A DNA stretch of 64,000 bases from the NCBI RefSeq assembly GCF_001995095.2, contig NZ_MTSD02000001.1:930001-994000 (forward strand). The letters run 5' to 3'. Below the pieces are notes generated by a model. The model was not told where the DNA came from, searched no databases, and saw nothing but the letters and a program-made list of their open reading frames with translations. A program made the translations under genes and the position numbers. The stretch comes from Oceanospirillum linum (GTDB lineage: Bacteria > Pseudomonadota > Gammaproteobacteria > Pseudomonadales > Halomonadaceae). Shown in pieces: positions 1 to 64,000 of the stretch (within the stretch, counting starts at the first letter, position 1; each line of letters opens with the position of its first letter).

Positions 1-1819
1 TTTGTGCGGCAACGATAGCGGTTTCGATATCTTTTTCAGAGGCTTCACGCACCTCACCCACTATATCCTGGTGATTGGCCGGGTTGATGACCGTTTTGGT
101 GTTCGCACCTTCAACATCACCGGCAATCATAGGTCCTGCCTGCCACTTATGACTCAGGTAGGCTCCGCGCTCTTTATCCAGCTGTTCAACAGTACGAGCA
201 TCAGTGATATCCCAGCCAATAGAGTTACGACGGGTTTCACCACGCTCTTTATTGCTAAACAGGTCAGCAGAACGGGTAATAACAGGGTTAGAAATACTGT
301 CCAGTGCCATTACCGTGTCAAACGGATCACGGGCAATATCAGCCGGTGCAATATCATGATCAACAATCTGGTTTACAAAAGAGCTGTTCGCACCATTTTC
401 CAGTAGGCGGCGTACCAGATAAGCCAGCAGATCCTGATGTGCTCCCACAGGGGCATAGATTCGGCAACGTACTTTACTTTCCTGCACAACCACATCGTGC
501 AGAGACTCACCCATGCCGTGCAGGCGCTGGAATTCAAATTTATCCAGATCATCCGCCAGATTCATAATTGCAGCCACAGAGTGTGCGTTGTGAGTCGCAA
601 ACTGCGGGTAGATGCGGTCAGTCATTTTCAGCAACTTAGTAGCACAAGCCACATAAGACACATCGGTGTTCACTTTGCGGGTGAATACCGGGAAGCCTTT
701 CAGGCCCATCACCTGAGCACGCTTGATCTCTGCATCCCAGTAGGCACCTTTCACCAGACGCACCATGATCTTACGATCCAGTTTCTCAGCGGTGGCGTAC
801 AGCCAATCAAGGACAAAAGGTGCACGCGGGCCAAAGGCCTGAACCACCACCCCAAAACCATCCCAGCCCGCCAGTTCAGGGCGTGCCAGTACCGCGCCAA
901 TGACATCCAGCGACAGGTCCAGACGATCCGCTTCTTCCGCATCGATGTTAAAGCCCATATTGGCTTCTTTCGCCATCAGCGCCAACTGGAAGGTACGCTC
1001 AACCAGAGTATCCATTACACTGTCGTATTTACCGAATTCATAACGCGGATGCAGAGCTGACAGTTTTACCGAGATGCCGGGATTTTTACGGATATCATCA
1101 TATTTGCAGGCCGATGCGATTTTAGCTATCGCTTCAGAATATGCGCGATGATAACGCAGTGCATCAGCATCAGTACGTGCCGCTTCACCCAGCATATCGT
1201 ACGAATAGTTGTAACCACGGGCCTGTTGCTTCTTACCGTTTTTGGTGGCTTCTTCAATGGTGCGGCCCAGTACAAACTGACGCCCTAGCTCCTTCATCGC
1301 TTGTTTAACGGCGGTACGAACCACAGGCTCACCCAAACGCTTAATCATGCCACGTAGAGTCTTGGTCAGGCCCTTTTCATCAGGAGACGCAATCAGTTTT
1401 CCGGTCACCATCAACCCCCAGGTGGAGGTGTTGATCAGTGCTGATTCCGACTGCCCCAGATGCTCCTGCCATTTACCAGGAACAATTTTATCCTCAATCA
1501 GCTCATCAATGGTTTCAGCATCCGGTACACGTAATAGTGCCTCTGCAAGACACATCAGAGCGACACCCTCTTTTGTGGTCAGACCATATTCCGCAAGAAA
1601 ATTTTCCATCATCGAAGGTTTTGCAGATGTGCGAACGCGGGTAATCAATTTTGCCGCTTCATTTGAGATCTGCTGTCGTGTTTCGGCAGACAAGCCTGCC
1701 ATCTCAACCAATGCATTAACCGAATGGGTTTCATCTGCCAAGTAATGGTCACGCATCGCTTCACGGATAGCGGTCGTGGTCATAGCGGCATTTGTTATCG
1801 TCTTCATTGCCTGAGTCAT
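1..1819 (-). CDS. putA: Bifunctional proline dehydrogenase / P5C dehydrogenase PutA, 3' part beyond window
   Basis: Oxidises proline to glutamate in two steps: an FAD proline dehydrogenase, then an NAD aldehyde dehydrogenase. About 606 residues are visible on the minus strand, open to the window edge. The start is the ATG at 1817-1819, with AAAGG about nine bases upstream. The flavin barrel is recognisable from motifs such as RLVKGAYWDAEIKRAQ and VFTRKVNTDVSYVACATKL. The beginning of the aldehyde dehydrogenase half follows (VINPANHQDIVGEV). There is no ribbon-helix-helix DNA-binding domain at the N-terminus, unlike E. coli PutA, so the protein should not regulate its own gene. That fits with the divergent Lrp-type regulator next door. 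The catalytic part of the aldehyde dehydrogenase lies outside the window. Confidence 0.95.
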   Translation of the reverse strand, partial: MTQAMKTITNAAMTTTAIREAMRDHYLADETHSVNALVEMAGLSAETRQQISNEAAKLITRVRTSAKPSMMENFLAEYGLTTKEGVALMCLAEALLRVPDAETIDELIEDKIVPGKWQEHLGQSESALINTSTWGLMVTGKLIASPDEKGLTKTLRGMIKRLGEPVVRTAVKQAMKELGRQFVLGRTIEEATKNGKKQQARGYNYSYDMLGEAARTDADALRYHRAYSEAIAKIASACKYDDIRKNPGISVKLSALHPRYEFGKYDSVMDTLVERTFQLALMAKEANMGFNIDAEEADRLDLSLDVIGAVLARPELAGWDGFGVVVQAFGPRAPFVLDWLYATAEKLDRKIMVRLVKGAYWDAEIKRAQVMGLKGFPVFTRKVNTDVSYVACATKLLKMTDRIYPQFATHNAHSVAAIMNLADDLDKFEFQRLHGMGESLHDVVVQESKVRCRIYAPVGAHQDLLAYLVRRLLENGANSSFVNQIVDHDIAPADIARDPFDTVMALDSISNPVITRSADLFSNKERGETRRNSIGWDITDARTVEQLDKERGAYLSHKWQAGPMIAGDVEGANTKTVINPANHQDIVGEVREASEKDIETAIVAAQ

Positions 1820-1872
1820 ATCGACACCTTTCGTTATTATGGGAATAATGCTCTGCATTCTAGCTTTTGACG

Positions 1873-1983
1873 AATAGACTTATTCTCTATTTTTTTTTCA
1901 TATTTAAAACTTTGTTTTATTTTTCAACCAAAAAACAAACCGAATATTAAAAATAAGTCTATTTATTTAGTTAATTAGACTAT
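1873..1983. promoter_or_regulatory. Repeated TAGACT-type operator motifs between putA and putR
   Basis: The 12-mer AATAGACTTATT (1873-1884) recurs as its exact reverse complement at 1952-1963. A related AATTAGACTAT follows at 1973-1983. The sites lie in very AT-rich DNA between the two divergent start codons. The placement suggests PutR binding sites; the assignment to PutR is inference. Confidence 0.5.
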
Positions 1984-2083
1984 AGAGTTCTAATAAACTA
2001 TCTAACAACCTGAATGGCAGGGGAAATTGGCTGAATACAGCCAAAGCCTGCTAAATAACTCATCAGTAAAGGACGTCACAGGA

Positions 2084-2560
2084 ATGAAACGAACAGATGA
2101 TCTCGACCGGATTGATCATGCTATTTTGCGCGAGCTGCAAAAAAATGCCCGCCTGACCGTCACAGAGCTTGCCTCAAGGGTAGGTCTATCTAAAACCCCT
2201 TGCCAGTTACGTATGAAAAAGCTGGAGCAGCAGGGCTTTATTTTGGGGTATGTGGCTCTGGTCGATCAGAAACGTCTGGGCGTTAACCACATCGCCTTTG
2301 TGCAGGTTAAGCTCAGCGATACCAAAACCAAGGCACTGGACGCCTTTAACGAAGCCGTACGTAAAATTCCTGAAGTGGAACAATGTCATATGATTGCAGC
2401 CGGTTTCGATTATTTACTGAAGGTTCGTACCAGTGGCATGGAAGATTACCGTAAAGTTCTTGGGGAGCAGATCTCAACCCTGCCCTTCGTGCTGCAGACC
2501 AGCACTTATGCGGTTATGGAAAGCGTTAAAGATATCGAATCCCACCTTCTCAGTAGCTGA
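2084..2560 (+). CDS. putR: Lrp/AsnC-family regulator, probable proline-responsive PutR
   Basis: A 158-residue Lrp-type regulator with an N-terminal helix-turn-helix (LTVTELASRVGLSKTPCQLRMKKLEQQG) split here by family knowledge into recognition helix and wing, followed by an RAM ligand/oligomerisation domain. The ATG at 2084 is preferred over the upstream TTG at 2027, because AAAGGA lies ten bases ahead and the protein then starts MKRTDDLDRID as Lrp proteins do. It is divergent from putA, the arrangement seen where a dedicated activator switches on proline degradation. Intergenic repeated motifs give it likely operator sites. Proline as effector is inferred from context. Confidence 0.85.
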   Translation: MKRTDDLDRIDHAILRELQKNARLTVTELASRVGLSKTPCQLRMKKLEQQGFILGYVALVDQKRLGVNHIAFVQVKLSDTKTKALDAFNEAVRKIPEVEQCHMIAAGFDYLLKVRTSGMEDYRKVLGEQISTLPFVLQTSTYAVMESVKDIESHLLSS

Positions 2561-2715
2561 TTATTAATGGGGTGCGCCCTACAAGCTGCCGCCGGGTATT
2601 GCAAAGATAAATCCGAACCAGCCCATAAAATAAATAGGGTTATCCCTAATACCCAAAGCCGTTACATAGAGTTACAATTAAATCGGTATTGTTCTTCCTT
2701 ATCTGAGGCACCTCC

Positions 2716-3660
2716 ATGTCAACCCGGCAGTTTCCTGCATCACTCCCAGTTTCTGAATCTTTTCAGACTGTTATTAAAAAAACCTCGCAACGGATCTGTC
2801 TGCTACTGCTTTTTACCTTACCCATCCAGACCGAAGCATCTTTTGACAAAGGTATGCGCTTCTATGAGCGAGAGCTGTATACCCATGCCCTGAACACCTT
2901 CCTTAAAGCTGCCAAAGCAGGTGACGCCAGAGCACAGTTAATGGCGGGACGCTTGTACGCAGATGGACGTGGTGGAGATTATGACGCCGACCAGGCCTAC
3001 ATCTGGTATCAGAAAGCAGCAAACCAAGATTTGCCGGAGGGGCAATATCTGCTGGGTATGCAGTACCTTGAGCCAGGTAACCCGAACTACAGTCAGGCGA
3101 AAGCGATCAGCTGGATCAGGAAAGCAGCTCAGCAGGGACTGACTGATGCTCAATACCAACTGGGAATGATGTATAAGCAAGGTACCGGAACAGCTTCCAG
3201 CCTGAAAAGAGCCGGGATTTGGCTGCAGAAAGCGGCTGGCAAAGGCCACAGCTCAGCCCAGTATGAAATGGGGCTGTTATCGGAAGATGGCCCCGGAGCC
3301 AGGCAGAACTACCGGGCAGCGGTAAGATGGCACACCCTGGCTGCCGAACAAGGCCACCCAAAAGCCTCACTGGCTGTCGCTTATCTGCACTACTATGGCC
3401 TTGGAACCTCTGTTAACCTGGAACAGGCCATTCATTGGCTTCAGAAAGCATCCGATGCAGGCCTGCTGGTAGCCCAATATAATCTGGCAGTATTGTACGA
3501 ACATTACCCCCGCATAAAACCCAATCTGGATGCATCACGCAAGTGGTACAAGTCAGCTTGTAGCAGCGGCTACACCAGAGCCTGCGAGCCCTACCAAAGG
3601 TTACAGGTGTCATACCAGAAAAAGCTGGAATCAACTGTTGAAACAGCAAAATATCCGTAG
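2716..3660 (+). CDS. Secreted Sel1-repeat (TPR-like) protein
   Basis: A 314-residue protein with an N-terminal hydrophobic segment (residues about 27-42, CLLLLFTLPIQTEA) that looks like a signal peptide. After it come about six Sel1-like repeats, with the pattern A-x2-G-x2-A-Q-x2-L-G-x-M-Y and W-x-x-K-A-A seen from residue 60 to 290. GAGG lies seven bases before the ATG. Sel1 proteins are periplasmic or envelope scaffolds for protein-protein contacts. No catalytic domain is visible, and the neighbours (putR, an MFS transporter) do not reveal a partner. Function unknown. Confidence 0.8.
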   Translation: MSTRQFPASLPVSESFQTVIKKTSQRICLLLLFTLPIQTEASFDKGMRFYERELYTHALNTFLKAAKAGDARAQLMAGRLYADGRGGDYDADQAYIWYQKAANQDLPEGQYLLGMQYLEPGNPNYSQAKAISWIRKAAQQGLTDAQYQLGMMYKQGTGTASSLKRAGIWLQKAAGKGHSSAQYEMGLLSEDGPGARQNYRAAVRWHTLAAEQGHPKASLAVAYLHYYGLGTSVNLEQAIHWLQKASDAGLLVAQYNLAVLYEHYPRIKPNLDASRKWYKSACSSGYTRACEPYQRLQVSYQKKLESTVETAKYP

Positions 3661-3883
3661 TGCCATTGAATGCTTCTGCTGCGCAGCAAAAAAAACAGCA
3701 CAGACAGCTCCTCGTGGGGCATCTGATTTTATTAAACGGGTAAGCTGACCTAAGCGGAAAAAGTGCAGTGCCCCTCATCTGGCCGAACAGGCCTGCCGGA
3801 TAATCTTCCGCCTTCGGCTCGCACTGTGCTAGTGTACATACTCTTCTCCCCTAAACCTCTTGTCGCCATTAACAGTGAGCCCC

Positions 3884-5050
3884 ATGCCTGAATTTTCTGC
3901 TCTGGTTTTTGCCACCGCTATCAGCATGCTTTATCGCAGCATTATCACTGTCATTGCACCCGATCTGTCCCGGGATCTGCAGCTGACGGCGGATGAACTG
4001 GGTACTCTGGCCTCGCTGTTTTTTATTGGTTTTGCCGTAGTTCAGCTACCTGTAGGTATTGCATTGGACAGACTTGGGCCTCGGCTGACTATTGTCAGCT
4101 TTATGGTACTGGCAATATCAGGCACCGCCCTTTTTGCGACAAGTAGTACACTCTGGATGGCCTGCGCAGGCCAACTGCTGATCGGTGCTGGCTGCGCACC
4201 TCTTATGACAGGTTCAATGGTGGTGATATCCCGGCGCTATAGCCCTGAGCACTTTGCTTATATGACAGCCCTGATACTGACATTAGCTAATCTGGGTGAT
4301 CTCTTCAGCACCGTTCCTTTTGCTTTTATATCTGAAACTCTGGGCTGGCGAGGTGCTTTGTGGATTATTCTGGCCATTACCAGCTGCTCAGCACTGGCCT
4401 GCTTACTCTTTCTTGGCCGGGACCGGCAAGCTGAAGGCAGTACACCGGAAAGCCTGTCGCAAATGATTGGTGGCATGGGCAGAGTTGCTCTGATTCGTGC
4501 AATCTGGCCGATATTACCATTGGTGCTGACCGGTTATGCCGCTTTGATGACTATCCGTGGTCTATGGGCAGGGCCATGGCTTGCTGATGAATATCTTCTG
4601 ACAATGAATGAAAGAGGTTATCTGCTACTGGGCATGTCATTGATGATGACCCTGGGTATGTACCTATATGGCTTTCTGGACCGTCAGACAGGACAGCGAA
4701 AATCTTTAATTATTGCCGGAACCCTACTCCTGATCCTTTCAATCATACCAATCAGCACGCCTTCCCCTCCTTTCCCTCTGGCTGCTTTCAGCCTGATGAT
4801 GATAGGGCTATTTGGCTATACCTATGCATTATTAATGGCCCATTGCCGGAGTTTTATACCGGCTCAACTGATGGGTAGAGGCATTGCTTACCTGACTCTG
4901 GTCGGCTTCTTTGGCGTAGGCCTTTTACAGACACTGTCCGGCTGGCTAATGAAGCACTTTCACTCTTACAGCCTGCTCCATGCCAGCCTGGCAGCTATAC
5001 TCATCATTGCAATAGTCTGCTACAGCCGCAGTAAAGCTCCGGCGGAGTAG
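3884..5050 (+). CDS. Major facilitator superfamily transporter
   Basis: A 12-helix inner-membrane transporter of about 388 residues. The MFS signature between helices 2 and 3 is visible as G-I-A-L-D-R-L-G-P-R, and a second half starts after a hydrophilic loop near residue 190. The open frame extends back to a TTG at 3860 and a GTG at 3875. I take the ATG at 3884, although no clear ribosome binding site supports any of the three. It is a drug/metabolite exporter-like subfamily by general look, but the substrate cannot be read from the sequence. It converges on the rarD-like gene with only four bases between them. Confidence 0.8.
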   Translation: MPEFSALVFATAISMLYRSIITVIAPDLSRDLQLTADELGTLASLFFIGFAVVQLPVGIALDRLGPRLTIVSFMVLAISGTALFATSSTLWMACAGQLLIGAGCAPLMTGSMVVISRRYSPEHFAYMTALILTLANLGDLFSTVPFAFISETLGWRGALWIILAITSCSALACLLFLGRDRQAEGSTPESLSQMIGGMGRVALIRAIWPILPLVLTGYAALMTIRGLWAGPWLADEYLLTMNERGYLLLGMSLMMTLGMYLYGFLDRQTGQRKSLIIAGTLLLILSIIPISTPSPPFPLAAFSLMMIGLFGYTYALLMAHCRSFIPAQLMGRGIAYLTLVGFFGVGLLQTLSGWLMKHFHSYSLLHASLAAILIIAIVCYSRSKAPAE

Positions 5051-5054
5051 AAGA

Positions 5055-5993
5055 CTACTTCTCAACCGGGTCAACTCCTATTATCTGTCGGCGTTGCCGG
5101 TAACGAACCAGACGCCCCTCTCCGGTAAAGAGCAACAATCCAAACCATATCAGAGCAAAAGTCACAAGCTTACTGCTATCCAAAGGTTCTTCATAAACAA
5201 AGACAGCCAGAACAAAAGTAATACTTGGTGCTAAATACTGGAAAAAACCTATCATCGACAACGTCAGTCGACGGGCGGCACCAGCAAAAAACAATAAAGG
5301 GAAAGTGGTCACCAGACCGGCTACTACCAGAAGCAGGTCGGTTTGCAAGCTCTGGTGACCAAAAACCAGCGAGCCATCAGACTGCATCCAGCCGAGGGCG
5401 ATCAATCCAACAGGCAGTACGATCAGCGTTTCAATAAATAAACCCGGTACAGCCTCCACCACCAGTTGTTTGCGTAAAAGACCATAAAATCCAAAGCTAA
5501 AGGCCAGCACCAAGCCAACCCAGGGCAGACTGCCAAACTCAATGAGCTGATAAAGCACCCCTAAGCCAGCAAAGCTTAGTGCTAACCACTGCATCGGGCG
5601 TAACCGCTCTGACAAAAAAACCATTCCTAAAAAGACACTAATCAATGGGTTTACAAAATAGCCAAGACTGGTTTCCAGTATGCGCCCTTCCGCTACAGCC
5701 CAGATAAAGACCAACCAGTTCAGAGAAATGATCAAAGCCGTCACCATCAGTCCTCCCAGCAACCTGGGCTGCCTGAAGACCGCAACCACCTTCCCCAGAC
5801 GGCCGGTAAAACCGATAAAAAGCGACAGAAATACTACAGACCAGATAATCCGGTGAACCAGCACCTCAAAAGCAGGCACATGGGTTACAGACTTAAAATA
5901 GACCGGGGCGATTCCCCAAATAGTATATGCAGCCAGGGCAAAGATTATGCCTTGGCGCAGATTTTTATCTTCAGCCACGTTCTGCGACCTCAT
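5055..5993 (-). CDS. rarD: RarD-type EamA-family permease
   Basis: A ten-helix drug/metabolite transporter of the RarD group, recognisable from the N-terminal block RQGIIFALAAYTIWGIAPVYF, which closely matches E. coli RarD. RarD is associated with chloramphenicol sensitivity; its true substrate is not established. The open frame begins at 6047, but those codons lie inside the upstream gene. The ATG at 5993 gives a 312-residue protein. A GTG at 5978, nine bases after GAGG, is an equally good start. Either start overlaps the end of the upstream membrane protein, so the two are probably translationally coupled. Confidence 0.85.
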   Translation of the reverse strand: MRSQNVAEDKNLRQGIIFALAAYTIWGIAPVYFKSVTHVPAFEVLVHRIIWSVVFLSLFIGFTGRLGKVVAVFRQPRLLGGLMVTALIISLNWLVFIWAVAEGRILETSLGYFVNPLISVFLGMVFLSERLRPMQWLALSFAGLGVLYQLIEFGSLPWVGLVLAFSFGFYGLLRKQLVVEAVPGLFIETLIVLPVGLIALGWMQSDGSLVFGHQSLQTDLLLVVAGLVTTFPLLFFAGAARRLTLSMIGFFQYLAPSITFVLAVFVYEEPLDSSKLVTFALIWFGLLLFTGEGRLVRYRQRRQIIGVDPVEK

Positions 5994-7047
5994 GGTTAAT
6001 AGTAGACGTTTCTGCCGCGATATCAGTAGGGGCAGAGTGCGGGGCACTCACGGTTCCTGTCACCAGGTAGGTTTGCCAAAATGTATCACTGGCATAGCGC
6101 AGTGCGCGGGTAACAACCGCCACCAATGTCAGGCTGAATATCAGGCGGAACCAGAGCGCTGCTGAGATATCCGCACCCATCACCATAATCAGCAAGGTAT
6201 CTTCGATCAGGCTATGACAGACACTCAACAGCAGCATCGCTGCAAAAATATCTTTCTTATTGATATGCCCTTTGCGGGATTCCTCTATCAGTAGCCCGCC
6301 ACCAAAAGAAAGTCCGAGGGTCATACCCACAATGGTCAGACTCGCAGCCTCCGGGCGAATACCCAGTAGGCGCAATACAGGCTTCAGCAGGAAAATCATC
6401 AGACGCTCGACGTGTATCCAGCGCAGAAAACGCAACAGACTGATCAGGCTGGCGATAACCAAAACAATCATGGCAAAGCTCTGGAGCTGCTGCCAAACCC
6501 ACGCGGAAAGAGTTACTTGCTGCACTTCGGGTTGCCATACCAGCTCAGCGGGGTGCTGCAACCAGTTAAAAAAGTCATAAATATGAAACAGCAAAACACC
6601 GAAGATTAGCGCCGTCACCAAACGCATGATAAGAGCCGCAATCAAACGTACGCCCGCAATCTGCACAATACGTACCTCTAGAGGCAGGCTATGGGCCACC
6701 AGCATCATACCGCCTAAAATACTCACCTGGGCAACGGTCATCGGGTAATCCGGTACTAACTGAAAAAAGACCATCAGCCCTGCATAAATATTGGTGATCA
6801 AATTGGTCGCCAACACCAACCCCATCGCCTCCGGTAATCCCACCAGAGTCATCAAGGGTTCAAGCACACGGGCTATAACCGGAATCGCTCCCAGCTCCTC
6901 CAGAACCCTGACGACAATTAAAACAGGGACCATCAGCTTGAACAGCATCCAACTGACATTAAAAATTTCACGCCCCAGTGATGGCAGCGTCCTGCCCCGG
7001 AACCCCTGCCACCACCGCAAAAAAGAGAAATGATCTGTTACCGCCAT
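5971..7047 (-). CDS. Nucleoside-recognition (Gate) domain membrane protein
   Basis: A 358-residue polytopic membrane protein with two copies of the nucleoside-recognition/Gate type helix bundle. Motifs include P-E-A-M-G-L-V-L-A-T-N-L and, in the second half, L-S-F-G-G-G-L-L-I-E-E. The same fold occurs in spore-maturation proteins SpmA/B, FeoB and nucleoside permeases. Proteins of this stand-alone type are widespread in marine gammaproteobacteria without a proven substrate. It shares a promoter region with the divergent Lrp regulator at 7269 and overlaps the rarD-like gene, suggesting a small Lrp-controlled transport operon (inference). Confidence 0.7.
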   Translation of the reverse strand: MAVTDHFSFLRWWQGFRGRTLPSLGREIFNVSWMLFKLMVPVLIVVRVLEELGAIPVIARVLEPLMTLVGLPEAMGLVLATNLITNIYAGLMVFFQLVPDYPMTVAQVSILGGMMLVAHSLPLEVRIVQIAGVRLIAALIMRLVTALIFGVLLFHIYDFFNWLQHPAELVWQPEVQQVTLSAWVWQQLQSFAMIVLVIASLISLLRFLRWIHVERLMIFLLKPVLRLLGIRPEAASLTIVGMTLGLSFGGGLLIEESRKGHINKKDIFAAMLLLSVCHSLIEDTLLIMVMGADISAALWFRLIFSLTLVAVVTRALRYASDTFWQTYLVTGTVSAPHSAPTDIAAETSTINHEVAERG

Positions 7048-7177
7048 ATACCGATACCTTAATCAAAGCCTGAATCTGTTGTTCCCGGACGAAACCGATC
7101 AGGGTTAACTGTGCCGGAGAGGGAGCCAGTTTACTCCGCTTTATTTTTATAAAATTTCTTTTATCTTTGTAAAAGCG

Positions 7178-7246
7178 AAGAAATATTTCTTTTTCTTCCA
7201 AAATAGATATTAGAATTAGAAAAAAACACATCCATAAGAAATATTA
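7178..7246. promoter_or_regulatory. Palindromic AAGAAATATTTCTT and repeat in divergent promoter
   Basis: A perfect 14-base palindrome AAGAAATATTTCTT occupies 7178-7191. Its left ten bases, AAGAAATATT, recur at 7237-7246, about 59 bases on, just before the Lrp-type gene. The surrounding DNA is strongly AT-rich. The location suggests sites for autoregulation by the adjacent Lrp/AsnC protein; this is inference. Confidence 0.45.
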
Positions 7247-7268
7247 TTAACCTTGGCGAGATCTACCG

Positions 7269-7721
7269 ATGGATCGTATCGATAAAAAGATTCTCAACCT
7301 ATTACAAAAAAACAACCGCATCAGTAATCAGAAACTGGCCGAAACCGTTGGTTTATCAGCCCCTGCTTGCCTGAAGCGGGTCAAAAAACTGAGAGAGAGC
7401 GGTGTCATCATGGCTGATGTCTCCATCGTCAGTCCTCAGATTGTAGGACACCGGATCAATGTCATTGTTGAAGTAGAGATGGATCGGGATACGCTGGATG
7501 TTTACGACAGTTTCAATCGTCAGATGAGCGCATGCCCGGAGGTCACCCAGTGCTATCAGGTGACGGGGGAAGTGGACTTTGTTCTGGTGGTTCTGGTGCC
7601 GGATATGCAGACCTATGAAGCCTTCGCTCGCCGGGAGCTGGCCAGCAACCGCTACCTGAGAAAGTTTCGTTCCCTGATCTCCCTGAGACGAGAGAAGTTC
7701 CGCACCGCCATCGAGCTTTGA
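7269..7721 (+). CDS. Lrp/AsnC-family transcriptional regulator
   Basis: A 150-residue Lrp-type regulator: an N-terminal winged helix (RISNQKLAETVGLSAPACL region) and a C-terminal RAM domain with the typical E-V-T-Q-C-Y-Q-V-T-G-E-V-D-F strand. It is divergent from the nucleoside-recognition/rarD-like pair and likely controls it. It is distinct from PutR at 2084; the two share only family-level features. The effector, probably an amino acid, cannot be told from sequence. Confidence 0.85.
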   Translation: MDRIDKKILNLLQKNNRISNQKLAETVGLSAPACLKRVKKLRESGVIMADVSIVSPQIVGHRINVIVEVEMDRDTLDVYDSFNRQMSACPEVTQCYQVTGEVDFVLVVLVPDMQTYEAFARRELASNRYLRKFRSLISLRREKFRTAIEL

Positions 7722-7889
7722 TTCTGACCGCACTATAATCCTATTGACATATAGCAATGGATTGCTATCTAACAGAAAACGTCCCTTTGCCCCGCCTCCT
7801 TAACTGATTACATTACCTCCTCAACTCACTCACCACGACTTAACAGGCGCGCAAGAAAAAGAATTAGCGCGCCCAAGGAAGAAGGCATA

Positions 7890-9077
7890 GTGGATACACT
7901 GATACAATCGATCTACCAACTTTTTGGCGTCAACTCTAAGGAACAGTTTGCTGACCTGGTCAGCGCTAAGGGCCATCAGGAGATTATTCGACAGCACAGA
8001 GCAGATCTTATTGCCAGTCGTATTTTCCCCTTCGCTGTGCTGTTTGGCATTGTCGTGCCAGCCTGGGGTATCCTCGACCTGATTTATTTTCCGACTGAGA
8101 TCGCTCTGACTTTCGTTGCCATGCGCCTGGCATCCGGTGGTGCCTTTTTTATTCTGGCCTATATCACAAAAAAAGTACGCATAGGTATGAAGCGGGCACT
8201 AACAAGTCTGATGGTCATGCTGATGATTCCAACACTCTTCTACCAGCTCAGCACGCCCCTGATTGCATCAGCGGAACTGACAGGTATGGCAACGACCCTG
8301 ATGAGCCTCTACGGCCTGCTTCCTTATGTCGTGATCGCATCCCTGGCCCTTTTTCCATTAACACTGAAAGAGTTCTCTCTTTTCTCTCTTGTTCTGGTCA
8401 TTTTATCAGGCATAGGCCTCTATCGCAGTGAGGGCAGTGACCTGAATATGCTACTGGCTCAGCTTTGGCTACTGTTGGTCATTCTGGGGGTTTCCATGTT
8501 TTCTTCCCTGCAGCAGGTACGCTATCTGATCTCTCAGATGGTAAAAGCCAGCTATGACGGTCTGACCAAACTACTGACCCGCCGGGCAGGTATGGATATT
8601 ATGGAGTCACTATTTCGGGCGACAGGCCTCCAGCAATCCAACTTCTCGGTGCTTTTTTTAGACCTGGATAAATTCAAAGGGATCAACGACACCCTGGGGC
8701 ACGATGCCGGGGATGAGGTTCTGCGGCAAACAGCCAAAACACTCAGCGAAAGCATCCGTCGTGGTGATGCCGCGATCCGCTGGGGAGGAGAAGAGTTCCT
8801 GATTCTGTTGCCACATACGGATTCCGAATCCGCCAAGAATGTTGTCAGTCGCCTTATGAACCGTGGTCTGGCAACTCTGCCGGACGGCACACCGGTTACA
8901 GCCAGTATAGGGTTATCTGAACAACACGAAGACAATACACATAGCTGGAAGGATCTGGTGGATATTGCAGACAAACGCCTTTACCACGCAAAACAAACCG
9001 GTCGGGCCAAATGTGTTGCCCCAGATGGTAGTGAAGTCCATTTCCCTGCACAGAACGCTCGGGTTAAAGCCAACTAA
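7890..9077 (+). CDS. Membrane-bound diguanylate cyclase (GGEEF)
   Basis: A 395-residue protein starting at GTG with AAGG just ahead. Residues about 45-205 hold five to six membrane helices with no recognisable ligand-binding motif. The C-terminal GGDEF domain (about 215-385) carries the active-site motif GGEEF and the metal-binding F-L-D-L-D-K-F-K-G-I-N-D-T-L-G-H signature, so it should make c-di-GMP from two GTP. The RxxD inhibitory site is not obvious five residues before the motif (sequence R-R-G-D-A-A-I-R-W-G-G-E-E-F), although R-R-G-D lies slightly upstream. Its signal is unknown. Confidence 0.88.
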   Translation: MDTLIQSIYQLFGVNSKEQFADLVSAKGHQEIIRQHRADLIASRIFPFAVLFGIVVPAWGILDLIYFPTEIALTFVAMRLASGGAFFILAYITKKVRIGMKRALTSLMVMLMIPTLFYQLSTPLIASAELTGMATTLMSLYGLLPYVVIASLALFPLTLKEFSLFSLVLVILSGIGLYRSEGSDLNMLLAQLWLLLVILGVSMFSSLQQVRYLISQMVKASYDGLTKLLTRRAGMDIMESLFRATGLQQSNFSVLFLDLDKFKGINDTLGHDAGDEVLRQTAKTLSESIRRGDAAIRWGGEEFLILLPHTDSESAKNVVSRLMNRGLATLPDGTPVTASIGLSEQHEDNTHSWKDLVDIADKRLYHAKQTGRAKCVAPDGSEVHFPAQNARVKAN

Positions 9078-9111
9078 AACAACATACTATTCTGGTATTC
9101 CAGCATAGAAA

Positions 9112-9144
9112 ACAGCTCCTGAATAAGCGGACTTCAGGAGCTGT
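9112..9144. terminator. Hairpin between convergent genes
   Basis: A perfect 12-base-pair inverted repeat, ACAGCTCCTGAA at 9112-9123 and TTCAGGAGCTGT at 9133-9144, with a nine-base loop, sits between the converging GGDEF and chemoreceptor genes. There is no long T run on either side. Confidence 0.6.
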
Positions 9145-9183
9145 ACTATGCTACAGACGCATCAGTGACTATCTTCAAAAAAA

Positions 9184-11277
9184 TCAGTACCGGAAGCGGC
9201 TCAACTGAGACTCCAGCTGCTTAACCAACGCTAACAAAGCCTGACTCTCCTGATTTGCAGCAATGGCTCCGTCTGCGACCAGGCTGGTTTCGTCACTGAT
9301 ATTAACGATATTACGGGTAATATCTTCTGTTACGGCCCGCTGTTCCTCCACCACACTGGCCATCTGCGTGGTCATATTATCGATCTCAGCAATGGCACCA
9401 ACGACCTGATTAAGATGCGTGGAAGCCTCCTCTGCCATCTGCAGACACTCATCAGACTGAGCATTACCACGCTGCATCGCTTCCAGAGCCTCTTTGGCAC
9501 GTAGCTGCAACTGGTCAATAAGCGCCTGAATTTCCTCAGTGGACTCCTGTGTTTTTGATGCAAGTGTTCGAACCTCATCGGCCACAACAGCAAAGCCACG
9601 ACCCGTCTCACCAGCCCGAGCAGCCTCAATAGCCGCATTCAATGCTAACAAATTCGTCTGGCCGGAAATTCCCTGAATAGTTTCCACAATCTGGCTAATA
9701 TTCTGACTGTCTGTCGCCAGTTGGGCCATAAGTTGCGATGTACTGGAAACCTGATCCGTCAGATGCCGGATAGAGTCTGCACTGCGGTTCACATTCCCCG
9801 CACTGTTATCCACCGAGCCCTTAGCCTCACTGGATGCATTGGCTGTTGTCGTTGCAATCTCTGCCACTTCGCCAGCAGAGGCCGACATTTGATTGATTGC
9901 AGTGGCGATCTGATCAACCTCAGCCCGCTGCTTCTCAATACCCTGAGTACTATTGTCGGAGATCTCCGCCGCCCGGCGTGCCGATCCCTCTACATCTTCC
10001 ATGGCAGAAGCGATATCTTTAACAATGTCGTGAGTTTTATGGATAAACGCGTTGATATTGCGGGACAGATCCCCCACTTCGTCACTGCGATCGGTCGGCA
10101 AGCGAAGTGTCAGATCCCCATCCTGGGAAGCGAGCTGCTGAACCATCTCAGCCCCTTTCCGGATAGGCGCTGCAATACCTTGAGCAATAAGCACTAAGAG
10201 TAAAATACCAGCAACAGAGACAACAAAACCGATAATAACCGTCGTCACCACACTTTCCCGGAACTGGCTGACCATCGATAATTCAACCTTCTTAGCGCCA
10301 GCAAGAACCCACTCAGCATCCTGGTGGATAATCACGGCCCACGGAGTAGAAACACCATCTGGAGAGATGGGCTGTACAGACCAAAAGCTGGAACCGATCT
10401 GACGGGTTACCGCCTCACCCGATTCAACACTCGCCAACAAAAACTCTTTTTCAGTACCAGTATAAGGTTTAGTCAACTCCAGCGAGTCATCAGAATCAGC
10501 CGTCACTAAGCCTTCATTACTCAGCATAAAGACCTGTCCCTTTCCTTCGTAAAGCGAGCGGTCAGCCTTATCCACCAAAGTTTTCAGAAAGCTCAGCTCT
10601 ATATCAACACCGGACATTCCGACCACTCTGTTTTGCACAATAATAGGCATAGTAATCGATGTACCAACGATGGTTTTTCCTCCCGCCTCCCAGGAATAAG
10701 GCTCCACCAGGCAGGCAGACCGGCTTTCAATCGGACAGCTATACCAATCTCCATCGCTGGTTCCGGCAGCTATTGCAGCCTCGACATTCTCCATTCCCAA
10801 TGTGCGATACCCCAAAGAGCCATCCTCCTGTAGAAACCAATAAGGAGCGAACTGGCCATTTTCATGGGTATGCCGCGCACCATTATGGAGCGAGTCATCA
10901 TCTACCGCATTTTTTTTCCACGCCAGATAGGTAGCCATAACGATGTCCATATTTTGCGCAAGAACATCACGGGTGTATTCATAGAAGCGCTCCCGACTGA
11001 TTTCAGCACCCTGGCCTGCAATAAAGCTGGCGCTCGTATCAGCAAGGGCCTTGGTCACAGCAAGGGCATCGCTCAGCTTAATCTGCGTTTTGCCGGCTTC
11101 CGCTACAGCGGAAGCAGATAGTTGAGCCAGTGCTTTTTCAGTTAACTCACTGACAACCATAGACCGGGTTCTCTGTTCTACCTCGTTGTTTTTCCAGGCA
11201 AAAGTTCCCAGAAGAAGAATAGATGAAAGCGCCAGACAGGCACCTGTTGCAATAGCGATGCGAGTTTTTATTTTCAT
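9184..11277 (-). CDS. Methyl-accepting chemotaxis protein with dCache sensor
   Basis: A 697-residue chemoreceptor. Helix 1 (about 9-27) is followed by a large periplasmic double-Cache sensor with the [10 protein letters not shown] and Y-S-W-E-A-G-G-K-T segments typical of dCache_1. Helix 2 lies at about 345-370, then HAMP and the cytoplasmic signalling hairpin, whose tip reads [18 protein letters not shown]. It should signal to CheA through CheW. The start at ATG 11277 is chosen over an in-frame TTG twelve bases earlier. No C-terminal CheR-binding pentapeptide is seen. dCache receptors often bind amino acids, but the ligand is not determined here. Confidence 0.92.
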
Positions 11278-11368
11278 AAGACAGCCCAACTAAAGATTTA
11301 TGTGCTCAATGAACATATCTATAGCATAGATCTTGCCAGATTTGTGCTAAACAGTACTGATCAAACGA

Positions 11369-11403
11369 AAAAGGCATGCACCCAAGCAGAGTACATGCCT
11401 TTT
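11369..11403 (-). terminator. Terminator downstream of alanine symporter gene
   Basis: Inverted repeat AAAAGGCATG (11369-11378) and CATGCCTTTT (11394-11403) with a 15-base loop. On the minus strand it follows the symporter stop codon and ends in T residues. Confidence 0.7.
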
Positions 11404-11458
11404 GATCAACTACCACAAAAAAACCTGTGGCTTTACCGGACTGTCGTTTTGCTTATTG

Positions 11459-12958
11459 TTATTTGCCTGATTGCTTTTTCTCAGCCAGGCGTTTTTCCCA
11501 GTAAGTAGCACCTTTAATGCCTAACTTCTTAGGATCAAACGTGTACTCAGTTACACCCGCTTTCTGTTGCTCTTCATAGTCCTTCAGTACCTTCATGGTC
11601 GGCTTGGACATAAAGAAGATAATGATAATGCCAACGATATTTAGCCATGCCATCAGGCCAACACCTACGTCACCAAGGCCCCATGCCAGATCAGCAGCTT
11701 TCACAGCACCATAAAAAGTAGACGCCATAATGGCCACTTTCAATCCCAGAATCAGGCCCGGAAGATTGATGGTACGCTTCAGATACGCCACATTGGTTTC
11801 TGCAATGTAGTAGTGCGCCAGAATCGTAGTGAAGGAGAAGAAGAAGAGTGCCAAAGCGATAAATGGCTTACCAAAACCAGGCATAGTGGTTTCAATCGCC
11901 ATCTGAGTGAACACCGGGCCGTTAGCCGCAATATCCGCTGCAATGTTCTGAACCAGGAAGGTATCACCAACGCCATGAACGTTATAAGCACCCGTAATCA
12001 GGATCATAAAGGCAGTCGCAGAACACACGAACAGAGTATCGATGTATACGGAGAAAGCCTGAACCAGACCTTGCTGTGCAGGGTGATCAACTTCAGCAGC
12101 CGCTGCAGCGTGAGGACCTGTACCCTGACCCGCTTCATTGGAGTAAACACCACGCTTCACACCCCAGCCAATTGCAGCACCAAAGCCCGCCATTGGAGTG
12201 AAGGCGTCACCCAGAATCTGACCGATGATCGCAGGAATCTCAGCAATATTCAGCAGAACGATAACGCTTGCGATGATGATGTAACCCAGAGCCATGAAAG
12301 GTACAACGATCTGAGTAAAGTGTGCAATACGCTTTACGCCACCGAAGATGATGAAGCCCAGAACCAGAACCACAGCCAGACCGGTGAAGATCTTAGCAGA
12401 GCTCAGTTCACCCAGACCTGTCTGAATCATCGCACCGGAACCAAAGGTTGCTTCTACCGCATTACCGATACTGTTCGCCTGAACCCCCGGCAATAACAGA
12501 CCACACGCCATGATCGTTGCAATAGCAAAGATCCATGCGTACCACTTCTGGCCCATCGCTTTCTCGATATAGTAAGCAGGGCCACCACGATACTGACCAT
12601 CCTGCTCTTCTTTATAAAGCTGAGCCAAAGTTGATTCTGCATATGCTGTTGCGGCACCAAGGAAGGCAACAACCCACATCCAGAAAACGGCACCAGGGCC
12701 ACCGAAGCCAATAGCAGCGGCAACACCTGCAATATTACCCGTACCTACCCGACCAGACAGCGAAACAGCCAATGCCTGGAAGGATGAGATACCTTTGTCA
12801 GAGCTTTTTCCGGAAAATAGCAGACGCCACATTTCGGAAAAGTGCCTGACCTGAACAAACCGGGTCAGAATAGAGTAGAACAAACCGGCACCCAGGCACA
12901 GATAGATCAGTACCGGACTCCAGATAATGCCGTTCATAAAATCGACAAATGCTTGCAT
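11459..12958 (-). CDS. Sodium:alanine/glycine symporter (AGCS family)
   Basis: A 499-residue inner-membrane protein importing alanine or glycine with sodium. Family hallmarks include the early N-terminal segment GIIWSPVLIYLCLGAGLFYS, the motif SGRVGTGNIAGVA and the block GVYSNEAGQGTGPHAAA. About eleven membrane helices are visible. GGGAGG lies nine bases before the ATG. The gene stands alone between a chemoreceptor and a histidine kinase. A 16-base palindrome lies in its leader 24 bases upstream of the start codon. Confidence 0.93.
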   Translation of the reverse strand: MQAFVDFMNGIIWSPVLIYLCLGAGLFYSILTRFVQVRHFSEMWRLLFSGKSSDKGISSFQALAVSLSGRVGTGNIAGVAAAIGFGGPGAVFWMWVVAFLGAATAYAESTLAQLYKEEQDGQYRGGPAYYIEKAMGQKWYAWIFAIATIMACGLLLPGVQANSIGNAVEATFGSGAMIQTGLGELSSAKIFTGLAVVLVLGFIIFGGVKRIAHFTQIVVPFMALGYIIIASVIVLLNIAEIPAIIGQILGDAFTPMAGFGAAIGWGVKRGVYSNEAGQGTGPHAAAAAEVDHPAQQGLVQAFSVYIDTLFVCSATAFMILITGAYNVHGVGDTFLVQNIAADIAANGPVFTQMAIETTMPGFGKPFIALALFFFSFTTILAHYYIAETNVAYLKRTINLPGLILGLKVAIMASTFYGAVKAADLAWGLGDVGVGLMAWLNIVGIIIIFFMSKPTMKVLKDYEEQQKAGVTEYTFDPKKLGIKGATYWEKRLAEKKQSGK

Positions 12959-12981
12959 TAAAAATGCCTCCCGTTAGAGGT

Positions 12982-12997
12982 AAGCGCTTAAGCGCTT
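12982..12997. promoter_or_regulatory. Perfect 16-bp palindrome in symporter leader
   Basis: AAGCGCTTAAGCGCTT is both a perfect palindrome and a tandem duplication of AAGCGCTT. It lies just upstream of the symporter ribosome binding site, where a bound repressor or an RNA hairpin could block expression. No cognate regulator is identified. The rest of 12998-13363 is AT-rich leader and promoter DNA in which I see no gene or known riboswitch. Confidence 0.5.
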
Positions 12998-13363
12998 TTT
13001 AGTTCTTAGATTTATAGTAAATTACACGTGGAACATGTTTATCAGACGACAGTCCAGAAAGAGATTTTACCTAAGTCGAAACAGAAAAGCACTCTGATTT
13101 TATGACTTATCAGGCACAAAAAACCTATTAATAAGAAAAATACAGAATAACCCTACAATCAAAACAGGATAAAGCAGCAATAATTATTGCAACACAAACA
13201 GATAATGCCGATACAGTACAGAATCTCCTCAGAATTCAGCTAGAATGAATCTCATTAATAGACTTATAACTCGGTATAAAGATGAAGAAAACCAGTGATA
13301 CACTAAAACTCACTGCCATAGACCCTTTAGGTACACGGTTTTTCCGCCGTTAAGGAATGATGC

Positions 13364-16300
13364 ATGTATCCTCCGGTAGAAACGGACAGACCTCCGGTCA
13401 AAATACGTACTGTTTTTTTGCGTATTTTTCTGCCTCTAGCACTCATAACCTTGCTGGTCTGTAGCCTGATCACCCGCATCCTTTATGAAAACGAGCTAAA
13501 CCTGATTCGCTTGCATGAACAATCGCTTCTGGAGCGAAGCACCCAAAGCCTGCAGCAAAACCTTCAGCCGCCACAAGACCACCTCAGAAGCCTTATTACA
13601 GAAGCTCCGGTACTCTACAGCCTGAGAAACCCCGCCGACAATCTTAAAGCAATGGAAGGTAGCTTTGCGTCACTATTAAGCCGCAACAAAGACTACTTTC
13701 AGGTTCGCTGGATAGACGAGACCGGGCAGGAACGCTTGCGCCTTGAACCCGCACAGGATCGCTCCCGGGGGTATATTCGGATCAGGGATGTACAGCTACA
13801 AAACAAATCGGAGCGTTACTATTTTCGTGCCACCCAGGCATTAGCCGGCAGTAACAGGCTCTTTCTCTCTCCAATGGACCTTAATGTTGAACAAGGGAGC
13901 ATAGAGCGCCCTATACGCCCAACCCTGCGTATGAGCATTCCGCTTCAGGATAGCGGAGAAAACCGGGGCATTATTATTATCAATATCGATATGCGAAAGT
14001 ATCTCAGTGATCTGCAACAGGTTCTGGAGTCCGATACAGACCGAATGCAACTGATCAACCCTCAGGGATACTGGCTCCAGCACCCGGATAATACCTTGGA
14101 GTGGGGCTTTCAGCTGCCCCATGGCCAAGCCTTCAAAAAACAGTACCCTAATATCTGGCAGAGAATGCACAGCTTCAGTCAGAACCAATGGATTCAGGAC
14201 CAAGGCCTTTGGAGCTGGGCCCCGGTTTATCCGGATAATGATCCTCAAATATTCAACAATCAGAGTATGGGATGGCTGCTACTTGAGCAACCTCCCGAAG
14301 TCATTAACCAGCTGCGCCTGAAGTTCTGGGGTGGTGCTTTGCTCTTACTTCTGCTGACAGCAGCTATCGGTGGCTATATTTTGCAGCGGCTGCTCAAAGC
14401 CCAGCAAGTACAGCAGCAGGCAGAAAGCCTGGCCCTACAGAACCAGATGCAGGCAGATCAGCTTAATAAGCAGCGGGAAGATGAACAGCGCTTCCGGGTT
14501 ATTTTTAACGCCTCACATACACCCCTTTTAGTTTGTAATAGCCAGGGCAATATCGCACTGGTGAATCCAGCTCTGGAGAAACTCTTTGGCTACAGCGCCT
14601 TTGAGCTCTCAGGTCTGCCTATTGAGCACCTGATTCCTGTAAAAATGCGCAAACAGCATGTCACAGAGCGCACTCAGTACCTCAGCCATCCGCGCCCTCG
14701 TCCTAAAATGATGAAAAACGGCGAAAGTCTGCAGGGCGTTCGGAAAGACGGAAAACTCATTCATGTCGAAATAGGCCTGAGTCCCTACGAAAATGAAGGG
14801 GAGACCTATATTCTGGCAACGCTGGAGGATATCAGCAGTCGAGTTCAAGCAGAGCGTAAAATAACCGAGCTCCACGCCAGAAAAACACATCACCTGGAAA
14901 AAGCCAGAAAAGATGCAGAACGCCTGGCCCGGCTGAAAACCGACTTTCTGGCCAATATGAGCCATGAGATCCGTACACCACTGAACGCCATTCTGGTTCT
15001 GAGTGAATTACTCGACCAAGAGCTAACTGAGCAACAGGCATGTTCCGGAAATACCAGAGAGCTAAGCAAAAACATTCAGCAAGCGGGAGAAAACCTGCTA
15101 TTGATCGTGAACGATATTCTTGACTATTCCAAGATTGAAGCAGGGGGATTAAGCCTGGAAAAAACGCCTTTCGCGCTACAGGATCTCTTTCCCCAAATAC
15201 TCTCCATATGCCGCCCTCAAGCAGATAAAAAAGATCTGCTGCTACAGCTGGACTGCGATGGCAATGAAAGATTACGCCTGATTGGCGACCCTCACCGTAT
15301 CCGCCAGGTACTGCTTAACCTGGTCAGTAATGCCATAAAATTTACAGACCAGGGTAGCGTCAGCATCAGGGTTCATGCCCGGGAAAAAGAGCAAAATCAG
15401 ATCAGCCTTCAATTCAGTATCACAGATACAGGCCCGGGAATTGAGCCGGAACAGCAAACTGCTATCTTCAATGCTTTTACCCAGGCTGATAGCTCTGTAA
15501 CCCGTAAATTTGGTGGTACAGGCCTAGGACTCACCATCAGCCGTCAGCTGGTATATCTGATGGGAAGTCAATTGGAGCTCAGTAGTCAACCGGGTAAAGG
15601 CAGTAACTTTAGCTTTACCTTAAGCCTGCCCTTGGCAGAGGAAGCCGTTTCTGAAGACTCGTCAGAATATACAGAGCAAGCAGGGACCGAAGCATCACTC
15701 TGCCTTGAGGGACGAACGCTTCTGGTTGTTGATGATAGTGACCTTAATCGGGATATTGCCCGGCGCATCATTGAGCGAGCCGGAGGCGTGACAGTGTTAG
15801 CAGAAAACGGGGCCGTCGCACTGAGTAAAGCAGAGAGTATGGTAGAAACACCACCAGACCTGATTCTCATGGATCTGCAGATGCCTGTTATGAGTGGTTA
15901 TGAGGCAATCAAGCAGCTTAGGCAACGACCAGCCTATCAGAAAACCCCAGTGATCGCCCTGACCGCAGGTATTACTGAATCGGCCCATAAACAAGCATTG
16001 GAGCATGGCGCAGATCAGGTGTTGACGAAACCTTTCACCATTCACCAGATTATCGCTTGCCTGAAAGCCTGTCTTGAGGGGAAAAATAAAACAGACACGG
16101 CCTCAAAATACCTGCCGCACCAAGGTACCACACCCTTGATACAGCATGCCTCCCAGGCAGAGCAACCCCCTATCATGGACGAAAAAGCAGCCCTGCTAAA
16201 CTGGGGTGACGAAGAATCCCTGCAGCATTTTCTGACACAGTTCCAAAGACAGTACAGCCATTGCTGCCAGGAAATTACCGAATATCTTTTGACAAATAAA

Positions 16301-16510
16301 CGCAAGCAAGCCGAAGGTCTGACTCACAAAGTTAAAGGGGCTGCTGGCAGTCTTTACCTTTGTGCACTGGAGTACAGCCTCCAGCAGCTGGAGCACAAGC
16401 TGCGGGAGGGAAGTGAAACGAACGAAATGATCACAAAGCAAATATTACCAACGATTTCTGATACGTTAAATAATACACTGGCATTTATCTCTGGCTATTC
16501 TGGTAAATAG
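13364..16510 (+). CDS. Hybrid sensor histidine kinase (PAS-HisKA-HATPase-REC-HPt)
   Basis: A 1048-residue membrane kinase. Helix 1 lies at about 19-38 and helix 2 at about 322-341; between them is a periplasmic sensor of about 280 residues. A PAS domain (about 378-490) contains F-N-A-S-H-T-P-L-L-V-C. The H-box FLANMSHEIRTPLNAI puts the phosphorylated histidine near 534. The ATPase motifs NLVSNAIKF, DTGPGI and GGTGLGLTI are intact. A receiver domain with aspartate near 837 (ILMDLQMP) and a C-terminal HPt domain with histidine near 988 (THKVKGAAGSL) complete a four-step phosphorelay. AAGGA precedes the ATG. The likely next partner is the receiver protein at 16650. Confidence 0.92.
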   Translation: MYPPVETDRPPVKIRTVFLRIFLPLALITLLVCSLITRILYENELNLIRLHEQSLLERSTQSLQQNLQPPQDHLRSLITEAPVLYSLRNPADNLKAMEGSFASLLSRNKDYFQVRWIDETGQERLRLEPAQDRSRGYIRIRDVQLQNKSERYYFRATQALAGSNRLFLSPMDLNVEQGSIERPIRPTLRMSIPLQDSGENRGIIIINIDMRKYLSDLQQVLESDTDRMQLINPQGYWLQHPDNTLEWGFQLPHGQAFKKQYPNIWQRMHSFSQNQWIQDQGLWSWAPVYPDNDPQIFNNQSMGWLLLEQPPEVINQLRLKFWGGALLLLLLTAAIGGYILQRLLKAQQVQQQAESLALQNQMQADQLNKQREDEQRFRVIFNASHTPLLVCNSQGNIALVNPALEKLFGYSAFELSGLPIEHLIPVKMRKQHVTERTQYLSHPRPRPKMMKNGESLQGVRKDGKLIHVEIGLSPYENEGETYILATLEDISSRVQAERKITELHARKTHHLEKARKDAERLARLKTDFLANMSHEIRTPLNAILVLSELLDQELTEQQACSGNTRELSKNIQQAGENLLLIVNDILDYSKIEAGGLSLEKTPFALQDLFPQILSICRPQADKKDLLLQLDCDGNERLRLIGDPHRIRQVLLNLVSNAIKFTDQGSVSIRVHAREKEQNQISLQFSITDTGPGIEPEQQTAIFNAFTQADSSVTRKFGGTGLGLTISRQLVYLMGSQLELSSQPGKGSNFSFTLSLPLAEEAVSEDSSEYTEQAGTEASLCLEGRTLLVVDDSDLNRDIARRIIERAGGVTVLAENGAVALSKAESMVETPPDLILMDLQMPVMSGYEAIKQLRQRPAYQKTPVIALTAGITESAHKQALEHGADQVLTKPFTIHQIIACLKACLEGKNKTDTASKYLPHQGTTPLIQHASQAEQPPIMDEKAALLNWGDEESLQHFLTQFQRQYSHCCQEITEYLLTNKRKQAEGLTHKVKGAAGSLYLCALEYSLQQLEHKLREGSETNEMITKQILPTISDTLNNTLAFISGYSGK

Positions 16511-16649
16511 AAGCTAACTATAATCAGGTAATAAACACATTGAAGAAGCTAGCCCTGTATGCAGATAACAAACCATTGTTGACTATCAAACGGATACAGG
16601 CTTTGTAACAAGGTCTCTTCAACACAGTTAAACAGCGTAAGGAGCAGCT

Positions 16650-17543
16650 ATGAAGCCTTATCAGGTTCTTTTAATTGAGGATGAAGAGATCATCGCCGGG
16701 TTCATTGAGCACACTCTGGCTAAAGAAGATATTCAGGTTGTTCTTATGCCTAATGCTGAAAGTGCCTGGACCTATCTGCAGGACAACCCCTGTCAGACGG
16801 ATGTCATCTTACTGGATCGCCAATTACCGGGTATGGATGGCATTGAGTTTCTGCAGCGATTAAAACAGGACACCGCACTACAGCGAATTCCCGTCATAAT
16901 AGAAACGGCTGCATCAGATCAGGAAAGTATTCAGCAAGGAATCGATGCAGGGGCTTATTACTATCTGGTTAAACCTCTGCAACGGGAGCTGTTAATTCCC
17001 ATTATTAATGAAGCTGCCAGCCAATATCGTGAGTTCTGCACCCTGCAGGAGACTCTGAACGAAACATCCCAGGCTCTGCAGCTTATGAGCCATGCGGAGT
17101 TTACACTGCGCACTTTGCCAGAAGCTCGTTTATTGACCAATGCACTCAGCCAGATTTACCCTGAACCCAAAAAGGTTGCAACAGGCCTCCTGGAGTTACT
17201 GGTCAACGCTGTCGAACATGGCAATCTGAATATCAGCTATGAAGAGAAAACACTTCTGTTAATGAGCCGCCAGTGGCATGAAGAAGTGGAAAAGCGACTG
17301 AGAGACCCGAAATATAAAGAACGCCGGGTGCACGTCAGTTATCGCAAAGAATCCAACCGCATTGTGTTAACCATTACCGATGATGGTAACGGCTTCAACT
17401 GGGAACCCTACCTGGAAATCCAACCTGACCGTGTCTTTCACCTGCACGGTCGCGGAATTGCAATGGCCCGTAGAATAAGCTTCGATACGATCGATTATCA
17501 GGGTAATGGCAATCGTGTTGTCGCGATGGTTCAACTGGGATAA
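16650..17543 (+). CDS. Receiver domain fused to RsbW/SpoIIAB-like ATPase
   Basis: A 297-residue cytoplasmic protein. The N-terminal receiver has the acidic pair E10-D11, phospho-acceptor D56 (ILLDRQLPG), T86 and K108, all as expected. Instead of a DNA-binding domain, residues about 160-297 form a GHKL ATPase of the anti-sigma-factor type: N-box ELLVNAVEHGN, G1 DDGNGF and G2 HGRGIAMA. There is no dimerisation/H-box, so it is not a classical kinase. The PP2C phosphatase often found with such ATPases is absent. AAGGAG precedes the ATG. It follows the hybrid kinase by 139 bases and is the probable phosphorelay output. Confidence 0.85.
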   Translation: MKPYQVLLIEDEEIIAGFIEHTLAKEDIQVVLMPNAESAWTYLQDNPCQTDVILLDRQLPGMDGIEFLQRLKQDTALQRIPVIIETAASDQESIQQGIDAGAYYYLVKPLQRELLIPIINEAASQYREFCTLQETLNETSQALQLMSHAEFTLRTLPEARLLTNALSQIYPEPKKVATGLLELLVNAVEHGNLNISYEEKTLLLMSRQWHEEVEKRLRDPKYKERRVHVSYRKESNRIVLTITDDGNGFNWEPYLEIQPDRVFHLHGRGIAMARRISFDTIDYQGNGNRVVAMVQLG

Positions 17544-17849
17544 TTCCGCTGGTTAGGCTAATATACCCGCGATTTGTCGGGTTATGCTCAGGTGCCGGTA
17601 TCAGATATACCGTGCTGGCACCGGGCGTGAGAACAGATACAACCCCATCTGTAAGCCTCTGAAGCATTATCTGTTTTTCGTCTTTATTCCTCCCGTCAAT
17701 CTGACCGGCGACCCAGCTGATAGCTGGCGCAATAAAAACGCAACGCCCAGCCAGTAAACTCGGCGCTGAACCTTTGGATTTGACCTTCAGCAGACCCCGT
17801 CACCCTTTTGGATTGACATCACGCTCATCGCAAATAACGGAACAAGCGA
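17544..17849. other. Intergenic stretch without gene
   Basis: About 306 bases separate the receiver-ATPase gene from the antiporter gene. I see only weak hairpins (for example CGGTAT and ATACCG near 17594-17610) and no convincing open frame with a ribosome binding site. Confidence 0.5.
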
Positions 17850-19559
17850 ATGCACTTGGACACATTTATTACCTCAGCTTTGATGGTTCTGATCGCAACT
17901 TCAATTGCGGTTGCTGTATTCAAACACTTTGGACTTGGCTCTATTCTGGGCCTTCTGGTGGCAGGGATTGCTGTCGGTCCTCACTCCTTTGGCCCGGCAA
18001 TCACAACAGAAGTAGAAGATGTCCGCCACTTCACAGAACTCGGTGTGGTAATGCTGCTGTTTCTCATCGGCCTGGAGATGAAGCCTGCACGGCTCTGGTC
18101 GATGCGGCGCGAGGTATTCGGTTTAGGCTTACTGCAAATTCTGCTTTCCGGTGCCGTCATTGCGGCTTATTTTCTGTTCTTTGAGCCTCACTGGACCAGC
18201 GCCCTTCTCATCGGCCTGACCTTTGCGCTCTCCTCCACTGCCATGGTTCTGCAGATACTGCAGGAAAGCGGAGAGATCAACAGTCGTCACGGTACCGCTG
18301 CTTTTTCTATTCTGCTGATGCAGGATCTGGCCATTGTGCCTTTGTTAGCAATCGTACCGATTCTCTCTCAAACCGGCCGCTTATCTTCTGAAGTTCCTAT
18401 GTGGCAGCAGTTCAGTACTGTCGTCGGGATGCTGGCACTGATCGGTGTTTTTGGCCGCTATATTCTGCCGATGACCCTGGATGCACTTTCAAAGCGGGGT
18501 AACAAAGAGGGCTTTCTTCTCGTTGTGCTGATGGCGGTCTTCCTGTCGGCCTGGTCAATGCACCATGCCGGTATCTCCATGGCTCTGGGTGCCTTTATTA
18601 TGGGGATGCTGCTGTCCGGCTCTAAATATCGCCTGCAGGTTCAGGCCCTGGTTGAACCCTATAAAGGCATGCTGATGAGCCTCTTTTTTGTGGCTGTGGG
18701 TATGTCAATTGATATCAGTGCTCTGGCATCGAAACCACTGCTCTTTATGCAACACGTTGCTGTTATCGTAATACTTAAATTTATTGTATTACTGGGTCTG
18801 GCAATAGCGTTTGGTTATATTCGTCAACAAGCGATCCGTATTGCACTGCTCTTATCTCAGGGCGGTGAATTTGGCTTTGTCCTTTTTGGCTCCGCCAAGG
18901 CACTGCAGGTTATCAGTGATGAAACCTTTGTTCTGGCTGTTGGTGTTATTTCTGTTTCTATGGTTGTCACGCCCCTGGCACTGAAAGCCGCAGATATGCT
19001 GAATCACATGCTCTCCGGCAAGAAAAACACAGAAGATACCCCTCAGATTGAAATTCCGGTGCAAAACTGCCAGGGCCGGGTAATTATCGGTGGCTTTGGT
19101 CGTGTTGGTTATACTGTCGCAACCTTACTGGAAGAGCGTAGCGTCCCCTATATCGCCTTTGACACCAATCCAACTCATATTGCCAAAGGCCAGGAACAGG
19201 GTATGCCAGTTTACTATGGGGACGTGGGTGATCATCACCTGCTGGAGGCAGCACATATGCATGAGGCTTCACTGGTTGTTATGACCATCGACCATACACC
19301 TTCAGCGCTACGGGCTATTCAGCATATCCGTACGGACTATCCTAACGTGCCTATTATTTCACGGGCGCGTGACCTGGCATCCTGTAACGAGCTTATTGAG
19401 GCGGGAGCCAATAGCGCCTTTCCTGAAGCACTGGAAAGCAGCCTGCATCTTGGGGGAGAAGCACTGAAGATGATCAACGTGAAAGAGAACGAAGTAAGCA
19501 CCTTACTGGATGCCGTTCGTGAGGACGGTTATCAGGTACTTATAACGGATAAAAACTAA
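17850..19559 (+). CDS. Kef-type monovalent cation:proton antiporter (CPA2) with TrkA-N domain
   Basis: A 569-residue protein. Residues about 5-385 are a 12-13 helix CPA2 antiporter, with HFGLGSILGLLVAGIAVGP at the start and S-Q-G-G-E-F-G-F-V in the core. Residues about 410-530 form a Rossmann RCK/TrkA-N domain with the nucleotide loop GGFGRVG. The arrangement matches KefB/KefC, glutathione-gated potassium efflux systems, but the glutathione-gating residues were not checked and no KefF/KefG ancillary gene is adjacent. A specific Kef subtype is therefore not assigned. Confidence 0.85.
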   Translation: MHLDTFITSALMVLIATSIAVAVFKHFGLGSILGLLVAGIAVGPHSFGPAITTEVEDVRHFTELGVVMLLFLIGLEMKPARLWSMRREVFGLGLLQILLSGAVIAAYFLFFEPHWTSALLIGLTFALSSTAMVLQILQESGEINSRHGTAAFSILLMQDLAIVPLLAIVPILSQTGRLSSEVPMWQQFSTVVGMLALIGVFGRYILPMTLDALSKRGNKEGFLLVVLMAVFLSAWSMHHAGISMALGAFIMGMLLSGSKYRLQVQALVEPYKGMLMSLFFVAVGMSIDISALASKPLLFMQHVAVIVILKFIVLLGLAIAFGYIRQQAIRIALLLSQGGEFGFVLFGSAKALQVISDETFVLAVGVISVSMVVTPLALKAADMLNHMLSGKKNTEDTPQIEIPVQNCQGRVIIGGFGRVGYTVATLLEERSVPYIAFDTNPTHIAKGQEQGMPVYYGDVGDHHLLEAAHMHEASLVVMTIDHTPSALRAIQHIRTDYPNVPIISRARDLASCNELIEAGANSAFPEALESSLHLGGEALKMINVKENEVSTLLDAVREDGYQVLITDKN

Positions 19560-19596
19560 CCTCTGACCCCAAGCAGAAAAGCACAATAACCACTTA

Positions 19597-19626
19597 AAAG
19601 AGCACTGAATATTTTCAGTGCTCTTT
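19597..19626. terminator. Bidirectional terminator
   Basis: AAAGAGCACTGAA (19597-19609), a TATT loop, and TTCAGTGCTCTTT (19614-19626) form a perfect 13-pair hairpin between the convergent antiporter and GGDEF genes. Confidence 0.8.
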
Positions 19627-19643
19627 CAGTCAGTGCTCAGTGG

Positions 19644-21759
19644 CTATTCAGTGTCAAAATCGCTCATATAGGCAGCATAAAGACTATACTGGTTACGCCC
19701 GGCTTGCTTAGAGCGATACATGGCAAGGTCGGCATAACGCAGAAGTATATCTCCGGTCAGGGCATCATCAGGAAAAAAAGCCACCCCGATACTGGCGGTA
19801 ACCCGGCATTCATGGCCCGCTATGATATAAGGCTTCCCTATAACGGTAACAACTCTCTCAAGGCCAACAATCGCATCTTCAGTTTCAGTAAGACCGGAAA
19901 ACAGCAGTACAAATTCATCGCCCCCCCCCCAGACGGGCGATATCATCATGTTCCTGCATACAGAGTTTAAGCCGGTCAGCAACAGCCTGCAGTAACTCGT
20001 CTCCTATATCATGACCATGAGTATCATTAACCTGTTTAAAACCATCGAGATCCATCATAGCTACCGCCAGGATCTTATGATTTGCCTGACTGTCAGCTAA
20101 CTGCCTGGTCATATTTTCTTCAAGAAGACGGCGATTTGGCAAACCTGTTAAGGCGTCATAGAAGGCCAGTTTTTTTAACTGATGCCGACTTTCTTCCAGC
20201 TGCTTCTGGACTGCACGGATTTCAGTGAGGTCCATATGAGTACCCACAAGGCGTTCCACGTGGCCATTTTCATCTTTCAGGGCAATGGCCCGGGATAAGG
20301 CATAAACCCAGTGCCCCTGCTTATGCCGCAGCCGAAATTCAACTTCATATTGATCTTTTTTCCCGGTCACACAACGGGCAGCCTCTTCCCGGGCGGCGAG
20401 TAAATCATCCGGATGGAGCAGGCCCTCCCATACTGATAATTTATTTTCCAATTCATCATCAGCGTACCCAAGCATCCCCTTCCAGCGAGGAGAGAAATAA
20501 ATACTGTTATCCCTCAAACGCCAATCCCAAAGGCCATCGTTTGATCCCTGCATCGCCAGCTGGAACTGTTGCTGGCTCTCTTTCAACGCAGCCTCAGTTC
20601 TTTTTTGCTCACTGATATCAGAGTGAGTACCTGTGACTCTAAGCGCTTTGCCGTCACTGTCGCGCTCAAATACCATTCCCCGATCCATAAACCATCGGTA
20701 ATCACCATTTTTACAACGCATACGGTAGGTGGCACGATAAACCTCAGTATCGCCCGCAAGGTGAGCTTCGACGCATCTTAGGGCCTTATCCAGATCATCA
20801 GGGTGAACCCGACCGGACCAATCTTCGAATGTGTCTCCGATTTCATAGCTTTGGTAGCCCAGCATCCGTTTCCACTGACTGGAAAAAAACAACGTATTGG
20901 TGCGCAGATCCCAGTCCCAAACACCATCACCCGCAGCATCCAGAGCCTTAATCCAGCGCTCCTCACTGCGTCGGACCTCTTGCTCAGCCTCACTTACCTG
21001 AGTCATAAGTTCATTGAAGTTTTCTGCCACCTCCATCAGTTCACAGCTACCCTCCAGTTCAACCCGGGCCAGAGCATTGCCCTGGCCATACTCCTGCATC
21101 CGCAACCTGATCAGGTTTAACGGTTTAACAATGAAATGATTCAGAATCAGCGTAATGACAAAGGCAACCAGAAGAGCAAACGCCAGTAAGCGAACCCACT
21201 GTTGAGGATTCCAAACCTGTTGCGTTAACGCCGTCATCGCCGGGGACATGTCATACTCCACCACAAGAGCGGCAAGACGTTCCGGACGCAGAGAGGTACT
21301 GCGCTCAAGCATTGTGACCGGCATAACAGAACAAAGGTGATTTTCACGACTGGGATGGGCAACAATGACAGGAGAAGATTCAGTTACAGCCTCACTAACC
21401 CAGGTTCTCCGATAGCAGCTGATATCCCCGACTTTTGAACCTTTTAATGAGAGCTGATTAGCCAATAAGACACGCCCCTCATCAATCAGAGCAATCGCCC
21501 TGAACGGGGTGCTGGCAGAATAACTGGTGATAAAACCTTCAGTGGCAGCCCGGTTATCAGCCAACATAAGGTCCGATATCGTTTGCCACATTCGGGCGGA
21601 GCTTTCATTGAGGCGCTGTAGCTGGCGGGATTTTTCCTGGGGAACCAAGGTATATTTATATTCCAGCCAACGATCAAGTATCACTAACGTGACCAAAATC
21701 AGGCTGATCAATATTGTCAGACCACGGGTAAGCCGCCAGCAGTTATTCAGTCTTATCAT
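19644..21759 (-). pseudogene. PAS-PAS-GGDEF protein frameshifted inside the GGDEF motif
   Basis: Two overlapping minus-strand frames make one gene. The first (21759 to 19915) encodes two membrane helices around a periplasmic domain, HAMP, two PAS_3 domains (each with G-L/V-W-D-W and H-P-D-D-L) and the GGDEF domain up to A-R-L-G-G-G-R-stop. The second continues from G-G-G-D-E-F-V-L-L-F to a stop at 19644. The break is a run of ten G on the coding strand. Six G would give the normal RLGGDEF, and nine would give RLGGGDEF. As read, the cyclase domain is truncated exactly at its active site. The start codon overlaps the stop of the upstream lipoprotein gene as ATGA. It may be a real mutation, a phase-variable switch or a base-count error. 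Confidence 0.85.
19921..19930. repeat. C10/G10 homopolymer in GGDEF codons
   Basis: Ten consecutive C on the plus strand encode the glycines of the GGDEF motif on the minus strand. The number is not compatible with an open frame through the motif. Confidence 0.9.
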
Positions 21760-22772
21760 TCATCAGCCCTGGGTAAAAAACTATCCGTCAGAAAATCATC
21801 ACCAATACTGATCTTCTGGCTCAGTAAGCCGGTGTTAAGCATCATCTGCTTAAGCTGAAATATCTGCTGCTTAAATCCCCCGGATTCGCCTAATAGGTTT
21901 CTGTTTTCCTCAAGGTCCGGGATACGGATGCTTTCAAAACTACTCAATACCTGATACGGAGGTATTTTCAGACGCTCGGACATAATACTCGCAGACTCAG
22001 CCCGGTTTTCAGCCATAAAGGTCAACGCGCGAAAATGCCCGGCAAGAAGGTGGCGTAACTGATCTGGTCTATTTCGGGCTGTTTCCTCATGCACAACCAG
22101 TACATCCATAACCCTCCCCGGTATCTCACTGCTATCAAAGAGTACATGACCACCTTCCAGTGTCAGTAACGACTTAAAAGGTTCAAAGGTAACAACTCCG
22201 GCAACAGCCTCATCCTGCCACAGCTTCAGGTGCTCATTGACCGGGGCATTGCGAACAGAAATTTCATATTTTTCCAGGCCCGCTTTATCCAGAGCACTTT
22301 GCATAATAATAGCGCCTACAGCGCTTTTCTCGACAATAAGGGTACGACCGGAAAGCTCCTGAAGCGTCTTAATCCCCGGTTTAGCAATAAGTACATCTGC
22401 ACCATGGGAAAAATCCATTACCGCAATCACCCGCAGATCCCGAACACTAGCCTGCAGGGTCAGGGCTTCATCCATTGTTAATGCAGCCACGTCCAGCTGA
22501 CCCGCCTTAAATGCACGCAGAACCTGTGTAGCATTAACACTCTCTGTCAGAGACACCTGCTCCGGGTTAATAAATTGTTTATCGCGGGCAATATAAAGGC
22601 TTTCATAACCGGGCCAGATATTGGTGCCAACTTTCAGCGGAGGGTGCGTTTGTTCGCACCCCTGAAGAAAAAGAAGTGTCAGAAATAAAAAAGCAGGCAA
22701 TATGGCCATAACAACCTGACGGCCAAAACCTACCAGCGGCCTGACAGAAAAAAACGGTAAAGACACCTTCAT
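21756..22772 (-). CDS. NitT/TauT-type substrate-binding lipoprotein, partner of the GGDEF gene
   Basis: A 338-residue lipoprotein: a hydrophobic signal ending in L-F-L-Q-G-C (cysteine near residue 39), then a type II periplasmic binding fold of the SsuA/TauA/NMT1 kind (K-V-G-T-N-I-W-P-G-Y-E-S-L-Y-I-A-R and later F-K-A-G-Q-L-D-V-A-A). No ABC permease or ATPase gene is near. Its stop overlaps the start of the membrane GGDEF gene by four bases, so it probably delivers a ligand signal to that protein rather than feeding a transporter (inference). AAAGG is eight bases before the ATG. The 304 bases upstream (22773-23076) form a divergent promoter region with nothing else recognised. Confidence 0.8.
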   Translation of the reverse strand: MKVSLPFFSVRPLVGFGRQVVMAILPAFLFLTLLFLQGCEQTHPPLKVGTNIWPGYESLYIARDKQFINPEQVSLTESVNATQVLRAFKAGQLDVAALTMDEALTLQASVRDLRVIAVMDFSHGADVLIAKPGIKTLQELSGRTLIVEKSAVGAIIMQSALDKAGLEKYEISVRNAPVNEHLKLWQDEAVAGVVTFEPFKSLLTLEGGHVLFDSSEIPGRVMDVLVVHEETARNRPDQLRHLLAGHFRALTFMAENRAESASIMSERLKIPPYQVLSSFESIRIPDLEENRNLLGESGGFKQQIFQLKQMMLNTGLLSQKISIGDDFLTDSFLPRADE

Positions 22773-23076
22773 AAATCACCTTTGCAGGTCGTGCATCATT
22801 CTGTTCGTCTTTTACAGCAAATACGTAGCCAGTAAATCAACAGAAAAAACAGCCTTCAACACACCGATATATTGGCCGATGGAACATAAAGTGCGCACAA
22901 GACTTACCTGAGAGACCAACCATTCTAAACACACAATTGCCAGTTTGGCGACAGGGCTGCAAATACCTCTGACTATTTTGCTGCCATAAACAATCTGCCA
23001 CTCTCAGGGAGCCATAGCCACCTCCACTGTTTAGAGTCATAATGCGCATAAATCTTTACAGGCCTGAGGCTTAACT

Positions 23077-23517
23077 ATGTTGCTTGATGAAGCTCAAACA
23101 GCTGTTTCTGATCTGTTAGAAGCACTGCATGAATCACTGGATGATTATCAGGATAACCTTCAACGTTTACACCGCGCAGAGATCGCTCAGGAATTCAACG
23201 ATGCGATGAACCGACGGACGCAGCTGGTTAACACCCTGGAAGAACGTATAAAAGAAGAGCTTTCCCTGCGCCCCCGTGCAGCAGATACAGAACGCGAGGA
23301 CTTTAACCACCTGTGGAGCAAGCTTAAAAGCCTGGTGTTCGATGAGCAGGAAATGATGCTTCAGGAGAGAGCAGAACAGGAACGTCAGTTAATCAGCCTG
23401 GTCGCACGCTGCGAAAGCTTTGACTACCCTGAAAGTATCAACCTGCAACTAAAAATACTGCATCAGCATCTGGCAGAGCAACTCGACCAGATAAAACAGT
23501 TTCAGCAATCAGTCTGA
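23077..23517 (+). CDS. Small coiled-coil protein of unknown function
   Basis: A 146-residue, acidic, helix-rich protein with long stretches of heptad-like E/Q/L spacing and no membrane segment, cysteine cluster or recognisable motif. GAGG precedes the ATG by seven bases. It lies 92 bases ahead of two HDOD signalling genes on the same strand and may belong with them. I do not recognise the family; a flagellar or signalling accessory role is only a possibility from context. Confidence 0.6.
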   Translation: MLLDEAQTAVSDLLEALHESLDDYQDNLQRLHRAEIAQEFNDAMNRRTQLVNTLEERIKEELSLRPRAADTEREDFNHLWSKLKSLVFDEQEMMLQERAEQERQLISLVARCESFDYPESINLQLKILHQHLAEQLDQIKQFQQSV

Positions 23518-23609
23518 ATAGAGAGAAACAAAAAGATACATTTGTATAGAATCTTTTTCAGATTCAGATATGATCAGGGAAAATACGAACATAGCCACGG
23601 AGTGATCAC

Positions 23610-24824
23610 ATGGGTTCTCTTAACCAGCTTTGCATCACACGACTCACCTTTTGCGATAGCGACCTTATTCGCCGCGGGTTTGAGCTGGCATACCATGACA
23701 CTCAACATACGGCCAACTCCTTAGAGATCAGTGCCAAAATTGCCAGCTTTACACTCCTGGATTACGGGCTTGATCAAGCCGGTAAAAGCGGTAAAGTGCT
23801 GTTAACCATCACCAAGGCCTGGTTACCCAATGCCAGCACACTTCCTGCTGCCAAGATTAAGGATCGGCTTGTACTTCAACTCGCTGAAGATATTCCCCCT
23901 GATCCCATCACACTGAATGCGCTGCATCACATTCGCAGTAAAGGGTTTCAGGTTGCCCTAACAAATTACACGATCAGTGATCCCCGAAAAGCCCTTTTAA
24001 GTGAAGTTGATATCGTAAAAATCAACTGCCAGAGGCTGATGCCAAGCGATCTGAAACACCTTCACGCAGAGCTAAAAGGTTATTCCGTTACCTTAATGGC
24101 CGGACAGATTGAAAGCTGGCAGATATTTGAGCAAGTTCGAGCAGCCGGATTCGATCTTTACCAAGGCAGCTTTCTGGGTAAACCCGAGCTTTTGGATACC
24201 CCGAAAAACAGCACAAACCGTATTATGCTGGTTAAACTGATGACGCTTCTATTTGATGACAAAAGCAGCATTCAGGAGATCGAAAAGGTGATAGAGCAGG
24301 AACCGACACTTTTCTATCGGCTGCTCAAGTTTGTCAATTCCGCTGCATACCAACTGCCTAATAAAATCGATAGCCTGCACCAGGCTGTCATCTATATTGG
24401 CACTGAGACTTTGCGAGCCCTGGTTGCCATTCTTGTTTGGGCAAAAGACGACCATAAAGCTTATACGGTCTTGCCACAGATACTCACCCGAGCTAAATCC
24501 TGCGAACTGCTGGCGAAAGAACAGGGACTTGCTCCTTCAGATCGTTACTTCACACTGGGCTTTTTATCTCTGTTAGATGTCGCCCTGGATCAGCCTCTGG
24601 ATAAACTCATTCAGAGTCTTTCACTCTCGGAAGAGATGCAAAATGCGCTCCTGAAAGACGAGGGGCCGCTGGCAGAAGTTTTAAATTTTGTGCGTCAATG
24701 GGAAAAAGCTAACTGGGAGATACTGCAACAGAATCAGATGTTCTCTCCGGAAAACACACCTGAACTGATGCAACAAGCACAACACTGGGCACAGGAAACA
24801 GAAAAAGAGATGCAGAATATCTGA
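23610..24824 (+). CDS. HDOD protein with degenerate EAL domain (first of tandem pair)
   Basis: A 404-residue protein. Residues about 5-195 resemble an EAL phosphodiesterase domain, but the EAL motif reads F-E-L-A-Y and the D-D-F metal site is lost (V-A-L-T-N-Y), so it should not cleave c-di-GMP. Residues about 200-385 form an HDOD domain (E-P-T-L-F-Y-R-L-L-K-F-V-N-S-A-A-Y), related to HD phosphohydrolases without the catalytic residues. The layout is that of YuxH. GGAG precedes the ATG. It is more diverged than its tandem paralogue at 24919. Confidence 0.82.
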   Translation: MGSLNQLCITRLTFCDSDLIRRGFELAYHDTQHTANSLEISAKIASFTLLDYGLDQAGKSGKVLLTITKAWLPNASTLPAAKIKDRLVLQLAEDIPPDPITLNALHHIRSKGFQVALTNYTISDPRKALLSEVDIVKINCQRLMPSDLKHLHAELKGYSVTLMAGQIESWQIFEQVRAAGFDLYQGSFLGKPELLDTPKNSTNRIMLVKLMTLLFDDKSSIQEIEKVIEQEPTLFYRLLKFVNSAAYQLPNKIDSLHQAVIYIGTETLRALVAILVWAKDDHKAYTVLPQILTRAKSCELLAKEQGLAPSDRYFTLGFLSLLDVALDQPLDKLIQSLSLSEEMQNALLKDEGPLAEVLNFVRQWEKANWEILQQNQMFSPENTPELMQQAQHWAQETEKEMQNI

Positions 24825-24918
24825 AGATAAATACCAGTGTCATTGTTAAAGTACAGTCCTACTGAGAGAAATTTCAGTTTCTCCGGTACCATTACCCGAT
24901 CACCACCAGGAGACCCCA

Positions 24919-26148
24919 GTGCCTGAATTAAACCATGCTGATGACGTATTTTTTCTGGCTCGTCAGGCGATAGCAGACCGGGAGCTGAATCTCATTGGTT
25001 ATGAGTTACTCTACCGCCGAAGTAAAACAGCAACCCATGCTGATGTTCTGGATCACCTGCAGGCCAGTGCCCGGGTTTACTCAACAGCACTACTGGATCT
25101 TGGAGTGGGTCAGTTAGGCTCTGGCCTTCCTGTATCCCTGAACATACCTCAGCTATGGCTGGAGCAGGATGAACTCTTCCCCAGCGTTACCAGTCAGGTT
25201 GTACTGGAAGTTCTGGAACAGGTGCGGCCGACAAAACAGGTGATAGAGTCACTCAATCGCCTGCGCAGTAAAGGCTATACCATTGCGCTGGATGACTTTG
25301 TGCTGACAGAGGAAAACCTGGCGCTGATTCCATGCGCTCAATGGATCAAGCTGGATACCCATCAGTATAGTCAGAAAGAACTGGAAGAGACGGTCAGGAC
25401 TCTGAAGTCTTATCCGGTAAAACTGGTGGCTGAGAAAATCGAAAGCTGGCAGGAATATCGTAACCTGGAAGCCATGGGCTTTGATTATTTCCAGGGCTAC
25501 TTTCTCTCCCGTCCTCAGGTTTTTAAAGGGCATCAGGCTAACAGCAGCCAGAAAGTATTGCTTGAACTTCTTCAGGAGCTCTACAAAGACGATATGGATG
25601 TTAATCAGCTGGTTGACACCATAGTCAAAGATCCCGGTATGACTTATCGCCTGCTGCGCCACATTAACTCTGCCGGTTATATGTTCAAGAAAGAGATCAG
25701 AAGTATCCATCAGGCGATAGTTCTTCTGGGACAGGAACGTCTGCGCTCTATGGTAAGCCTGCTACTGTGGAGTAAAAGCCCCTACCGCACCAGCTCTCAA
25801 CTACCGGGCATTCTGGTTCGGGCAAAAGCCTGTGAGGAGCTCGCCCATTTTTATGAGTTAGACCAGATTCAATGCTGCTTCACCGTAGGCGTACTCTCCA
25901 ATCTGCACTTAGCACTGGGCATGGAAGCTGAAGAGATGGCTAGTATGCTGAGGCTGGAGCCTGCCATCGCTGAAGGGTTACAGGGTAAAGGTGTTCCTGG
26001 CGAGATACTACAGCTGGTGATTGCTTATGAGCAGGGTGACTGGGATGCGATGGAAGCTTCTGACTGGTACCGACCGGAAGTGAATGACTGCTTTATGAAT
26101 GCCATGAACTGGGCTGATACCGTGATCACAGAGATGAGCAAAGACTGA
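24919..26148 (+). CDS. YuxH-type EAL-HDOD signalling protein (second of tandem pair)
   Basis: A 409-residue protein starting at GTG with AGGAG ahead. The EAL half keeps more of the consensus (I-G-Y-E-L-L-Y-R, I-A-L-D-D-F, I-K-L-D, F-D-Y-F-Q-G-Y-F) but lacks the E-A-L triad, so catalysis is doubtful. The HDOD half (about 205-390) contains P-G-M-T-Y-R-L-L-R-H-I-N-S-A. It aligns along its whole length with the preceding gene and probably arose by tandem duplication. Such proteins act as regulatory adaptors in c-di-GMP and motility networks; the partner here is unknown. Confidence 0.85.
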   Translation: MPELNHADDVFFLARQAIADRELNLIGYELLYRRSKTATHADVLDHLQASARVYSTALLDLGVGQLGSGLPVSLNIPQLWLEQDELFPSVTSQVVLEVLEQVRPTKQVIESLNRLRSKGYTIALDDFVLTEENLALIPCAQWIKLDTHQYSQKELEETVRTLKSYPVKLVAEKIESWQEYRNLEAMGFDYFQGYFLSRPQVFKGHQANSSQKVLLELLQELYKDDMDVNQLVDTIVKDPGMTYRLLRHINSAGYMFKKEIRSIHQAIVLLGQERLRSMVSLLLWSKSPYRTSSQLPGILVRAKACEELAHFYELDQIQCCFTVGVLSNLHLALGMEAEEMASMLRLEPAIAEGLQGKGVPGEILQLVIAYEQGDWDAMEASDWYRPEVNDCFMNAMNWADTVITEMSKD

Positions 26149-26167
26149 AGGCTAAAACAGCCTTCAG
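26145..26167. terminator. Hairpin spanning the HDOD stop codon
   Basis: CTGAAGGCT (26145-26153) pairs with AGCCTTCAG (26159-26167) around a five-base loop and includes the TGA stop. It sits between convergent genes and has no T run directly after it on the plus strand. Confidence 0.5.
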
Positions 26168-26188
26168 GCTCCGTAAAAAAAGATTCGC

Positions 26189-26509
26189 TTAATCTTCCGG
26201 CTCATCAGACACTTCAACTAAGCCATCAAGAATACGTACCGGATAAACATCAATATCTTCGTATGCAGGGGGTGCTGTTACTTCACCTGAACGCAGGCAG
26301 AAGCGGGCACCGTGACGGGGACAAACAATTTCACCATCCTCAATACAGCCACCTTCCAGGGAGCCGCCATCGTGGCTGCAGACGTTCTCTATGGCATGAA
26401 ACTCACCATCGACATTCGCTACCAATAGCTCAATATCATCTTCTGTAGTCACCAACTGATACTCACCATCAGCGATGGCGGCGGCAGCATCTACCTTAAT
26501 CCAACCCAT
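26189..26509 (-). CDS. Rieske [2Fe-2S] ferredoxin of the SUF cluster
   Basis: A 106-residue soluble Rieske protein. Both cluster-binding boxes are complete: C44-S-H46 and C63-P-R-H66. Similar small ferredoxins (annotated as ferredoxin subunits of aromatic-ring dioxygenases) often close SUF operons in gammaproteobacteria and may serve as electron donors or carrier-assembly clients. Here it is the last gene on the strand, but is separated from sufT by hepT, mntA and a repeat cluster. AGGA precedes the ATG by about ten bases. Confidence 0.85.
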   Translation of the reverse strand: MGWIKVDAAAAIADGEYQLVTTEDDIELLVANVDGEFHAIENVCSHDGGSLEGGCIEDGEIVCPRHGARFCLRSGEVTAPPAYEDIDVYPVRILDGLVEVSDEPED

Positions 26510-26529
26510 GTTATTGCTTTCCTTTCGAT

Positions 26530-26940
26530 TCAGTCTTCGGTCAGCACGAGCTGAGCCAACCGGGTAAAGTCATTCAAGTGTTTATCCAGAACGGAAATTA
26601 CAATCTCGATATTCAGGTTCTGGTAATCATGTACGGCGATATTGCGCAGACCAACCATCTTCTGCATGGAAAGTGCCAGATCCGCAGACAGATAACCTAA
26701 ACGCTCCATCTGAACAAAAGAATCACGGCTGCTTTGCGGCACTGGACCGTTTTTCAGGCGCAGCACCCGGTTGGCAATATCGATAGCCGCTTCGCACAGT
26801 CGCTGCAGATTCAGGATGACAGAATCCTGTCGGGTAAGGTTGCTGCGCAGCTGTTCCGCATCCCCTTGATACTCTTCAGCAATACGTTTCAGGCAGCGCT
26901 CTATAATGGCAACTTTGTTGATAATCACATCATCATTCAT
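26530..26940 (-). CDS. hepT: HepT-like HEPN ribonuclease toxin
   Basis: A 136-residue all-helical HEPN (DUF86) protein. The catalytic and modification motif R-x4-H-x-Y is intact as R99-N-I-A-V-H104-D-Y106. In the characterised systems, HepT is an mRNA- or tRNA-cleaving toxin that the MntA nucleotidyltransferase silences by adding AMP to the tyrosine of this motif. The ATG at 26940 is preferred: it overlaps the mntA stop by eight bases, while the longer frame to 26964 runs into mntA. Order mntA then hepT is consistent with an antitoxin-first operon. Confidence 0.85.
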   Translation of the reverse strand: MNDDVIINKVAIIERCLKRIAEEYQGDAEQLRSNLTRQDSVILNLQRLCEAAIDIANRVLRLKNGPVPQSSRDSFVQMERLGYLSADLALSMQKMVGLRNIAVHDYQNLNIEIVISVLDKHLNDFTRLAQLVLTED

Positions 26941-27358
26941 TGTCCGCTCCCGCAGGTGTTGCATCCTGTTGCCAGCGCTTTTTGAAGGCCTTCAGGTTAT
27001 CCTGACGTTCAAGCTGCAAATCCTGATACATACGGTAGGTTTCAGTCTCAAATCCGGCAGCATCACCCTGAATATCTAACAGCAACTTGCCCTCCGTCAC
27101 CACCTGATAACGCAGCACAGTGGAACAGCTCATCAGATTGATAAGATCCACATCCCGACCCAGTTCAACCGCCAGAGTTTGCCCCCATGCCCAGATATCT
27201 TCATCAGAAACCGGCTGAGACGGCAGAATCGCCAGATCCAAATCACTGTGCTCACCGGCACGGCCGGAAGCAAAAGAGCCAAACAGATATGCAAGCCGGA
27301 TACGGCCAGCGAAAAGGTGCTCAATAATATCGGGTAAGGCTTTCAAGTCTGTTGTCAT
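26933..27358 (-). CDS. mntA: MntA minimal nucleotidyltransferase antitoxin
   Basis: A 141-residue nucleotidyltransferase with the family signature G27-S-F-A-S-G and catalytic aspartates in S-D39-L-D41-L. MntA AMPylates the tyrosine of HepT and so neutralises it. The ATG at 27358 is chosen; an in-frame TTG at 27367 is the alternative. It lies directly downstream of a cluster of dispersed palindromic repeats and may be transcribed from its own promoter or by read-through from sufT. Its presence between sufT and the Rieske gene looks like an insertion. Confidence 0.85.
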   Translation of the reverse strand: MTTDLKALPDIIEHLFAGRIRLAYLFGSFASGRAGEHSDLDLAILPSQPVSDEDIWAWGQTLAVELGRDVDLINLMSCSTVLRYQVVTEGKLLLDIQGDAAGFETETYRMYQDLQLERQDNLKAFKKRWQQDATPAGADNE

Positions 27359-27380
27359 GGAGATCAACCTACAGGAAGGA

Positions 27381-27522
27381 GGCTACCACGCAGAGCGTGG
27401 GAGCCAGTTGTTCTGTTTACCTGATCACGCTGAAGGCTACCAAACAGAGCGCGGGAGCCAGTTGTTCTGTTTAGCTGATTCACACTGGAGGCTACCACGC
27501 AGAGCGTGGGAGCCAGTCAGTC
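27381..27522. repeat. Three tandem 54-55 bp repeats with internal palindrome
   Basis: Copies begin at 27381, 27435 and 27490 (the last one is cut short at about 27522). Each contains GGCTACCACGCAGAGCGTGG or a close variant, whose CCACGC-AGA-GCGTGG core can form a hairpin. Copies 1 and 2 share the following GAGCCAGTTGTTCTGTTTA. Apparent small frames across it, such as repeated G-Y-H-A-E-R-G-S, are products of the repeat and not a real gene. Confidence 0.9.
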
Positions 27523-27549
27523 AGGAGCGTGTCACACAACCAAAAACTC

Positions 27550-27574
27550 GTTCCCACGCTCCGCGTGGGAATGC
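27550..27574. repeat. Inverted dispersed repeat GTTCCCACGC...GCGTGGGAATGC
   Basis: TTCCCACGC (27551-27559) pairs with GCGTGGGAA (27563-27571) around a three-base loop. This is the inverted relative of the tandem copies just before it. The same kind of sequence is known as a dispersed element in several proteobacterial genomes, often mis-annotated as proteins containing V-P-T-L-R-V-G. Confidence 0.75.
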
Positions 27575-27587
27575 AGAAACAGCCTGA

Positions 27588-28133
27588 TCAAAACATACCT
27601 GTGGCAAGCTTAGCATCTTCGCTCATCATGTCGCGATTCCAGGGCGGGTTAAAGACGATCTCCGTCAGCACCTTGGATACCCGGGGTGCACCCAGAATCT
27701 TGCGGCGGGCATCTTCGGCAATCACATCACCCATACCACAGCCCGGTGCGGTCAGGGTCATCTTGATGATCACGACGGTTTCACCGGTGAGCAGTTTATC
27801 GATCCGGCAGCCATAGACCAAACCCAAATCAACAATATTGACCGGAATTTCCGGGTCGTAACAGGTGCGCAGTTGCTCCCAGACAAAAGCTTCCAACTCT
27901 TCAGCACTGGCATCTTCGCGCAGGGTCGGACGCTCCTTTGCTTCACCGCCAAGGGCATCAAGGTTGTAGCTTTCGATCAGGTAAAGGCGGCTTTCAAAGC
28001 CAACACTGACACTACCGCCTTTAGCCTGCATCACGGTCACTTCACCACCTTCCGGCAGGGTCACCGTTTTGCCAAAGGGAATGGAGATCGCATCCACATC
28101 CCGGCTCAGAATAATTTTATCGTCTTTTTTCAT
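27588..28133 (-). CDS. sufT: SufT iron-sulfur assembly protein (DUF59/MIP18)
   Basis: A 181-residue protein. Residues about 85-170 form the MIP18/DUF59 fold with the conserved D-P-E-I-P-V-N-I-V-D-L-G-L-V-Y block and the reactive-cysteine motif T-A-P-G-C-G-M-G. SufT helps mature Fe-S proteins under high demand. It lies last in the continuous suf gene block, 54 bases after sufS, with no sufE or sufU between. The start at 28133 is preceded by a purine-rich GAAAGAG. Confidence 0.9.
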   Translation of the reverse strand: MKKDDKIILSRDVDAISIPFGKTVTLPEGGEVTVMQAKGGSVSVGFESRLYLIESYNLDALGGEAKERPTLREDASAEELEAFVWEQLRTCYDPEIPVNIVDLGLVYGCRIDKLLTGETVVIIKMTLTAPGCGMGDVIAEDARRKILGAPRVSKVLTEIVFNPPWNRDMMSEDAKLATGMF

Positions 28134-28187
28134 GGCTCTTTCTTTTTCCGGTTCCGGTTTGGCCAGACCTGGCCTTAAGAATCAGGC

Positions 28188-29459
28188 CTAGCGCAACATA
28201 TCACAGGCACGGTTCAGAGCCGCAATAAAGATATCCACTTCCTCTTTGGTGTTGTACAGGGCAAAGGAAGCCCTTGCCGTCGCATCGACACCAAAGTGAT
28301 GCAGTACCGGCATCGCACAGTGGTGGCCGGTACGGATGGCGACACCCAACTGGTCGATCAGCACGCCGATATCCTGTGCGTGCACGCCATCGATCACAAA
28401 GGAGATGACACCCGCTTTATGTTTCGCCGTACCCAGAATCCGCATACCGGGAATCTGCTGCATCTGCTCGGTGGCGTAGTTCAGCAGGATCTCTTCCCAG
28501 GCCGCGACCTTAGCCAAATCCGCCTGCATCAGCCAGTCACAGGCAACCCCCAGACCGATCCCTTCCGCGATGGCGGGCGTTCCCGCTTCAAACTTGTGGG
28601 GCAAACCGGCGTAGGTGGTTTTTTCAAAGCTGACGTGGTCGATCATATCGCCGCCACCCTGCCAGACCGGCATGGATTCCAGCAGCGCTTCCTTGCCGTA
28701 CAGCACGCCGATACCGGTCGGGCCATACATTTTATGGGCCGAGAAAGCGTAGAAATCACAATCCAGTTCCTGCACATCCACCTTCAGATGGGGTACCGCC
28801 TGGGCACCATCCAGCAGCACCGGAATTTCATGCAGATGTGCCAGATCGACAATCTGTTTCACCGGATTGATCGTCCCCAGTGCGTTGGAGACATGGGTCA
28901 CCGAGATCAGCTTGGTTTTGGCGCTGATCATGGCGTTCAGTGCCGCCATATCCAGCTCGCCATCCTCATCCACCGGTGCCACTTTCAACACGATACCCAA
29001 CTGATCCCGCAGAATCTGCCACGGCACAATATTGGCGTGGTGCTCCATCATGGAGACGATCACTTCATCACCGGCGGCCAGCTGACGGCCAAAGGTGTTG
29101 GCCACCAGGTTGATGCCTTCGGTGGTACCGCGAACAAAGATCACCTCTTTACTGGAGCGCGCGTTGATAAACTGACGCACCTTCTCACGGGCCTGCTCGT
29201 AGGCATCGGTGGCTTCACCGGACAGAAAGTGTACGCCGCGGTGAATGTTAGAGTTCAGCTCCCGGTAGTAAGCGTTCATGCTTTCGATCACCGCTTCCGG
29301 TTTCTGCACCGTGGCACCGTTATCAAAATACACCAGCGGCTTACCGTGAACCGTACGCTTAAGAATCGGAAACTCTTGACGCAGTTCCAGCATGTAAGTG
29401 GCCAGTTCGGCCTCATTCATGTCGATTCCCGCTACGTGAGCTTTTACAGAAGCATTCAT
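28188..29459 (-). CDS. sufS: SufS cysteine desulfurase
   Basis: A PLP enzyme that strips sulfur from cysteine for the SufBCD scaffold. Visible motifs are the N-terminal P-L-V-Y-F-D-N-G-A-T, the PLP lysine block F-Y-A-F-S-A-H-K-M-Y-G-P-T and R-T-G-H-H-C-A-M-P with the catalytic cysteine. The ATG at 29459 (423 residues) has GAGGGA nine bases upstream; an ATG at 29468 is only one base away from that site, so it is less likely. No sulfur-transfer partner (SufE or SufU) is present in the window. Confidence 0.95.
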   Translation of the reverse strand: MNASVKAHVAGIDMNEAELATYMLELRQEFPILKRTVHGKPLVYFDNGATVQKPEAVIESMNAYYRELNSNIHRGVHFLSGEATDAYEQAREKVRQFINARSSKEVIFVRGTTEGINLVANTFGRQLAAGDEVIVSMMEHHANIVPWQILRDQLGIVLKVAPVDEDGELDMAALNAMISAKTKLISVTHVSNALGTINPVKQIVDLAHLHEIPVLLDGAQAVPHLKVDVQELDCDFYAFSAHKMYGPTGIGVLYGKEALLESMPVWQGGGDMIDHVSFEKTTYAGLPHKFEAGTPAIAEGIGLGVACDWLMQADLAKVAAWEEILLNYATEQMQQIPGMRILGTAKHKAGVISFVIDGVHAQDIGVLIDQLGVAIRTGHHCAMPVLHHFGVDATARASFALYNTKEEVDIFIAALNRACDMLR

Positions 29460-29491
29460 CTCAGACATTCCCTCAATCGCGCCAGCCTCGT

Positions 29492-30808
29492 TTACACGAG
29501 GCCTTTCAGGTTGAACTTCTCAGGCAGTCGACCAGCTACCGCGTCTTCAAGACGGTCATGAACCGCCGGAATTTCGATACGGTCGATCACCTCATTGGCA
29601 AAAGCCAGCGTCAGTAGGCCACGGGCCATCTCTTCACCCAGACCGCGGGAACGCAGGGCAAACAGCGCGTTCTCATCCAACTGACCTGTGGTGCTGCCGT
29701 GGGAGCACTTCACGTCATCGGCGTAGATTTCCAGCTCAGGCTTGGTATCGATTTCCGCTTTGTCCGACAGCAGCAAGTTGGCGTTGGACTGATGGGCTTC
29801 AATCTTCTGGGCATCTTTATGCACAACGGCACGGCCATTGAATACGCCACGGGAGCGGTCGTTCAGAATGCCTTTGTAATCTTCGTTGCTGTTGGTGTGC
29901 GGTGCGTTATGGTTAACCAGCGTGTGGTTATCCAGATGCTGACGACCGTTACCCAGATACAGACCGTTCAGGTTCACTTCGGCACCTTCGCCGCTCAGTT
30001 CCACCTGAATATCCTGACGGGCCAGCTTGCCACCCAGACACACATTGTGCGAGGTAAAGCGGCTGTCGCGCTTCTGCTGGATATGCATGCTGGCGATGTG
30101 GTATTGCTTGGCGCTTTCCTGCTGCAGCTTGTAGTGCGTGATATTGGCACCATCCGCCAGATCCACTTCGGTCACTACGTTGGTCAGGTTGGCGGCTTCT
30201 TCGACACCGGCGTAATGCTCAACAATCGTTGCCTGAGCGTGCGTACCCGCTTTAATCAGAATGCGGGGCTGTACCAGCACAGGATTTTCCTGTTCGGTGG
30301 CAACAAACTGCAGATAAACCGGCTGTTCCAGCACCGCGTTGGCGGCAAGATCGATCAGCACGCCATCCTGCCATCCCGCAAGATTCAGCGCGGTAAAGCC
30401 ACTGAAGTTAGCCGCAGCAACCTGACCCAAAACCGGTTTGGCCGCATTGGCGTTTTTCGCCAAAGGCAGAACCTGAACACCGGCTGGCAGGTCACCCAGG
30501 GTTGATGCGCTCTCAGAGAAGACACCGTCAACAAATACCAGACGGATCGCATCCAGACCTAAGCTACTCTTGTTTACCAGGGACTCAACATCCGCCGACG
30601 CATTCGCCGTTCCAGGCAGCGAGAAGTTACGTTTAGCCAGTGCTTTAACGTCGGTGTATTTCCAGTTTTCCAGGCGAGCATGGGGTAAACCCAAAACCGC
30701 AAACTGTTCAACAGCCCCCTGACGCAGATCGGTTAACCAACCCGGACCTTCACTGATCTGCGGGGTTACCGCGCTCAGCCACTGATCGGTAAATTCGGCC
30801 AAACTCAT
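29492..30808 (-). CDS. sufD: SufD scaffold subunit
   Basis: A 438-residue subunit of the SufBC2D complex, beta-helical and without cluster ligands of its own apart from a conserved C-terminal histidine. The SufB/SufD family block [17 protein letters not shown] is followed by [13 protein letters not shown]. The ATG at 30808 overlaps the sufC stop by four bases and has GAGG eight bases upstream. The frame upstream of it belongs to sufC. Confidence 0.95.
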
Positions 30809-31557
30809 TGAGCCGCCTCCTCGATTACCCAATCGTAACCGCGTTTTTCCAGTTCCAGGGCCAGGGACTTATCACCGGATTTAATAATCTTACCATCGGA
30901 CAATACGTGGATATGATCCGGTACGATATAGTCCAGCAGACGCTGATAGTGAGTCACCATCACGATGGAACGACCGGCATCACGCAGGCTGTTAACGCCT
31001 TCGGATACCACTTTCAACGCATCGATATCCAGGCCGGAGTCGATCTCGTCTAACAGGGCCAGTTTCGGTTCAAGAATCAGCATCTGCAGAATCTCGTTGC
31101 GCTTCTTCTCACCACCGGAGAAGCCTTCGTTCACCGAACGGTGCAGGAAGCTGCTGTCCATCTTCATAAACTGCAGCTTTTCCCGTACCAGCTTCATAAA
31201 CTCGGGGGCTTCAATCTCTGGCAGACCCAAGTGCTCACGTTTGGCATTCAGCGCCGCTTTCAGCAGATATACGTTTTTAACCCCCGGGATCTCAACGGGG
31301 TACTGGAAGCCCAGCAGCAGGCCGGCGCGGGCACGATCTTCAATCTCCATGTCCAGCACGTCTTCACCCTCAAAGGTGATGCTACCGCCAGTCACTTCAT
31401 AACCGTCACGACCTGCGATAACCGCTGACAGCGTGGATTTACCGGCACCGTTCGGGCCCATAATAGCGTGAACTTCACCGGGATTAATGGTCAGGTTCAG
31501 GCCTTTCAGAATCTCTTTGTCTTCAACACTAACGCGCAGGTCTTTAACTTCTAACAT
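30805..31557 (-). CDS. sufC: SufC ATPase
   Basis: A 250-residue ABC-type ATPase powering the SufBCD complex. Walker A is G-P-N-G-A-G-K-S-T, the signature region is [10 protein letters not shown], and the Walker B region reads [12 protein letters not shown], as in SufC. AAAGG lies ten bases before the ATG. It is separated from sufB by an unusual 238-base gap containing a strong hairpin. Confidence 0.97.
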
Positions 31558-31700
31558 GTGGTTTTAACCTTTATCTGTGGATGGCGGCCTGCAAGGCTGC
31601 ACCATCAAATCTGAATTCTTTGTCTGTTGAGCTGTATCGGTATTACCAGCGACTGACTGGGCTGCAGTGTATCGGCTTAACGAAGCCATGGATGGCGAAG

Positions 31701-31737
31701 TCCGGCTCCTCGGAACAGGGATGTTCCGGGAGCCGGA
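31701..31737. other. Strong hairpin in the sufB-sufC gap
   Basis: TCCGGCTCC-T-CGGAAC (31701-31716) pairs with GTTCCGGGAGCCGGA (31723-31737), leaving one bulged base and a six-base loop. No T run follows on the minus strand. It could be a processing or attenuation element, or part of a dispersed repeat. Confidence 0.7.
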
Positions 31738-31795
31738 AACCGATACCGGCCAGACCGGTTAACACTCCGGTCTGAAGCCCGCTGTTTAACTCAAA

Positions 31796-33238
31796 CTAGC
31801 CAACTGCACCTTCAAGGCTGACGTTCAGCAGGGCTTCCGCCTCTACCGCAAACTCCATCGGCAGCTCTTTGAAGACGTCTTTACAGAAGCCGTTCACGAT
31901 CATGTTCACCGCATCTTCTTCGGAGATGCCGCGCTGGCGGCAGTAGAACAGCTGATCTTCACCAATTTTAGAAGTGGTCGCTTCATGCTCCACCTGCGCC
32001 GTGCTGTTACCGATCTCCTGATACGGGAAGGTGTGCGCACCACACTGATCACCGATCAGCAGGGAGTCACACTGAGTAAAGTTACGGGCGCCTTTAGCAC
32101 CGGGCAGAATCTTCACCAAACCACGATAGGACTGATCGGAACGACCAGCAGAAATACCTTTGGAGATAATGGTGGAACGGGAGCCTTCACCGATATGGAT
32201 CATCTTGGTGCCGGTATCCGCCTGCTGCATGTTGTTGGTTACCGCCACAGAGTAAAACTCACCGACGGAGTTCTTACCTTTCAGCACACAGCTTGGATAT
32301 TTCCAGGTCACGGCAGAACCGGTTTCCACCTGAGTCCAGCTGATTTTAGAGTTATCGCCACGGCATTCGCCACGCTTGGTGACAAAGTTGTAGATGCCGC
32401 CTTTACCCTCTTCATCACCGGGATACCAGTTCTGCACCGTAGAATATTTAATATCGGCATTTTCCAGAGCCACCAGCTCAACCACAGCAGCATGGAGCTG
32501 ATTCTCATCCCGCATCGGCGCCGTACAACCCTCCAGATAAGAGACCTGGGCGTTGTCTTCACAGATAATAAGCGTGCGCTCAAACTGTCCGGTATTCTCA
32601 GCGTTAATACGGAAATAGGTAGACAACTCCATCGGGCAGGTCACGCCCTTAGGAACAAAGACAAAGGAGCCATCGGAGAAAACAGCAGAGTTCAACGCGG
32701 TATAAAAGTTATCCGCCACCGGCACAACAGAGCCCAGATACTGCTTGATCAGATCAGGGTACTCACGGATCGCTTCTGAGATGGAGCAGAAGATAACACC
32801 CGCCTCTCCCAGTTGCTCTTTAAAGGTGGTTGTAACCGATACAGAGTCAAACACCATATCCATCGCCACACCGGCAAGGGCCGCGCGTTCATGCAGAGGA
32901 ATACCCAGTTTCTCGTAAGTTTCCAATAGCTTAGGGTCAACTTCATCCAGGCTTTTCGGACGATCTTCGGAGGACTTTGGCGCTGAGTAATAGGATACCG
33001 CCTGAAAATCGACCTGAGGAAAATCCACATGAGCCCAATCCGGTTCCGCCATCGTCTTCCACTGTTCGAAAGCAGCCAGACGCCAATCCAGCATCCACTG
33101 TGGCTCTTCTTTTTTTGCGGAAATAAAGCGGATAACATCTTCATTCAGGCCGGGAGGCGCAGTATCTGACTCGATATCGGTTACAAAGCCTTGCTTGTAC
33201 TCACGACGTACAAGCTGCTCCATCTCTTGACTTGCCAT
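31796..33238 (-). CDS. sufB: SufB scaffold subunit
   Basis: A 480-residue Fe-S assembly scaffold. Characteristic blocks include [13 protein letters not shown], the [14 protein letters not shown] segment, and the C-terminal E-H-E-A-T-T-S-K-I with Q-R-G-I-S-E-E-D-A that close the family alignment. AGGAG precedes the ATG. It is the first structural gene after the Rrf2 regulator (79 bases). Confidence 0.97.
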
Positions 33239-33317
33239 TGGTCTCTCCTCACCCGGTTACAGGTTTTGTCGGAAGCTAATTCGGTTCTTCTGATCCTGCG
33301 GCGGCTGCCGGAGGATC

Positions 33318-33848
33318 TTATTCTGTCGTCAGCGAAACGAGAGGAATCTCGGCGCTGACGCTGTCTTTATCGGTCTGCTGTGCTGCGGGCAGCTCTGTGC
33401 CTGCGGTGTGGATATCATTACCGGATATCCATTGCAGCTGCAGGGGCTCTTTCTGGGCCAACTGAACCAGTGTGATGCTCTGCAACAACTGATGCATCGC
33501 CAAGCTGACCCGTTGCCAGTTATCCGCTACGCCACAGGTGTCCTGCAGATCACACAGAGCGTCCTCCTGACTGCAGTCTGTCATTGCGAAGGGGCCTTCA
33601 ATGGCAACCAGAATATCGCTGGCGGTAATCTGTTTTGGTGGACGGGATAGCCCATAACCACCCTGAGCACCTCGATGAGACACCAGCAAGCCGCTCTTCT
33701 GCAGCATCTTAAGCGCCTTACTCACCGTTGGCTTAGGAATCTGTACCTGTTCCGCAATATCGGTGGTGGTAAACAGCTGATCCGGTGTGCGGGCGATATG
33801 AGCCATCAGCACCGCCGCGTAATCGGTCATTTTGCTCAGTTTCAGCAT
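33318..33848 (-). CDS. Rrf2-family SUF regulator
   Basis: A 176-residue transcription factor: a winged helix (residues about 5-60, with I-P-K-P-T-V-S-K-A-L-K-M-L as recognition helix) and three cysteines at 92, 99 and 105 that should hold a [2Fe-2S] cluster as in IscR. The C-terminal tail beyond residue 150 is not conserved in sequence character. It corresponds to the SUF-operon regulator group seen in Xanthomonas-like and related bacteria. It probably represses the operon when Fe-S supply is ample. GAAGG precedes the ATG by seven bases. Confidence 0.9.
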   Translation of the reverse strand: MLKLSKMTDYAAVLMAHIARTPDQLFTTTDIAEQVQIPKPTVSKALKMLQKSGLLVSHRGAQGGYGLSRPPKQITASDILVAIEGPFAMTDCSQEDALCDLQDTCGVADNWQRVSLAMHQLLQSITLVQLAQKEPLQLQWISGNDIHTAGTELPAAQQTDKDSVSAEIPLVSLTTE

Positions 33849-33871
33849 GATTCTACCTTCATCGTTATAGT

Positions 33872-33886
33872 GGACTATTTTAGTCC
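33872..33886. promoter_or_regulatory. Dyad GGACTA-N3-TAGTCC in the suf promoter
   Basis: Perfect inverted repeat (33872-33877 and 33881-33886) 24 bases upstream of the regulator's start codon. On the minus strand it overlaps a possible -10 TAAAAT, with TTTTGT seventeen bases upstream. The likely autoregulatory site of the Rrf2 protein. Confidence 0.6.
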
Positions 33887-34040
33887 CATTTAACTTTGAA
33901 CAAAACCCTTATACCCGAGTTTTTTACTGTGTTTTGCAAGATAACCGCGATTAACCGGCTTTTGATTGGGGTTTTAACGACGTTAGCAGCAAGTTATTGA
34001 GAATCGTTTTCAACAAGAGGCGCCCGAAGAGGTAAAAAAG

Positions 34041-34067
34041 AAAGCCCATCTCAAATGGATGGGCTTT
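34041..34067 (-). terminator. Terminator of the second dCache chemoreceptor gene
   Basis: AAAGCCCATC (34041-34050) pairs with GATGGGCTTT (34058-34067). On the minus strand the stem is followed by CTTTTTT. Confidence 0.85.
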
Positions 34068-34121
34068 CTGCCAGTGCAACCGGTAAAGTTCAGACAAGGT
34101 CATGCAAAGCAAAAAAATGCC

Positions 34122-36209
34122 TTATACGACAAAGCGGCAGGTCTTTTCATTCAGGTCTGAAGCCAGAGCCCTTAATTGACAGCTCTCCTCCCGGTTACTA
34201 TTGGCACCATCCAGCAACTGAGCAGCCATTTCGTTTACATGATTAACAGCTTCCACCAAGTGATCCGCAGCCTGCTGCTGTTCATCGACAGCAAGAAACA
34301 CTTGTTGGCAGCGACGGTCGATCTGAACAATGCCTGTCACCACCTTGTTCAGTATCTCCTGGGTCTGCTGTGACTGCCTCAATACCGACTCACTACGATG
34401 ACCACTGCGCTGACTGGAAGTGACAATCAACTCAATGCTGCCAAGCAGCCGTTCAATAACACCATCGATTTCACCGGTAGCTGTCTGGGTTTTCTGTGCC
34501 AGCATACGGACTTCATCCGCTACAACAGCAAAACCACGCCCCTGCTCTCCGGCTCTGGCTGCCTCGATAGCCGCATTCAATGCCAGAAGATTAGTTTGCT
34601 CAGCGATGGCTCGGATCGTTTCCAGAATCTGATGAATCTGGTTGCCATGCTCTGATAGCTGGGCTGACTCTGTACAGGCCTGGTGAATCTCACTATGCAT
34701 CGACGCCAGTTCATGGCCAACGTTATACATCACCTCCTGCGCCTGAGAAACCTGAGCATTAGCCTGCCCTGCATCCTGGGTCAGTTGCTCCATGCTATCG
34801 GCGATCAAATGAGAGGATTGAGACAGCTGCTCCACTGAAGCAGAGATCTGACTGACCTGTTGTTGCTGAGAAACCAACTGCGTATTCATCTGCTCAGACA
34901 GAGCCGCTCCCTGTTGGGCGGAACCCTGCACCTGTTTACCCGAACGCTGTACACTATCGACCAGAGCCTGAAGCTGACCGACAAACTGATTAAAATAACC
35001 TGCTACACGACCCACCTCATCCTCACGACTGACATTAAGTCGACGGGTCAGATCGCCACCACCCTGAGCCACCTCTTTCAGCATCGCCTGAACCTGGTTT
35101 AAAGGTGCCAGGCGGCAGTGAATGAGCCAGGCTGCCAACAACAGCGTCAGCAGTGCCAGCACAGGCCCAAGCACCAGCTGCATCAGACTGGATTCTTTTT
35201 GTACTTCGGCAAACCGCGCCTGCAGGTGTACCAAAGGTTCTAGCACAATCGCCTTAGGTACCTGAATCTGCAACATCCAGCCACTACGGGTTACTCCTTG
35301 CAGCCGAATAGGCACATCTGCAGTGAGAAAATCAGCATCCTTCCGGTCACTCCCAGACGCGCCCTTCAGAGGACTACCTACGTCATACGGTCGATGACTA
35401 TCACCCAAAACGATACCCTTTCGACTCAAAATCCGTACCTGTGCCTGCCCCTGATAAAGGCTCTGACTGATACTTTGAGCCTGCTGCTGAATAAAGCCCA
35501 GGGAGAGATCGGCACCCACCATGCCCAGAAAGCGCTCTTTATGCATAACGGGCACAACGACCGAGGTTAGCAGCCGATCCTGTCCCTGAACCTGAAAACG
35601 CTGAGGCTCCAGAAGACAGGCTGTCCGCTGCTCTTTTGGACAGAGATAAAACTCGGCTTTCCGTGTACCGTCAGCAAAACGTTCCTGACTTTCATGCGCT
35701 CTTAATGGTGTCATTTCAATATGGCCACTTTCACTGCGACTCAGTAAAGGTGCAAACCGGCCATCTTCAGTTGAACCAGTCAGGCGATTCAACAGATTAT
35801 CGTCATCCCCATCATCAAACGCATTTGCCTCCCATGCGGTATAGAGCGTCAGAAACTCTTTATGAGCCAGTAGAGAACCTCGCAGGACACCAATAAACTG
35901 CCCCCGTTCAAGCTGTAATGCCGGATCTTCCCATGCCACCTCCGACTTTAGCTGTCCGGCGGTCACGGCCAACCCATGGGTAACCTGATAAGCCCGGTCC
36001 AGCAACTGCTGTATCTGGCCTGCCTCCAGGGTAGCTCTCTGCTTCAAACGAATCATGGCTTCATGGCTTAATAGCTTACCCGCTTCATCTGCCAACAGCT
36101 GTCTGGAGCGATCGCTATAGTACAGCCCGACCAGGAGCTGAGCACCCAACACCAAAATTAACAACAACCCCAGCCCCAGAATCAGCTGATTTTTAATTGA
36201 ATAGCGCAC
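34122..36209 (-). CDS. Methyl-accepting chemotaxis protein with dCache sensor
   Basis: A 695-residue chemoreceptor starting at GTG, with GAGGG seven bases upstream. Helix 1 (about 9-29), a periplasmic dCache domain of about 310 residues, helix 2 (about 340-362), HAMP, then a signalling hairpin with [18 protein letters not shown] at the tip. The sensor shares the [11 protein letters not shown] and R-T-A-C-L-L-E-P-Q landmarks with the receptor at 9184 (Y-L-A-W-K-K-N-A and R-S-A-C-L-V-E-P), so the two ligand domains are paralogous. The tip glycine hinge is intact. Confidence 0.92.
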
Positions 36210-36502
36210 ACGTCAACCCTCAAACTGGTATATACCAAATAGATGGGATTTTCGCGTTTTAAGGTGTCAGAAATATGTCAGAAAAGGCAGGGAGCGACCA
36301 AAAACAGTAAAGAAATGTAAGTAAACCTATGACAACTCTCCATTTGAACAGATCACCCTTAGCAAACAGGAGAGACCCTCAACTTACATGCAGGGATTGG
36401 AATAAAACCCTGACAGGCTAGAATAGGAAGCCATAAAGAATAAGCCGTACACTCGGCTTGCTGATGTTCAACCATCAATTCGACATTATCGGAGATCCCG
36501 GC

Positions 36503-36748
36503 ATGCCTCTGTGGTTACAACTGCTGATTATTTTTATCGTATCAATCAGCGGTATCGTTTTTCATATCATACTGATTAAAAAAATCCGCGTTTGGGCCAT
36601 TAACGACCAGATCAACGCACTTTCTGGTGATAACAGCGCCAAGAAAGCTCATCTTCATAACCTGCATCAAAAATTATTAGCCGATAAAGTACCCCACAAA
36701 CACCATCAGGATCGGCTGGAGGCAGCAGCCCAGGCATTTGAAGATTAA
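36503..36748 (+). CDS. Small single-helix membrane protein next to phaC
   Basis: An 81-residue protein from the ATG at 36503, which has GGAG eight bases ahead. A longer frame goes back to an ATG at 36464 without a ribosome binding site. One membrane helix (W-L-Q-L-L-I-I-F-I-V-S-I-S-G-I) is followed by a charged, histidine-rich cytoplasmic tail predicted helical. Unknown family. It ends 42 bases before the PHA synthase and is probably cotranscribed. The 36210-36502 stretch holds the divergent promoters and no other gene that I can see. Confidence 0.6.
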   Translation: MPLWLQLLIIFIVSISGIVFHIILIKKIRVWAINDQINALSGDNSAKKAHLHNLHQKLLADKVPHKHHQDRLEAAAQAFED

Positions 36749-36790
36749 ACAACCTATGCAAAGCGGCCTATAACCCAGGAGAAGGATTCT

Positions 36791-38836
36791 ATGTTTGCCA
36801 CGTTCAATAAGCTTTTGCCAGAGAACGGATTCACGTTAGATACCACAGCGTTCAATGATCTGCTCGCCAGCGGATCAATCAACAGCCCTCTGCCACTAAC
36901 AGCGGATGCACTGGAAACACTGCTTATGACCAGTAGTGCAGACAACCCATCACGCCTTCGTGGAACCAAGCACTGGCTAAGTGAAATCAACGGACTGATA
37001 CTGAGGCAGATGCTGCAAATCTCTCAGGTCCAAAGCAACTTATTTCGCCCTTTTGGCGCTCCCGAGTCTTTGTTTACAGGGTGGGCACAACCTCTGATTC
37101 AAGCCACAGAAGATGCTGTGAGCAGAAACGAATCACCCGATATGATCACCCAGGCAGATCAGCAACTGGATACCGCCTACGCGGAGCAACTAAAGTCTCT
37201 GGTGTCATATTTCACAGAAGAGAAAGATGGCGAATTTTTCTTTAACGAGCAGACCTGCCACTGGGCATGTAAAACATTACAGGGACAGGTCTGGCTGATG
37301 ACACAGCTAAATAATTTCCGCCTGCTGGAGTGGCAGTACCATAGTCGGGGGCAAACTCACCTGACCGCTATGAAAAACCTGCTGCGCTCTCTGTTTCAGG
37401 TTATTACAGGTCAGACCTTTAGCGCGGATGAAGATCAGCCCTATCGTAAAAAAAACACCGAAGGCCAATGGCGGGATAGCGATGAAGACTACCTGAAGGC
37501 TTGTGCTCAACGCCTTCTGGAGTTACTGAAATATGATGCTTTTGATCTGCGTAACTTTGCCCTTAATTCTCCCTACTCAAAACTGGGCGCGACCCCATGG
37601 GAAACCGTTGCTGGCTCTGAACTGTACTCTGTAAAGCTACGCCACTATCCTCGTCCAAAAGGCGTCAAAGCTAACGGCAAAACCCTGTATATGGCCAGCC
37701 CCATGATCAACCGCTGCGAGCTATTCGATCTGGCTCCGGGCAAGTCAGTTATCGAAGGCATGTTGCAACTGGGTTACGATCTTTATCTGGTGGATTACGG
37801 CAACCCGGAAGCAGATCAGTCTCAGCTTGGCCTGGACTTCTATGGCAAAACCGTTCACGACAAGTACCTGGATCTGATTCTGGAACGCCACCCGGGTCAG
37901 AATATTGAGGTAATGGCTTACTGCATGGGTGGCACTCTGTTTATGCCATACCTGGCCCGCAGGATTGAAGAAGCTCAGATAACCGGTAAGAATGTTTGTA
38001 TCCGTCAGGTTGTATTGATGACAACCCCTATCCTGTTCGATGATGAAAGCAGTGGCCACAAACCGATGCGGGATGTCATTCGTCAGGATTACGACGCCGA
38101 TGTCATGCAGCTCTTCTATGGCAACTGCAATGTATCACCCTACGCTATTGAGTCCGGTATGCACGCCATCCAGCCCGGTGTCGAGCAAACGATGCTGGAA
38201 GGCTTTTACAGTCGTGCAAACTTTCCCGGTGCAATTGAAGACTCGGCCCCTTTTCTGAATTGGCTGCACAGCGGCACACGCTTTCCTGCACGGGCTCACC
38301 GCGAATGGATTCAGAATATTTTCATGGATAATCAGATATGGGAGGGCCAATACTGTCTGCCATCAGAGCAGCCGGAACTGGATGGTAAACCCGTCAATAT
38401 GGATGCACTGAATAATGCGGATATTGCCCTATTCGATTATGCCGGGTTACGTGACCCTATCGCGCCGGTTGGCTCCTGTAAGACCAGCGAGCGTTGGGGC
38501 CGAAAAGCAGAAAACCACCAGATGGTCTGTGGAGGCTTAAATCGTACAATTGAAAAAAATATCGGACATATTTTTGTTGTCAGCCACGCTCTTCTGGGTG
38601 AATTTCTGGAAGCTGTCACCGATTTCTTATCGGATGAACCACCCGCTTATCAGGGGAAAAAAACTCCAGTCGCAGTAACAAAAACAGCAGCGACAGCACA
38701 AAAAGCACCCCATGCCAAAGCAGCTGCAGCGAAGCCCACTACCCGCAGAAAAACGGCACCAGGAAAAACAACAGCAAGAAAAACAACCCCGAAAAAGCCT
38801 GCGGTAAAAGCGGATTCCGATAAATCAGAATCCTGA
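36791..38836 (+). CDS. phaC: Poly(hydroxyalkanoate) synthase with lysine/alanine-rich tail
   Basis: A 681-residue class I/II-like PHA synthase that polymerises hydroxyacyl-CoA on storage granules. The lipase-like box A-Y-C378-M-G-G carries the catalytic cysteine, with D555 (L-R-D-P-I-A-P) and H593 (I-G-H-I-F) completing the triad. The last 60 residues are almost only K, A, T, P and R, with repeats such as K-T-T-A-R-K-T-T-P-K-K. This resembles histone H1 or phasin-like DNA-binding tails and is absent from textbook synthases. AGGAG precedes the ATG. No phaA, phaB or phaZ is adjacent. Confidence 0.93.
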   Translation: MFATFNKLLPENGFTLDTTAFNDLLASGSINSPLPLTADALETLLMTSSADNPSRLRGTKHWLSEINGLILRQMLQISQVQSNLFRPFGAPESLFTGWAQPLIQATEDAVSRNESPDMITQADQQLDTAYAEQLKSLVSYFTEEKDGEFFFNEQTCHWACKTLQGQVWLMTQLNNFRLLEWQYHSRGQTHLTAMKNLLRSLFQVITGQTFSADEDQPYRKKNTEGQWRDSDEDYLKACAQRLLELLKYDAFDLRNFALNSPYSKLGATPWETVAGSELYSVKLRHYPRPKGVKANGKTLYMASPMINRCELFDLAPGKSVIEGMLQLGYDLYLVDYGNPEADQSQLGLDFYGKTVHDKYLDLILERHPGQNIEVMAYCMGGTLFMPYLARRIEEAQITGKNVCIRQVVLMTTPILFDDESSGHKPMRDVIRQDYDADVMQLFYGNCNVSPYAIESGMHAIQPGVEQTMLEGFYSRANFPGAIEDSAPFLNWLHSGTRFPARAHREWIQNIFMDNQIWEGQYCLPSEQPELDGKPVNMDALNNADIALFDYAGLRDPIAPVGSCKTSERWGRKAENHQMVCGGLNRTIEKNIGHIFVVSHALLGEFLEAVTDFLSDEPPAYQGKKTPVAVTKTAATAQKAPHAKAAAAKPTTRRKTAPGKTTARKTTPKKPAVKADSDKSES

Positions 38837-38861
38837 TACCCCTGCCGGCTGATCAAAACAT

Positions 38862-38887
38862 AAAAGGCGTGCCACGGCACGCCTTTT
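38862..38887. terminator. Bidirectional terminator after phaC
   Basis: AAAAGGCGTGC (38862-38872), loop CACG, GCACGCCTTTT (38877-38887): a perfect 11-pair stem between the converging phaC and PepSY genes. Confidence 0.85.
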
Positions 38888-38919
38888 ACTGATTCCCGAT
38901 GGAGCAAATAGTAACCGGA

Positions 38920-40242
38920 TTAGTTTTTCGCCGACTTAGCAACCGACCTCTTTTTACGAACACCTTTCCGCCTTGCCCGATATTTAAACAGCCAGAGCCT
39001 AAGAGCCGTTACTGCCAACCAAACAGAAGCCACCATCAGCAGCAAGCTTAACATTCTGCTCCACCAACCCAGCTCCGACTTATGCACCGCCTCAAAACCA
39101 GCGGTCATGACATCCACTTTACTCGCCCCTGTCGCCTGAAAACGCGCCAGCAGCTCACCGCTGTGCGCATCAAACCAAACACTGGTCTTAGCGCTCTCAT
39201 CCGAATAGTCCAGCGAAGAGTAACTACGATACAGATAAGTGCCTTTAAAAGCGGAATGAGATAAACCAACTGGCTGTAGCCGTTCAAAGCCTTGCTCTTT
39301 CGCCCACATCTCCGTCAGGTGCTGCCCCGTGGCTACCGCCAGCTCAAGGCTCATCGGTTGTACCTGCCCCAAAGATGAGGTCTCGATAGCTTTATGGGAT
39401 AGCTGCCTCTGATTAAGAGGGTCAAATATCCCATAATACACAGGCTTTAAGTTGTAACTCAGCCCGGACAACAGAAAAACAACCACCAGCGGCGTAAACA
39501 CCAGCCCGAGCCAACGATGGTTAAAAAAGTCATTCTGAAACCGGCTTTTCCCTTTTCGATATTTCCAAAAGCTAAGCCAGTGCAGCAGATCCTGTCGCCA
39601 TTGTTTTTTGCTCTTATTCGAATACCGGAGAGCGCTGTGGTGTGGCCAGCTCAGATACATACCCACAGGAATCATCAGCAACCAAGCCAATGTCAGCCAG
39701 CCCAGAATCACCCGTCCCTCCTGTCCAGCCAATACCGAATAATGCAGTTTGTAGATCAACGGCATCAGGTTCAACAGCGGCTGCTCTACCGAAAATACCC
39801 CCCACTTGCGCCCGCCCAGCACCTCTCCGCTGTACGGGTTCACAAAGATCTGGTTATGGACTGGAGCGTGGTAATGACCAACGTCATTCCGCATTCCGGC
39901 AATCCAGAACACAGCCGCAGGCTGCACACCGCTCTTCCGCACCTGCTGATAACCTGATTCTTTATAAAAACTCAGATCAAACCAGCTGATTCGGGCCTGT
40001 GGATAAGCGGTTTGAATCCGTTTTTGCAACTGCCCAACCGACAGAGGCTGAGTATACAGGTCATACTGCTCAATCAGCATCAGATCAGCATTCAACCACT
40101 GATCCAGCTCCTGTTTATAAACCAGCAAGCCACCAGTCAGGGATAACAACAGCACCGGCAGAATCAGCAACAGCCCCAGCCAGCGGTGGAGCAGGAGGAA
40201 GGTGTGGCGGTTTAGGATAAGAGCAACCTCGATGATAAAAAT
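38920..40242 (-). CDS. PepSY-associated membrane protein lacking a normal start codon
   Basis: A four-helix PepSY_TM-family protein, thought to act in siderophore or heme reduction at the inner membrane, with PepSY modules in the long periplasmic loop. The family's conserved start region, L-L-L-H-R-W-L-G-L-L-L-I-L-P-V, is translated upstream of the first usable codon, a TTG at 40170. In the open frame back to the stop at 40279-40281 there is no ATG, GTG or TTG ahead of that block. An ATT at 40240-40242 after GAAAG is the only plausible site I can point to. The 5' end may have been cut off by the adjacent Abi-like gene, whose stop is at 40256-40258. Confidence 0.75.
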   Translation of the reverse strand: MFIIEVALILNRHTFLLLHRWLGLLLILPVLLLSLTGGLLVYKQELDQWLNADLMLIEQYDLYTQPLSVGQLQKRIQTAYPQARISWFDLSFYKESGYQQVRKSGVQPAAVFWIAGMRNDVGHYHAPVHNQIFVNPYSGEVLGGRKWGVFSVEQPLLNLMPLIYKLHYSVLAGQEGRVILGWLTLAWLLMIPVGMYLSWPHHSALRYSNKSKKQWRQDLLHWLSFWKYRKGKSRFQNDFFNHRWLGLVFTPLVVVFLLSGLSYNLKPVYYGIFDPLNQRQLSHKAIETSSLGQVQPMSLELAVATGQHLTEMWAKEQGFERLQPVGLSHSAFKGTYLYRSYSSLDYSDESAKTSVWFDAHSGELLARFQATGASKVDVMTAGFEAVHKSELGWWSRMLSLLLMVASVWLAVTALRLWLFKYRARRKGVRKKRSVAKSAKN

Positions 40243-40255
40243 TCTTTCAAAAGTA

Positions 40256-41293
40256 TCAGTATCGGCGATGCGCCTTAGCTACAACACCCAATACAGCCTC
40301 ATCTTTGACTACAATATAAGCAGTTCTTTTTTTCAGGACATTACTAGCTTTACTCAGGCTTTCAGTACCGCTACACACTGAAAAGTTATCAGCCAACGCC
40401 TGCTCTTCTATCAACTGACCAAGCTCTTTCTCCCTCAAATCAACTACAAGCTCCCCTGCCTGCTGGAAAGATAAAAGATAAGATGCAATATGCTGAGCCT
40501 CTACAACAGCCATTAGGTCACCGGAAACATCACAGCACAGTAAAAATCTTGCTGCAGGCAACTGATTTAAAGCCATAGTAACCGGAACGACCCCAAAATC
40601 AGCATCACATCGATCCTTAAAGAAAGGTGAAAACTCACCATTCTTAGAAGGTCTTGTACGCAAGATCTGATTCACGGTTGAGTAGTGCTTTACCCATTCT
40701 GCAGTCTCCTTGCAAAACCAACCAATGACATTAAGAATCTGACTGTGTTGGGCAGAGATATTTTCCTTATGAATAGGCTCATGATGAGCAATTCTGTTTC
40801 TAAATTTATTCAGATCACGAACTATCTTCTGAAACTCTTTACGTGTTGTTTTTTCCGCATTGGGTAACAAATCACTCATATGCTTTTGCCAAAAAGGCCT
40901 GTCATACTCCGGACGGAAAAGATTCGACCAAAAATCAAATGTCAGTGTTGCCACCACATCATTTAAGCTCGCTGACTTGGCTCGTGCGATTCCTTTATCC
41001 AGGGCATCAGAGCTATCTTTAGACAAAACAGCCCGAAAATAAGATTCATGTAGCCAATTTGAACCAAACTCTGCGCTAAAAACAGCACTCATATGATTCC
41101 GCAAAGACACTTCCAAAACATGCAACGGAAACAAAAATGCCTTAGATAATCTAGCGTTATAGAGGTATAGGTTAAAAGCGTACTCTTCAGAATAACCCGC
41201 ACTCTTTAGATAAGGAGCTAGCCGACCTTCAGACAAGCTTGCTCGAAGCGGAGTAAAACTTTGGTATGGATACGGCAGTTGACTTTCAGCCAT
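40256..41293 (-). CDS. Abi-family HEPN protein with C-terminal CBS-like pair
   Basis: A 345-residue soluble protein. Residues about 20-200 match the Abi_2/AbiD/AbiF group. The HEPN RNase motif R-N-x3-H is present as F164-R165-N-R-I-A-H170-H-E-P-I. Residues about 231-276 and 294-343 look like two CBS domains (A-A-R-F-L-L-C-C-D-V-S-G-D-L-M-A-V-V and T-A-Y-I-V-V-K-D-E-A-V-L-G-V-V-A), which usually bind adenine or guanine nucleotides. The CBS reading is by eye. The gene lies downstream of guaB-guaA, past a terminator, and is AT-richer than its neighbours. The likely role is phage defence by RNA cleavage (inference). Confidence 0.7.
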   Translation of the reverse strand: MAESQLPYPYQSFTPLRASLSEGRLAPYLKSAGYSEEYAFNLYLYNARLSKAFLFPLHVLEVSLRNHMSAVFSAEFGSNWLHESYFRAVLSKDSSDALDKGIARAKSASLNDVVATLTFDFWSNLFRPEYDRPFWQKHMSDLLPNAEKTTRKEFQKIVRDLNKFRNRIAHHEPIHKENISAQHSQILNVIGWFCKETAEWVKHYSTVNQILRTRPSKNGEFSPFFKDRCDADFGVVPVTMALNQLPAARFLLCCDVSGDLMAVVEAQHIASYLLSFQQAGELVVDLREKELGQLIEEQALADNFSVCSGTESLSKASNVLKKRTAYIVVKDEAVLGVVAKAHRRY

Positions 41294-41378
41294 GAAGAAC
41301 TAAAATCCTAGTCAGAGCAGTTGGAGAGGTCCCTCTGGTTGAAAAATCAACTACGCACCACCAACAATCTATATAGAG

Positions 41379-41411
41379 CCCCGAGACAGATGACTTTCAT
41401 CCCTCTCGGGG
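41379..41411 (+). terminator. Orphan plus-strand terminator
   Basis: CCCCGAGA (41379-41386) pairs with TCTCGGGG (41404-41411) and is followed by TTTCGCTTTTT on the plus strand. No plus-strand gene precedes it in the window. Confidence 0.55.
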
Positions 41412-41495
41412 TTTCGCTTTTTCAGGGCATGTTAAAATATGCCTGAGTCTAATACCAGCATATCGCAACGTGCATTCAATCCCCTGAAAAACAAA

Positions 41496-41521
41496 AAACC
41501 CCTGAATTTCTTCAGGGGTTT
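41496..41521 (-). terminator. guaA: Terminator of guaA
   Basis: AAACCCCTGAA (41496-41506) and TTCAGGGGTTT (41511-41521) around TTTC. On the minus strand the stem is followed by TTTTT, 48 bases after the guaA stop. Confidence 0.85.
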
Positions 41522-41568
41522 CTTTGTATCAGCTAACTGATATCAGTGGACTTATTCCAGAGGAACAG

Positions 41569-43146
<1,578 letters not shown>

Positions 43147-43302
43147 TATTTTACCAACCCATCAATAAAGTAACGGTCTGCCCGGGATGAACAGCCTGTA
43201 TAAAGTGGTCGTCCGGCCAGCAGCAGGTGCTGTTCCGGGAATCATTCGTGCGCCTGCGCCGACGCGTTATTCCGGCATGACATGCCAGGCATGCCTTAAA
43301 TC

Positions 43303-43329
43303 AAAAGTGGGGCGCAATGCCCCACTTTT
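43303..43329 (-). terminator. Terminator between guaB and guaA
   Basis: AAAAGTGGGGC (43303-43313), five-base loop, GCCCCACTTTT (43319-43329), just after the guaB stop. Confidence 0.8.
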
Positions 43330-43346
43330 CAGTACCGGTTAACAGA

Positions 43347-44816
43347 TCAACTCACCCGATAATTCGGAGCTTCTTTGGTGATCTGTACATCATGTACGTG
43401 GGACTCCATCATGCCGGCACCTGTGATCTTCACAAATTCAGGCTTGGTACGCATGGTCTGAATATCACCACTTCCGGTATACCCCATGGACGAGCGCAGA
43501 CCGCCCATCAACTGATGCACGATAGCCGTCATAGAGCCTTTATAAGGCACACGACCTTCAATACCTTCCGGAACCAGCTTCTCTACGCCAGCATCTTTAT
43601 CCTGGAAGTAGCGGTCACTGGAGCCCTGAGCCTGCGACATAGCACCCATAGAGCCCATACCACGGTAGGACTTGTAAGAGCGGCCCTGATATAGCTCGAT
43701 CTCGCCCGGTGCTTCTTCAGTACCAGCCAGAAGGCCACCGACCATGACAACGCTGGCACCGGCAACGATCGCTTTAGCCAGATCACCAGAGAAGCGAACA
43801 CCACCGTCAGCAATCACAGGAATATCGTATTTTTCCAGTGCAGAAGAAACATTCGCTACTGCAGAGATCTGAGGTACGCCAACACCTGCAACAATACGGG
43901 TGGTACAGATAGAGCCAGGACCAATACCCACTTTAACCGCATCAGCACCGGCTTCAGCCAGCGCAACGGCAGCTTCAGCTGTTGCAATGTTGCCACCGAT
44001 GACCTGAACCTGAGGGAAGTTCTCTTTCACCCAGCGAACACGCTCGATAACACCTTTCGAATGGCCATGGGCGGTATCAACCACGATCACATCAACGCCG
44101 GCCTCAACCAGAGCAGTAACACGATCAGGGGTTTCAGCACCTGTACCGACTGCAGCACCCACACGCAGACGACCATCTTCATCTTTGCAGGCACTCGGGT
44201 AAGTACGAGCTTTCTCGATATCTTTAACGGTCACCAGACCCTGCAGATGGAACTCATCATCCACAACCAGTATTTTTTCGATACGGTGCTGGTGCAGCTT
44301 AGCTTTAATCTCATCCAGGGATGTGCCCTGCTTAACCGTTACAAGTTTTTCTTTTGGGGTCATGATGTTGGCAACAACATCATCCAGATTCGGTTTGAAG
44401 CGAAAATCACGACTGGTTACGATACCTACCAGCTCATCACCGTCTACAACTGGCATACCAGAAAAGCGAGTATCAGCTGTTAGGGCAAGCACTTCGCTTA
44501 CTCTTGTAGAGGGCGTTACCGTTACAGGATCTTTAACGATAACACTTTCGTATTTCTTAACCTGACGCACTTGCTGAGCCTGCTGAGCAATGGTCATATT
44601 TTTATGGATAATACCGATACCACCTTCCTGCGCCATCGCGATTGCTAAGCGAGATTCAGTAACAGTATCCATCGCCGCAGATACCAGCGGGATATTAAGA
44701 GAGATACCACGGGTGATTCGTGTCTTCAGGCTGACGTCATTCGGGAGGACGTCTGAGTAACCTGGAACCAGCAAAACATCATCAAAGGTGAGTGCTTCTT
44801 GAGCAATACGTAACAT
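43347..44816 (-). CDS. guaB: Inosine-5'-monophosphate dehydrogenase
   Basis: A 489-residue IMPDH, the NAD-dependent step from IMP to XMP. It has a TIM barrel with an inserted CBS pair (about 95-205), catalytic cysteine in G-P-G-S-I-C-T-T-R, and the flap motif [10 protein letters not shown]. The frame is open to 44864, but [14 protein letters not shown] at 44816 is the standard IMPDH N-terminus. It is divergent from xseA with 189 bases between, matching the order in E. coli. Confidence 0.97.
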
Positions 44817-45005
44817 ATTCCGCGAGCCTGCTGAAGAGTGAGGATAGAAAGAAGAATAACCCAATATTTTATCGTAACTGTTTTTCCGGGTAAACCGCTA
44901 TTAGACTAGGATTGTTCTCTTTTACCGTCATACACTGTAAAAAACGACTAACACCAGCAGCACCGAAACGATGAATCGCTAAAAAAATGCCAAACGGAGT
45001 AAAAA

Positions 45006-46541
45006 ATGCCTGACCAGCCTCCAGCGAATTTCACCCATGGGCAGGATGAGATATTTAAGCAACCCGCGACACCGGCCATCCCTGAGCGAAAAGTGTTAAC
45101 CGTCAGCCAGCTGAACCGACAAGCCCGTCAGTTGCTTGAAAAGCAATTTGCCCTGATCGTGGTAGAGGGTGAAATATCTAACCTCAGCACCCCGGGTTCT
45201 GGTCATTTGTACTTCAGCCTGAAAGACGAAAAAAGCCAGGTACGCTGTGCGATGTTTCGCAACCGGGCAGGCCTTTTAGCATTCCGCCCGAAAAATGGCG
45301 ATAAAGTTCAGCTGCACGCTAAAGTCAGCCTTTACGAGGGACGCGGGGATTTTCAGCTGATCGCCGAAACCATGGAGGAGCAGGGACGCGGCGCTCTGAT
45401 CCGGGCTTTTGAAGCCCTGAAATTTAAGCTAAAAGAGGAAGGACTATTCGACCGCAGCCGCAAAAAGCCTCTGCCTCCAATCCCGAATGTCATCGGCCTG
45501 ATCACCTCTCCAACAGGCGCTGCCATTCGGGATATGCTGATTGTACTCAAACGACGCTTCCCTCTGGCAGAAATTGTTGTCTATCCTGCCACTGTTCAGG
45601 GCAATGAGGCTCCGGATACCATCACACGGGCCATTGAACTGGCTCATCTGCACGGCAAAAGTGACCTGCTGATTATTGGTCGCGGTGGCGGTAGCCTGGA
45701 AGATCTGCAGGCTTTTAATGATGAGCGGGTTGCCCGGGCGATCTCAGCCAGCTATATCCCTACCGTCAGTGCCGTTGGCCATGAAACCGACATCACCATT
45801 GCCGATTATATCGCAGACTACAGAGCTCCGACGCCATCTGCTGCCGCAGAGCAAGTCAGTCCCGATCTTACCCAGTGGCAACAATGGCTAACTCAATCGG
45901 AAGCGACACTACATCGTCAGATAGAGCGCCAGCTACAAAATAATCAACAGGGCCTGGACCATCTGGCACACCGTTATCAGCGCTGCCTTGGTGGGCTCCA
46001 GCAACAGAGAAAACAGCTTACCCATATAGAACAGCGGCTGATTCAGGGTATGAAAAACCAGCTCTCCAGAAAACAGCAGCAACTGGATAAAAATTCGGGT
46101 CGGCTAAAACACCCCAAAACAGAACTGCACCAGCAGCAACAACAACTGAACAACCTGAAGCAGCAACTACTTCGCACTCACGAGTATCAGTCCCGACACC
46201 ATCACCAACAACTGCAGCAGCTACAGAACCGGCTTTGGCGGGCAGCACCTGCCAAAGGCATTCAGAATCAGCAATCTCAATTACATAAGCTATCACTAAG
46301 CTTACAAAAAGCATGGCAACACCAACTTGAAGGCCGCCAACAAAAACTGGCAGAGTTAAGTCACCGACTTCAAACCGTCAGTCCTTTGGCAACCTTGTCA
46401 CGGGGATATGCCATCGTTCAGGATGACAAAGGTAATATTGTTCGTCATTATCAGGATGTTAATCAGGGGGATCATGTCTGTGCCCGACTGGCTACAGGTG
46501 TATTACACTGCAAAGTTATGGCGCAAGATGCCGATAACTAG
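45006..46541 (+). CDS. xseA: Exodeoxyribonuclease VII large subunit
   Basis: A 511-residue subunit. The N-terminal OB fold (about 20-115) contains V-E-G-E-I-S-N-L and S-G-H-L-Y-F-S-L-K-D. The catalytic block G-R-G-G-G-S-L-E-D-L-Q-A-F-N-D-E and A-V-G-H-E-T-D-I-T-I is complete. The long glutamine-rich coiled coil (about 275-440) typical of the large subunit follows. GGAG precedes the ATG. xseB is not in the window. Confidence 0.96.
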   Translation: MPDQPPANFTHGQDEIFKQPATPAIPERKVLTVSQLNRQARQLLEKQFALIVVEGEISNLSTPGSGHLYFSLKDEKSQVRCAMFRNRAGLLAFRPKNGDKVQLHAKVSLYEGRGDFQLIAETMEEQGRGALIRAFEALKFKLKEEGLFDRSRKKPLPPIPNVIGLITSPTGAAIRDMLIVLKRRFPLAEIVVYPATVQGNEAPDTITRAIELAHLHGKSDLLIIGRGGGSLEDLQAFNDERVARAISASYIPTVSAVGHETDITIADYIADYRAPTPSAAAEQVSPDLTQWQQWLTQSEATLHRQIERQLQNNQQGLDHLAHRYQRCLGGLQQQRKQLTHIEQRLIQGMKNQLSRKQQQLDKNSGRLKHPKTELHQQQQQLNNLKQQLLRTHEYQSRHHHQQLQQLQNRLWRAAPAKGIQNQQSQLHKLSLSLQKAWQHQLEGRQQKLAELSHRLQTVSPLATLSRGYAIVQDDKGNIVRHYQDVNQGDHVCARLATGVLHCKVMAQDADN

Positions 46542-46577
46542 TCACTGAAGAACAATTGCGCTGTTAAGGGGAAGAAG

Positions 46578-47585
46578 ATGCGCCGAACAATAAAGACCAG
46601 ACGTTCCGGATTTCATATATTTAGTACCAACAACGGGACTGGCAGGCTTCGCTCTTTTCTGTGTCGCAAAACAGCCATACTCAGAATTCCAGCACTGACC
46701 GTGCTGCTGGTTCTGGGGTTCAGCCTAAGCGCAATAAGTCGGGCGGACACTATCTCCAGCTACAAACCCAAGCCAGACCCTATGCCGGGAGGCGTAGCCG
46801 TTATTGAGCTGCCAGTTTCCCTCGGCACCGAAGAAGAGCCTGTTGTCTACTTTCAGGGCAGACGGGTTTTTGTAAAAAATCACCCCTATAACCAAAAAAG
46901 CGATAACCGCTGGATTACCTGGGTGGGAATCCCTCTGAACACCCAGCCTGGCAAGGTGCCTCTGCTGATAGAGCAGCCAAACGGCCGCAATCGTGAAATC
47001 ATGATTAATATCCGCCCCTCTAAACACAGCGAGCGCTACCTGGTTAGCCGAAAACCCATTCAGAAAAATCTATCCGCTGCTCAACAGCAACAAATTATGA
47101 ACGATGCAGATCTGATTAAGCGCCTGACACAGCAGCGTAGCGGATTAAAGCCAGATACTCGGCCGTTTATGCACCCGACACGAGGAGAGGTCATCCGCCC
47201 TTTCGGTGACCAAACGTATCTGAACGGCGAGCTGCTGGATAGCCATAATGGTATTGACCTCAGTGGCCAACGAGCCAATGCGCCCGCAGGTGGTAAAGTT
47301 GTGCTGATAAAAGACCTGTTCTACGGTGGAAAAACGGTTCTGATTGATCATGGCCGTGGGCTTTTCACTCAGTACAGCCACCTTGCAAGCGTCAATGTGC
47401 GTGTCCGTGAGGGGCAGCGCATTCGCCGGGGCGAAGAGATCGGAAAAATAGGCAGATCAGGCCACCGTATCGATATTGGCAAGGACTACGCGGCCGATAT
47501 TACGCAGCCTCATCTTCACTGGAGCGTCAGCCTGAATGGTGTGTTTGTTAATCCTGAGCTGTTTCTGGATAAAGCAGCTCGCTAG
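46578..47585 (+). CDS. M23 (LytM) family peptidoglycan endopeptidase
   Basis: A 335-residue exported protein with a signal peptide/anchor at about 38-57. The C-terminal LytM zinc peptidase (about 205-325) has H-N-G-I-D-L-S near residue 224 and H-L-H-W-S-V near the end, which are the zinc and catalytic histidine positions. Such proteins cut peptide cross-links or activate amidases, depending on whether the full zinc set is present; here both ends of the metal site are visible. The N-terminal 60-150 region is a family-specific domain of this lineage. Confidence 0.88.
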   Translation: MRRTIKTRRSGFHIFSTNNGTGRLRSFLCRKTAILRIPALTVLLVLGFSLSAISRADTISSYKPKPDPMPGGVAVIELPVSLGTEEEPVVYFQGRRVFVKNHPYNQKSDNRWITWVGIPLNTQPGKVPLLIEQPNGRNREIMINIRPSKHSERYLVSRKPIQKNLSAAQQQQIMNDADLIKRLTQQRSGLKPDTRPFMHPTRGEVIRPFGDQTYLNGELLDSHNGIDLSGQRANAPAGGKVVLIKDLFYGGKTVLIDHGRGLFTQYSHLASVNVRVREGQRIRRGEEIGKIGRSGHRIDIGKDYAADITQPHLHWSVSLNGVFVNPELFLDKAAR

Positions 47586-47683
47586 CTTCAGATGACCGAA
47601 AAAGGGTAACAAGACAACGCCAGATAACCGGTTAGTAAAAGTGACCGGTTGTAAAATGAAGTGCAGGACAGGATAAATCAACA

Positions 47684-47719
47684 ATCAGGCAGAACCACTA
47701 TCACTGGTAACTGCCTGAT
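47684..47719. terminator. Hairpin between M23 peptidase and rpmJ2
   Basis: ATCAGGCAG (47684-47692) pairs with CTGCCTGAT (47711-47719) around an 18-base loop that can form a small inner stem (ACCA/TGGT). Confidence 0.5.
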
Positions 47720-47735
47720 ATTCCAGACTTATTAT

Positions 47736-47879
47736 TCACGTACGTTTTCTAGCACTACCCTGACGGGCTTTAAAACGCGGGTTACTTTTACAGATAACAT
47801 AAAGACGCCCTCTGCGTTTAACTATTTGGCAGTCCGGGTGACGTAGCTTGGCTGTTTTTAATGAGCTGAGCACCTGCAT
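47736..47879 (-). CDS. rpmJ2: Ribosomal protein L36 type B (RpmJ2/YkgO)
   Basis: A 47-residue protein too short for typical gene callers. It reads M-Q-V-L-S-S-L-K, then [10 protein letters not shown], then [12 protein letters not shown], close to E. coli YkgO. Only two cysteines (17 and 30) remain, so the zinc ribbon of ordinary L36 is missing and the protein does not need zinc. AGGA lies seven bases before the ATG. It is 60 bases downstream of rpmE2 on the same strand and shares its Zur-controlled transcript. Confidence 0.95.
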
Positions 47880-47939
47880 AGATCCATCCTAGAATTACAT
47901 TATTGATAGGAATATGTTGGTAAAAGTGAACAAAAGCTA

Positions 47940-48203
47940 TCAATCAGCCTTTTTCAAACCACGGCTTCCAAAACGCTGTTTAAATCGTGCCACCCGCCCC
48001 TCACTACTCACCTTACGCTGCTCACCTGTATAAGCCGGATGAGATGCACTGGAAACATCCAGGTTATACAAAGGGTACGTTTTGCCATCCTCCCAGACAA
48101 TGGTTTCACTTGGTTTGCACGTTGAGCGAATACGAAACGTTTTACCGCAGCTGCCATCCCGGAACACAACATAATCATAATCCGGGTGAATATTCTTTTT
48201 CAT
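47940..48203 (-). CDS. rpmE2: Ribosomal protein L31 type B (RpmE2/YkgM)
   Basis: An 87-residue zinc-independent replacement for L31. It has the family blocks M-K-K-N-I-H-P-D-Y-D-Y-V-V-F-R-D and S-S-A-S-H-P-A-Y-T-G. Only two cysteines, at 19 and 29, are present and not as a zinc-binding quartet. The ATG at 48203 has AGGAGA seven bases upstream; the longer frame to 48227 lacks such a site. Expressed when zinc is scarce, it frees zinc from the normal proteins on the ribosome. Confidence 0.94.
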   Translation of the reverse strand: MKKNIHPDYDYVVFRDGSCGKTFRIRSTCKPSETIVWEDGKTYPLYNLDVSSASHPAYTGEQRKVSSEGRVARFKQRFGSRGLKKAD

Positions 48204-48232
48204 GGTCATTTCTCCTGATAGCCACAAACAAT

Positions 48233-48249
48233 ATGTTATAACGTAACAT
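48233..48249. promoter_or_regulatory. Zur-like operator upstream of rpmE2-rpmJ2
   Basis: ATGTTA-TAACG-TAACAT is an inverted repeat with perfect six-base arms, 30 bases upstream of rpmE2. It closely resembles the known Zur box built on TGTTATA-N-TATAACA. Zur represses these paralogues when zinc is available. Confidence 0.8.
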
Positions 48250-48456
48250 TAAATACAAATGAAAACAATTATCGTTTGCACAGGTAAAGGAAAACCAATA
48301 ACCTTAAAATCACCAGATTACTTGATGCACAACAAGTATAAGCAATAACTAAACAACAGAAACTCCCCTAGAATATAAGTGAACTAGAGGACAGGCTCAG
48401 ATTTAAAGCCAGCCCTTAAGACATGACCTTATGGCCTAATTACGGAGATCGCAGTC

Positions 48457-48768
48457 ATGGCAAATCAGTTCTTTCCCGACTTTGCATTATTCGCGAAGGT
48501 TATCCCCCAACCTGTGCCGGTACAAAAGGTACAACAACACTGGCTTGATGGAGTAAACAATCTCGTCAACCTGGAACTCGAAGCCATGATGGAATACAAC
48601 CATCTATGGTTCGACCTCTGGCAGGACTGTGCGTCCGGCGATAAGGAGGTATGTCACGAGCGCCTGATTGACCACTGGGCAGAGCATCACAAACTACTGA
48701 TGGACCACCAGAAGCGCCGTGAATCGGTAATAACCGAATGGAAAGAGCATATCGAAGAGGTTCTTTAA
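48457..48768 (+). CDS. Small helical protein of unknown function
   Basis: A 103-residue, soluble, tryptophan- and histidine-rich protein with an amphipathic helical pattern and no recognisable motif. GGAG precedes the ATG. It stands alone between rpmE2 (divergent) and a bidirectional terminator. The composition is vaguely phasin-like, which would suit a PHA producer, but this is only a guess. Confidence 0.6.
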   Translation: MANQFFPDFALFAKVIPQPVPVQKVQQHWLDGVNNLVNLELEAMMEYNHLWFDLWQDCASGDKEVCHERLIDHWAEHHKLLMDHQKRRESVITEWKEHIEEVL

Positions 48769-48830
48769 CCTCGTCAGGTTCAGGCAAGAGGTGATGCTCA
48801 GCTTTTAAGCCCGGATCTATGAGCAAAAGC

Positions 48831-48861
48831 AAAAATGGCCATCGCAATGATGGCCATTTTT
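48831..48861. terminator. Bidirectional terminator between 48457 gene and cysN
   Basis: AAAAATGGCCATC (48831-48843) pairs with GATGGCCATTTTT (48849-48861), five-base loop, with A/T runs at both ends. Confidence 0.9.
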
Positions 48862-48911
48862 TGTGTCTGTTCGCAACATATCAGAGTTCAGAATGGACTC
48901 CGGGAATGGGA

Positions 48912-50333
48912 TTACTTCAACAGTCCACTGATATCTTTCGCTTCCCAGTGAGGGAAATGCTTACGGATAAGACCGTTCAATTCCAGTTCAAAGGCACTGA
49001 TCGGACCTGCCGCCGTCTGTGTGCCAGCCTGGGCGATATCTTCGATCATACCCGCACCTACCGTCACGTTGCTCAGGCGATCAACAACGATAAAGCTGCC
49101 GGTAAACTTACTGGATTTGTACGCATCAAACACCACAGGCGCTGTCAGTTCAACCGTTACCAGAGCGATGCCATTCAACGGCAGCTCACGTGCTTCGGAT
49201 TTTTCCATGGTGTTCACATCGATCTGATGCTCGATATGGGTCACATAACCACTGGTGAAGTGAGTACCGACCTTAAAGCTGTACTGTTTACCCAACTCCA
49301 GTGGCGCCTCATGCATCCACACCATATGCGCACTAAAGCTATTACTTACTTTTGCTTCCTGACCGGTTTCAACCAGTACGTCACCACGGGAGATATCGAT
49401 CTCATCATTCAGCGTTACCGTTACCGCCTGGCCCGGCTGTGCCTGATCCAGCTCGCCATCAAATGTCACAATAGACTTAACCGTGCTGGTTTTACCGGAA
49501 GGTAGTGCCGTCACGGACTGGCCTTTCTTAACAAATCCCGCGGCAACTGTACCGCAGAAACCACGGAAATCCAGGTTCGGACGATTCACATACTGTACCG
49601 GAAAGCGCAGGCTCTCCAGTGCGATATCGTGATTCACTTCCACATTTTCCAGGATCTCCATCAGAGGCGCACCCGTGTACCAGGACATCAGCTCGCTGTT
49701 GTTGGTTACGTTTTCACCTTTTAGGGCAGAAACCGGCACAAAACGGGTGTCTGGCAGATCCAGATCTTTAGCAAATCCTTTATAGTCCGCCACGATCTCG
49801 TCATAACGGGCCTGGGAGTAATCCACCAGATCCATTTTATTGACAGCAACGATCACATGCTTAATCCCCAACAGAGAGGCAATAAAACTATGGCGACGGG
49901 TCTGCGTCAGTACACCATGCCGGGCATCGATCAGAATAATCGCCAGGGATGCAGTAGACGCACCCGTCGCCATATTGCGGGTGTACTGCTCATGCCCCGG
50001 CGTATCAGCAATAATAAACTTACGCTTATCGGTGGAGAAATAGCGGTATGCCACATCGATGGTAATACCTTGCTCACGCTCGGACTGTAAACCATCCACC
50101 AGCAACGCCAGATCGATCTCTTCACCGGTTGTGCCGCTCTTTTTACTATCACGGCTAATCGCCGCCAGTTGATCTTCATAGATCATTTTAGAGTCATGTA
50201 GTAAACGGCCAATCAGAGTACTTTTACCATCGTCCACACTACCGCAGGTGATAAAACGCAGCAGGTCTTTATGTTCATGTTGTTTCAGATACGCTTCAAT
50301 ATCTTCCGCAATCAGATCGGATTGGTGAGACAT
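48912..50333 (-). CDS. cysN: Sulfate adenylyltransferase subunit 1 (GTPase)
   Basis: A 473-residue EF-Tu-like GTPase that drives sulfate activation to APS. G1 is [13 protein letters not shown]3 D-T-P-G-H-E-Q-Y, and G4 N-K-M-D. There is no fused APS kinase (CysC) at the C-terminus. It follows cysD on the same strand after 166 bases that contain a REP-like palindrome. Confidence 0.97.
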
Positions 50334-50438
50334 TTTGTGTCCTCTATAGGCTTGAGGCTGACCAGTTCACTGAACATCTCAGCCCCAACTTAATATTCTT
50401 TATCAGATCCGCGAACCGGGCGGCCTGACGCTCGCATT

Positions 50439-50466
50439 GTCGGATGGCGCCTGCGGCTTATCCGAC
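50439..50466. repeat. REP-like palindrome in the cysD-cysN gap
   Basis: GTCGGAT (50439-50445) pairs with ATCCGAC (50460-50466), in the form CGGATGGCGCCTGCGGCTTATCCG. It closely resembles enterobacterial REP sequences and may stabilise the upstream cysD message. Confidence 0.75.
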
Positions 50467-50499
50467 CTACGGGTAAACGTATTTCGCTACCGTCTGATC

Positions 50500-51411
50500 T
50501 TAGAAATAGCCTTCGCGCTTTTTCTCTTCCATCGAACCGGTGCCATCATGGTCGATCACACGGCCCTGACGTTCAGATGTGGTGGTCAACAGCATCTCCT
50601 GGATAATCTCCGGCAGAGTTGCTGCCGTTGATTCCACGGCACCGGTCAGAGGGTAGCAACCCAGGGTACGGAAACGCACAGAGCGCTGTACCGGCTTTTC
50701 ACCGTCAGCCAGAGGCATACGCTCATCATCCACCATGATCAGGGTGCCATCACGCTCAACCACCGGGCGCTCTGCAGAGTAGTACAACGGCACAATCGGA
50801 ATGGACTCCAGGTAGATGTACTGCCAGATATCCAGCTCCGTCCAGTTGGACAGCGGGAACACACGGATTGACTCGTCTTTGTTCACCTTGCCATTAAACA
50901 GGTTCCACAGTTCAGGGCGCTGATTTTTCGGGTCCCAGCGGTGGAACTTGTCACGGAAAGAGTAAACGCGCTCTTTAGCACGGGATTTCTCTTCATCACG
51001 ACGGGCACCACCAAATGCAGCATCAAAGCGGTACTTGTTCAGTGCCTGCTTCAGGGCATCCGTTTTCATCACGTCAGTGTACTTACGACTGCCGTGATCA
51101 AACGGGTTGATATTTGCCGCGCGACCTTCTTCGTTAGTATGAACGATCAGGTCCATACCCGCTTCCTTCGCCATCTTGTCGCGGAACTCGATCATCTCAC
51201 GGAATTTCCACGTGGTATCAACATGCATCAGTGGGAACGGAGGTGTTCCCGGATAAAAGGCTTTACGGGCCAGATGCAGCATTACCGCAGAGTCTTTACC
51301 GATTGAGTACAGCATTACCGGATTATCAAACTCAGCAGCTACTTCCCGAATAATATGGATGCTCTCGGCTTCCAGCTGTTTCAGGTGAGTCAGGCGTTCG
51401 GGCGATATCAT
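50500..51411 (-). CDS. cysD: Sulfate adenylyltransferase subunit 2
   Basis: A 303-residue ATP-sulfurylase catalytic subunit of the PAPS-reductase-like superfamily, with the PP-loop S-I-G-K-D-S-A-V-M and the conserved [18 protein letters not shown]. It pairs with CysN. AGGAG lies thirteen bases before the ATG. The 262-base stretch upstream (51412-51673) holds its promoter; I see no specific regulator site. Confidence 0.97.
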
Positions 51412-51673
51412 CGTTGTGATCCACTCCTGCTAAAGGTCATAAGCAAGCCCTGACAGGGCGGCTTTTCAAGTCAAAATCTGTTATCGCAACCAGCTTATTA
51501 AAGCTTTTGTCAGGTCTGCTGTGACGCAAACAGCCCTATCGGGTGCAATTATAATAGGCGTAGTTAAAACGGAATCCTTAATTACGTCAAATTATTTAAA
51601 ATCATTTATTGATAACTTTTTAATATAAGAGCAAAAAAATAACTCTGATCCAGCTGAATGTAAAAACGGTACG

Positions 51674-52480
51674 TCATTCAGACTCAGGAAAAGCAGCGCT
51701 GTTCAGGTTAAGACGCTCAACCTTACTGAGTATATTACCGTCATCCAGCAGGGTCAGATTTCTGTAACCAGGAGCCTGTGAGTCAATCTCAAAATTATTG
51801 ATATGCGGGGCAAACTGAATACTGGTGGCTGGTGTGGTATAGAGAACCAAGCCATCACGCTCAATCTGATGCGCCTGGTGTACGTGCCCGCAGATTACAG
51901 CCTTCACATGCCGATACTCACAAAGCGTTTGCCAAAGCCAGCCATCATCCCGCAGAGGAATGCTGTCAATCCCTGCAACCTGCCCCGGTTCAGCCAACTC
52001 TGAATGGAAAAAGCCCTGACGGTCCGGCCCCACCAATAAAGGCTGATGGTGTACTGCCACCGCCTGAAATTCAGCCATGGGGTCAGCCAGCATTTCAAGC
52101 AACTGATTTCGTGCCGGCACTGACAATTCGCCATGGGGTTGGCCAGAGTTAGAGCTAAGTAGCAGCCACTGCCAACGGCCCAGACAAACAGAACTCTCAA
52201 CAGATCTGTACTGCGCCATCAGCTCAGGCTGATCATGATTACCGGGAATCCATACCCAAGGCACGCCAACGGCATCCATCCGCTCCGACAAGATGCGATA
52301 ACTTTCAGACGTTTCATCCTGACTGAGATCCCCAGTCAAAAGGAACAGGTCCGGAAGCCCCTGCCGCTCTATCTGCTGTAGAATAGCTTGCAGATTCTGC
52401 CAGGGGTTCTGACCTTTAAAATCCTGCTCTGTCCTGGCAAAAAGATGCAGATCGGTAAGCTGAATAACAGAAACGGGCAT
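51674..52480 (-). CDS. cpdA: 3',5'-cyclic AMP phosphodiesterase
   Basis: A 268-residue calcineurin-type metallophosphoesterase. Metal ligands are visible in order: D-L-H near residue 10, G-D-L near 48, G-N-H-D near 78, and H-H and G-H-V-H later. It lies last in the nudF-yqiB-cpdA arrangement conserved with E. coli, where CpdA hydrolyses cAMP. Confidence 0.92.
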   Translation of the reverse strand: MPVSVIQLTDLHLFARTEQDFKGQNPWQNLQAILQQIERQGLPDLFLLTGDLSQDETSESYRILSERMDAVGVPWVWIPGNHDQPELMAQYRSVESSVCLGRWQWLLLSSNSGQPHGELSVPARNQLLEMLADPMAEFQAVAVHHQPLLVGPDRQGFFHSELAEPGQVAGIDSIPLRDDGWLWQTLCEYRHVKAVICGHVHQAHQIERDGLVLYTTPATSIQFAPHINNFEIDSQAPGYRNLTLLDDGNILSKVERLNLNSAAFPESE

Positions 52481-52536
52481 TGCGGTTGAGTATCCTTTCA
52501 GAGATCAGAAAGCGTGGCTTTGTAGCTGGATAACGA

Positions 52537-53058
52537 TTAAAAGTGCAGGTTCACCGGCTCAGCAATATGGCCATATCGCTGCAGATGAGCCAGCCACTCA
52601 CCAAGAAAAAGATTGATCTGCAGTTTCTCATCCGGCTGACGCATTTTATCATTCGGATAAAGATACCGACCTTCAAAATGGCGCTGCCGCTGATACCCGA
52701 CCACCTCAGCCATACGAGCGTCATGGTACAGTCGCACGGAGAGTTCCGGCTGACGCAACCAGTGCCCCCAACTGTCTTGCTGAAAGATGCGCAGTAGCGT
52801 TGTGTACTTACTACGCTCGGTAACTTTAATCACCAACTCGCCCAAATGCAGAGCCTCATCACTAACAGCAAAGTGCCATTGCTCTGTTTCCTCAAGATCC
52901 GGCAGTAGCTTCAGTAAGCGTAGATAATTCGCTTCACACTCCGCCATCTGCTTTTTCAGATCCACCGCATAGTTAGGTTTTGTTTTCCAGCCATTGTATT
53001 GCTGCCAACTACCAAAACGTTGAGGCGCAGCGGATTTCTTACCCGAATTCGAGCGCAT
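52537..53058 (-). CDS. yqiB: DUF1249 protein YqiB
   Basis: A 173-residue protein of the YqiB/DUF1249 family, with family-like blocks N-Y-L-R-L-L-K-L-L-P and V-R-L-Y-H-D-A-R-M-A-E-V. Its role is unknown; its invariable place between nudF and cpdA suggests a link to nucleotide metabolism. GGAGGG precedes the ATG. It is 34 bases from nudF and 56 from cpdA. Confidence 0.88.
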   Translation of the reverse strand: MRSNSGKKSAAPQRFGSWQQYNGWKTKPNYAVDLKKQMAECEANYLRLLKLLPDLEETEQWHFAVSDEALHLGELVIKVTERSKYTTLLRIFQQDSWGHWLRQPELSVRLYHDARMAEVVGYQRQRHFEGRYLYPNDKMRQPDEKLQINLFLGEWLAHLQRYGHIAEPVNLHF

Positions 53059-53092
53059 ATTTATCCCTCCGCCACGTTAAATAACCACATAA

Positions 53093-53725
53093 TCAGGCAC
53101 CGTAAGTTTCCTGCAGACGCTCACGATTGAGCTGTAACCACTGCAAGCCAATAATCGCCATTGCATTGTTAATGCGACCATCCTGTAATCCTCTGAAAGC
53201 CTCAGCAGCATTCACTAACTCTACCCGAATATCTTCATCTTCCTCTGCCAGGCCGTAAATTCCTTCCTGAATATCCCCGCTGTCAATAATGCCCAGAAAA
53301 AGATCGATCTGTTCATCCATACCACCGGGGCTAACCCAATATTTATACAGATGTTCAAGATGACGCACCTTGCAGCCTGCTTCTTCTTCAGCTTCACGGT
53401 GTACCACTGACTCTAGGCTCTCACCGTCTTCTGTCATTCCCGCAACCAGTTCAAACTGCCAGGGGCTTTGGCTCGACTCATAGAGGCAACCAGGACGAAA
53501 CTGTTCCACCATTAGCAACTGATCTGTTATCGGGTCATAGAGTAAAACGCCAACCGCATTGCCACGAACAAACACCTCACGGCTCATGACATCGGACCAA
53601 CCTCCAGCAAACTTCCGGGTTTTAATCCGCAATTTATCAAAACGAAAAAAGCCTTGAAAAACAGTGTGCTTTTCAAGAATTTCTACAGAATCCTGCGCAA
53701 ATGTTGGTGTTAGTTGCTCACTCAT
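53093..53725 (-). CDS. nudF: ADP-ribose pyrophosphatase
   Basis: A 210-residue Nudix hydrolase cutting ADP-ribose to AMP and ribose-5-phosphate. The Nudix box is complete, running G-M-T-E-D-G-E-S-L-E, then V-V-H-R-E-A-E-E-E-A-G. First gene of nudF-yqiB-cpdA. The 332 bases upstream, shared with the divergent chemoreceptor, contain a short dyad (CATGT-N6-ACATG at 53886-53901) and no gene. Confidence 0.94.
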   Translation of the reverse strand: MSEQLTPTFAQDSVEILEKHTVFQGFFRFDKLRIKTRKFAGGWSDVMSREVFVRGNAVGVLLYDPITDQLLMVEQFRPGCLYESSQSPWQFELVAGMTEDGESLESVVHREAEEEAGCKVRHLEHLYKYWVSPGGMDEQIDLFLGIIDSGDIQEGIYGLAEEDEDIRVELVNAAEAFRGLQDGRINNAMAIIGLQWLQLNRERLQETYGA

Positions 53726-54057
53726 ATTTTTTCCTTATAGGTCTGGCCCCTGAGCATAACAAAATATCCGGGGAACTGAAGCGGCGTCACTTTCCCAGCC
53801 TCTGCTTTCGTCTGCATGCTACGAAGTTCTTAGCGAAAGCCCAATAACGTGAGTCAGATCAAACTAAAAACGTACATAAAGGAGCCATGTAACATAACAT
53901 GACTGAAATAATGCAATTTTATTGCAAACATAGAGGTCAAAATCCACTATTGGATAATCTGTAGCAATAAAAAAATTCTAAGCTAACTTCGTGGCAATTT
54001 GTTTTGCCAACAGACTGATACAAATATAACGACCAAGTCATAAGAGCGAGCGTTGCA

Positions 54058-55692
54058 ATGCATAATCTCCTGGGCAATATAAAAATTAAATATAAACTCT
54101 GGGTCATTATTGGTTTGATGGCAATGGGAACTGCAGTTCTGATCAGCGTCTCCTTAATGTCTCTGAAGGACAACCTTCTCGAAGACCGCAAAATCAAAAC
54201 CAAGCATGTTGTCGAAACTGTACATGGCTTCCTGGATCACTACTATGGAATGGAGAAAGCAGGTCAGCTGAGCCGCGAGCAGGCACAGCAAGCCGCACAA
54301 AAAGCAATTGAAGGCCTGCGCTACGATCAGGATGAGTATTTCTGGCTCAATGACATGAACGCAGTCGTGATTATGCACCCGATCAAACCAGAGCTGAACG
54401 GAAAAAATCTGGCCAACCTTGAGGACGCCAATGGCAAGAAAATTTTCAGCGAATTTGTCGGCATCGTAAAAGCTAACAAAGAAGGCTATGTTAACTATCT
54501 ATGGCCAAAGCCAGGCCATGACGCCCCTCAGGCTAAAGTCTCTTATGTGAAGGGCTTTGCACCCTGGGGCTGGATCGTTGGTAATGGCATCTACTTAAAT
54601 GACATGGATGAGATTTTCTGGAAAACCTTGCTGCAATACTCCATAACCGTGGGAATTCTCAGTCTACTGATCGGAGGCCTGGCGCTCTTTATTATTCATA
54701 TCATCACCGTGCAGATCACCACCCTGAAAAACACTATGGTGGCGGTGAAAGATTCCGGCGATCTTCGCGAGCGTGTTGATATCACAACTAAAGACGAGCT
54801 AGGCGATATGGCCGGCGCCTTCAACCATATGATGGATAAATTCCAGAACATCGTGAATTCTGTTGGTCAATCCACGCAGCAGCTTTCCCATGCCATCAGC
54901 CAAATGTCCGATATTACGGCCAGTACAATTAACGGCGTTACCCGTCAACGCTCTGAAACAGAACAAAGCGCTGCCGGTATGAACGAAATGGCTGCCTCTG
55001 CTCAGCAGACTGCAAATATTGCCGACCAAGCGAATGAAACAACACGACTGACCCACGAGCAGACCGAAACAGGCCTTCGGGTTGTTGAAGAAGCGACCAG
55101 CAGCATTAACGAATTGGCCAGTGAAGTGGAAGAAGCAGGCAGCGTGATTAATGCACTGGAAGATCACACCGCAAAGATTGAAAGCATCCTTGATGTTATT
55201 GGCGGGATATCCGAACAGACGAACTTGTTAGCGCTTAATGCCGCGATCGAGGCTGCACGGGCCGGAGACCAGGGTCGTGGCTTCGCTGTTGTAGCAGATG
55301 AGGTACGTCAGCTGGCGCAACGCTCCGCTGAGTCCACCCAGCAAATTCAGGAGATGATCCACGAACTGCAAAGCCGTTCAAAAGTTGCCGTCGATGTTAT
55401 GAATACAAGCCGTACAAAAGCCGAAACTACCGTCAGTAAAGCAACAGAAGCTGGCGAAGCTTTTCAAACAATTGCAGCATCCATGCAACAGATCAGCTCT
55501 TTAAATGCCCAAATTATGACGGCAGCGGATGAGCAGAGCAATGTAGCTAATGAAATGAGTCAGAACCTGGTATCCATCTCCAGTATCTCAGAAGATACCG
55601 AACAAGGTACCAGCCTGATACAAGATTCTGCTCAGGAGCTGCAGAAGAACGCTTATAACCTTGAAGCCCTGATTAAACAGTTTAAAACCTGA
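54058..55692 (+). CDS. Methyl-accepting chemotaxis protein with sCache_2 sensor
   Basis: A 544-residue chemoreceptor. Helix 1 (about 13-31) and helix 2 (about 190-212) bracket a single-Cache domain with [10 protein letters not shown], the common sCache_2 landmark, and [14 protein letters not shown] and a signalling hairpin with [19 protein letters not shown] follow. sCache_2 receptors often detect small carboxylates, but no ligand is assigned. Ends with a strong terminator. Confidence 0.93.
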
Positions 55693-55717
55693 TCTACAGA
55701 AAGGTATGTTTTAATCA

Positions 55718-55757
55718 GCCTGTATGCCGGTTTAAAATCGGCACACAGGCTTTTTTT
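55718..55757 (+). terminator. Terminator of the sCache chemoreceptor gene
   Basis: GCCTGT-A-TGCCG (55718-55729) pairs with CGGCA-C-ACAGGC (55739-55750), then seven T. Confidence 0.9.
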
Positions 55758-55839
55758 ATTGCTGAGAAGAAAACAAGCTCAGCCCACATCCAGAAGACAA
55801 CGCCCAAGGGAGGCTGACACCGATATGAAAGGGCGCAAT

Positions 55840-56352
55840 ATGCAACGCTGGCGGGACCCTGCAAAAGATCCCCGACGCGAAAAGAAAACGAACCTGATCA
55901 CCCCGGAAGGCTATGAAGTCCTGCAAAGTGAACGTAATTTTCTGTGGAAAGTCCGTCATCCCGAACTTGCCCAAAAAGTACAGGAGGCCGCAGCTCAGGG
56001 TGATCGTAGTGAAAATGCCGATTACACTTACAACAAGCAACTACTGAACAAGACACTGGGCCGTATCCGTCACCTTGATAAACGCCTGGATCTGCTAACG
56101 GTTGTGGATAAAAAACCTGATGACCAGGAACGCATCTTTTTCTCTGCCCGAATAGAGCTTGAAGATAATGAAGGTAAGCGAATGCAGATCCGTATTGTCG
56201 GGCCAGACGAAGCAGATCTTAAAGAGGGCAAAATCAATATCGACTCGCCGATGGCCCGCTCTCTGCTGGGAAAAACATTAGATGATGAGATTCGGGTACA
56301 GGCACCCGGCGGCGAACAGGTTTATTACGTGCTGTCCGTGGATTACGACTGA
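55840..56352 (+). CDS. greB: Transcription elongation factor GreB
   Basis: A 170-residue Gre factor that rescues backtracked RNA polymerase. The N-terminal coiled coil carries G-D-R-S-E-N-A-D-Y, with the acidic tip residues. The C-terminal domain has S-P-M-A-R-S-L-L-G-K. Length and the L-W-K-V/R-x-P spacing match GreB better than GreA. The frame extends to 55759. I choose the ATG at 55840 (M-Q-R-W-R-D-P), with AAAGGG ahead; an ATG at 55825 is possible. Confidence 0.92.
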   Translation: MQRWRDPAKDPRREKKTNLITPEGYEVLQSERNFLWKVRHPELAQKVQEAAAQGDRSENADYTYNKQLLNKTLGRIRHLDKRLDLLTVVDKKPDDQERIFFSARIELEDNEGKRMQIRIVGPDEADLKEGKINIDSPMARSLLGKTLDDEIRVQAPGGEQVYYVLSVDYD

Positions 56353-56473
56353 TTTGGTATCCGCCCCATTCAGGATGATCATGCCTACGCAAAAAAACGC
56401 CCCGGATCTCTGTCCGGAGCGATTTTTAATTCAGATCGGATTACCGAAATAAAAGCTCTGGGACTCACCTGCC

Positions 56474-56677
56474 TTATTTAAAAGCACAGCCGGTTTTAAT
56501 GCCCATCATATTGAATATTTTTGCCGCCGGACAAAAACCAGTAAAAGCAGACTGAATCAGGTTGGCACCGATAAAAACAGTTAACCAGACAAAATTAGCA
56601 TGTACATACTGCGTCAGAACAACACTAAGCAGCACCATAGAACCAGCAAAAACAAACACCAGACGATCAATATTCAT
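56474..56677 (-). CDS. DUF2892 family small membrane protein
   Basis: A 67-residue protein with two membrane helices and the F-T-G-F-C-P-A-A-K-I-F segment typical of DUF2892 (YgaP-like) proteins. The family often occurs with sulfur-transfer rhodanese domains; none is present here. GGAGAG lies a few bases before the ATG at 56677. Confidence 0.85.
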   Translation of the reverse strand: MNIDRLVFVFAGSMVLLSVVLTQYVHANFVWLTVFIGANLIQSAFTGFCPAAKIFNMMGIKTGCAFK

Positions 56678-56829
56678 AATACTCTCCAAAACTTATCCAG
56701 GCCAAAGAGGCTGACCCATTGAGAGAGATAATATTAGAAAAATCTTAATCAAAGAAATACCGCTTAATTCTAAATAGAATTTAGATATAACCATTAAGAA
56801 TAAAGAGGCTGCCGAGCCAGTTTCTGCTA

Positions 56830-57837
56830 TCAATAAGGGCGCTCTGCAATAATCACGGCACGCTTGGGAGCAGGGTAACCTTCTGCTGTTTTTGTCGGAT
56901 CATTAGGGTCGAGAAAATCCTGCAGCGATTGGTAGGTCATCCACTCAGTACTACGCTGCTCTTCTGTTGTCGTAATGGACACATCCACCACCCGCACATT
57001 TACAAAACCACATTTCTCCAGCCAAAGCACCAATGCATCCGGACTGGGCAGATACCAGACGTTGTTCATCATGGCATAACGATCCTCCGGCATCAGCACG
57101 GTTTGTGCATCGCCATCGACGACCAGAGTTTCCAGCACCAACTCACCACCGGGACGCAGAGCTTCTTTCAGCTGAAAGAGATGATCAATGGGTGAACGGC
57201 GATGATAGAGCACCCCCATGGAAAAGACCGTATCAAAGTAATCCAGATTCGCAGGAACATCCTCAATCCCTACCGGAAGGTGGAAAACACGATTACCATC
57301 TGCCAATCCCATCAGACGGCGCACCAGCTGAAACTGCATATGAAACCGGGGTGACGGATCGATACCGACCACAAAGCGGGCACCCGCTCCTGCCATGCGC
57401 CAACAGTGATAACCGCTACCACACCCCACATCCAGCACACTACGGTTATGTAAGGGAGCTATAAACTCAGCTAAACGATCCCACTTCCAATCGGAATGCC
57501 ACTCGGTATCAATATAGGAGCCATGCAGATCAAATGGGCCTTTACGCCATGGCATCAGCTTTTTCAGCAGGTTACGGTACTTAGCCTGCATCGGCTGTGG
57601 TAACTCAGGCTGAGTGCTGACCTTAACAGCACTTTGCTCAAGATGGGCCTCTACCTGGTAGCCCTGCTCCCTTAAAGCGTCTGCCGTATCAAATTTATCC
57701 ACAACCCTTTGCCAACCCGGCAGATCAGAATAACGCTTAACATCCAGTGCCTCCTCCAGCTGCTCAGGTACTTTTGCCAGCCATCGGGTAAGACCTTCTT
57801 CAGCAAATTTTTGATACAGAGGTGCATAATCCTGCAT
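56830..57837 (-). CDS. cmoB: tRNA U34 carboxymethyltransferase CmoB
   Basis: A 335-residue enzyme that uses carboxy-SAM to make 5-carboxymethoxyuridine at wobble position 34. Strong matches to E. coli CmoB include L-M-P-W-R-K-G-P-F, D-T-E-W-H-S-D-W-K-W-D-R, V-F-S-M-G-V-L-Y-H-R-R-S-P and the final D-P-N-D-P-T-K-T-A-E-G-Y-P-A-P-K-R-A-V. An alternative GTG start lies at 57849. It is 48 bases after cmoA. Confidence 0.96.
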   Translation of the reverse strand: MQDYAPLYQKFAEEGLTRWLAKVPEQLEEALDVKRYSDLPGWQRVVDKFDTADALREQGYQVEAHLEQSAVKVSTQPELPQPMQAKYRNLLKKLMPWRKGPFDLHGSYIDTEWHSDWKWDRLAEFIAPLHNRSVLDVGCGSGYHCWRMAGAGARFVVGIDPSPRFHMQFQLVRRLMGLADGNRVFHLPVGIEDVPANLDYFDTVFSMGVLYHRRSPIDHLFQLKEALRPGGELVLETLVVDGDAQTVLMPEDRYAMMNNVWYLPSPDALVLWLEKCGFVNVRVVDVSITTTEEQRSTEWMTYQSLQDFLDPNDPTKTAEGYPAPKRAVIIAERPY

Positions 57838-57897
57838 AGTGAAGCTCACTTAAATCGGGTTGTAGTAAATTTCAGGAATAGACGGGCCTGACTTCGG

Positions 57898-58671
57898 TTA
57901 TCGGGCTTTTATCGCCAGTAAAGAAGCAAAGTTCAGATATTGAAACCAAACCGAGCTCTGGGCAAAACCGGCATCCCTGAAGCGCTGATGATGAATGTCA
58001 AAGCTCTCAGCCTGCAGAAAGTTCTCCAATGCGGCTCGTTTCTGACTGATCTCAAGCTCGCTGTAGCCGTTAGCCCGTTTAAAATCCAGATGCAGGTCGA
58101 ATAGGGTATCCTGCTGCTCGGCGGATTCGAAGCGCACTTTTTCAGACAGAACAATCACACCACCGGGTGCTAAGCCTTCATGGATTCGTTTTAACAGCGG
58201 CAGGCGCTGCTCCAGAGGCAGAAACTGAAAGGTAAAATTCAGGATCACGACAGAAGCATTGTCGATAGGCGCCTCACAGATATCAGCACACTCCAGGTGT
58301 ACACCATCACGCTGGGCTTCAGGCACTTCCTGGGACAAAACCTCTCGACAGCGCTCGATCATCGCATCAGAGTTATCCAAGCCGACAATCTCAAGACCCG
58401 GTTCCTGAATCTGGTGCAGCACTGATAACATACTGGCTCCCAGCGAACAGCCCAAATCATAGATACGTGTTCCAGGTTGCCAGTAACGACGGGCAATAAC
58501 GCCCGTCATACCAATCATATTACTGTAACCCGGCACTGACCGTTTAATCATATCCGGAAACACCTGAACGACCTTGTCATCAAATGAGAAGGTAGCCACT
58601 TTATCCAGCGGGTTAGCGAAAATTGCGTCTTTTTGCTCTTTTTTCACGGAAGGATCTCTCTTGACTGACAC
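57898..58671 (-). CDS. cmoA: Carboxy-SAM synthase CmoA
   Basis: A 257-residue SAM-dependent enzyme converting SAM and prephenate to carboxy-SAM, the substrate of CmoB. It matches E. coli CmoA in V-F-P-D-M-I-K-R-S-V-P-G-Y-S-N, Y-D-L-G-C-S-L-G-A and R-A-N-G-Y-S-E-L-E-I-S-Q-K-R. The start is a GTG at 58671; a second GTG at 58647, with AGAGAG ahead, is also possible. Confidence 0.95.
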   Translation of the reverse strand: MSVKRDPSVKKEQKDAIFANPLDKVATFSFDDKVVQVFPDMIKRSVPGYSNMIGMTGVIARRYWQPGTRIYDLGCSLGASMLSVLHQIQEPGLEIVGLDNSDAMIERCREVLSQEVPEAQRDGVHLECADICEAPIDNASVVILNFTFQFLPLEQRLPLLKRIHEGLAPGGVIVLSEKVRFESAEQQDTLFDLHLDFKRANGYSELEISQKRAALENFLQAESFDIHHQRFRDAGFAQSSVWFQYLNFASLLAIKAR

Positions 58672-58767
58672 GGAGTCTACTTTCTCTTGTGGGTCGGGCT
58701 TTAGCCCGTCAATCCAACCAGCAACACCAGACCTATGACGCCCTAAAGGGCGACCTACACTAAATGG

Positions 58768-59910
58768 TTAAATCTTCGCCGACCAGATGCAGAATTTACC
58801 GGTCTCGGCGATGCGCTCACAGTGTCCGAAGGTCGCTTCAATGATATCCGGGTATTTCAGAAAGCGATTGGCGACAATGCGTAGTTCACCACTGCGCTTC
58901 AGGTGCTTCTTCGCCTGGCGAATAAAACGATCAGCCAGCTCATAATCCGTTTTCTGACCAGTATGAAACGGTGGATTAGAGATAATCAGGTCAAAGCGAT
59001 CAGTGATATCACTCCACATGTCAGAAGCATAAACCTGGCCTTGCATCTCATTGGCGGCAAGGCCGCGGCGGGTCGCTTCCAACGCCATAGCACTGACATC
59101 ACAAAAGGTCACTTCCAGCTCCGGGCGTTGCTTTAACAGGCTCAAACCGATCACACCGGTTCCACAACCCATATCCAGCACTCTACGGTTACGCACCTTG
59201 GATGGTTTAATGCGCGGCATATTCTGCAGCATAAGCGCTGTACCCTCATCTAAACGACCATGACTGAATACACCGGGCAGACTCGTGAGCCTAAGATCCG
59301 CCAGCTCATCCGGAAAGCCATCCTTTTCCGGTAGCTGCCAATGAAGTTCCCAGGGCTCGGCATTAAACGTCTCAGGCTCGGGCAGTGAAAGCTCCTTATT
59401 GAGCTGCAGCTTCAGTAATGCACTTTTTTTCGCTTTGTCCGCCTTGCTTAAGTTCCAGGCACCCTCTGACCACTGGTCATCTGCAGCTGCTTTAAGCAAT
59501 TTATCCGCAGACTTAATGCCGCCGTTGTTTTCACCCACCAACCAGAAACAGCCTCCGGATTTTAACAGAGGTAAAAACTGAGCAATCAGATAACGGGCCT
59601 GCTCTTTCGCTTTTGGCATAAACAGAAGAATGTGATCATATGCGGCCAACAAGCCACTCTCGCTATCCTGCCCCAAATAAGCCTGGAATAACGGCATAAA
59701 GCGAGCTTCATACTGGCGATGTTGATCCAGCGACTGATAACTGCGCCAATCATCAGTCAGCAGATGCAAGGCCTCAATCTGAGGCGTCAACAAGGGTTGA
59801 ATCAGGTTCGTATAACCATCACTCACAGGCAGGTGCGCCATCAGAAGATCCCCCTTAAAGAGGGCTTGATTACGCAATACCAGCTCTGCAGCAGGGGACA
59901 AAACGCTCAT
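58768..59910 (-). CDS. rsmC: 16S rRNA m2G1207 methyltransferase RsmC
   Basis: A 380-residue methyltransferase pair: a degenerate N-terminal half and a catalytic C-terminal half with D-M-G-C-G-T-G-V-I-G and the N-P-P-F motif in L-I-I-S-N-P-P-F-H-T-G. The S-L-P-G-V-F-S and L-R-I-V-A-N-x-F-L-x-Y-P-D segments point to RsmC rather than RlmG. It belongs to the tRNA/rRNA methylation cluster with the cmo genes. Confidence 0.93.
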   Translation of the reverse strand: MSVLSPAAELVLRNQALFKGDLLMAHLPVSDGYTNLIQPLLTPQIEALHLLTDDWRSYQSLDQHRQYEARFMPLFQAYLGQDSESGLLAAYDHILLFMPKAKEQARYLIAQFLPLLKSGGCFWLVGENNGGIKSADKLLKAAADDQWSEGAWNLSKADKAKKSALLKLQLNKELSLPEPETFNAEPWELHWQLPEKDGFPDELADLRLTSLPGVFSHGRLDEGTALMLQNMPRIKPSKVRNRRVLDMGCGTGVIGLSLLKQRPELEVTFCDVSAMALEATRRGLAANEMQGQVYASDMWSDITDRFDLIISNPPFHTGQKTDYELADRFIRQAKKHLKRSGELRIVANRFLKYPDIIEATFGHCERIAETGKFCIWSAKI

Positions 59911-59987
59911 AATTTTTTACCAGAATAAGAGAGAATCGGAGGTATTTTCAGGCAATATTTCAGCCTTGCCGAAGCGGTACTCTGGCA

Positions 59988-60788
59988 TCAGGGCTTCCTG
60001 GCCAGAACATGAATATAGCGCCCCATCCGCCAATAGGGTTCCTGGTGACAATAACGCCACTCAAGCTCTAACAGCTTTTCCAGATCTTCATCCGAAGGCG
60101 CTTTATCCCGCAGGTAGTCGGTAAAAACCCGAATACCTGCAACAGAAGCAACCTCCAAACCCAGGTTTTTTAAGCCATCAATCACTAACATTGGTTTTTG
60201 CGGGCTAATGGGCGTTAAACGTAAGCGTTGCCCCGTACCGTCAAGGGTATCTCTAAGTGCTTTGTCGTAGTTACCCTTCACAATATTGCTGAAGCGCAGG
60301 CCATCTTCATTAAAAAACATCAGGGATAACCAACCGCCAGACTGTATCTGATTCACAATAGCAGGCAAGGCATCCAACGGCTGGTGTAGCCACTCAAGCA
60401 CCGCATGGCACACCACCAGCTGTGCCGGTGGCACCTGCTCGCTCAGCTCCTGCAAACGGTAGGGATAGCATACTACAGGCTTATCATAGGTCGCTGATTG
60501 TTCCTGAAACAGCTGATCAGCCTCAGCCCGCATATCATCGGCAGGCTCAGTAAAGGTAACCTGATGACCTTGTTTGGCAAACCAGTCAGACATTTGCCCC
60601 AAGCCTCCGCCAATGTCCAGCACCTGCGCAGAATCAACCGCAGCCACAAAGGGGATTTTCTGCAAATCACGGGCTAAGAGTTCCTGACGCAACCAACCTT
60701 TGTTGGTGCCGTAGACATTATTACGAAACTTCTCCGCCAATCCGTTAAAGATTTTATCCGTTTGAATTTTAGCGCGGGGTGCAGCCAA
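59988..60788 (-). CDS. cmoM: tRNA cmo5U methyltransferase CmoM (SmtA-like)
   Basis: A 266-residue SAM methyltransferase. E. coli CmoM landmarks are present: A-E-K-F-R-N-N-V-Y-G-T-N-K-G, V-C-H-A-V-L-E-W-L, G-G-W-L-S-L-M-F-F-N and E-P-Y-x-x-x-G-R-Y-I-H-V. CmoM methylates 5-carboxymethoxyuridine to its methyl ester. It stands first in the order cmoM, rsmC, cmoA, cmoB, all on the minus strand. Confidence 0.92.
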   Translation of the reverse strand: MAAPRAKIQTDKIFNGLAEKFRNNVYGTNKGWLRQELLARDLQKIPFVAAVDSAQVLDIGGGLGQMSDWFAKQGHQVTFTEPADDMRAEADQLFQEQSATYDKPVVCYPYRLQELSEQVPPAQLVVCHAVLEWLHQPLDALPAIVNQIQSGGWLSLMFFNEDGLRFSNIVKGNYDKALRDTLDGTGQRLRLTPISPQKPMLVIDGLKNLGLEVASVAGIRVFTDYLRDKAPSDEDLEKLLELEWRYCHQEPYWRMGRYIHVLARKP

Positions 60789-61015
60789 GGCAGTAACCTC
60801 TATACAGAGTACAAAAATAAGCGATGTAATAATGAAGTAAAAATTAAGAGGCGGATACTAAAGGATTTTGGCTGGGGGATAAAGGCTGGTGCCTGACCTG
60901 AAAAGGCCCTATAGGCTATATGCATGGCATCAATAGGGCTCAGGCATGACTTATATATAAAAAACAATATTGGCCGTTCAAGGAACGGCCAACGGACTAT
61001 CAATCAAAAAATCAG

Positions 61016-62464
61016 TTACTTATGGCTCTTCAGGTCCAGACCCTTAACAATATATAGGCGGTTACCATCAACGGTTTCAGCATCCAGCATCTTCTGTTCT
61101 AACTCACCACCAGTTGACCAGGTTGCAAAGTCGTCATCATTTAACACGCCCAAGCGCTCACCATCAATCAACCACAAGCCTTCCATCTTATCATGGGGGT
61201 ATTGAATCTCTGAGACCATATCCACTACTAAGGTTTTTTCAACCGGCAAAACACCAATCTCTGCCAACCCCTGCCAGCCACGATCCAGTACAACCTGCTC
61301 AACAGTTTGCCCGTTCACAAGCAGGCCTAAACTTTCATCCTGAGAAAGTTTTCCTGTCTCGTCTAAAGACTCCAGATCAGTACCAGAATCTAAATCAACA
61401 CGATAAACCGTTTTTTGTGCGTCAGGGGAAGCTGCACCTGAACCCTTTGGTCCACCAAACAGAAAGGCACCATCGCGCTCCAGCACTAAAAACTCAGTAT
61501 CACTGATGGCAACAATTTCAGAATTGGAGTTTTGACTCTTTTCCTGTTTATACAAATACTGTCCAATCGCGCCGGTATCCAGGTTTATAGTTACAATGCG
61601 CGTCACATCTAAATTTTTCACCACCTTTGATGGGTTATAGATCGTTGACTGCATAATACCCACCAACGTCTTTTCATCTGGTGTAACCGCCAAACCTTCC
61701 ATACCGCGGTTGGCACGTCGGTTGGCATACTCTCCTGGAAGCTTAATTTTGCCACGCTCATCGTTAGCAAATGCATTAATCCGGTCTATCTCGATACCAT
61801 CTGCATTGTAATGAACAATATGAGGACCATATTCATCACTCACCCAAAAAGTCCCATCCGTCAATGCTACTAAACCTTCACCATCCAGGCCGTAGTCATC
61901 TAGCTTAATAGGGTTACTCACTTCATCATAAGCCAATCCAGGTGTCACCAGGACAGGAGAACCATCAGCGTTATATGGCGTTTCGCCTGTCCCACCCAGT
62001 GCAGATGAGTTTGGCAAACCACTAATTAAATGCCCATCACGATCCTTCAGAAGGATCGTCTTACGTAGTTCAACAGCACCATCAGCCATTACTTCAAACA
62101 GACCGATTCTCGGAGTGTAATCAGGTGTAGGGAACGTCTTGCCTTTACCGTAGCCCCCAGCAAAAGATGCATTCGGGCCCCGGTCAGTCAATGCATAAAA
62201 CTGCGTTACCTTTTGTGGATGTGCCGTCATAGCTGAGCCATAACCACCATTACGCACTTCAAAAGCCTTCTGAGTCTTGTTATCGATCAGATCATCTCTC
62301 AGCACTGTATAAGGTAGCAAAGCACCTTCGGAAGAAACTGCATCCAGTACGTGTGTTATGGCAGAATTCTTATTGTCACCGGAATCATTACTGCTATCAT
62401 CACAACCGGCTAAACCGACAGATAATGCAACCACAGCAGTAGCAAAAAAAATCTCTAATTTCAT
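61016..62464 (-). CDS. Esterase-like phytase-domain lipoprotein
   Basis: A 482-residue exported lipoprotein. A signal peptide ends in V-G-L-A-G-C (cysteine near 21). Residues about 65-470 form a phytase-like/esterase-like beta-propeller domain (A-L-T-D-R-G-P-N, D-G-E-G-L-V, W-V-S-D-E-Y-G-P-H and G-M-E-G-L-A). The family is found with phosphatase-like enzymes, but the substrate is unknown. The ATG at 62464 has AAGGTGAG seven bases upstream and gives an ideal signal peptide; the frame starts at 62494. A Pho-box-like promoter lies upstream. Confidence 0.85.
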   Translation of the reverse strand: MKLEIFFATAVVALSVGLAGCDDSSNDSGDNKNSAITHVLDAVSSEGALLPYTVLRDDLIDNKTQKAFEVRNGGYGSAMTAHPQKVTQFYALTDRGPNASFAGGYGKGKTFPTPDYTPRIGLFEVMADGAVELRKTILLKDRDGHLISGLPNSSALGGTGETPYNADGSPVLVTPGLAYDEVSNPIKLDDYGLDGEGLVALTDGTFWVSDEYGPHIVHYNADGIEIDRINAFANDERGKIKLPGEYANRRANRGMEGLAVTPDEKTLVGIMQSTIYNPSKVVKNLDVTRIVTINLDTGAIGQYLYKQEKSQNSNSEIVAISDTEFLVLERDGAFLFGGPKGSGAASPDAQKTVYRVDLDSGTDLESLDETGKLSQDESLGLLVNGQTVEQVVLDRGWQGLAEIGVLPVEKTLVVDMVSEIQYPHDKMEGLWLIDGERLGVLNDDDFATWSTGGELEQKMLDAETVDGNRLYIVKGLDLKSHK

Positions 62465-62691
62465 CAAGCTCACCTTTATCTTCATTTTAAGCATCCTGAT
62501 AAAACCTCACTTGAGACAGATATCATTCAACGGCAATCAGATATCTCCAATTTCAGCCAAATAAAACCTAAAAGAGGCGATTCCATTCACTCCAGTCAAG
62601 TCCCGTTTATCTTCAATATACCCAATGCAAGTGTTCACAAGTGCCATTACATCGCATGACAACGAATAAAAACTATACTAAGTCCGGCAGA

Positions 62692-62718
62692 TGACAGTGG
62701 TGTAACCTTAATGTGACA
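62692..62718 (-). promoter_or_regulatory. Pho-box-like repeats upstream of the phytase-like gene
   Basis: On the minus strand, TGTCA occurs at 62718-62714 and at 62696-62692, exactly 22 bases apart, with a weaker GGTTA midway. This 11-base periodicity is the PhoB pattern. TATAGT (a -10-like hexamer) lies eight bases beyond the third repeat unit. The transcript would have a leader of about 200 bases. Nothing else is recognised in 62465-62878. Confidence 0.5.
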
Positions 62719-62878
62719 AAAATAATCACCTAATAATGTACCTGGCTTTTCAGTATTAACAGGCACCAGGTTAACTTTTAGGTTTGGCGGAAAGGAGAAA
62801 GGAGAGGCTTGGCAGGCAACGGCAAAAGGAATAAAGCCTTACAGGTAAGCTAGGCGAGAATATTTCCAGACATAAAAA

Positions 62879-62898
62879 AACCAGCCCGAAGGCTGGTT
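62879..62898 (-). terminator. Terminator of the porin gene
   Basis: AACCAGCC (62879-62886), loop, GGCTGGTT (62891-62898). On the minus strand the loop reads TTCG and the stem is followed by a run of seven T. Confidence 0.9.
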
Positions 62899-62930
62899 CT
62901 TTTTGTTCGGTATCTTAGCTAATCAGGAGA

Positions 62931-63815
62931 TTAGAAAGACAGAACAGCACCTACAGCAGTAGACTCGGCAGTATCACCATCGCCAAGCTCAACGTAGGTG
63001 TACATGTTGCTGCCTAGGCTATAAGTTGCACCAAACATGTAGTTGGTTTCACTGTCAGCACCAGACTTATCTTCTTCAGACATATCAACAACAGCGTAAA
63101 CATTACCCATGCCATAGTTAAAGTCAGCTGAAGCAGAAATAACTGATTTGTATGCGTCAGAAGTTTCGAACTTACCACCCAGAGTCAGAGCGTCAGCAGA
63201 GAACTGCGCACCAACACCAACGCCATCTTCAGAATCAAATGCAGCAGAAGCAACAATGCCTTCAGCTACTGCAAATTTAGCACCCAACTGCATAACTTGC
63301 TGCTTGTCTTCAACTGCTTCCGTACCTTCGTTCAGCTGAACAGAAGCACCAACAGTCAGAGCACCGAATTCGCCAGTGTACTGAACTTGCTGGTTTTCAC
63401 CCGCAGTGAAGCTAGATGATACGTAGTCAGCAAACTCAGCTGCGTAAACCATATCATGTACAAAATCGTTTGATACTGTATCAAATGCACCAACACGAAC
63501 AGTACCGAAGCTACCTTTCACACCCAGATAGTTCTGGTCAGAAATTTCCAGACCGTCTTTTTGGCCAGTACCCTTAGGTGCGCCTTTGTTGGTGCCTGCG
63601 TCAAATTCAAACTCAGCCTTATAGATAGCAGTTAGGCCATTGTTCAGCGCTTCTTCACCTTTAAAGCCGATGGTGGAACCGTTATCAGCCGCATACATAT
63701 CATCTGTTGCATCTACAACAACCTGAATGTTGCCGTATACAGTAGGAGCCGCTTGTGCAGCTACTGAGAAGCTCATAGCACCAGCAATAGCGGTAGCAAT
63801 CAGAGTCTTTTTCAT
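62931..63815 (-). CDS. Gram-negative general porin
   Basis: A 294-residue outer-membrane porin. A clean signal peptide (cleavage after A-Q-A near residue 22) is followed by A-P-T-V-Y-G-N-I-Q, the usual first strand of trimeric porins, and repeated alternating beta-strand patterns ending in G-A-V-L-S-F with the terminal phenylalanine required for assembly. Mature protein of about 270 residues, small for a 16-strand porin. AAAGGA precedes the ATG. The 185 bases upstream to the window edge hold the promoter. Confidence 0.92.
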   Translation of the reverse strand: MKKTLIATAIAGAMSFSVAAQAAPTVYGNIQVVVDATDDMYAADNGSTIGFKGEEALNNGLTAIYKAEFEFDAGTNKGAPKGTGQKDGLEISDQNYLGVKGSFGTVRVGAFDTVSNDFVHDMVYAAEFADYVSSSFTAGENQQVQYTGEFGALTVGASVQLNEGTEAVEDKQQVMQLGAKFAVAEGIVASAAFDSEDGVGVGAQFSADALTLGGKFETSDAYKSVISASADFNYGMGNVYAVVDMSEEDKSGADSETNYMFGATYSLGSNMYTYVELGDGDTAESTAVGAVLSF

Positions 63816-64000
63816 TTGATAATTTCCTTTCTCTACTCAATCGCTCTGCATAAATGCAGAAGTTTTATCGGTGTGCTGACTGGATATTCATACAATCCAG
63901 CCAATCAATAACCGTTATTGTTTCAATCGCAGGAGCTACTTTAAACATCCTGCGGCCGCATGGCAATAGTCAAATCCGCCCTTTTTTCAATGAATTTATA

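Follow-up and report, generated by a model that had tools for sequence, protein, structure and literature searches.

A conserved structured RNA upstream of a mobile HEPN-CBS gene in Oceanospirillum linum suggests a possible doubly gated RNA toxin-antitoxin

Within the window, the 64,000-nt stretch of the Oceanospirillum linum genome analysed here, a gene for a predicted HEPN-CBS protein is positioned on the minus strand 3' of guaB-guaA, and a conserved structured RNA directly precedes its start codon. The features of the locus are as follows.

40256-41293, minus strand: HEPN-CBS gene, 345 aa with an ATG start, a predicted AbiF-like HEPN ribonuclease with a C-terminal CBS pair
40259-40636, minus strand: CBS pair, about residues 220-345, with a conserved HRRY tail at its end (family profile, Pfam, model, Foldseek)
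40649-41293, minus strand: HEPN (Abi_2) half, about residues 1-215 (Pfam, alignment, helical in the model)
40784-40801, minus strand: RNxxxH motif, R165-N-R-I-A-H170 (RNRIAH), with R, N, A and H invariant in 28/28 aligned rows
41316-41422, minus strand: conserved structured RNA of 107 nt that ends 22 nt before the start codon (covariation, folding, covariance model)
41320-41365, minus strand: RNA domain P2-P3 with a variable hairpin P4; the conserved core stops 38 nt short of the start codon
41379-41411, minus strand: RNA hairpin P1 of 11 modelled pairs, compensatory changes being present in 8
41493-41524, minus strand: terminator-like hairpin following guaA, between guaA and the RNA element

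By its sequence the N-terminal half is an Abi_2/AbiF-type HEPN domain with an intact RNxxxH motif, for which RNase activity is predicted. The first-pass annotation had described this half as Abi_2-like and read the motif as R165-N-x3-H170, and both observations hold. Pfam Abi_2 (PF07751) matches residues 28-174 above its cut-off (E 7.6e-8, 33.3 bits; cut-off 25.6), as does HEPN_Swt1 in the same half (E 2.1e-6), while the PADLOC profiles PD-T4-5 (E 2.5e-12) and AbiD (E 1.1e-6) and a PHROGs abortive-infection family (E 2.8e-5) match the window protein. In an alignment with 27 relatives R165, N166, A169, H170 and E172 are invariant (28/28 rows), and at E <= 0.01 PD-T4-5 matches 28/28 and AbiD 25/28 of the aligned proteins. 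The Abi_2 profile scores of two relatives (L014, L018) fall slightly below the cut-off.

The C-terminal half is not acceptable as CBS from the window protein alone because Pfam has no CBS match there, neither in the complete protein at E <= 10 nor in the half searched by itself at E <= 1; the single direct hint is NCBIfam cysta_beta (E 0.13). At the level of the family the fold is recovered. Pfam CBS (PF00571) is detected in 10 of 19 family C-terminal halves (best E 4.2e-6), and a profile built on these 19 halves finds 36 PDB sequences at E <= 10 (best 6.1e-6), the six under E 0.001 being two CBS-named sequences, two Ta0289 entries, SNF4 and OpuCA. An AlphaFold2 model from the 28-row alignment has a mean pLDDT of 91.8 and a pTM of 0.72 (a single-sequence model with a pLDDT of 36.4 was set aside), and Foldseek with this model returns mostly CBS-containing structures among the best 50 of 355 matches (probability 0.99-1.00; best E 1.4e-3, none < 0.001 among these 50). 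Cystathionine beta-synthase, MgtE, AMPK and a named CBS pair are among ranks 1-14, and PbAbiF in complex with ncRNA (PDB 8vz6) follows at rank 15. In a viral fold library the one CBS protein had E 0.091, and no other match was convincing. The family profiles and the confident model support two tandem, divergent CBS folds, so that the CBS pair proposed earlier for residues 220-345 is borne out for the family. Members from both gamma- and alphaproteobacteria retain this half, its linker positions invariant and its HRRY tail nearly so; in three relatives (L036-L038) it is longer and divergent, CBS-like by eye. What we take to be the usual CBS nucleotide-binding motif positions look largely altered in the window protein by eye, and the HRRY tail presumably sits roughly at the position of the nucleotide-contacting aspartate motif of CBS domains.

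When as much as 300 nt before the window gene and 29 relatives is compared, a conserved block stands out ahead of the start codon. Identity across 16 loci rises from 32-39% at -300 to -141 through 47% at -140 to -121 to 61-75% at -120 to -21, and drops back to 37% at -20 to -1 before the ATG. RNAalifold on 22 aligned rows gives 20 pairs, 13 of them changed on both sides, with 98.2% of 435 cells paired and a covariation of 0.482 against a shuffled mean of 0.209 (0/500 shuffles reach it) and at most 0.087 when the partners are slid. Between groups P1 changes from CCCCGAGA/TCTCGGGG to CACCAGGT/ACCTGGTG and P2 from TTG/CAA to TCG/CGA and CTG/CAG; P4 is visible by eye and in the fold of the single sequence. 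The window RNA has a minimum free energy of -42.1 kcal/mol (z -4.05, 0/200 shuffles as low), and eight RNAs folded singly have z from -2.06 to -4.47. The distance from the core to the start codon is nearly fixed, 36-41 nt in 24 of the 26 loci having the core (31 examined). No sigma-70-like promoter was found on the minus strand between 41280 and 41600. The possibility that the RNA is the guaA terminator was rejected, as the terminator hairpin is separate (41493-41524) and the RNA is found at unrelated loci. This element is missing from the earlier interpretation of the locus, and its presence means that the mechanism likely differs from the one then proposed.

Covariation shows the RNA to be structured, and searches with a model of it (R1) show its linkage to the gene. 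Of the 31 loci that are full-length or nearly so, 29 have a sense-strand R1 match directly upstream of the gene at E <= 5.2e-6; 22 of these are the rows from which the model was built, and the other seven comprise the near-copies L022, L030, L103 and L105 and the more independent L014, L015 (these two alike) and L038. Up to E 10 there are 47 matches over the 31 loci: 30 in the sense direction at the RNA (these 29 and L045 at E 0.069), 12 antisense at the RNA (best 1.5e-6), which arise because P1 is nearly palindromic, and 5 elsewhere (E 0.028 to 4.9). The match at L045 is weak and P1-like, L021 has none, and L040 has none in a search of 88 loci. That search (1.09 Mb, up to E 10) gave 18 matches, all sense and upstream of HEPN genes. 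Among 62 relatives with the HEPN half only or shortened, R1 matches 7 at E <= 10 and 3 at E < 0.01 (L087, L041, L055). In 398 genomes of the phylum R1 gives two matches at E <= 1e-5, its own locus and one in genome G997, where a 208-aa HEPN gene lies ~100 nt downstream. Among the 369 class genomes weak matches occur at 7 places in 6 genomes (E 5.1e-5 to 7.3e-4); the loci are short, their listed ORFs are not HEPN-CBS-like, and these matches were taken as chance. An alpha-type P1 pattern occurs in viral contigs at five stretches, each on a contig with a previously found HEPN-CBS gene, which tests specificity rather than discovery since the pattern was read from the same loci; a gamma-type RNA pattern has no match in the viral contigs.

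Rfam 15 (4,227 families) offers no plausible match at the window locus up to E 10: its 13 rows are all far under the gathering scores and cover 41316-41422 only via the guaA hairpin region or coding sequence, and at the loci of eight relatives there is no match up to E 1. The abiF RNA family (RF03085) in particular is found neither in 38900-44000 up to E 10 nor at these eight loci up to E 1. The library can detect abiF RNA, since one lies elsewhere in the window genome (38.1 bits, cut-off 37). At that locus (L115:1501-2555, contig C109 from 318906) the abiF RNA ends 26 nt before a gene for a 327-aa AbiF with the motif RNLCAH. The window genome thus carries both kinds of RNA, abiF RNA and the RNA upstream of HEPN-CBS.

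Two damaged copies of the gene, one frameshifted (L026:8001-9028) and one shortened (L035:8001-8708), keep a strong upstream RNA match. On two cases, RNA kept beside broken or shortened copies is what an RNA guarding against the protein would lead one to expect.

Other motifs recur upstream of genes encoding HEPN-only relatives (loci L042-L101), and by eye class C often follows a terminator-like hairpin. In the 200 nt upstream of the 62 HEPN-only or shortened relatives, class B is present at 20, class C/D at 15 and none at 27, using patterns written after the sequences were read; base shuffles expect about 0.03 loci per motif, and B and C/D have no antisense occurrence and none at 400-1000 nt upstream. 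Rfam has no match to the class B and C/D motifs in 7 loci searched. Class B has the core GCGCATG...CAGAGG in common with the HEPN-CBS RNA by eye, and its structure, computed on L080 plus 17 pattern matches out of 20 (18 rows, with L052, L054 and L061 left out), is 94.9% paired with 2/12 pairs covarying. For classes C and D RNAalifold gives only weak, partial structures with badly placed rows, and no structural claim is therefore made. In the window genome itself a further HEPN-only relative (L002, contig C220) has by eye a class-C-like hairpin upstream of position 1501.

On an 87-row HEPN tree (midpoint root, near-copies left out, sixteen B/C/D labels given by eye beforehand) classes B, C and D require 2, 3 and 1 changes, against shuffled means of 21.8, 15.0 and 9.6. 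The CBS genes, including L045, fall together with three P1-type relatives on one 26-row branch (99/96), and L021 is placed apart on a long, unsure branch. We read this tree as suggesting that RNA guarding may be old and that the CBS pair was probably added on one branch of the HEPN clan.

The HEPN-CBS gene is mobile, with relatives on plasmids, chromosomes and phage contigs in unrelated places. By tblastn 538 plasmid records match, 64 of them with coverage of at least 80%; the best 30 rows are 4 from Acinetobacter, Pseudoalteromonas and Shewanella (39.5-42.1% identity) and 26 Agrobacterium/Rhizobium plasmids (37.9% identity). A genome scan gave 537 relatives, and among the best 80 of these 13 match along the entire length, with a broken frame in one (L026). 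Full-length members are encoded on six viral contigs, one of which (L103) looks like the same DNA as L028. Single-sequence scans of genome contigs and viral contigs found nothing, and samples of 151 family, 293 order and 369 class genomes, each counting the own genome (limits E 1e-5, 1e-5 and 1e-20), contain no full-length match outside it, other matches spanning at most residues 7-249.

On two phage contigs (L106:7208-10494 and L108:3229-6567) the HEPN-CBS gene lies within the structural gene cluster, flanked there by a DUF6441 gene and a tail gene. In L106 portal, protease and major head genes precede it, with the DUF6441 gene on one side and a small ORF, the tail gene and a tape measure gene on the other, so that it resembles inserted cargo in a phage structural operon. 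Among the phage contigs an upstream gene is common to L104, L107 and L108 and a tail gene to L105, L107 and L108. Clustering of the neighbouring ORFs of 29 loci gave no recurrent protein partner, and a conserved partner was rejected as shared sets occur only among near-copies, at one to four loci or on phage contigs; local neighbours are a DUF6236 gene (two Acinetobacter plasmids) and a PLD-domain gene (pTi plasmids). The defence-island neighbours for which a survey of homologues had been suggested are not consistently found around the relatives.

The gene is absent from all five congeners (E <= 1e-5), and the stretch after guaA is variable, differing in each of them. In G004 a PepSY gene directly follows guaA, then PHA synthase, as if the site were empty; in G044 two ORFs (MFS and LysR by reading) lie between guaA and the PepSY gene; and G056, G028 and G067 have no PepSY gene within the stretch examined, where a Lamassu-type set of LmuA/B/C genes is present in G056, a RES-domain gene and a gene matched by PADLOC 'cll' in G028, and an AAA ATPase gene in G067. 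This stretch can hold defence cargo, and the guaBA neighbourhood is therefore no evidence for guanine sensing. The hint of guanine-nucleotide sensing that the first-pass annotation took from guaB-guaA was rejected, as the five congeners lack the gene, their stretches after guaA differ and relatives elsewhere lie in unrelated places.

The closest known systems are the AbiF/abiF RNA pairs (RF03085; RCd22-AbiFCd; PbAbiF, 8vz6), which likewise combine an Abi_2-type HEPN protein bearing RNxxxH with a structured RNA directly upstream, occur on mobile elements and have the same layout as the AbiF and RF03085 locus of the window genome. In contrast, the RNA described here is ~100 nt, folds as P1 and P2-P4 and has no RF03085 match, and the window protein carries an additional C-terminal CBS pair. 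By binding it directly, RCd22 is reported to neutralise C. difficile AbiF both in cis and in trans (PMC12373285), and a review describes the PbAbiF-ncRNA complex and reports AbiF-type RNA toxin-antitoxins as Cas13 ancestors (PMC12737573). The available description of DS-11 from DefensePredictor (PMC13092281) presents a single protein with CBS and HEPN domains, residues of both being required for phage defence, which makes a defence reading plausible here. Its CBS domain contains Y157, whereas residue 157 of the window protein lies in the HEPN half, so that from residue numbering alone the domain order seems different, and that description mentions no RNA partner, unlike the upstream RNA here. 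DNA-level searches of an E. coli genome collection with the Erwinia and Klebsiella members gave no match. According to PMC9519451, PD-T4-5 comes from a plasmid, is a distant relative of AbiF/D and acts in abortive defence; the match to it is partial, its best stretch (125-211 of a 309-position profile) lying opposite the RNxxxH region. CBS-fused HEPN proteins were proposed as nucleotide sensors controlling RNA stability by Anantharaman et al. 2013 (PMC3710099), whose examples in the accessible text, CBS with HD (alr3009) and a Pelobacter protein, are set apart by their description alone, which mentions no RNA element. The nucleotide-sensing HEPN-CBS idea (PMC3710099) and a validated CBS+HEPN defence protein, DS-11 (PMC13092281), are thus already known. 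The upstream RNA and its union with HEPN-CBS were not found in the accessible open-licence literature; the covariance models that Zilberzwige-Tal et al. (Cell 2025) made for AbiF, known through PMC12804078, could contain it.

A structured RNA adjacent to and linked with a predicted toxin gene is a type III-like arrangement, and we lean towards a compact, mobile HEPN toxin-antitoxin or abortive-infection unit in which the RNA would restrain the RNase and the CBS pair would sense a nucleotide. By analogy with abiF RNA and AbiF, the ~100-nt RNA, which we infer to be transcribed ahead of and probably together with the gene, would fold into P1 and P2-P4, bind the HEPN protein and keep the RNase inactive. 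A nucleotide whose level changes upon infection would bind the CBS pair, shift the protein or its grip on the RNA and so release the RNase to stop growth or the phage; both the ligand and the direction in which it acts are guesses. The toxin-antitoxin reading draws on the published precedents AbiF-RCd22 and DS-11, the PbAbiF-ncRNA structure among the Foldseek matches, the covariation, the linkage at 29/31 loci, the G997 match and the AbiF with abiF RNA in the same layout in the window genome. Against it stand the altered positions of the presumed CBS motifs, the lack of a promoter match, the gaps at L045, L021 and L040, the lack of a recurring partner and the R1 match (E <= 10) in only 7/62 HEPN-only relatives. 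The earlier proposal of a nucleotide-gated defence RNase survives in its HEPN and CBS parts and in a probably defensive role (family, fold, mobility, DS-11), and loses its guanine hint; it had overlooked the RNA.

The near-fixed distance to the start codon (36-41 nt in 24/26 loci), together with best matches per locus on the sense strand directly upstream, would also fit a cis-acting 5' leader, whether autoregulatory, attenuating or processed, with the HEPN-CBS defence protein controlled by its CBS pair only, as proposed for DS-11. We regard such a leader as rather unlikely, since HEPN relatives without CBS have other upstream motifs that track their phylogeny, the AbiF of the window genome has an upstream abiF RNA, and the motif-bearing RCd22 antitoxin is reported to act also in trans (PMC12373285). 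A CBS pair serving dimerisation or stability only, without a regulatory ligand, beside an RNA antitoxin and HEPN toxin would suit a half that is divergent, invisible to Pfam in the window protein and mostly altered at what we take to be the nucleotide motif positions; its retention in gamma- and alphaproteobacteria with invariant linker positions and the near-invariant HRRY tail, and the requirement for a CBS residue in defence by DS-11 in the available account (PMC13092281), make this improbable. The position 3' of guaB-guaA is what a housekeeping RNA-processing or stress RNase tuned to purine level would call for, an explanation that is scarcely tenable for a gene that is missing from five congeners and their stretches after guaA, has no full-length match besides its own genome in the family, order and class samples and has members on plasmids and phage contigs.

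At its most far-reaching, the toxin-antitoxin reading is a doubly gated RNA toxin-antitoxin, in which a new RNA family would restrain the AbiF-like HEPN RNase and a CBS pair sensing an infection-linked nucleotide would release it. The CBS clade would then be one branch of a wide HEPN clan with upstream RNA types particular to its branches, RNA guarding being old and sensing added on one of them; we advance this tentatively, at somewhat less than even confidence. Covariation in the RNA is strong, Rfam 15 contains no match to it, and R1 already found one more HEPN locus in unseen genomes. The trigger of AbiF-type RNA toxin-antitoxins is little known, and here an RNA guard and a candidate sensor occur together in one locus, making it testable which nucleotide binds and whether the RNase then leaves the RNA. 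If true, two ways of arming anti-virus defence would be joined in one short locus.
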